From a virus: a stretch of 23,965 nucleotides of DNA. The notes beneath the pieces are model-generated. The model was given only the letters and a program-made list of their open reading frames with translations, had not been told where the DNA came from and did not search any database. Made by a program: the position numbers and the translations under genes. Location: the IMG/VR virus record IMGVR_UViG_3300029309_000347, positions 1 through 23,965 of that record; one strand, written 5' to 3'. This document shows, in pieces, positions 1 through 23,965 of the stretch (position 1 is the first letter of the stretch; each line of letters starts with the position of its first letter).

Positions 1-2229
1 GCAGAGCAAACAAAAAATTTATTTGATAAATCTGGTATGCCAGCAACAAATAAATTTATAAGTGAGAATTATTTTAAAAGATCAGCAAAAGCCTGGTCAG
101 AAGCATATAGAGGTGGTTTACTTTTTTCACCTAAAACACAACTGAGAAATCTAATTGGTAATGCTTTTTATGTAAGTTATTCTGTACCAGAATATATTTT
201 AGCTGGAGCATGGGGTAACATGGAAAGTGCAGTTGTAAATAATGCTGGTAAAATTCTTCGTGGAAAACATTGGGGTGGTTACAACAATGGTATGACCTGG
301 GAGATGGGAGTTGCAAGACTATACGGTATGGTGCATGGATTTAAAGATGCACTAAAAATGGGTGCAAGAGGTTTTCATGGTAAAACATCAGATAGTTTTA
401 CAAAATACGAAGGTGCAACAAACGATTATTTTACTGCTAAAAACTTAGGATTAGAAAATTCTCCTTTTGCTGGCATGGTTGATTTTATGGGTAAGGTTTA
501 TAGACTGCCTTACAAGGGTTTAACAGCTGGTGATGAGTTCTTCAAAGAAATGGCAAGATCTATGGAGATGCATACAATCATCATGAATGATGCAACAAAG
601 TTAGCTCGTAATACAGGCATACCTTACAAAGAAGCCTGGGAGCAAACAGTAAAAGATGTCATGAGTAATCCAGGTAAATATCAAATGGATTTAGATGATG
701 CTGCAAGGTACTACACTTTTCAGGATCAAATGCCAAAATTTTTAGAAGATGCTTCAAGAGCTATACAAAGTACACCTTATGTTGGTACTATTTTGTTACC
801 TTTTGCTAAGACACCAGTAAATGTTACCAGAAGATTTTTAGATATGTCTACTGGTGGATTGCCAAAGCATTTACTTGACAGAAAATTTTTTACGGATGCT
901 ACAACAAGATCAAGAGTAATCGCTAGAATGGGTATGGCTAGTATGTTTGCTATGACTATAGCAGACTTCTATCAATCAGGTCATATTACAGGTGGTTATC
1001 CTTTATTACCTAATGGTAAAATAGATATGAAGGCAAAAGCAGCACTCGATGCTATTGGATGGAAACCATATAGTTTTGTTTTTCGTGGTAATGATTTTCC
1101 TGATGACATGCCATTATTTAAAGATGGAAATCAATATATACCAAATGGTAATTTAACGTATGTAAGTTATCAAGGTTTAGAACCAGTTGGTGCTTTGCTC
1201 GGTGTTACTGCACATGCAATGGAATTGATGCAAAGAAATCCAAATCCAAATGCACTAGAAGCTATTAGTTCTGCATACGCACTAGCAATGTACAAATACA
1301 TGAGTGACATGCCGATGGTTCAGGGTATGGCTGATATAACAGCTATGTTGACAGAAGGTAAGTTTGATAATGTTGGAGCTGATATTTTAGCAAATATGGT
1401 TCTTGCACCAATAGCACCTATAGCACCAATGAAAGCAGCTGGTGGTGTATTGCAAGGTGAAACTGTTGAAGATTATTTAAACAGCAGTGAATATAAAATT
1501 ATAGCAAGAAATAAAGATTTTAATTTTGAAAGAGATATGAATTTATTTGTAGATATAGATGGTGATGGTGTGGCTGAAACAGTAAACATAAATTATGGTA
1601 ATCAGGTAAACAGTAAATTTTTTAATCCTTTTTTAGAGGAGTTTAATACTATTTTATTTTCTATGCCTTATGATGAGGGTATCACACTTGGTGAAGAAAT
1701 ATGGGGTAAAACACAAACTGGAAAAGATTTACCACCAAAGTTAGATATATTTGGTAATGAAATAAAAATAGATAGTGGTAGAGGTTTAATAAACGAAATA
1801 AGTAATAGATATATAAATCCTTTTGCTATTAGTGATGTTGAGCCAAGTGATTTACATGTGTATGAAAATTTACGTTTAGGTTCACCTATTATAAATCCAC
1901 AACCAGTTAAGTTTGGAGTAAAATTAAAACCAGACGAATATTATAACTGGGTAAGAATTTCAAAAAATGCACCACTAAAAGTTTTTGATGGTCTAACTTT
2001 TGAAGAAGAAATAAAACGTATAACACAATCAGATGAATATCTTTATGAGATGTCTGAAAACGAGAGATATGACGTATTAGAAAAAGCAAACAGAGCTGCT
2101 TTAGAAGAAGGTTTTGAAGAATTGCTTATGCTTCCAGAATACAACGAATTATCAGAAGTGATAGATATTAAGAAAGATGCAATAGAACAAGGTTTATTGC
2201 CAGATCAAGGAGTAAATATTTTACAATGA
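1..2229 (+). CDS. Internal virion (ejection) protein, C-terminal 742 residues, partial
   Basis: The frame is open from base 1, so the ATG at 37 is internal and the gene begins upstream of the window. The visible part is a long, mostly soluble, helix-rich protein. An N-terminal stretch reading LLFSPKTQLRNLIGN resembles a segment I remember from large phage internal virion or polyvalent proteins. A DxDxDG loop (DIDGDGVAE, bases 1552-1578) looks like an EF-hand or dockerin-type calcium site. The position directly before a T7-like tail fibre matches the place of the large internal core protein of T7-like phages, which is ejected with the DNA and may carry peptidoglycan-degrading activity in its N-terminal part; that part is not visible here. 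The stop overlaps the next start (ATGA). The functional call rests on size and synteny more than on a recognised catalytic domain. Confidence 0.7.
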   Translation, partial: AEQTKNLFDKSGMPATNKFISENYFKRSAKAWSEAYRGGLLFSPKTQLRNLIGNAFYVSYSVPEYILAGAWGNMESAVVNNAGKILRGKHWGGYNNGMTWEMGVARLYGMVHGFKDALKMGARGFHGKTSDSFTKYEGATNDYFTAKNLGLENSPFAGMVDFMGKVYRLPYKGLTAGDEFFKEMARSMEMHTIIMNDATKLARNTGIPYKEAWEQTVKDVMSNPGKYQMDLDDAARYYTFQDQMPKFLEDASRAIQSTPYVGTILLPFAKTPVNVTRRFLDMSTGGLPKHLLDRKFFTDATTRSRVIARMGMASMFAMTIADFYQSGHITGGYPLLPNGKIDMKAKAALDAIGWKPYSFVFRGNDFPDDMPLFKDGNQYIPNGNLTYVSYQGLEPVGALLGVTAHAMELMQRNPNPNALEAISSAYALAMYKYMSDMPMVQGMADITAMLTEGKFDNVGADILANMVLAPIAPIAPMKAAGGVLQGETVEDYLNSSEYKIIARNKDFNFERDMNLFVDIDGDGVAETVNINYGNQVNSKFFNPFLEEFNTILFSMPYDEGITLGEEIWGKTQTGKDLPPKLDIFGNEIKIDSGRGLINEISNRYINPFAISDVEPSDLHVYENLRLGSPIINPQPVKFGVKLKPDEYYNWVRISKNAPLKVFDGLTFEEEIKRITQSDEYLYEMSENERYDVLEKANRAALEEGFEELLMLPEYNELSEVIDIKKDAIEQGLLPDQGVNILQ

Positions 2230-3842
2230 CAGTAAGTAGCACAACAGTTAAACAATCGTATGCAGGTAATGGCAGCACTTCTGCTTTTACCTATTCGTTT
2301 TTAATTAATTCAACAGCTGAATTAAAAGTAATTATCCGTACCAATAGCACAGGAACAGAAACGGTAAAAACTATAACTACACATTACAACGTCAGTGATA
2401 GTGCTGGATCAGGAACGGTAACATTTACTTCTGGTAATATACCAGCTTCAGGTGAAACAGTTGTTCTTATTCGTGACACAAATTTAACACAGGCAACTGA
2501 CTATGTTGAGAATGATCCATTCCCAGCAGAAAGTCATGAGAGTGCTTTAGATAAATTAACTTTACAAACACAAGAACTACAAGAAGAATTAGATAGATCT
2601 ATAAAACTGTCACGAACTAATACTATGACTTCAACAGAATTTACTGTTGGATCTACAGATCGTGCAAATAAAATTTTAGCTTTTGATAGTTCTGGAGAAA
2701 TTTCTGTTACTCAGGAATTAGGTTCTTTCAAAGGCAACTGGGCGGCAAGCACAGCGTATGTTGGTCGTGACATTGTTAAAGATACATCAACAAATAATAT
2801 TTTTATTGTTAATACTGCACATACATCTTCTGGTTCGCAGCCTTTAACAACAAATGCAAATTCTGCTAAATACGATTTATTAGTTGATGCTTCTTCAGCA
2901 ACTACAAGTCAAACTGCTGCTGCATCTTCTGCAACAGCTGCTGCTAGTTCAGCAACAACTGCATCTACTCAGGCATCAAATGCTGCATCGTCAGCGACAG
3001 CTGCGGCTTCATCCGCTACTTCTGCTGCTTCTAGCTTTGATAGTTTTGATGATCGTTATCTTGGTGCAAAAAGTTCTGATCCATCTGTAGATAATGATGG
3101 TGATGCACTTTTAACAGGTGCTTTATATTTTAACACAAGTGATAATGCTACAAAAGTTTATACTGGTTCTGCTTGGCAAACTGTAACTGTATCGGCAGCA
3201 AATCAAACAAACATAAATAGTGTTGCTGCAAATGCATCAAACATAAATGCAGTAGCTGGTAAGGCTACGGAAATAGGTTTACTCGGTACAGCTGATGCTG
3301 TTGCTGATATGGCACTCTTAGGCACAAGTGATGTAGTTGCTGACATGGCATTACTTGCTACTACAGATGTTATTGCTGATATGAATACACTTGCAACAAG
3401 TGATATTATTAGTGATCTCAATACCCTAGCGACAAGTGATATAGTAAGTGATCTCAACACACTTGCAACTAGTGATGTTGTAACTGACATGAATACTTTA
3501 GCGACATCATCCAATGTTACAAACATGGATACCCTAGCAACAAATATTTCTAATGTAAACAGCGTGGCTGGCTCTATAAGTAATGTTAATACAGCAGCAA
3601 CAAATATTGCAAATATAAATACAACTGCATCAAATATTTCTGGCGTAAATAGTTTTGCAGATAGATACAGAGTAGGATCTAGTGATCCAAGTTCATCACT
3701 TGATGAAGGAGATCTTTTTTACAATTCTACAAGTAATGTTTTAAAATATTACAATGGCAGTGCCTGGGTAAATGTAGAAGCAACAGACACAAGTAATTTA
3801 GCAACAAAAGGGTTTAGTATAGCACTTGCGGTTGCTCTCTAA
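2226..3842 (+). CDS. T7-like tail fibre protein
   Basis: 538 aa. The first ~125 residues match the T7 tail-fibre N-terminal type that anchors the fibre to the tail: an opening with AGNGSTSAFTYSF, then a TLQTQELQEELDRS helix. An Ala/Ser-rich segment follows (about residues 218-270, repeated ATAAASSAT), then an FDDRYLGAKSSDP module that recurs near the C-terminus as FADRYRVGSSDP. Between them are seven 12-residue repeats of the form ATSDxxxDxNTL (bases 3285-3536), probably an elongated trimeric shaft. There is no obvious catalytic or receptor-binding head, so receptor binding may be delegated to the downstream tail proteins. The start overlaps the previous stop. The T7-like N-terminus is the strongest evidence; the shaft structure is inferred. 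Confidence 0.85.
   Translation: MTVSSTTVKQSYAGNGSTSAFTYSFLINSTAELKVIIRTNSTGTETVKTITTHYNVSDSAGSGTVTFTSGNIPASGETVVLIRDTNLTQATDYVENDPFPAESHESALDKLTLQTQELQEELDRSIKLSRTNTMTSTEFTVGSTDRANKILAFDSSGEISVTQELGSFKGNWAASTAYVGRDIVKDTSTNNIFIVNTAHTSSGSQPLTTNANSAKYDLLVDASSATTSQTAAASSATAAASSATTASTQASNAASSATAAASSATSAASSFDSFDDRYLGAKSSDPSVDNDGDALLTGALYFNTSDNATKVYTGSAWQTVTVSAANQTNINSVAANASNINAVAGKATEIGLLGTADAVADMALLGTSDVVADMALLATTDVIADMNTLATSDIISDLNTLATSDIVSDLNTLATSDVVTDMNTLATSSNVTNMDTLATNISNVNSVAGSISNVNTAATNIANINTTASNISGVNSFADRYRVGSSDPSSSLDEGDLFYNSTSNVLKYYNGSAWVNVEATDTSNLATKGFSIALAVAL
3285..3536 (+). repeat. Seven tandem 36-bp coding repeats in the tail-fibre gene
   Basis: Seven in-frame 12-codon units can be read, from GTADAVADMALL to ATSSNVTNMDTL, with the middle units nearly identical at protein level (ATSDIISDLNTL, ATSDIVSDLNTL). 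Nucleotide identity is lower than protein identity, so the repeat is selected as protein. It is a likely site of length variation through slippage or recombination. Confidence 0.85.
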
Positions 3843-3857
3843 AAAGGAAAGGAAAAA

Positions 3858-4184
3858 ATGGCACAAGATTTTGAAAATGATTTACAAAGAAATGTCGGCA
3901 CTTCTGCTGTAACTTTAATCACTTCTAATTCTGATGATGCAGCTATTGGTGTACACATTTGTAATGTTCACTCAGCAGCTGTAACTTTTAAATTATTTAT
4001 TGAAAGAAGTTCGCAAAATTATCATCTTCAATTTAATACACCGCTGCCAGTTGGATCAAGTTTTAACAGCTGTTCACAAGGTGTAAAAATTAATTTGAAG
4101 TCTGGTGATGTACTTAAAGTTTTAAGTGATACTGCAAGTAGTTTAGACGTTGTAACTAGCTTCATTGATGAGATTAGTACATGA
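3858..4184 (+). CDS. Small tail protein, beta-sandwich-like
   Basis: 108 aa, started by ATG after a clear AAAGGAAAGGA ribosome-binding sequence. The C-terminal LKSGDVLKVLSDTASSLDVV is a module I recall from small tail-associated proteins of marine phages that follow the tail fibre. No signal peptide or membrane segment is visible; the composition is beta-rich. The next gene starts inside the stop (ATGA), so the two are probably translationally coupled. It is likely part of the adsorption apparatus, but its exact role is unknown. Confidence 0.6.
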   Translation: MAQDFENDLQRNVGTSAVTLITSNSDDAAIGVHICNVHSAAVTFKLFIERSSQNYHLQFNTPLPVGSSFNSCSQGVKINLKSGDVLKVLSDTASSLDVVTSFIDEIST

Positions 4185-4993
4185 GTTATTTTGGTGCTGC
4201 ACCTACTGGTAATTTTATTAGTACCGCATCACAGCGTGTAACTGGTAGTACAAACAATTATGTAGATTTAGATCATGCAATATCTGCTTTGTCAGATGTA
4301 ATTGTTCTCGTAAATTCAGTTAAACAAGATATTACAAATTTAACTTTTACTTCTGGAAGCAGAATTACCCTGGGAGGTACGCTTGTCAGCAGCGATGTGG
4401 TTGAAATAATTTATTTAGGAAAATCAGTTGCAACACAAACACCTGGCACTGGCACAGTTACTAATGATATGTTAGCTGGTAGTATTGCAAATTCTAAACT
4501 TGCTAATTCTAGTATTACATTAAATGGCTCGGCAGTTTCTTTAGGTGGTAGTGCTAGTGTAGGTGGAACTAATACCCCAGCTTTTCATGCTAGTTCTGAT
4601 AATACTTTATCAGTTTCAAATAATACTAATACTAATGCCGCTTGTAATGTAGAGGCTTTTGATAGTGATTCTAAATATGACACAAGCACATTTCGTTTTA
4701 CGCCTGGTGTTACAGGTAAGTATTTTTTTTACATTCAAACAAGGATAAGCGAAAGTAGTGGTAGAATACAAGTTGCACTTTACAAAAATGGAAGTGTTTT
4801 AAGTCAATCTAGTGGTCATATAGAAATGGAAAATTCAGGAGCTGGTAATAATACTTTTACTGGAGTAAACGGCTCTTGTATAACTAATTGCACAAGCACA
4901 AGTGATTATTTTGAAGCTTTTGTGTGGCATAAAGATGGCTCAACTAAAAATATGACTAATAGAGTATTTCTGGGATATAAAATAATAGAATAA
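4181..4993 (+). CDS. Tail fibre/host-recognition protein with C-terminal C1q-like domain
   Basis: 270 aa. The N-terminal ~110 residues contain the connector modules YVDLDHAISALSD and VEIIYLGKSVA followed by VTNDMLAGSIANSKLANSSI, typical of phage fibre stalks. The last ~135 residues (from PAFHASSDNTLSVSNN) have the C1q/TNF-like jelly-roll pattern: FxFTPGVTGKYFFYIQTRI, then QVALYKNG, and a terminal strand GYKIIE. Such domains form trimeric heads that bind receptors. Its start overlaps the previous stop by ATGA. It is one of several related tail proteins in tandem. Receptor specificity cannot be told from sequence. Confidence 0.7.
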   Translation: MSYFGAAPTGNFISTASQRVTGSTNNYVDLDHAISALSDVIVLVNSVKQDITNLTFTSGSRITLGGTLVSSDVVEIIYLGKSVATQTPGTGTVTNDMLAGSIANSKLANSSITLNGSAVSLGGSASVGGTNTPAFHASSDNTLSVSNNTNTNAACNVEAFDSDSKYDTSTFRFTPGVTGKYFFYIQTRISESSGRIQVALYKNGSVLSQSSGHIEMENSGAGNNTFTGVNGSCITNCTSTSDYFEAFVWHKDGSTKNMTNRVFLGYKIIE

Positions 4994-5012
4994 CATAAAG
5001 GAGATAAAAATT

Positions 5013-5342
5013 ATGAATAACTTAGCAAATAAAATAACAGCATATCTTGGTAGCGAGCCAGACTTCACTGAGGAAGTTAAGCTACAAGATGATATGGTAG
5101 ATGGAGTAAGTAATCCGTACATTGCAGAATGGAACATTACTGAAAAACCAAAACCTACTGATGCACAATTAGAAGCTTTAGAAGATGAAGCTCAAACTAT
5201 GTCAGATAATGCAGAAGCAGTATCTAATAGAAAGAGTGAGTATGGAAGTGTTGAAAGTCAAATCGAGTTTATTACCGAGCAAGGCTTAGACGCATGGAAA
5301 ACTAAAGTACAAGAAATCAAAACAAAATATCCAAAGAAATAA
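5013..5342 (+). CDS. Tail-fibre assembly chaperone-like protein
   Basis: 109 aa, acidic and helical, with a strong ribosome-binding site (AAAGGAG) before the ATG. The segment WNITEKPKPTDAQLEAL is characteristic of small phage tail-assembly chaperones of the XkdW/DUF4376 type, which are usually encoded directly beside the fibre gene they help to fold. Here it sits between two C1q-ended tail proteins. There is no membrane segment or enzyme motif. It is distinct in sequence from the second chaperone at 7033-7368, so each may serve a different fibre. Confidence 0.6.
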   Translation: MNNLANKITAYLGSEPDFTEEVKLQDDMVDGVSNPYIAEWNITEKPKPTDAQLEALEDEAQTMSDNAEAVSNRKSEYGSVESQIEFITEQGLDAWKTKVQEIKTKYPKK

Positions 5343-5345
5343 ATT

Positions 5346-5894
5346 ATGCCTTTTACAACTTTACCAACTTCAGCTTACACCACTTTAGATGCAACTAAAC
5401 TTACTGGTAATCTACCAGCAATTTCAGGAGCTTCTCTAACTGGTATATCTTCTACTGCTCCAAGTGAAACAAACTTTTTTGCAAGAGGTGGAAGTAACTA
5501 TGAGCCATCTTTAGCTGATAACACTACTATAACTGTAGTTTTACCTAATGAAGATTATGATAGTCATAATGGTTACGATACATCTACTGGAATATATACA
5601 ATTCAATCTGGTCAAGCTGGAAAGTATTTTTTCTTTGCCAAATTTACTATGACAAATGGAACAGATAGATGTGATGCTGATGTAACACTTTACAATAGTG
5701 GTACTTTTATGGGTCAAGGAAGAACATATATTAGTTCGCCAGATAACTACCCACAAGCACACCCACAGGTATTTAATGCTATTAACTGTAGTGTAGGCGA
5801 TACAATACAAATCAAAATTTACCAAGATTTAGGAGGGTCATATCCTCACACAAATAATTATAGCTGTTACTTTGGAGGGTTTAAATTAACATGA
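5346..5894 (+). CDS. Short tail protein with C1q-like domain
   Basis: 182 aa. It begins with the short linker LDATKLTGNLPAISGASLTG seen in many phage fibre adaptors. The rest (from ETNFFARGGSNYEPSLADN) is a C1q-like jelly roll: GIYTIQSGQAGKYFFFAKFTM, ADVTLYNSGTFMGQG, VGDTIQIKIYQD, and a final strand YFGGFKLT. It starts three bases after the previous stop with no strong ribosome-binding sequence, so coupling to the chaperone gene is likely. It is probably a receptor-binding tip unit. Its order alongside similar genes suggests duplication or module exchange. Confidence 0.65.
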   Translation: MPFTTLPTSAYTTLDATKLTGNLPAISGASLTGISSTAPSETNFFARGGSNYEPSLADNTTITVVLPNEDYDSHNGYDTSTGIYTIQSGQAGKYFFFAKFTMTNGTDRCDADVTLYNSGTFMGQGRTYISSPDNYPQAHPQVFNAINCSVGDTIQIKIYQDLGGSYPHTNNYSCYFGGFKLT

Positions 5895-7033
5895 GTTCAT
5901 ACTACGGAAGATCTTTAGATAATATTAGTAACGTAGAAAAATTAGATAACATTACTTTTAATGGTGGCACTACTTATGCCTTAACAAAATCAAGTGCAGC
6001 ATTTACACCAGCTGGTGCAAACAATATTCTTATTTCAATAGATGGTGTAGTACAACAAGGTAACTTTTCTGTATCTGGTAGCAACATAGTATTTACTTTT
6101 TCTCCTACAAGTTCAAACACTTGTGATTTTATTATGCACTATGGAACTGGATTAATTACTACTCCAGCTGATAGTTCAGTTACTGAAGCTAAGATTGGTA
6201 GCAATGCAGTTACTACAGCTAAAATACAAAATGATGCTGTAACAGTAGATAAATTAAATCTTATATCTACTTCTTCTGTTCCTAGTTTAGAAGCTAAAGG
6301 TACTTCTGGTCAAACTGAAGGTTACATACAGCTTAACTGTGCAGAAAATTCACATGGTATAAAATTAAAATCACCTCCTCATAGTGCTAGTCAAAGTTAT
6401 ACTTTAACTTTTCCTAGTACTGCTCCAGCAGCTAACAAGATATTACAAACAGATGGCTCTGGTAATTTAAGTTTTGTTGATGCTCCTAGTGGTAGTTATG
6501 TTTATCTTGGTGGTATCAATGCATCAAATCATAATGCAAATACATTAAGGTTAGAACAAGTTTTTGCTAATGATTATAGAAGATATAGAGTTGTAGGTAA
6601 ATTTCAAGGCACAGGTAATGGTGCAGACATACGCTTTAGATGGTTGAAATCAGATAATGTTGAAGAACAAAGTAGTTACTATAATATGACTGATGGACAA
6701 AAAGCTGATAGTTCTGCAAATTCTACAGAAAGATGGAATGATTGGAACCAACAATACGCAAGAATGTTTAGGGATACTGCAACAGGCTCACATATTCATT
6801 CTTTTGAAATGTTATTATTTCCAAATCAAAATGAAAATGTAAATTACCCTACAGCAATTTTTCATACACAAACTTGGGATCACAATAACGGTGCTAATAG
6901 ACAAAGAATTATTACAGGTGCAATTTATAATGAGATTACAACTTCTGTTGCTGGTGGAGGTATGCAATTACAATCTACATCAGGAAACTTTGGAACAGTA
7001 AACGTAAGTATATGGGGGTTAAAAGATAGTTAA
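5891..7033 (+). CDS. Tail fibre/spike protein with DGVVQ connector module
   Basis: 380 aa. The N-terminal half carries standard fibre-stalk modules: YALTKSSAAFTPAGANN, LISIDGVVQQGNF, then VTEAKIGSNAVTTAKIQNDAV. The middle (NKILQTDGSGNLSFVD) is another module widespread in phage fibres. The C-terminal ~180 residues (from GSYVYLGGINASNHNANTLRLE) are beta-rich with many aromatic and His residues and are probably the receptor-binding head; I do not recognise a C1q pattern there. It overlaps the upstream stop by ATGA and its own stop overlaps the next start (TAATG). Confidence 0.65.
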   Translation: MSSYYGRSLDNISNVEKLDNITFNGGTTYALTKSSAAFTPAGANNILISIDGVVQQGNFSVSGSNIVFTFSPTSSNTCDFIMHYGTGLITTPADSSVTEAKIGSNAVTTAKIQNDAVTVDKLNLISTSSVPSLEAKGTSGQTEGYIQLNCAENSHGIKLKSPPHSASQSYTLTFPSTAPAANKILQTDGSGNLSFVDAPSGSYVYLGGINASNHNANTLRLEQVFANDYRRYRVVGKFQGTGNGADIRFRWLKSDNVEEQSSYYNMTDGQKADSSANSTERWNDWNQQYARMFRDTATGSHIHSFEMLLFPNQNENVNYPTAIFHTQTWDHNNGANRQRIITGAIYNEITTSVAGGGMQLQSTSGNFGTVNVSIWGLKDS

Positions 7034-7368
7034 TGGTTGATAAAAAATTAATATTTAATGGTGTAACAGGTAAACAAGAAGAAGTTGATTTTACAGAAGC
7101 AGAACAAACCATTTATGATGCAGAAGTAAAAACATGGAATGATGAAAAACCAACAAGACAACTTGCAAACATAAGAGAAATTAGAAATCAAAAACTTTCT
7201 GAAACAGATTATCTTGCAATGTCAGATAATACTATGTCTGATGAAATAAAAACTTACAGACAAAGTATGAGAGATATACCACAAGATTATTCTGAAGCAG
7301 ACTATGACGATTTACTTGCTAGAGATGAGCAAGGTAACTTAACACATACAGTATGGAGTAAACCATGA
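7033..7368 (+). CDS. Phage tail assembly chaperone (PF16778-like)
   Basis: 111 aa. The central segment (IREIRNQKLSETDYL, then a block ending in YRQSMRDIPQDY) is the signature of the phage tail-assembly chaperone family found beside fibre genes, which have the form RNxxLxxTDW...YRQxLRDIP. The preceding region includes WNDEKPTRQLANI. It starts in the stop of the spike gene (TAATG) and ends in the start of the next C1q protein (ATGA), so all three are probably made together. It acts in the cytoplasm during fibre folding or attachment and is not expected to be in the virion. Confidence 0.75.
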   Translation: MVDKKLIFNGVTGKQEEVDFTEAEQTIYDAEVKTWNDEKPTRQLANIREIRNQKLSETDYLAMSDNTMSDEIKTYRQSMRDIPQDYSEADYDDLLARDEQGNLTHTVWSKP

Positions 7369-7940
7369 GTCTTATTAAGGTAAAAGGAAGTTCCATTACT
7401 GGAGCTTTGGCAGCTGTAGATGGCTCGGCTCTAACTGGGATTAGTGCTGGTATAACAATGGCTGACCAATGGAGATTAGATACAACTGAAACAAACATTG
7501 CTGACTCTGGAGAGTTTTTAACTTCTTGGGAAAGAAATGACAGCACAGCATATGCTAAAATTGGAACAGGTATGTCAGAATCATCTGGCGTTTTTACTTT
7601 TCCATCTACAGGAATATATAAAGTAGAATTTGTTGCCGCTCCTTATGATGACAGAGGACACCCAGAAGTTAATGCTGAAATTCATATAACTACAAATAAT
7701 AGTTCTTATAGTAATGTTGCTAGAAGTAATACTTTTATAGAAAATGATGGTAGCACATCTTACAATGTATTTACTTCTACTTATTGCTCAGCATTAGTTG
7801 ATGTAACTGATACTTCAAATGTAAAAGCAAAATTCTTTATACAAGCTGTTTCTCCAGACCAAGCTAATAGTACAAACGCACAAGGTAATTCAAGTTTCAA
7901 TCAGACTAGTGTTACCTTTATAAGACTAGGAGATACATGA
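7365..7940 (+). CDS. Tail protein with C1q-like domain
   Basis: 191 aa. It begins with a short linker (VKGSSITGALAAVDGSALTG) that parallels the linker of the protein at 5346. A C1q-like jelly roll follows from MADQWRLDTTETNIADSGEF: SSGVFTFPSTGIYKVEFVAA, NAEIHITTNN, VTDTSNVKAKFFIQA, and final strand TSVTFIRLGDT. It is the third clear C1q-like tail protein in about 4 kb. The stop overlaps the start of a 16-residue Cys-rich ORF. It is probably an alternative or additional receptor-binding unit. Confidence 0.65.
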   Translation: MSLIKVKGSSITGALAAVDGSALTGISAGITMADQWRLDTTETNIADSGEFLTSWERNDSTAYAKIGTGMSESSGVFTFPSTGIYKVEFVAAPYDDRGHPEVNAEIHITTNNSSYSNVARSNTFIENDGSTSYNVFTSTYCSALVDVTDTSNVKAKFFIQAVSPDQANSTNAQGNSSFNQTSVTFIRLGDT

Positions 7941-7987
7941 TTAATCCTAAATGTGATTGCGGAAAAGACGAGTGCGATTGTTGTTAA
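7937..7987 (+). CDS. Cys-rich 16-residue micro-ORF
   Basis: The ORF reads MINPKCDCGKDECDCC and ends in TAA. Its ATG overlaps the upstream stop (ATGA) and its stop is immediately followed by the ATG of the next gene at 7988, so it fills the gap exactly. An AGGAGA ribosome-binding sequence lies 5-10 bases upstream. Five of 16 residues are Cys in C-x-C and C-x-C-C patterns, which could bind a metal. I recognise no family. The precise fit and the good ribosome-binding site favour real translation, but an ORF this short can occur by chance. Confidence 0.45.
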   Translation: MINPKCDCGKDECDCC

Positions 7988-8347
7988 ATGAAACTATCAG
8001 ACAACACTGCTATCTCTATGCCAATGAGAAACCTAATAGCCATATTAGGTGCAACAGCTGTTGGAGTGTGGGCTTACTTCGGAGTTATTGAAAGACTTAA
8101 TAATATAGAAACAAGAGCAACTTTATTCGAAGCTGATCTTCTCAAAGCCGCTGATCAAAAACCAATAGACCAGGAACAATACATGCTGCTTGAATTTTCT
8201 GCCAAGCAACTAGAAAAGGTTACAACAGAAATGGAAAGCATGATGAACAACAGAGTGAATATAGATTTTTTAAAAACACAAGTAGATAAGCTACAAAAAG
8301 ATGTTGAAGAATTAAAAGATAAGGTAAGAAAAAATGGCAGTTACTGA
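7988..8347 (+). CDS. Membrane-anchored coiled-coil protein
   Basis: 119 aa. One transmembrane helix near the N-terminus (about residues 14-33, MRNLIAILGATAVGVWAYFG) is followed by a long hydrophilic helical tail with heptad-like spacing (FLKTQVDKLQKDVEELKDKV). The MPMRNLI...VGVWAYFGV segment is familiar to me from small proteins in lysis regions of marine phages, where they are left as hypothetical or called holin- or spanin-like. With a single membrane segment it is more likely an accessory or i-spanin-like partner than the main holin, given the three-segment-type holin at 9538. The role is inferred from topology and context. Confidence 0.65.
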   Translation: MKLSDNTAISMPMRNLIAILGATAVGVWAYFGVIERLNNIETRATLFEADLLKAADQKPIDQEQYMLLEFSAKQLEKVTTEMESMMNNRVNIDFLKTQVDKLQKDVEELKDKVRKNGSY

Positions 8348-8570
8348 GTATGTGTTTGCACTTTGCATGTTTGTCAATTCTAGTTTGGATGGTCACATGC
8401 TTACAGAAGGTATGTCTGATTGTTTAAAACTAAAAAGAGAAGCAGAGAGAAACCTATCAGATAATAGAGTTAATGTAATTAGATATGCATGTGGTGAAGT
8501 TCTTGCTGAGTTAGAACCAGACAGCGAAGGCAACATGAAAATAAAAAAAATTATTCAAGGCAAAAACTAA
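8334..8570 (+). CDS. Small protein with hydrophobic N-terminus and conserved-looking Cys pair
   Basis: 78 aa. The start overlaps the previous gene by 14 bases and is preceded by AAGGTA. The N-terminus (VTEYVFALCMFVNSS) is hydrophobic and could be an export signal or short membrane segment, but it lacks basic residues before it. Two later Cys residues (in MSDCLK and YACGEV) are spaced like those of the next gene's product, suggesting the two are diverged relatives, perhaps disulfide-bonded outside the cytoplasm. I do not recognise a family. The stop overlaps the next start (TAATG). Confidence 0.6.
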   Translation: MAVTEYVFALCMFVNSSLDGHMLTEGMSDCLKLKREAERNLSDNRVNVIRYACGEVLAELEPDSEGNMKIKKIIQGKN

Positions 8571-8809
8571 TGATTAAACTTGTAATGGGTATAATCATTA
8601 CAACGATGCCTGGTTGGGAGAGTGTTAGGTATCAAGGTTTTTTATATCCTAATATGCAAAGTTGTTTAGCATCAAATGAATTGTATGTGCAAGATTACAA
8701 ACAGGTAGCAAAGAATAGAGGTGATGATGCAGCACACTTTAGTTCTTTTTGTTTTGAAGTTGATAGTTACCCAATAGAAAAATTTAATAATATGGTTTTA
8801 GGTATTTGA
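8570..8809 (+). CDS. Small protein, possible exported relative of the preceding gene
   Basis: 79 aa. The N-terminus (MIKLVMGIIITTMPGW) is a basic residue plus a hydrophobic stretch, compatible with a signal peptide or anchor. Two Cys residues (MQSCLAS and SSFCFEV) frame a central helix, the same layout as the 78-residue protein just upstream. No catalytic motif is seen. It lies in the lysis block, so an envelope role is reasonable, but this is only inference. Confidence 0.6.
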   Translation: MIKLVMGIIITTMPGWESVRYQGFLYPNMQSCLASNELYVQDYKQVAKNRGDDAAHFSSFCFEVDSYPIEKFNNMVLGI

Positions 8810-8824
8810 CGAAAGATAAATGGG

Positions 8825-9121
8825 ATGATCCCATATCAACAAAAAATCGTCAAAGGAATGACAGCCGAGTTTCAGGCTGCACAATGGTTAATAAGTAAAG
8901 GTTATAATATCTACTGGAGAACAAGAGATTGCGATCCAATAGATTTTGTTGCTGTTAATACAAAGAACGGTGAAGTTTTAAAAGTAGATGTAAAGACTGC
9001 ATCTATTCGTAAAACTTGGAAGCCTGGTACTCTCATTGCGAGAAAAGAAACAAAGTACCAAAAACTACTAGGAGTAAAAATTTTATATGTCTTCAAAAAT
9101 GGGAAGTGCAAATTTAAGTAA
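8825..9121 (+). CDS. PD-(D/E)xK endonuclease, Holliday-junction-resolvase-like
   Basis: 98 aa, about the length of the minimal nuclease fold. Candidate active-site residues are E15 (MTAEFQAAQWL helix), D40 (DPIDFVAVN) and D55-x-K57 (VLKVDVKTAS), followed by basic residues. This E...D...DxK order is that of archaeal-type Hjc resolvases and related phage nucleases. It could resolve branched DNA before packaging or degrade host DNA. The chosen ATG has only a weak ribosome-binding sequence; another ATG at M12 is possible but would sit just before the conserved Glu. The 3' end overlaps the lysozyme start by 35 bases. It is odd to find it inside the lysis block and not with the recombination genes at 14-15.6 kb. 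Confidence 0.7.
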   Translation: MIPYQQKIVKGMTAEFQAAQWLISKGYNIYWRTRDCDPIDFVAVNTKNGEVLKVDVKTASIRKTWKPGTLIARKETKYQKLLGVKILYVFKNGKCKFK

Positions 9122-9545
9122 AACAAAAGAACGTATCAAACAACATGAAGGATGCGTGTTAAAAGTTTATGATGATCCAATATTAGGTGCAGCTGCACCA
9201 ACAATATTTTATGGTCATTTATGTGTACCATCTGATCCCTGGGAACCAGGTAAAACATATACGATGGATGATGCAGAAAGAGTATTCGAAGAAGACTTTG
9301 AAATCGCAAGTGATACATCAGACAAATTTATTGGTGATGTTGATGTACCTGATATTGTAAGATCTATTGTAACAGAGGTTGCCTTTAATATTGGTGAACC
9401 ACGTTTGATGGGTTTTCGTTTAATGCGTGCAGCAATCCAGGATCAAGACTATGTGGAAGCTGCTAGACAATTAAAAGACAGCAAGCTCTATCGTCAGCTT
9501 AAAAATAGATATGATCCATTAGTAGAGGAGATGCGTAATGCTTAA
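9087..9545 (+). CDS. Endolysin, GH24 (T4-lysozyme-like) muramidase
   Basis: 152 aa, usual for phage lysozymes. The active-site region reads KQHEGCVLKVYDD...PTIFYGHL: E21 as general acid, D30 at the same distance as in T4 lysozyme (E11 to D20), then T39, with three extra residues between D and T. Other helices (VTEVAFNIGEPRLMGF) fit the family. There is no signal peptide or SAR-type helix at the N-terminus, so release should depend on the holin encoded next. An AGGAG lies 12 bases before the ATG; M5 at 9099 is an alternative start. It overlaps both neighbours. Confidence 0.85.
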   Translation: MSSKMGSANLSKTKERIKQHEGCVLKVYDDPILGAAAPTIFYGHLCVPSDPWEPGKTYTMDDAERVFEEDFEIASDTSDKFIGDVDVPDIVRSIVTEVAFNIGEPRLMGFRLMRAAIQDQDYVEAARQLKDSKLYRQLKNRYDPLVEEMRNA

Positions 9546-9909
9546 CTTATTATTTGGTTTAGGATCACAAGTTGTATCTGGCTACATTGAAACAAAAAAA
9601 GCAAAAGCAGAAAACAAACTTACAGAGATAAAAGCTAAGACTGATATTTTAAATAAACAAATTAAAGGTGATATTGAATATGACATTGAAGCAATCAAAG
9701 GTGGTAAAGATAGCCTAAAAGATGAATGGTTAACTTTTATATTTTCTATACCTCTCATTCTTGCATTCATTCCTGGTTGCGAAGAAATAGTTTCAAGAGG
9801 GTTTGAAGCACTAGATAAATGTCCGACTTGGTACAAGGCAGCTGTTAGTGCGATGATAGCAAGTGTTTTTGGTTTGCGTGGTGCAAAACAATTTATGAAT
9901 AAAAGATAA
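9538..9909 (+). CDS. Holin, 3TM/GTA-type (PF11351-like)
   Basis: 123 aa. An N-terminal amphipathic and coiled-coil part (residues 1-55) precedes SLKDEWLTFIFSIPLILAF, the hallmark of the holin family first noted in gene-transfer agents. A membrane helix at about 65-80 ends in IPG; a second lies at about 97-113 (YKAAVSAMIASVFGL), followed by a basic C-terminus. It is expected to form lesions in the inner membrane and release the lysozyme encoded just before it; the genes overlap by 8 bases. The ATG follows GAGGAG. Confidence 0.8.
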   Translation: MLNLLFGLGSQVVSGYIETKKAKAENKLTEIKAKTDILNKQIKGDIEYDIEAIKGGKDSLKDEWLTFIFSIPLILAFIPGCEEIVSRGFEALDKCPTWYKAAVSAMIASVFGLRGAKQFMNKR

Positions 9910-9919
9910 GGAGATCAAC

Positions 9920-10018
9920 ATGAAAGATATATGGAATGGTCTAAGTAAGAGAGGTAAAATTTTATTTGGTTCTCTTGCTGTAATACTAGTTTTAATTATT
10001 TTAAATTGGATTTTCTAA
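9920..10018 (+). CDS. 32-residue single-pass membrane protein
   Basis: A perfect AAGGAG precedes the ATG by six bases. The product has a short basic N-terminus (MKDIWNGLSKRGK) and one hydrophobic helix from about residue 14 to the end (ILFGSLAVILVLIILNWIF). The size and topology suit a small lysis modulator or antiholin-like peptide next to the holin. No family is recognised. The ribosome-binding site and tight placement 10 bases after the holin stop support real expression. Confidence 0.6.
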   Translation: MKDIWNGLSKRGKILFGSLAVILVLIILNWIF

Positions 10019-10021
10019 TAC

Positions 10022-10294
10022 ATGGTAGCAAAGAGGTTTCAAGATCCCAAGGGTGGATTGAATGCTGCTGGTAGAAAAAAGTTTGGTGTTAAAGCACCCG
10101 TTCGAAAAGCAAAAGCTGGCTCGAAAGATTTTAAACGGAGAGTTAGTTTCGCTGCTCGGTTCTCAGGAGTTAAGGGTAGTCTTAAAGATAAAAAAGGAAG
10201 ACCGACCAGGTTAGCTTTAGCATTAAAAAAATGGGGATTTCGTAACAAAGAAAGTGCGAGAAAATTTGCACAAAAACATAAAAAGAAAACTTAA
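10022..10294 (+). CDS. Small basic protein, DUF6321-like
   Basis: 90 aa, strongly basic. The opening FQDPKGGLNAAGRKKFG and the later RRVSFAARFSGVKGSLKD and RPTRLALALKKWGF match a small protein family that I recall from marine phages, of the form DPKGGLTxAGR...RRxSFxARxxGM...KPTRxALALxxW. The function of that family is not known to me. The positive charge suggests nucleic-acid binding. It begins three bases after the stop of the membrane peptide with no strong ribosome-binding site, so coupling is likely. It opens a run of five or six tiny basic proteins. Confidence 0.65.
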   Translation: MVAKRFQDPKGGLNAAGRKKFGVKAPVRKAKAGSKDFKRRVSFAARFSGVKGSLKDKKGRPTRLALALKKWGFRNKESARKFAQKHKKKT

Positions 10295-10316
10295 AGAACA
10301 GCAGTACTTTGAGTTA

Positions 10317-10475
10317 ATGAATATTCAACCTCCTGAAGATACGAGATCCCCACCAGAAAAATTTCTGGAGATGAAACAAAAGAACAAACAATGCAAAGAC
10401 TGTACGAAAGAATTAATACTTGGTGTCAATACATCCTGGATGTGCTGGGATTGCGAAGCCAACCCATACAACTAA
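10317..10475 (+). CDS. Small zinc-ribbon-like protein
   Basis: 52 aa if started at the ATG at 10317; the same frame extends upstream to a GTG at 10254 that would overlap the preceding gene by 41 bases. The product has two CxxC knuckles (CKDC and CWDC) separated by 16 residues, a typical zinc-ribbon layout, and a Pro-rich N-terminus. There is no good ribosome-binding sequence for either start. It could bind DNA, RNA or a protein partner such as RNA polymerase; none can be shown from sequence. Confidence 0.55.
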   Translation: MNIQPPEDTRSPPEKFLEMKQKNKQCKDCTKELILGVNTSWMCWDCEANPYN

Positions 10476-10486
10476 GGAGAATACCT

Positions 10487-10594
10487 ATGCCAGGTAAAAT
10501 GAAAAAGAAAACTAAGAAAGCCAAGAAGCAAGCAGCAACTGCTATGTCTATGAAGAAGGCTGGTAAAAAACCAAAAGGTAAAATGAAATACTAA
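10487..10594 (+). CDS. 35-residue Lys-rich protein
   Basis: AAGGAGA lies six bases before the ATG. The product (MPGKMKKKTKKAKKQAATA..., ending KGKMKY) is roughly 40 percent Lys and has no hydrophobic core, so it is probably disordered and nucleic-acid binding. Very small basic peptides like this are common in phage genomes near structural or lysis genes. It fits tightly between its neighbours: 11 bases after one stop and one base before the next ATG. The longer frame upstream (from 10391) overlaps the zinc-ribbon gene and is not needed. Confidence 0.6.
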   Translation: MPGKMKKKTKKAKKQAATAMSMKKAGKKPKGKMKY

Positions 10595-10595
10595 A

Positions 10596-10730
10596 ATGGC
10601 TAAAAAAAAATCAACAGTAAACAAAGCTGGTAATTATACAAAACCAGGTATGAGAAAGAAGCTCTTTCAGCGGATCAAAGCTAGTGCTAGTTATGGAACA
10701 GCAGCTGGCAAATGGTCTGCTAGAGTTTAA
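10596..10730 (+). CDS. WSAR-type basic protein, N-terminal part (44 aa as read)
   Basis: The ORF starts MAKKKSTVNKAG and stops after ...GKWSARV. A small phage family that I remember has the form KPGxxxRIKAS...GxWSARKAQxLAxxYKxxGGGYK. Here the first part ends at WSAR, then one Val codon and TAA, while KAQALARLYKKRGGGYK resumes 38 bases later in another frame (10763-10813). So either the protein is truncated to 44 residues, or the two parts are joined by an unusual decoding event. Upstream spacing (ATG one base after the previous stop) suggests coupling. The product is basic throughout. Confidence 0.55.
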   Translation: MAKKKSTVNKAGNYTKPGMRKKLFQRIKASASYGTAAGKWSARV

Positions 10731-10762
10731 CCCCCATTCTTTATGGGTGGGGGGATGTTAGA
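10725..10762 (+). other. 38-nt hairpin-bearing interruption between matching AGA codons
   Basis: The segment runs from just after AGA (10722-10724) through a second AGA (10760-10762). It contains gtt then TAA in the upstream frame. A hairpin forms with CC (10731-32) plus CCCAT (10733-37) pairing ATGGG (10743-47) and GG (10749-50), leaving T48 bulged and a five-base loop. An alternative outer pairing is TAAC/GTTA plus CCCC/GGGG. A six-G run (10749-10754) lies five bases before the second AGA. No T-tract follows on either strand, so it does not look like an intrinsic terminator. Skipping it restores WSAR-KAQ exactly. Confidence 0.6.
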
Positions 10763-10816
10763 AAAGCACAAGCTCTTGCCAGGTTATATAAAAAACGTGG
10801 CGGAGGATATAAGTAA
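10760..10816 (+). pseudogene. Out-of-frame C-terminal part of the WSAR/KAQ protein
   Basis: Read from AGA at 10760 the frame gives RKAQALARLYKKRGGGYK and a TAA that overlaps the next ATG (TAATG). This is the missing C-terminus of the protein begun at 10596. The GGAGG inside the GGG codons (10802-10806) also serves as ribosome-binding site for the gene at 10816, which may by itself explain part of the conservation. No start codon lies in this frame after the hairpin, so it is either dead sequence or reached by bypass or frameshift. Confidence 0.55.
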
Positions 10817-10977
10817 TGGCAAAGAAAAAACAACTTACTAAAAGACAGAAAGATACTTTGAAAAAACATTCTGTACATCATAGTAAAAAACACATGGCTA
10901 TGATGCGAAAAGAAATGCGAGCTGGAAAATCGTTTTCAGCTGCACATAAGAAAGCCAAAAAGCTAGTGGGAAAATAA
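10816..10977 (+). CDS. 53-residue basic protein, LTxxQKxTLKKHSxHHxxKHMxxMR type
   Basis: The ATG overlaps the TAA of the split gene (TAATG) and follows GGAGG by nine bases. The product reads LTKRQKDTLKKHSVHHSKKH, then MAMMRKEMRAGKSFSAAHKKA, a pattern I recall from tiny phage proteins of unknown function. It is helical, rich in Lys and His, and without Cys. It stops directly before the next ATG. Function unknown; nucleic-acid or metal binding are possibilities only. Confidence 0.65.
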   Translation: MAKKKQLTKRQKDTLKKHSVHHSKKHMAMMRKEMRAGKSFSAAHKKAKKLVGK

Positions 10978-11226
10978 ATGGCTTTAAAAAAAAGTCAGCG
11001 AAGTCTTAAAGCCTGGGGTAAACAAAAATGGAGAACTAAGTCAGGAAAGAAATCATCTGTAACTGGTGAAAGGTATCTTCCCTCCGCTGCTATCAAAGCT
11101 CTTACACCAGCTGAATATGCTGCATCTACAAGAGCAAAAAGAAAAGCTAAAAGAAAAGGCAAACAAGTTTCCAAGCAACCCAAACGAATTGCTAAGAAGA
11201 CTGCTAAGTATAGACGTTTTAGTTAA
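10978..11226 (+). CDS. 82-residue basic protein, DUF5872-like
   Basis: The opening SLKAWGKQKWRTKSGKKSS, then GERYLPSAAIKALTPAEYAA and TRAKRKAKRKGKQVSK, follows a small viral family of the form W(T/G)KQKWxTKSGKxS...RYLPxxAxxxLxxxEYAAxxxxK, which I associate with DUF5872 from memory. Function is unknown. The ATG abuts the previous stop. It is the last protein gene before the tRNA, closing the run of small basic genes. The Lys/Arg-rich C-terminus suggests nucleic-acid contact. Confidence 0.65.
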   Translation: MALKKSQRSLKAWGKQKWRTKSGKKSSVTGERYLPSAAIKALTPAEYAASTRAKRKAKRKGKQVSKQPKRIAKKTAKYRRFS

Positions 11227-11254
11227 AATCATATAGTAACCTCCCCTGAGAAAA

Positions 11255-11344
11255 GGAGAGGTGGCTGAGTGGTTGAAAGCACTAGTCTTGAAAACTAGCA
11301 ATCGTGCAAGCGGTTCGTGGGTTCAAATCCCACCCTCTCCGCCA
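11255..11344 (+). tRNA. tRNA-Ser(UGA), complete, with encoded CCA
   Basis: The full class II cloverleaf can be drawn. The acceptor stem is GGAGAGG/CCTCTCC, the D arm GCT...AGC with GTGG in the loop, and the anticodon stem CTAGT/ACTAG around CTTGAAA (anticodon TGA at 11289-11291). The long variable arm is AATCG/CGGTT, and the T arm GTGGG/CCCAC with loop TTCAAAT. Discriminator G and CCA follow, and the next base is the integrase stop. The structure is undamaged, so it is probably functional. Its anticodon stem differs from the anticodon-arm-like sequence in the putative attP (ACGGT/ACCGT), so it is not simply a captured copy of the presumed target gene. Confidence 0.95.
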
Positions 11345-12577
11345 TTAGAATAATACTGCTTCCAATTTTTTAATATCTTTCAAAGCATTAGGATCACTGA
11401 ATGTACCATAACCATTTTGTGTTGTAGTATCATTGTGACCAACACGAATAGCAATCGTCTTTGGATCAACACCCATCTTCTGCCATTGAGATATAATGTA
11501 TCTTCTGAACATTTTAGTATCAACAAGATCACCAGGTATATTTGCTTTCTCACATTTATCTCTCAACAATTCTAAAGTTCTTGTGTAAGACACAGAAAAC
11601 AAACTTCCCTTTTTTATATTTTTTACTTTTATATATTTAGCAAAATGCTTCATTAGTTTTGGTGGTAAAGGAACTATTCTTTCACCCTCCTCTGCATCTT
11701 CAACACGAAGATGAGCCGCTTTTGTTACGCTTACAGTTTTAAATCTGTAATCTTTACTTTTATTAATAGTCAAAGAAAAATTATTCCAATCAAAATCCTC
11801 AACAGTCAAAGCAGCAGCTTCACCCCAACGACAACCAGTTGCATACTGGATCATTAAAAGGAAAGCACTCTCACATACCATAGGTACATTAGCTGTTTTA
11901 GATCTAGGATCAATTCTTCCAACAATTTTATTTAAGTTACCATATTGATTTGAGTTATGACCAAACATCATAGAGTATTCAAGTTCTTCAAATAATCTAT
12001 TAGCTTGTTTTTGTGTCATAGCCTTCACATGCTTTGGCGTATAATCAATTACAATTTTTTTATATGCATGATGTGGAGAAACCATCCAGCCTAATTGCTC
12101 TGCTTTCTCTAATAAGTTATTTAATATAGCTCTAATTCTTTTTGATTTAGATTTAGAGAACTTGTGCTTCAATCTCATATCCTTCAGAAAAGTATCATAC
12201 CAATCTGTAGTAATAGTTTTTAAAGCAGTATTCTCACCATGAGATAAGATCTTAAATAATGCTCTAACATTATCTTCTAATCTGTTTTTTGAGGATTGCT
12301 TCATACCATCTTTTGCAAGTGGATTTTCCTCCTTGTTCAAAACTTTAAGATCCCAATCTTTTTGCAATCTTCTGTGGCATTCACCCAGGCTATGCAAGCC
12401 AATATTTTTAGATGCAGCATCTGCTTCCTGGTTAAAGGATCTAGCAGCTTCTTTGCATTCAGTTCTAGTCTTTCTAAACAATGTTGCGTACTTAACCTTA
12501 CCGTTAGGATACACACCATTAGGCACAGTAACTTTAAACATCTTTTTACCGTGGTTCGTGCAAGCTCGAATATTCAT
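11345..12577 (-). CDS. int: Tyrosine recombinase (phage integrase)
   Basis: 410 aa. The N-terminal part is an arm- and core-binding region. The catalytic domain shows R250 (GCRWGEAAALT), then K355-x-x-R358 (TKMFRRYI) where most members have HxxR, then GH381 and nucleophile Y390 (GHNDTTTQNGYGTF). Replacing the first box His by Lys is a known variation in this family but worth noting. The ATG follows AAGGAG with good spacing. The gene is transcribed toward, and its stop touches, the 3' end of the tRNA-Ser gene. Its upstream side faces the probable attP at 12636-12822. It would catalyse integration and, with an unidentified excisionase, excision. Confidence 0.93.
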   Translation of the reverse strand: MNIRACTNHGKKMFKVTVPNGVYPNGKVKYATLFRKTRTECKEAARSFNQEADAASKNIGLHSLGECHRRLQKDWDLKVLNKEENPLAKDGMKQSSKNRLEDNVRALFKILSHGENTALKTITTDWYDTFLKDMRLKHKFSKSKSKRIRAILNNLLEKAEQLGWMVSPHHAYKKIVIDYTPKHVKAMTQKQANRLFEELEYSMMFGHNSNQYGNLNKIVGRIDPRSKTANVPMVCESAFLLMIQYATGCRWGEAAALTVEDFDWNNFSLTINKSKDYRFKTVSVTKAAHLRVEDAEEGERIVPLPPKLMKHFAKYIKVKNIKKGSLFSVSYTRTLELLRDKCEKANIPGDLVDTKMFRRYIISQWQKMGVDPKTIAIRVGHNDTTTQNGYGTFSDPNALKDIKKLEAVLF

Positions 12578-12636
12578 AATTTATTCTCCTTTTATTCTAT
12601 TTTATATAAGCAATCTGCCGATATTTTGCAAGATGT

Positions 12637-12655
12637 TGCTATGGTTTTGCTATGG
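12637..12655 (+). repeat. TGCTATGG direct pair, copy 1 (left arm of putative attP)
   Basis: TGCTATGG occurs at 12637-12644 and 12648-12655, separated by TTT, giving an 11-bp period, and is followed by ATTTG. It lies 93 bases left of the anticodon-arm core. Two units on the same face of the helix suggest binding by a protein dimer or two integrase arm domains. Confidence 0.65.
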
Positions 12656-12660
12656 ATTTG

Positions 12661-12702
12661 AATGGGAAATCAATAGAATATCAATAGAACAACAATGGGA
12701 AA
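12661..12702 (+). repeat. 11-bp-phased ATCAATAGAA and AATGGGAAA repeats
   Basis: ATCAATAGAA occurs at 12669-12678 and 12680-12689 (11-bp period). AATGGGAAA occurs at 12661-12669 and 12694-12702 (33 bp, three turns), and TGGGAAA again at 12716-12722. They lie between the left TGCTATGG pair and the core. They may be excisionase or accessory protein sites. Confidence 0.55.
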
Positions 12703-12798
12703 AGTACTGGTTTTCTGGGAAAAACACTAGGTATTACCTGGTTACATAACGGTCTTGAAAACCGTAACAGCATTAAGTTTTTTGTGGATTATTTTTCT

Positions 12799-12817
12799 TG
12801 CTATGGTCGTGCTATGG
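12799..12817 (+). repeat. TGCTATGG direct pair, copy 2 (right arm of putative attP)
   Basis: TGCTATGG occurs at 12799-12806 and 12810-12817 with TCG between, 11-bp period, followed by ATTTC. It lies 33 bases right of the core and overlaps the last codons and stop of the leftward gene at 12801-13181. Same orientation as copy 1. Confidence 0.65.
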
Positions 12818-13181
12818 ATTTCAAACCTTCACACACAGGACAGTTCCTTTGTAACTTTTGTAAGTATTTTATAAATGTATATGGCTGAATGCTTTTTATT
12901 TGACCGAGAGTTGGAGAAAGTTTCTGCACCCTTAACTTCGTAACTGGATCATTGTAAAAGATTAACCAGGCTGGGATATGAGATCTTTTTGCGAGCTTAA
13001 TTGTAACAGAACAAGTCTTGTATGTTTGACCTTTGTCAAATGCATGTTCAATCAAACATAATGGTTCGTAGCACTTCTCACAGCATGGAACCAGGTCAAT
13101 ATCAACAGCTGCTATTCCAGAATATTGTCGATGCCATTCGTTAAATGCTGATCCCCTACTATGGTAGATCTTTCTAGCCAC
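12801..13181 (-). CDS. Zinc-finger-like hypothetical protein, last gene of the leftward operon
   Basis: 126 aa from a GTG that overlaps the preceding stop (TAGTG). A CCEKCYEPLC cluster near residue 33 and a CPVC pair near the C-terminus could bind zinc. Between them is KLAKRSHIPAWLIFYND, a segment typical of small phage nuclease- or helicase-associated hypothetical proteins, but no catalytic residues can be assigned. Its 3' end contains copy 2 of the TGCTATGG pair, so coding and attP functions overlap here. Function unknown; a DNA-related role is likely from its operon. Confidence 0.6.
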   Translation of the reverse strand: MARKIYHSRGSAFNEWHRQYSGIAAVDIDLVPCCEKCYEPLCLIEHAFDKGQTYKTCSVTIKLAKRSHIPAWLIFYNDPVTKLRVQKLSPTLGQIKSIQPYTFIKYLQKLQRNCPVCEGLKSIARP

Positions 13182-13366
13182 TATGCTTCTTCAGTCAGCG
13201 TGTGGGTAATAAGTTTTATTTGCAACTTAGAGTACCCACTTTTACCAGAAGTTAATTCTTCCTGACGCTGTCTGCACTCCCTGGAATTTTTTTCTTCTCG
13301 TAAGGAGTTAATGTGATCCAGGGATGTTTTTTCGTCAACCAAAATAAAATTTATTTCAGATTGCAT
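13181..13366 (-). CDS. Small hypothetical protein
   Basis: 61 aa if started at the ATG whose upstream sequence is AAGGTGCGAGAT (13366); an earlier in-frame ATG at 13375 is less well placed. The product is hydrophilic and helical (DEKTSLDHINSLREEKNSRE) with one Cys. No family recognised. It lies between an HTH protein and the zinc-finger-like protein, with overlapping ends, so it is expressed with them. A small, charged helical protein beside an integrase region could be a directionality factor, but nothing in the sequence proves it. Confidence 0.5.
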   Translation of the reverse strand: MQSEINFILVDEKTSLDHINSLREEKNSRECRQRQEELTSGKSGYSKLQIKLITHTLTEEA

Positions 13367-13580
13367 ATCTCGCACCTTTGTCTGTTAGCTCAATAGATCT
13401 TTGAGCTTCAGGCATGTGAGTTATAAAACCTCTTTTCTTCAACTGCATGCAATGTTTATGTACAGCTGACAGAGTTTTGTATCCCATTTCTTTTTGTAGT
13501 TCTGCAAAAGATGGAGAGAAGCCTTTTTCATTCCAATAATTTTGGATGACTTTTAAAACTTTAGCTTGTGCTTCTGTCAT
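13356..13580 (-). CDS. LexA-type winged-helix DNA-binding protein
   Basis: 74 aa. It consists only of an N-terminal LexA-like winged helix: LTEAQ-like opening (MTEAQAKVLKVIQNYWNEKG), then FSPSFAELQKEMGYKTLSAV and KKRGFITHMPEAQRSIELTD. There is no S24 protease domain, so it cannot self-cleave. It may regulate the leftward operon, act as a Cro-like factor, or act at the nearby attP. GGAG lies six bases before the ATG; the start overlaps the previous gene by 20 bases. Confidence 0.75.
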   Translation of the reverse strand: MTEAQAKVLKVIQNYWNEKGFSPSFAELQKEMGYKTLSAVHKHCMQLKKRGFITHMPEAQRSIELTDKGARYAI

Positions 13581-13869
13581 TTATATCTCCATTTTTATCT
13601 GCGTGTAATGAACCAGCCATAGTTATGTATGCTGCTGCATCCACATAGTTATCTCGTACATACACACCAGGTACAGATGCACGACATAACTTAACAGCTG
13701 CCATGCATTTGCACACTTGATCTGCATCTATCTTCTGATCTAAAATAACACTCCACATTGTTGCAATATTTTCATGGTTCTTTTTAAAATCACCATAAAA
13801 ACTTTTGCGGTCTTCTGTTACTAAGTCAGCAGCTTCGACCAACATATCTGTGCTTTCTTTGTAGTGCAT
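13561..13869 (-). CDS. DUF6378-like protein
   Basis: 102 aa. The pattern RKSFYGDFKKNHENIATMWS, then IDADQVCKCMAAVKLCRAS and RDNYVDAAAYITMAG matches a phage family of the form RxxxYGdpxxNHexIAxlWsxyL...vxxmmxllKxaRl...DsxvDxAGYaal. The family resembles a helical bundle of MazG/nucleotide-pyrophosphohydrolase style in size and charge, but its function is not established to my knowledge. The start lies in the stop of the preceding gene (TAATG). Confidence 0.7.
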   Translation of the reverse strand: MHYKESTDMLVEAADLVTEDRKSFYGDFKKNHENIATMWSVILDQKIDADQVCKCMAAVKLCRASVPGVYVRDNYVDAAAYITMAGSLHADKNGDINDRSTS

Positions 13870-14093
13870 TATTTTAAATCAGGCTCCTTCCTATCTTTTA
13901 CTTGTATGCCAATATACTTTGTGCCACTTTGGCTTTCATTTTTATAAGCATTAATTTTTATTTCATCTCCAGCTTCAACATCGTAAGGCATTCTTATTGT
14001 GCCAAACCAATCATGCTTATCTCCGTTTTCTTCTTTCTTTTTATTTGTAAAAAGATTTCCTTTACCTGGTTGTAATTCAAATGGTTTATCCAT
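13869..14093 (-). CDS. Small beta-rich protein, possibly OB-fold-like
   Basis: 74 aa from the ATG at 14093, chosen because GAGG lies six bases upstream; the ATG at 14105 lacks such a site. The sequence GKGNLFTNKKKEENGDKHDWFGTI is familiar from small phage proteins of the form GxLFkNxkk..hpdyxGxi...xisaWxkeskxGxkYxxlxV, often found beside recombination genes, related in pattern to DUF736. Here the end reads INAYKNESQSGTKYIGIQVK. It might bind single-stranded DNA; that is inference from context and fold. Confidence 0.6.
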   Translation of the reverse strand: MDKPFELQPGKGNLFTNKKKEENGDKHDWFGTIRMPYDVEAGDEIKINAYKNESQSGTKYIGIQVKDRKEPDLK

Positions 14094-14799
14094 ACCAATC
14101 CTCATCTTCTTCTATTGTTTTTGGTGTACCTTCCTCCATTCTCTTTTTCTCTTTTGCAAAAAGGTCATTTAGATCTTTATGCTGTTCTAATAATGTATCG
14201 TGGTTCATTAATATTTTATTTAAATCACCTAAATGTTTTGCAGCCGAGATCAGCTGACGTAGATCTTCTTTACTAATTAAGGTTTTATGTTTTACTTTAC
14301 TGCCAGCATCACTCGGTGGTGCATCTTGGTTAGCTATGTCATTACTCTTTTCCTTTCTCTCAACACCAGCCATTTCATCAGCTGATGCAAATTCATTTCC
14401 AGAGATACCAATCATTGTCAATGCACGACCAAGCGAACTTGTTTGTGCGTTTTCGAGAGCTGAAGTCATATTGACATGACTGGAACCTCTGATCTCCTCG
14501 GCTATACCAGTAGCCAAGAATTTGTTTTTATAAAAAATTTCTGTTTTACAAATGACTGATCCAGGAAAGTATGAAGTAACTTCTTTTCCTTGCTTTAAAA
14601 CTTTGTATGAATATGGCTGCACAATTTCGTAAGTAGATGTGTACCCAGCATCCATGCCAAAATATTTTCTAAATATATCGTTACGAATTTTTACTGGTGC
14701 GTACCATTTCTTACCAAAGCGTACTAAATCTTTTTGTTCTAAAGTATTTGTTTCTTGTATTGCTTGTTTTAAAACATCATTCAGCTGTCTTGTATCCAT
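14086..14799 (-). CDS. ERF/Rad52-like single-strand annealing protein
   Basis: 237 aa from the ATG at 14799, which is preceded by AAGGAG at the right distance; the upstream ATG at 14817 is less likely. The signature FLATGIAEEIRG...TSALENAQTSSLGRALTMIG (core at about residues 100-130) is that of phage ERF-type recombinases, with the invariant ENAxTSAxGRAL. The C-terminal third is charged and probably disordered, ending in the acidic EEDEDWYG often seen in single-strand-binding partners. It pairs with the nuclease encoded just upstream to form a recombination module. Confidence 0.75.
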   Translation of the reverse strand: MDTRQLNDVLKQAIQETNTLEQKDLVRFGKKWYAPVKIRNDIFRKYFGMDAGYTSTYEIVQPYSYKVLKQGKEVTSYFPGSVICKTEIFYKNKFLATGIAEEIRGSSHVNMTSALENAQTSSLGRALTMIGISGNEFASADEMAGVERKEKSNDIANQDAPPSDAGSKVKHKTLISKEDLRQLISAAKHLGDLNKILMNHDTLLEQHKDLNDLFAKEKKRMEEGTPKTIEEDEDWYG

Positions 14800-15604
14800 A
14801 CATCTCCTTTGCTTCATCTAAAAATACGTTGCCTATTTCCCAATAGTATTTTGTAAAATCTGGTTGTACCACTTTAAATGGATCATCCAGCTTTGCTATC
14901 TCTTGTTTTATTTTTAAATCGGTAATCATATTGTGCATTGCTTCTTTGTGTTTACATGCAGCCACTTCATGAATCATAATACCGTCTTTTTCTTTTCCAT
15001 TTACATGCAGTATCCAAGTTGGTTTTTTTGTTGCGTAATAATAAAAGGATGCTTGTTGTAAATGTGATGACAATACTTTTGTTGGTAATGCTTTTGTTGA
15101 AAAACTAAATGTACCATCTTTCTTTGGTTTGTTTTTTCTTGACCAGCTAGTTTTTAATTCAACTATTTTGTCTGGTGTTTGTATATCTGTTCTTCCAATG
15201 ATGGGTAAAACTAATTCGTCATCAACAAGATTAACATAATTTTCAAAAACAACTTTATCTCCTGGTTTGATACCAAGTATTTCTAAACCTCTCATAGCAT
15301 TCGCTACTGTTTGTTTTATCTGTTCTCTTTCATACTCCCATCTTGCTGCATCAAGATCATCTTCCCAATATTTAAAATTATCATAAAAAGGTTTTGGATC
15401 TACCTGACCAGTAAGTCTTGCAGCTACTGTATCACCAACAATATTACCGCATTGCATTGATGATTTTATTTTAAATTTTCTTCTTTTCTCCTGGTCGCAT
15501 TCTAAATATTTGTAGACGTATACATCTAAAGGCATATTTGCTTGACTGGGTGAGAAGTGATCCATGCCACGATTGAGGAAATATGGTGGAATAATAGACT
15601 GCAT
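14777..15604 (-). CDS. Cas4/RecB-like PD-(D/E)xK exonuclease
   Basis: 275 aa. Active-site candidates are D140 (IIGRTD), E149 and K151 (KIVELKTSW), followed by a Gln motif in SSHLQQASFYYYATKKP. An HFSPSQAN opening and CGNIVGDTVAARL helix match the usual N-terminal part of PD-(D/E)xK exonucleases. It should resect DNA ends for the annealing protein whose gene overlaps its 3' end by about 20 bases. No strong ribosome-binding site is visible before the ATG at 15604; M14 (15565) is an alternative. First gene of the leftward operon. Confidence 0.8.
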   Translation of the reverse strand: MQSIIPPYFLNRGMDHFSPSQANMPLDVYVYKYLECDQEKRRKFKIKSSMQCGNIVGDTVAARLTGQVDPKPFYDNFKYWEDDLDAARWEYEREQIKQTVANAMRGLEILGIKPGDKVVFENYVNLVDDELVLPIIGRTDIQTPDKIVELKTSWSRKNKPKKDGTFSFSTKALPTKVLSSHLQQASFYYYATKKPTWILHVNGKEKDGIMIHEVAACKHKEAMHNMITDLKIKQEIAKLDDPFKVVQPDFTKYYWEIGNVFLDEAKEMYGYKTAE

Positions 15605-15646
15605 GTGTCATAGATACAGAGAATGAAATAAAATTAAATAGTAAAA

Positions 15647-15663
15647 TCTACAAAGATTGTAGA
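15647..15663 (-). promoter_or_regulatory. Inverted repeat between repressor and nuclease genes
   Basis: TCTACA-AAGAT-TGTAGA is a perfect 6-bp inverted repeat. On the minus strand it is followed by TTTTACTATTTAATTTTATT, so it could be a weak terminator after the repressor gene. It could equally be an operator controlling the leftward operon. The 110-base gap (15605-15714) holds nothing else I can support. Confidence 0.35.
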
Positions 15664-15714
15664 AGTTGAGAACCTACAGAGAAACTTTTGTGAGTAAAGT
15701 GTTAGTAATTAGTT

Positions 15715-16311
15715 TTAGTAGTCAGTAAATAGAAAAGCACTGTCATATGTTGCTAAAAACGCACCAAACATAGCACCATCTAATGATGGTAAAGGATCTC
15801 TTGGTACATACCAATTGTAAGCAGAATAATGATCGTCACATCTTGAAATAATACACGCTTTAGTTTCACCAGTTGCAAACTTAACTAATCCAGCTTGTTC
15901 CTTTTGACTTATGAATTCTATATTTTTAAATTTTTGAAATACACTTACAAAACCGTATGAATAACCTTGTGTAAATGATTGATCTACAGCAATAATATTA
16001 TTAGTTGAGTTCCACCACCAAGATGCAGTTGCAACTTTTATTTGTGGTCTTTGTTCAGTTTCTTTGTAAAATACTGCTGTACCACTATGATCAATGTAAC
16101 AATTACATTGTCTTGATATTGGCTTTATTAAAAATTTAGAAATATCTACAGCCAAATATTCAGCATATTTTTTTAATACATCTATACCTATGTTATCCTG
16201 GTTCATGTGTCTTGATACAGATCTATGATCTATACCTAAATATTCTGCTGCTTCTTTTTGAGATTTGCCTTCTACTTTTTTTTCCAAGAAGACTTCTTTA
16301 AGTCTATGCAT
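15715..16311 (-). CDS. Phage repressor-like HTH protein without a recognisable S24 domain
   Basis: 198 aa from the ATG at 16311, which follows GGAAGGA by seven bases. A second in-frame ATG at 16338 (207 aa) has no ribosome-binding site and would be nearly leaderless. Residues ~15-37 (SQKEAAEYLGIDHRSVSRHM) are a clear helix-turn-helix. The remaining ~140 residues are beta-rich with WWW and a QCNCYID segment and a CDDHYSAYNWYVPRD stretch. I see no Ala-Gly cleavage site or Ser/Lys dyad of the LexA/cI protease. Divergent from the 16439 operon, it is the best candidate for the lysogeny repressor. How it would be induced is unclear. Confidence 0.7.
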   Translation of the reverse strand: MHRLKEVFLEKKVEGKSQKEAAEYLGIDHRSVSRHMNQDNIGIDVLKKYAEYLAVDISKFLIKPISRQCNCYIDHSGTAVFYKETEQRPQIKVATASWWWNSTNNIIAVDQSFTQGYSYGFVSVFQKFKNIEFISQKEQAGLVKFATGETKACIISRCDDHYSAYNWYVPRDPLPSLDGAMFGAFLATYDSAFLFTDY

Positions 16312-16350
16312 GCAATGTTCCTTCCGTTTAGGTGTCATATATTATTTTGT

Positions 16351-16378
16351 TTTATACACAATAGACACTGTATGTACA
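16351..16378 (-). promoter_or_regulatory. Possible leftward promoter and operator of the repressor gene
   Basis: On the minus strand TGTACA (16373-16378) and TATAAA (16351-16356) are 16 bases apart and resemble -35 and -10 elements. The stretch AGTGTACATACAGTGT contains AGTGT twice at 11-bp spacing and a TGTACA palindrome, which could be an operator. Transcription would begin about 16344. The divergent rightward promoter for 16439 must lie in 16379-16438, but I cannot place it with confidence. Confidence 0.35.
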
Positions 16379-16438
16379 CTTTTTATTCTCCAATGTTTCT
16401 GTCTATGCAATAATCTACGGTTCTGGTAGATAAAAGTT

Positions 16439-16762
16439 ATGGATAACCTGGGGATTGCCAAAATTCTTGCAGAAGAATGTTGGTTAGTTGTCTGGAAAGA
16501 TCCGACTGAAGGTGATCGTTCTTGGAAAACTGAGTTCGATGGAAAAGCATCGGTGAATGTCGATGTTGGTTGGATGACAGACAATCCCAATGATCCAGAT
16601 GAGTATGTTTTGTTTCGTAGCAGATCTATCGTCATTGATGATCCAGAAAAAGGCAGCGAGATCTACATACCCAAAGGCTGCATCAAAGAGAGATACAGAC
16701 TTACAATACAAGGAGAAAGAGAAAAACATGATACAACCACAACTATCACAAGAACCAACTAA
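16439..16762 (+). CDS. Hypothetical acidic protein, first rightward early gene
   Basis: 107 aa. Trp- and Asp-rich N-terminal half (CWLVVWKDPTEGDRSWKTEF, then VDVGWMTDNPNDPDEYVLF), then IYIPKGCIKERYRL. No family recognised, and no membrane segment. There is no good ribosome-binding sequence before the ATG. It is transcribed away from the repressor, so it is in a cro-like or early-control position, but it has no helix-turn-helix. The 3' end overlaps the next gene by 35 bases. Confidence 0.55.
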   Translation: MDNLGIAKILAEECWLVVWKDPTEGDRSWKTEFDGKASVNVDVGWMTDNPNDPDEYVLFRSRSIVIDDPEKGSEIYIPKGCIKERYRLTIQGEREKHDTTTTITRTN

Positions 16763-16922
16763 AACTAAATCAGATTATCTTGCCAGAATGTTTGTCGACA
16801 ACCTGGCTGACAGATACATTTGGATTTGTAAAGAAACAAAAAATACCTGGTCTAATTTTGAACACGATTGTTTAGTTGCTGCTGAGAATACATGCTTGAA
16901 AAGTGGAAGCTCTACAAAATAA
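16728..16922 (+). CDS. Small hypothetical protein, early operon
   Basis: 64 aa from the ATG at 16728, preceded by AAGGAGA with suitable spacing; the longer frame from 16590 runs through the upstream gene and is not favoured. The sequence is helical (KSDYLARMFVDNLADRYIWI, then FEHDCLVAAENTCLKSG) with three Cys. No family recognised. It overlaps both neighbours, so it is part of one early transcript. Confidence 0.55.
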   Translation: MIQPQLSQEPTKTKSDYLARMFVDNLADRYIWICKETKNTWSNFEHDCLVAAENTCLKSGSSTK

Positions 16923-17464
16923 TTATATTCAAACAAGAACTAACGGATGCTGACAAAATGGTCTGCTTCGCTTTGTTGGATCACCAGGGATCAACTGGTA
17001 AAATTTTCCCCAGCAATAAGCGACTGCAACTAATGACTGGCTTATCTGATAGGCAGATCAATCGTAGTACAAAGAAGCTGCATGATTTAGATTTGATACA
17101 TAAGGAAAAAACAAAAGGTAAAAATTTTTATACACCTAACTTCCACATCATAAATAAGAAGTATGACAGAGCTGTCTTAAAAACTATGACACCACCGTCA
17201 CCTCCTACTAAACTAACTATATCTAATAATAATAATAAACTTACATCCATAATTAAAAATTTAACAAAGAGAAGTAATCCAAATTATCGTGCAGTAGTAA
17301 ACAATGGATTGTCGTACCAGGAGAATAGACACAACAAGATAATTAAACAAGTGCAGCAGAAACTATCACGACATCAATTTACACAGTGGATGATGGTTTA
17401 TGAAGAAGAAACAACAAGAGATAATGCTATGCGTTATGCAACTGAGGTTCTTGGATGCAAATAG
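16892..17464 (+). CDS. Winged-helix protein, probable replication initiator-like
   Basis: 190 aa. Residues ~13-75 (LTDADKMVCFALLDHQG, FPSNKRLQLMTGLSDRQINR, LHDLDLIHKEKTKGKNFY) form the HTH_36-type winged helix found at the N-terminus of phage O-like replication proteins. The middle is Asn- and Lys-rich and probably disordered. The C-terminal ~55 residues (KQVQQKLSRHQFTQWMMVYEEET) are helical and could contact host helicase. No ATPase or primase motifs exist. With no DNA polymerase in the window, such a protein could bring host machinery to an origin. The last bases overlap the next gene. Confidence 0.6.
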   Translation: MLEKWKLYKIIIFKQELTDADKMVCFALLDHQGSTGKIFPSNKRLQLMTGLSDRQINRSTKKLHDLDLIHKEKTKGKNFYTPNFHIINKKYDRAVLKTMTPPSPPTKLTISNNNNKLTSIIKNLTKRSNPNYRAVVNNGLSYQENRHNKIIKQVQQKLSRHQFTQWMMVYEEETTRDNAMRYATEVLGCK

Positions 17465-17871
17465 AGATAAGCCAAAAAGAATTATGGAGTTGGTTCGAAG
17501 ATAGTATTCGTACTGGTAAACGATTACCTGGTGCAATTAAGAAACAAAAACTATCGTATTGGATGGATTATCCTGATGAATACTGGACAACCTATGGTTA
17601 TCATGATGTATCCATGCGATTACCACCACCAGCAAGTAGAAGTATATCCAGGTTTATATTTATCCTGGAAGCTATTCGATTTGTACCTGAAGTAGAAGAT
17701 AGAAAACTTATCTGGAAAAGAGCAGCTAAACATCCTTGGAAATTATTAGAAAGAGAATTTGGTATGCATCGTACTAACTTGCATAAAAAAATTAAGAAAG
17801 AATTATTGCGAATAACATTTAAAATACATGATGAAAAAAAAATGCTACAAAAACTACGAAAGTTGTTATAA
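17455..17871 (+). CDS. DUF6362-like DNA-binding protein
   Basis: 138 aa. The motif order MRLPPPASRSISRFIFILEA, then EDRKLIWKRAAKHPWKLLER and EFGMHRTNLHKKIKKEL matches DUF6362, a family of alphaproteobacterial phages and prophages with a resolvase-like helix-turn-helix at its C-terminal side. It is usually found close to replication or terminase genes, as here. It may be a late-gene activator or a packaging-related regulator. The ATG lies in the stop region of the upstream gene. It is followed by a hairpin that probably ends the early transcript. Confidence 0.7.
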   Translation: MQIEISQKELWSWFEDSIRTGKRLPGAIKKQKLSYWMDYPDEYWTTYGYHDVSMRLPPPASRSISRFIFILEAIRFVPEVEDRKLIWKRAAKHPWKLLEREFGMHRTNLHKKIKKELLRITFKIHDEKKMLQKLRKLL

Positions 17872-17903
17872 GGAAGTATATACTCAGAATAGTTCTGGGT
17901 GTT

Positions 17904-17939
17904 GTACTGACCATTTAGCTTCAGTACTCTTTTTCTCTT
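17904..17939 (+). terminator. Probable rho-independent terminator after the early operon
   Basis: GTACTGA (17904-17910) pairs perfectly with TCAGTAC (17921-17927), with a 10-base loop, followed by TCTTTTTCTCTT. The stem has only three G-C pairs, so it is weak to moderate. It lies just before the ATG at 17943, so it separates the early and packaging operons or acts as an attenuator of the latter. A smaller CAGAA/TTCTG hairpin precedes it. Confidence 0.5.
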
Positions 17940-17942
17940 AGC

Positions 17943-18209
17943 ATGGTAGGTAGACCGTTACGCAAAGTGTTTTGCAATGCAAGACGTAAGTATGATGGTT
18001 TACCTTGCCAAGCAAAAGCAATGAAGAATGGTAAATGTAAATTGCATGGAGGAATGTCAAGTGGTCAAAAAACAATCAATGGAAAAGTCAAAGCCTATCA
18101 AAACCTTAAACCGTTCAAAGAATGGTCTGTCGACAAAATCAGACAATACGTTGAAAGAAAGTATATTGATAAAGTTGATGGAAGGAATACCATTGACCAG
18201 GATCTGTAA
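17943..18209 (+). CDS. HGGMS-type zinc-finger protein
   Basis: 88 aa. C11, C22, C32 and H35 in VFCNARRKYDGLPCQAKAM and GKCKLHGGMSSGQKT are the hallmark of a small family with HGGxSTGPKT found in phages next to terminase genes, likely a zinc finger. The family-like part runs to about NLKPFK. The rest (EWSVDKIRQYVERKYI) overlaps the terminase small-subunit frame. There is no clear ribosome-binding site; the ATG is four bases after a T-rich hairpin tail. It could help recognise packaging DNA, but that is from context. Confidence 0.7.
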   Translation: MVGRPLRKVFCNARRKYDGLPCQAKAMKNGKCKLHGGMSSGQKTINGKVKAYQNLKPFKEWSVDKIRQYVERKYIDKVDGRNTIDQDL

Positions 18210-18543
18210 AGAGAATGACTTACCAAGTGTAACTAAAGTTTACTCCTGGATGTCAGCTGACGAAGACTTTGCAACTAAAGTTAAGACTGCACGAATGAAT
18301 GGTGCATTAACAAACTTGGAACAAGGCTTTGAAGAAATGCAAGAGTTATCGAAGAACAAAGATTTAAGTCATGTGGATGTGACTTTGTTGAATACTAAAC
18401 TTTATCATCTACGTTGGGTTGCTTCTAAGATTATACCGCAGTTCAATGACAAGATGGTGAATGAACACAAAGGAGATATAAGTTTTAAGATTGGATGGGA
18501 TGATGGAAATGATGCATTATCTAACCAGCCAAAAAAAGTATAA
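18061..18543 (+). CDS. terS: Terminase small subunit
   Basis: 160 aa from a GTG at 18061, chosen because GGAGG (18048-18052) lies eight bases upstream; ATGs at 18028, 18046 and 18079 lack this. The core LKESILIKLMEGIPLTRICK, then VTKVYSWMSADEDFATKVKTARM is the DNA-binding helix-turn-helix of phage small terminases. The C-terminal WVASKIIPQFNDKM and a Lys-rich end match related subunits. It should recognise the packaging site and load the large subunit. The first ~50 codons overlap the zinc-finger gene in a different frame, an overlap of 149 bases. TerL follows after two small genes. Confidence 0.8.
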   Translation: MVKKQSMEKSKPIKTLNRSKNGLSTKSDNTLKESILIKLMEGIPLTRICKENDLPSVTKVYSWMSADEDFATKVKTARMNGALTNLEQGFEEMQELSKNKDLSHVDVTLLNTKLYHLRWVASKIIPQFNDKMVNEHKGDISFKIGWDDGNDALSNQPKKV

Positions 18544-18573
18544 TGCACGCATCATGAGGTTCTGACATCAGAT

Positions 18574-18592
18574 CCATAGCATATCCATAGCA
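18574..18592 (-). repeat. TGCTATGG direct pair, copy 3, inverted, after terS
   Basis: CCATAGCA occurs at 18574-18581 and 18585-18592 with TAT between; on the minus strand this is the same TGCTATGG pair with 11-bp period and trailing AT as the two attP-flanking copies. It begins 30 bases after the terS stop and 5.8 kb from attP. The rest of the 18544-18782 gap has no gene I can support on the plus strand. Confidence 0.6.
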
Positions 18593-18782
18593 ATTTATTT
18601 TTTTGTTTGTTTTGCTTGGTTCGTTACGGTGTTTGAAACCATAAGGGTTTACGTTGCCAGGTAAAATAAAAAAAAAGTCTAGGGTTTCTGCGTTGTTTTT
18701 TACAAAGTAGTCTGCGTGGCACCCCCCAAAAACACCTGGCTGGGTAGTATAGTGTATTGTATCCCATCCTGAAGCTACAGCC

Positions 18783-18956
18783 ATGTACGAACAATTATTT
18801 TCAAGCATAACAATAAACGAAAAAGAAATGAAAGTTGTTATTGAGTTCAAAGGTTTTGATACAACCGAGGAATGTGAATACTTTGTAAAAGATCTTTCAC
18901 AATTTTTTTCTTTTAGTAATATTCAACACGATGTCGGCAAAAAAACAATCCACTGA
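18783..18956 (+). CDS. 57-residue hypothetical protein before terL
   Basis: Starts MYEQLFSSITINEKEMK and continues VVIEFKGFDTTEECEYFVKD, a balanced soluble sequence with an alpha-beta look, ending GKKTIH. There is no strong ribosome-binding sequence. It overlaps the next small ORF by 26 bases. No family recognised. The residue pattern is protein-like, which is the main reason for calling it. Confidence 0.55.
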   Translation: MYEQLFSSITINEKEMKVVIEFKGFDTTEECEYFVKDLSQFFSFSNIQHDVGKKTIH

Positions 18957-19122
18957 GATTTCGAAAGAAGAATACAAGAAGTTAGAAAACATTGCTTCTT
19001 TTCTTACGCATGGGTTCACCATAGGAAAAGACAGCACTGTCTGGAAGGTAAATGTCAGAAAAAAAAATAATAATACCGTATCATCCAAGAAAACCACAAA
19101 GGGAGATACATCAAGCACTTGA
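18931..19122 (+). CDS. 63-residue hypothetical protein overlapping terL start
   Basis: Reads MSAKKQSTEISKEEYKKLEN, then FLTHGFTIGKDSTVWKVNVR and a Lys/Thr/Ser-rich tail. It lacks a clear ribosome-binding site and overlaps the upstream small ORF and the first 71 bases of terL. The helical charged N-terminus looks real; the low-complexity tail lies entirely within the terL overlap. No family recognised. Confidence 0.5.
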   Translation: MSAKKQSTEISKEEYKKLENIASFLTHGFTIGKDSTVWKVNVRKKNNNTVSSKKTTKGDTSST

Positions 19123-20338
19123 TAAGCATAGGTTCGCAGTAATCATAGCACATAGAAGACTAGGTAAAAGTTTGAGTGCTATCTTACATCTAATAAAGTT
19201 TGCATTCACACATACTTTACCAAATGTAAGAATGGGTTATGTAGCACCACAGTTTAAACAAGCAAAGTCTATTGCCTGGGATTATGTGAAACAATTTACA
19301 AAAGAAATACCAGGAATGAAATATAACGAAACAGAACTTCGTTGTGACTTTCCAAACGGTGCAAGATTAACATTGTATGGTGTTGATTCAAATCCTGATG
19401 CACTCCGTGGAAATTATTTTGATATGGTTGTGATGGATGAAGTTCAGTTAATAGATGAAGATATTTTTCCTAAAGTCATTCTTCCCAGTTTGGCAGATAG
19501 AAAAGGTAGATGCCTGTTTATAGGCACCCCCAGATCTACAAGAAACTATCTTTATGAATTATATAAAAAAGCGAAAGCTGATCCTTCCTGGTTCTGCAAA
19601 ATCTATAAAGCTAGTGAAACAAATATTATAGAACCAATAGAACTAAAGCAGCTAAAGAACAACATGACCGATGAAGAATATCGGCAAGAGCTAGAATGCG
19701 ACTTCTCCGCAGCCATTAACGGTTCGATCTATGGCAAGATTATGGATAAGTTAGATGGAGAAAATAGAATAAAAGATATAAATGTTGATCCAGGCTACCC
19801 AGTACACACTGCCTGGGATCTAGGAATAAGTGATAGTACAACAATTATATTTTTTCAGGAAATAGGCAGACAGTTATATTTTATAGATTGTGTATCCAAA
19901 ACTGGAGAAGGCTTACCTTGGTTTATAAAATTTATAAAAGATGAAAAAGATTATGTGTATGGTAATCACTATGCACCTCATGACATCGAACAAAGAGATT
20001 TCTCGAATGGTTTATCCAGGAGAGAGGTAGCTTATCAGTTAGGCATACGATTTCGTGTGGCTCCGAAGCTGCCAGTAGAAGAAGGCATACACATGACGAG
20101 CATGATGTTGCAACGAAGTTATTTTGATGCAAAGAATTGTGAGTTGTTGATAGATGCTCTTAGACACTATCACCGCAAGTGGTCAGTGAATAATAAATTT
20201 TTTTCTAAACCAGTTCATGATTGGAGTTCACATTTTTGTGATGCTGCAAGAACTGCATCCGTTTCCTTACGAGAAGGCACAAGCGGAAAACAACCGCCAC
20301 AACAGTTGGCACAAAGCGAATACCAAGTATTTGCATAG
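19052..20338 (+). CDS. terL: Terminase large subunit
   Basis: 428 aa. The N-terminal ATPase has Walker A AHRRLGKS (residues 33-40) and Walker B VVMDE (D129, E130). The C-terminal RNase-H-like nuclease has AWDLGISDS (D256) and KPVHDWSSHFCDAAR (D390, D397), with GNHYAPHDIEQRD between. It is complete and of normal length for podovirus-type terminases. The motor pumps DNA through the portal and cuts it. GGAAGGT lies just before the ATG. Headful or cohesive-end packaging cannot be told from this alone. Confidence 0.92.
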   Translation: MSEKKIIIPYHPRKPQREIHQALDKHRFAVIIAHRRLGKSLSAILHLIKFAFTHTLPNVRMGYVAPQFKQAKSIAWDYVKQFTKEIPGMKYNETELRCDFPNGARLTLYGVDSNPDALRGNYFDMVVMDEVQLIDEDIFPKVILPSLADRKGRCLFIGTPRSTRNYLYELYKKAKADPSWFCKIYKASETNIIEPIELKQLKNNMTDEEYRQELECDFSAAINGSIYGKIMDKLDGENRIKDINVDPGYPVHTAWDLGISDSTTIIFFQEIGRQLYFIDCVSKTGEGLPWFIKFIKDEKDYVYGNHYAPHDIEQRDFSNGLSRREVAYQLGIRFRVAPKLPVEEGIHMTSMMLQRSYFDAKNCELLIDALRHYHRKWSVNNKFFSKPVHDWSSHFCDAARTASVSLREGTSGKQPPQQLAQSEYQVFA

Positions 20339-20346
20339 GATATGAA

Positions 20347-20571
20347 ATGGGATTTTTAAAACCAAAAATTGAAATGCCGCCACCAGTTCCACCTATAAGT
20401 GATTTGCCTGAAGCACCATCTATAGATGATCCAAGTGTTGATGAAGCTGGGGAAGAAGCAAAGAAAAAAACTAAAAAGAAAAAAGGTAGAAAGTCTACCA
20501 TACTTACTGGAATGATGGGAGATCAGAATACAGTAGAACTAAACAATCCAACTTTACTAGGAGGTAATTAA
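20347..20571 (+). CDS. LxGG-tailed small protein A
   Basis: 74 aa. A Pro-rich acidic N-terminus (MGFLKPKIEMPPPVPPISD), a Lys-rich middle, and a C-terminal block KSTILTGMMGDQ followed by NNPTLLGGN. The same block ends the next protein, so the two are paralogs by their C-termini. Similar short genes with a TILTGxxG...LLGG ending occur between terminase and portal in marine podoviruses, from memory, without assigned function. The last codon runs into the next start (TAATG). A head- or packaging-associated role is inferred from position. Confidence 0.65.
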   Translation: MGFLKPKIEMPPPVPPISDLPEAPSIDDPSVDEAGEEAKKKTKKKKGRKSTILTGMMGDQNTVELNNPTLLGGN

Positions 20572-20828
20572 TGGGTGCAACAGTAATGAAAGCTATCCCT
20601 GGTAATCAGGGTGAAAGCACAGACAAAAAAATGCAAGGCATGAATATGGCAAGCAATCTTGCAAATCAAACTTTTAAAACACAACCTTCAACAACACAAC
20701 CAGGTGATCAAGGTAAAATGTCAAAAAAGAAAAAGAAAAAAAATCCAACTATCATGACATCAGTTATGGGAGTTACAGAAGATGCAGAAGTATCTAACCC
20801 AAGTCTTATGGGTGGTGGAAGTTACTAA
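20571..20828 (+). CDS. LxGG-tailed small protein B
   Basis: 85 aa. The N-terminus differs from its neighbour (MGATVMKAIPGNQGESTDKK, Gln- and Asn-rich), but the C-terminal part repeats the design: a Lys run, NPTIMTSVMGVTEDAEVSNP, then SLMGGGSY. It starts in the stop of protein A and its own stop overlaps the next start. Tandem duplication with divergence of the N-terminal halves is the simplest explanation. Function unknown. Confidence 0.65.
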   Translation: MGATVMKAIPGNQGESTDKKMQGMNMASNLANQTFKTQPSTTQPGDQGKMSKKKKKKNPTIMTSVMGVTEDAEVSNPSLMGGGSY

Positions 20829-21526
20829 TGGGTGGTAGCACAACCAAAAGAAGCAGTGACAGTGGCGGTGGCGGAGGAAGCAGCTCTAACAATAATAACA
20901 ATCAAAGTGTTAATGCTGCTAAAGATGCTGCTAAGAAAGCAAAAGAAAGAGAAGTTGCTGCTGGTAATAAAATGTATGGTGGTGCTGTTTCCAAAGCAGT
21001 AGATGATAGTTTAGTAAAATCAAAGAATGTAAAAGTTGGTAGTTATTTTAAAAAAGTTGGCGGTGATTTTATTCGTCTTGGAAATAAAGAAGGTGAAAGA
21101 TTATACGCTGCTGGTGATCCTAGTGTCAGTAGATCTGTTATAGGAAACAAAGAAAGTCTAGCAATGAAGTATGGTGTTAGTGGTGGTGCAATGGGATCTG
21201 GAGATCCAACTGGTGCTATGACATCAACACCTATATCAGAAGAAATGTTACGAAGACAAAATTTAATAAAAGGAGTTGCAACAGCTGGTATGTCATTTGC
21301 AATGCCTGGTGTTGCTTCTACATTACTTAGAGCAGAAGCTGCCAGATCATTTACAGATTATGGTCAACCAGGTGAAGCATACGAAGATTACATGGAAGGC
21401 TTTGAAGCAAAACAACAAGGCAAAAAATTTAAAAGTAAAAGATCAGTACAATCTTTTGCTGGTAGAGTTGTAGATCAAATCAAGACAAGCATACTTGGTG
21501 GAGAAGGAGATAAATTAGGTGACTGA
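20828..21526 (+). CDS. Hypothetical protein between terminase and portal
   Basis: 232 aa. A low-complexity Ser/Gly/Asn N-terminus (residues ~1-30) leads to a Lys- and Ala-rich helix, then VKVGSYFKKVGGDFIRLGNK, a central Gly/Thr-rich part, and an Ala-rich segment (GVATAGMSFAMPGVASTLL) that is the only hydrophobic stretch and could insert in a membrane or pack in the virion. No family recognised. The position matches small head-associated proteins of T7-like phages. It overlaps the portal start by eight bases. Confidence 0.6.
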   Translation: MGGSTTKRSSDSGGGGGSSSNNNNNQSVNAAKDAAKKAKEREVAAGNKMYGGAVSKAVDDSLVKSKNVKVGSYFKKVGGDFIRLGNKEGERLYAAGDPSVSRSVIGNKESLAMKYGVSGGAMGSGDPTGAMTSTPISEEMLRRQNLIKGVATAGMSFAMPGVASTLLRAEAARSFTDYGQPGEAYEDYMEGFEAKQQGKKFKSKRSVQSFAGRVVDQIKTSILGGEGDKLGD

Positions 21527-23102
21527 TGTAAAAGAATTAATAAAAAGATTTTCACAATTAAAATCACAGAGAGGTACTTGGGATAGTCACTGGCAAGAAA
21601 TCGCTGACTATGTTTTACCTCGTAGAGCTGATGTAACAGTTAAAAGAGCTAGAGGTGATAAAAGAACAGAAAAAATTTATGATAGTACAGCAATAAATGC
21701 AGCTGAACTATTAGCTTCATCTTTACATGGAATGCTAACGAATGCTGCATCTCCTTGGTTCTCAATGTCTTACAAAGATAGAGCATTGAATTTAGATGAT
21801 GCAAGTATGGAATGGTTAGAAGAATGTACAAATCAAATGTACATAGTTCTAAACAGATCTAATTTTCAACAAGAGATACACGAACTATACCAGGATCTAA
21901 TTACTTTCGGCACAGCTGGTATGATTATTGAAAAAGATGAAACATCTGGTTTACGTTTTTCAACAAGACATATCTCAGAAATATATATCCAGGAAAATGA
22001 GTTTGGACGAGTAGATACAGTCTTTCGTAAATTTAAAATGTCAGCAAGATCTGCTGTGAATATGTTTGGTATGGAATATGAAAAGATTGCAAAACTAAAT
22101 CAAAACAATCCATACGAAGAAATAGAATTATTACATATAGTTTTACCAAGGGATATTTTTGATCCTAGAAAACAAGATGCATTAAATAAACCTTTTGCAT
22201 CTATCTACTGTGATCCAGAAACAAACTTTGTTTTAGGTGAAGGTGGTTATGATGAGTTCCCATACGTTGTACCGAGATTTTTAAAATCATCAGTAGAGAT
22301 GTATGGAAGATCACCAGCAATGGTTGCACTGGCAGATATTAAGATGATTAATAAAATGTCAGAAACAATTATTAAAGCTGCACAAAAAACAATAGATCCC
22401 CCTCTCCTCGTTCCTGATGATGGTTTTATTTTACCAATACGAACTGTACCTGGTGGATTAAATTTTTATCGTTCAGGATCAAGAGATAGAATAGAACCAC
22501 TAAACACAAATGCAAACATTGGATTGGGTGTTCAATACGAAGAACAACGTAGAGATGCAATTCGTAAAGCATTTTATGTAGATCAACTTTTACTTGCACA
22601 AAGAGTAAACATGACTGCAACAGAAGTTTTACAACGTAACGAAGAAAAGATGCGAATGCTTGCACCAGTCTTAGGAAGGCTCCAGGGTGAAATGTTACAA
22701 CCTCTTATCACAAGATGTTTTAATATTATGTTAAGACTAAACATGTTTCCCCCAGCACCTGAACCGCTGCAAGGTCAAATCATTGACATCGAATATACTT
22801 CACCTCTTGCAAGATCACAAAGAAGTGGTGACATCAATGCATCCGTAAGAATGATTGAGATGTTAGCTCCTCTTGCACAACTTGCACCAGTGTTTGATTA
22901 TGTTGATGTAGATAAGTTTGTAAAACACACACAAGAAGTTTTAGGTGTGCCAGCAAAAATTATGCGTAGTGACCAGGAAGTTGCACAGTTGCGTGAACAA
23001 AGAGCAGCACAACAACAAGCAATGATGGAAGCACAAGCAGAGTTACAACAAGCTGAAGCTGCTGGAAAAGCTGCACCAGCAATCAAAGCATTGAAGGGTT
23101 AA
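21519..23102 (+). CDS. Portal protein (T7-like head-tail connector)
   Basis: 527 aa from a GTG preceded by GGAGAAGGAG. The beginning (FSQLKSQRGTWDSHWQEIAD, YVLPRR), TAINAAELLASSLHGMLTN and SPWFSM are the clear signature of the T7 gp8-type head-tail connector family (PF12236). The downstream RHISEIYIQENEFGRVDTVF and NMTATEVLQRNEEKMRMLAP segments also fit. The C-terminus ends in a Gln/Ala-rich helix. It forms the ring through which DNA is packaged and ejected. Length is normal. Confidence 0.93.
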   Translation: MTDVKELIKRFSQLKSQRGTWDSHWQEIADYVLPRRADVTVKRARGDKRTEKIYDSTAINAAELLASSLHGMLTNAASPWFSMSYKDRALNLDDASMEWLEECTNQMYIVLNRSNFQQEIHELYQDLITFGTAGMIIEKDETSGLRFSTRHISEIYIQENEFGRVDTVFRKFKMSARSAVNMFGMEYEKIAKLNQNNPYEEIELLHIVLPRDIFDPRKQDALNKPFASIYCDPETNFVLGEGGYDEFPYVVPRFLKSSVEMYGRSPAMVALADIKMINKMSETIIKAAQKTIDPPLLVPDDGFILPIRTVPGGLNFYRSGSRDRIEPLNTNANIGLGVQYEEQRRDAIRKAFYVDQLLLAQRVNMTATEVLQRNEEKMRMLAPVLGRLQGEMLQPLITRCFNIMLRLNMFPPAPEPLQGQIIDIEYTSPLARSQRSGDINASVRMIEMLAPLAQLAPVFDYVDVDKFVKHTQEVLGVPAKIMRSDQEVAQLREQRAAQQQAMMEAQAELQQAEAAGKAAPAIKALKG

Positions 23103-23335
23103 TGGATATACCAAAAGAAATAAAACAGTTAATGGAATTTTATCAAATTACTTTTGAAAGTGATAATGGTAAAAAAGTATTAGAGGATTTGGAGAATAGA
23201 TTTCATATTCATTCTTCAACTATAGATGACAACAATAATAATATTGCTTACCGAGAAGGTCAGCGAAGTGTCATTTTATTTATAAAAAAAATCTTAAAAG
23301 GAGCAACACATGGCAGAAGAAAACCAGGTAGCTGA
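23102..23335 (+). CDS. 77-residue hypothetical protein between portal and scaffold
   Basis: Starts in the portal stop (TAATG) and overlaps the scaffold start by 26 bases. The sequence (MDIPKEIKQLMEFYQITFES, then IAYREGQRSVILFIKKILKG) resembles small proteins at this position in T7-like marine phages, of the form ...REGxRxVvlxIlxxL, whose function is unknown to me. It is soluble and helical, with no Cys. Confidence 0.65.
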   Translation: MDIPKEIKQLMEFYQITFESDNGKKVLEDLENRFHIHSSTIDDNNNNIAYREGQRSVILFIKKILKGATHGRRKPGS

Positions 23336-23965
23336 ACAACAAGTTCAGTCTGAGCCTGTCGAACAAACTACAGTAAATTGGAGAGATAGTCTTCCAGATG
23401 ATTTAAAAGAAGATCCATCACTCAAAACAATCCAGGATATACCAGGATTGGCAAAGAGTTACATTCACTCACAAAAAATGGTTGGTAAAGATAAAATTGT
23501 TTTACCAAATGAACATGCAACCAAAGAAGATTGGGATGATGTTTTTAATAAATTAGGTAGACCAGCATCAGCAGAAGAATATAAAATTGAAGGTGAAGCA
23601 ACAGAGTTAATAAATAATTTTAAACCAGTTGCACATACACTTGGATTAAATAATACCCAGGTACAAGAGCTTATAAATTTTTATAATACTGCACAAGAGC
23701 AAGCTACAAAAGATCAACTTATAGATGTTGAAACACAAAGAGCAGAAGCAGAAGCAACTTTACGAAAAGAGTTTGGTAGAGCTTTTCAAAATAAAGTTGG
23801 TTCAGCAATGCGATTAGCTCAAACAGTTTTTACAAAAGAACAATTAGATAATACAAAATTAGCTGATGGTTCAACTTTGGGCAACAATGTTGACCTAATA
23901 AAAGGTTTTGCAAAACTTGCAGATCAATTAGGTGAAGATAGAGCATTACCTAATCCGCAAGCAAA
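23310..23965 (+). CDS. Capsid assembly scaffold protein, N-terminal 218 residues, partial
   Basis: The ATG at 23310 follows AAAGGAG with good spacing, and the frame is open to the end of the window. The product is acidic and Gln/Glu-rich at the start (MAEENQVAEQQVQSEPVEQ), then WRDSLPDDLKEDPSLKTIQD, LAKSYIHSQKMVGKDKIVLP and FNKLGRPASAEEYKI. This combination is typical of T7-like scaffold proteins that shape the procapsid and leave before DNA fills it. Position after the portal agrees. The C-terminal coat-binding part is beyond the window. Confidence 0.85.
   Translation, partial: MAEENQVAEQQVQSEPVEQTTVNWRDSLPDDLKEDPSLKTIQDIPGLAKSYIHSQKMVGKDKIVLPNEHATKEDWDDVFNKLGRPASAEEYKIEGEATELINNFKPVAHTLGLNNTQVQELINFYNTAQEQATKDQLIDVETQRAEAEATLRKEFGRAFQNKVGSAMRLAQTVFTKEQLDNTKLADGSTLGNNVDLIKGFAKLADQLGEDRALPNPQA

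Follow-up and report, generated by a model that had tools for sequence, protein, structure and literature searches.

The question raised by this locus is why a phage should carry, on the two sides of its integrase gene, a complete serine tRNA gene and an isolated anticodon arm of a tRNA of the same isotype. In tRNA-dependent lysogeny, which has been proven with mutants in mycobacteriophages, a tyrosine integrase splits an essential host tRNA gene that is not restored, and its task passes to a tRNA of matching isotype encoded by the phage (PMC10865867). We consider it likely, judging from sequence, that the locus is an int-attP-tRNA module for this kind of lysogeny. The phage appears to integrate in the middle of the only host gene for a serine tRNA reading UCA and UCG, and its spare, complete tRNA appears to keep the cell alive.

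The phage and its int region

The window, that is, the whole stretch of DNA analysed (23,965 bp), is the linear virus record IMGVR_UViG_3300029309_000347, a fragment of an incomplete HTVC010P-type pelagiphage with a G+C content of 34-36%. This assignment was made by portal protein homology rather than by whole-genome phylogeny: the portal protein shares 58.9% identity over 99% with its counterpart in Pelagibacter phage HTVC100P, and it resembles those of the whole HTVC010P group. Since genomes of the group measure 34-36 kb, about one third of the genome is missing from the window. The window integrase was also encoded by 6 other viral contigs, and these with the window are the seven phages referred to below.

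11255-11344, plus strand: complete gene for a phage tRNA-Ser(UGA) with encoded CCA and the anticodon stem CTAGT/ACTAG (ARAGORN; Rfam RF00005, 65.6 bits); proposed rescue tRNA
11345-12577, minus strand: tyrosine integrase gene int, 410 aa (Pfam PF00589, Phage_integrase, 1.5e-10; PHROG phrog_1, integrase, 8.8e-32)
12638-12655, plus strand: left pair of arm-type-like repeats GCTATGG, 11 bp from start to start; GCTAWGG/GCTAHGG kept in all seven phages
12749-12765, plus strand: tRNA-Ser(UGA) anticodon arm ACGGT-CTTGAAA-ACCGT with TGA at the anticodon position; proposed attP core
12750-12764, plus strand: conserved 15-bp core CGGTCTTGAAAACCG, common to all seven phages and to the commonest SAR11 tRNA-Ser(UGA) stem type
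12800-12817, plus strand: right pair of arm-type-like repeats GCTATGG, 11 bp from start to start; overlaps the 3' end of ORF 12801-13181

The stop codon of int abuts the 3' end of the tRNA-Ser(UGA) gene with zero gap, the two genes having opposite orientations. The integrases of the relatives were 57-76% identical to the window integrase in their best tblastn segments, and int DNA identity among the phages with this type of integrase ranged from 71 to 100%. The int genes of relatives L003 and L005 are identical, so that at most six distinct int genes occur among the seven phages, window counted. Alignments of the integrases used as query recovered no phages beyond those found with the single sequence, and int as query found no relatives in genome contigs. 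In relative L004, and in none of the other phages, int and the left arm of attP are separated by an insertion of about 200 bp that may contain a small ORF.

In the proposed mechanism, the integrase would bind the GCTATGG arm repeats, and recombination would take place between the core at 12750-12764 and the predicted attB, an anticodon arm within the only tRNA-Ser(UGA) gene of the host. Strands would presumably be exchanged in the 7-bp anticodon loop, with the two halves of the stem serving presumably as core-binding sites. Integration would split the host gene so that neither junction holds a whole tRNA; the phage tRNA-Ser(UGA) would then be the sole reader of UCA and UCG and would allow lysogens to survive. 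The stem of the rescue tRNA, CTAGT/ACTAG as against CGGT/ACCG, probably hides this tRNA from the integrase, and of this step we are least certain. We infer the use of attB, the crossover point, the expression of the phage tRNA, the rescue and the essential role of the host tRNA from the features described here.

Predicted attP site

The earlier note had described a perfect tRNA-Ser(UGA) anticodon arm beside int, lying between phased repeats and lacking a tRNA 3' half, and a complete tRNA of the same specificity with a different stem across int. All of this was confirmed, with the correction that the unit conserved in the seven phages is the inner 15 bp and not the whole arm. The arm sits within the 223-bp gap from int to the next ORF, and direct GCTATGG repeats flank it on both sides with a spacing of 11 bp. 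A core with paired arm sites on either side, next to int, is what we take to be the anatomy of a lambda-type attP. No tRNA half adjoins the arm on either flank and ARAGORN called no tRNA at attP; the window phage thus departs from canonical tRNA-restoring integration, in which attP carries the displaced tRNA half.

The arm at 12749-12765 is unique in the window. Allowing up to 3 mismatches added only its own reverse complement, compared with 0.03 matches expected per shuffle. When the phage was compared with all 31 tRNA genes from one SAR11 genome, the 223-bp gap shared a 15-mer with tRNA-Ser(UGA), as against 13 bp or less for 219 other phage tiles; nothing longer than 15 bp was common to the window attP and SAR11 tRNA-Ser(UGA). 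Coincidence is made still less likely by the fact that the tRNA matched by the gap is of the isotype that the phage itself encodes.

The core CGGTCTTGAAAACCG and the repeat pairs were kept in 7/7 phages, while the immediate flanks vary. The loop is always CTTGAAA. The outermost stem pair is A-T in three phages, T-A in two, and an A-A mismatch in relatives L004 and L007. Because this pair varies and is A-A in two phages, the element seems to be conserved as a DNA core site and not as an RNA stem or hairpin. In view of the same A-A mismatches, we gave up the requirement that this outer pair agree with the host sequence.

This variation also bears on the reading in which 12749-12765 forms a terminator hairpin or a regulatory RNA stem and resembles an anticodon arm by chance, attP lying elsewhere. 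In favour of such an element are the stem itself, whose 5 bp pair perfectly and which has a T-rich stretch downstream, and the exchange of A-T (three phages) for T-A (two) in the outer pair. The A-A pair of L004 and L007 does not fit, nor do the invariable CTTGAAA loop and the direct-repeat pairs kept around the hairpin in all seven phages, and a terminator scan left the hairpin unflagged. We regard a chance resemblance as very improbable.

SAR11 tRNA-Ser(UGA) genes

The attP reading predicts a host tRNA-Ser(UGA) gene with a matching anticodon arm, for which the earlier note had suggested SAR11. The sequence GGTCTTGAAAACC had one match in 16 of 20 named SAR11 genomes and none in the other 4, every match lying inside tRNA-Ser(UGA). 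A looser arm pattern was matched in 308 of 397 Pelagibacterales genomes. Among the matches listed, CCGGT/ACCGG was the commonest SAR11 tRNA-Ser(UGA) stem; CTGGT/ACCAG, TCGGT/ACCGA and CTAGT/ACTAG were also present. The 15-bp core is common to the window attP and the CCGGT-type stem, and the inner CGGT/ACCG is common in SAR11. The expected match therefore held for the 15-bp core, but the exact window stem ACGGT/ACCGT was absent from all 397 Pelagibacterales genomes. The stem TCGGT/ACCGA, which gives the exact attP arm of L003 and L005, was present in 20 of the 397.

A second intact host copy, which the earlier note had named as making rescue needless, was not the rule in SAR11: the looser pattern occurred exactly once in 307 of the 308 matching genomes. 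The exception, G026 (L322, L323), has two near-identical tRNA-Ser(UGA) copies near contig ends, which may be an assembly duplicate. The tRNA inventory of one SAR11 genome comprised 31 tRNAs, with single tRNA-Ser genes for UGA, GGA and GCU and none for CGA. Because CGA is lacking there, tRNA-Ser(UGA) would by decoding rules be the sole reader of UCA and UCG, and by the same rules the host gene would be essential.

These counts also address the possibility that the arm is indeed attP but that the host can still read UCA and UCG with a further tRNA, intact or wobble-competent, in which case the phage tRNA would be helpful and no more. The absence of the stem ACGGT/ACCGT from the 397 SAR11 genomes leaves some room for such a host; the single tRNA-Ser(UGA) per SAR11 genome and the lack of CGA in the inventoried genome speak against it, and we hold it to be quite unlikely.

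Some SAR11 lineages (e.g. L321, L324-L332) naturally have the CTAGT/ACTAG stem and thus lack the integrase core. They might resist integration by the window phage. Since SAR11 clades have it too, the CTAGT stem is no longer taken to be specific to the phages.

In silico integration and search for lysogens

Junctions at the core were scripted for six phages and three hosts, and ARAGORN found no tRNA at attL or attR in any combination. The uncut host site in the same script was called as tRNA-Ser, and the control phage HTVC028P had its tRNA-Asn rebuilt with the host 3' half. Since attP has the arm only and no tRNA half, the tRNA stays broken at either junction. The proposal that the host gene is cut without repair is thus borne out in silico.

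Integrated copies, which the earlier note had proposed to look for, were sought in genomes and viral contigs, and none came to light. An int profile, run without a positive control, gave a single partial match of 57 positions and no full-length relative in the 397 Pelagibacterales genomes, and no relative in 379 genomes of one genus, a sample partly overlapping the 397. In viral contigs, a search for the core behind GCA returned intact tRNAs in 110 of 120 cases and no junction of the window phage. A degenerate pattern of the right-arm repeats matched only the known relatives of the window phage in viral contigs, again with no junction.

Three other viral contigs have an integrase beside a tRNA-Ser(UGA) 5' half: L243 near 4453-4495 (minus strand), L229 near 12240-12281 (plus strand) and L309 near 1264 (minus strand). 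The 5' halves end at the anticodon arm and are not followed by a 3' half. These are probably gene-restoring attP sites that carry the 5' half instead of the usual 3' half.

Phage tRNA-Ser(UGA)

No tRNA other than tRNA-Ser(UGA) was found in the window. In each of the six phages, the window among them, whose sequence 3' of int was readable, a complete tRNA-Ser(UGA) follows int at a distance of at most 90 bp. It is identical over 90 nt in the window, L002, L003, L005 and L006, and matches at 86/90 positions in L004. Identity across the family is thus 96-100%, with five of the six tRNAs identical, although int DNA identity falls to 71%; the tRNA is therefore under strong constraint. Its closest SAR11 host gene, at 84/90 positions, was one with the CTAGT stem. 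No sigma-70-like promoter was flagged directly ahead of the phage tRNA in a promoter scan whose hits did not exceed chance expectation.

The earlier suggestion that a phage tRNA of the same isotype replaces the split host gene is supported by comparison: the core match, the single-copy host gene and the linkage to int in 6/6 phages all point to a tRNA that would substitute for it. A phage tRNA could also serve lytic translation or replace host tRNAs cut by anticodon nucleases, roles that have been proposed for phage tRNAs and were raised in PMC10865867 as well; the place beside int would then be incidental. Usage of UCA per 1000 codons was 20.7 in the window, within the range of 19.5-24.3 of five phages without a tRNA and below the 23.9 of SAR11 loci, and a codon-usage need for the tRNA is accordingly disfavoured. 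None of the HTVC010P-type relatives examined carries a tRNA, and the one tRNA of the window is both linked to int (6/6) and of the isotype of the attP core. We therefore think such roles unlikely as the explanation of this gene, although a part played against anticodon nucleases is conceivable.

Divergence of the anticodon stem

The phage tRNA lies 1.5 kb from attP and points the same way; recombination between the two would therefore delete int. Beside the loop, the rescue tRNA has AGT..ACT in 6/6 phages, whereas all attP sites and most hosts have GGT..ACC. The rescue tRNA-Leu of HTVC011P has the same G-to-A change. In Fionnbharth, where phage sequences only were compared, the phage tRNA-Lys has the loop of an attP-like site next to int, CTTTTAA, but another adjoining stem. 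It is plausible from these sequences that the diverged stem stops the integrase from recombining the phage with itself, as had been suggested earlier. That rescue tRNAs of such phages are selected for an anticodon stem that their own integrase does not recognise, which would spare them attP x tRNA recombination, we can propose only tentatively. The phage tRNA may simply have been taken from a SAR11 clade with a natural CTAGT stem; if the donor clade had a tRNA without the core, the gene would have brought this immunity along, with no later change.

Comparison with known systems

The strategy itself is known already; what is new here is the integrase group, the use of tRNA-Ser(UGA) and the phage group. 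The closest parallel is found in Fionnbharth, Cluster L and other mycobacteriophages (Guerrero-Bustamante and Hatfull 2024, PMC10865867). Like the window phage, they have a tyrosine integrase, a short core in a single-copy host tRNA gene, paired arm-type sites, no reconstruction of the host gene and a phage tRNA of the same isotype. They differ in their hosts (Actinobacteria), in their tRNAs, which are Lys(TTT), Ile2(CAT) and Leu(CAA), and in the kind of evidence, mutants and lysogens there as against sequence for the window. The phage tRNA abuts int in the window but is about 2.8 kb away in Fionnbharth. In the Lj965 prophage of Lactobacillus johnsonii and the Lo5R7ANS-like prophages of Sinorhizobium the host tRNA is likewise described as unrestored and a cognate phage tRNA as present (PMC10865867, PMC12429752, PMC11476347); these phages and hosts are unrelated to those of the window.

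Among pelagiphages, HTVC011P, HTVC025P and uv-Fonsiphage-EPL are reported to integrate into tRNA-Leu(TAG), the lost function being replaced by a phage tRNA-Leu, and an 11-bp core was reported for uv-Fonsiphage-EPL (Chen et al. 2019, PMC6811365). In HTVC011P (KC465900.1) we found an unannotated complete tRNA-Leu(TAG) gene at 3001-3085, 30 bp after int, and, about 110 bp beyond it at 3193, a 13-bp anticodon-arm core TGGTCTTAGGAAC that also occurs in a SAR11 tRNA-Leu. SAR11 hosts and a short core are shared by the three phages and the window phage, and the position of the tRNA after int by HTVC011P and the window. However, the three are HTVC019P-type phages (Autographiviridae) with other integrases and tRNA-Leu, whereas the window phage is HTVC010P-type and uses tRNA-Ser(UGA).

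HTVC028P (MW273921.1) resembles the window phage in having a related portal protein (54.7%), an HTVC010P-type genome, an integrase and a tRNA target, although its integrase gave no tblastn match from the window int. It carries an unannotated 38-bp exact 5' half of SAR11 tRNA-Asn(GTT) in the intergenic region 10165-10601 (minus strand) upstream of its integrase. Unlike the window phage, it rebuilds the host gene in silico with this half, as in canonical integration, and has no complete tRNA. No tRNA gene was found in HTVC010P, HTVC100P, Lederberg, HTVC028P or Baldr, and HTVC028P was the only integrase-annotated isolate among these five records. One phage group would thus hold two solutions, HTVC028P repairing the host tRNA and the window phage replacing it.

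The first isolates of the HTVC010P-type group lacked an integrase and were taken as lytic. The authors of PMC10865867 left open how frequent tRNA-dependent lysogeny is beyond actinobacteriophages. The window phage would add one more case, apparently an independent one, from the phages of SAR11, bacteria that rank with the most abundant in the ocean. Under this reading the one tRNA seen in these phage records has a function, and a testable prediction follows on the host side.

Other genes of the window

Just ahead of the tRNA, positions 10022-11226 hold a string of small, highly lysine-rich ORFs, one of which matches phrog_14910 (function unknown) at 1e-34. Two genes on the other side of attP encode candidate regulators:

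13356-13580, minus strand: LexA-type DNA-binding domain protein, 74 aa, a possible lysogeny regulator (PF01726, 6.9e-15; phrog_362, transcriptional repressor, 6.7e-11)
15715-16338, minus strand: HTH (Cro/CI-like) protein, a candidate repressor (PF01381, 2.6e-6; weak matches to phrog_4 and phrog_3, transcriptional repressor)
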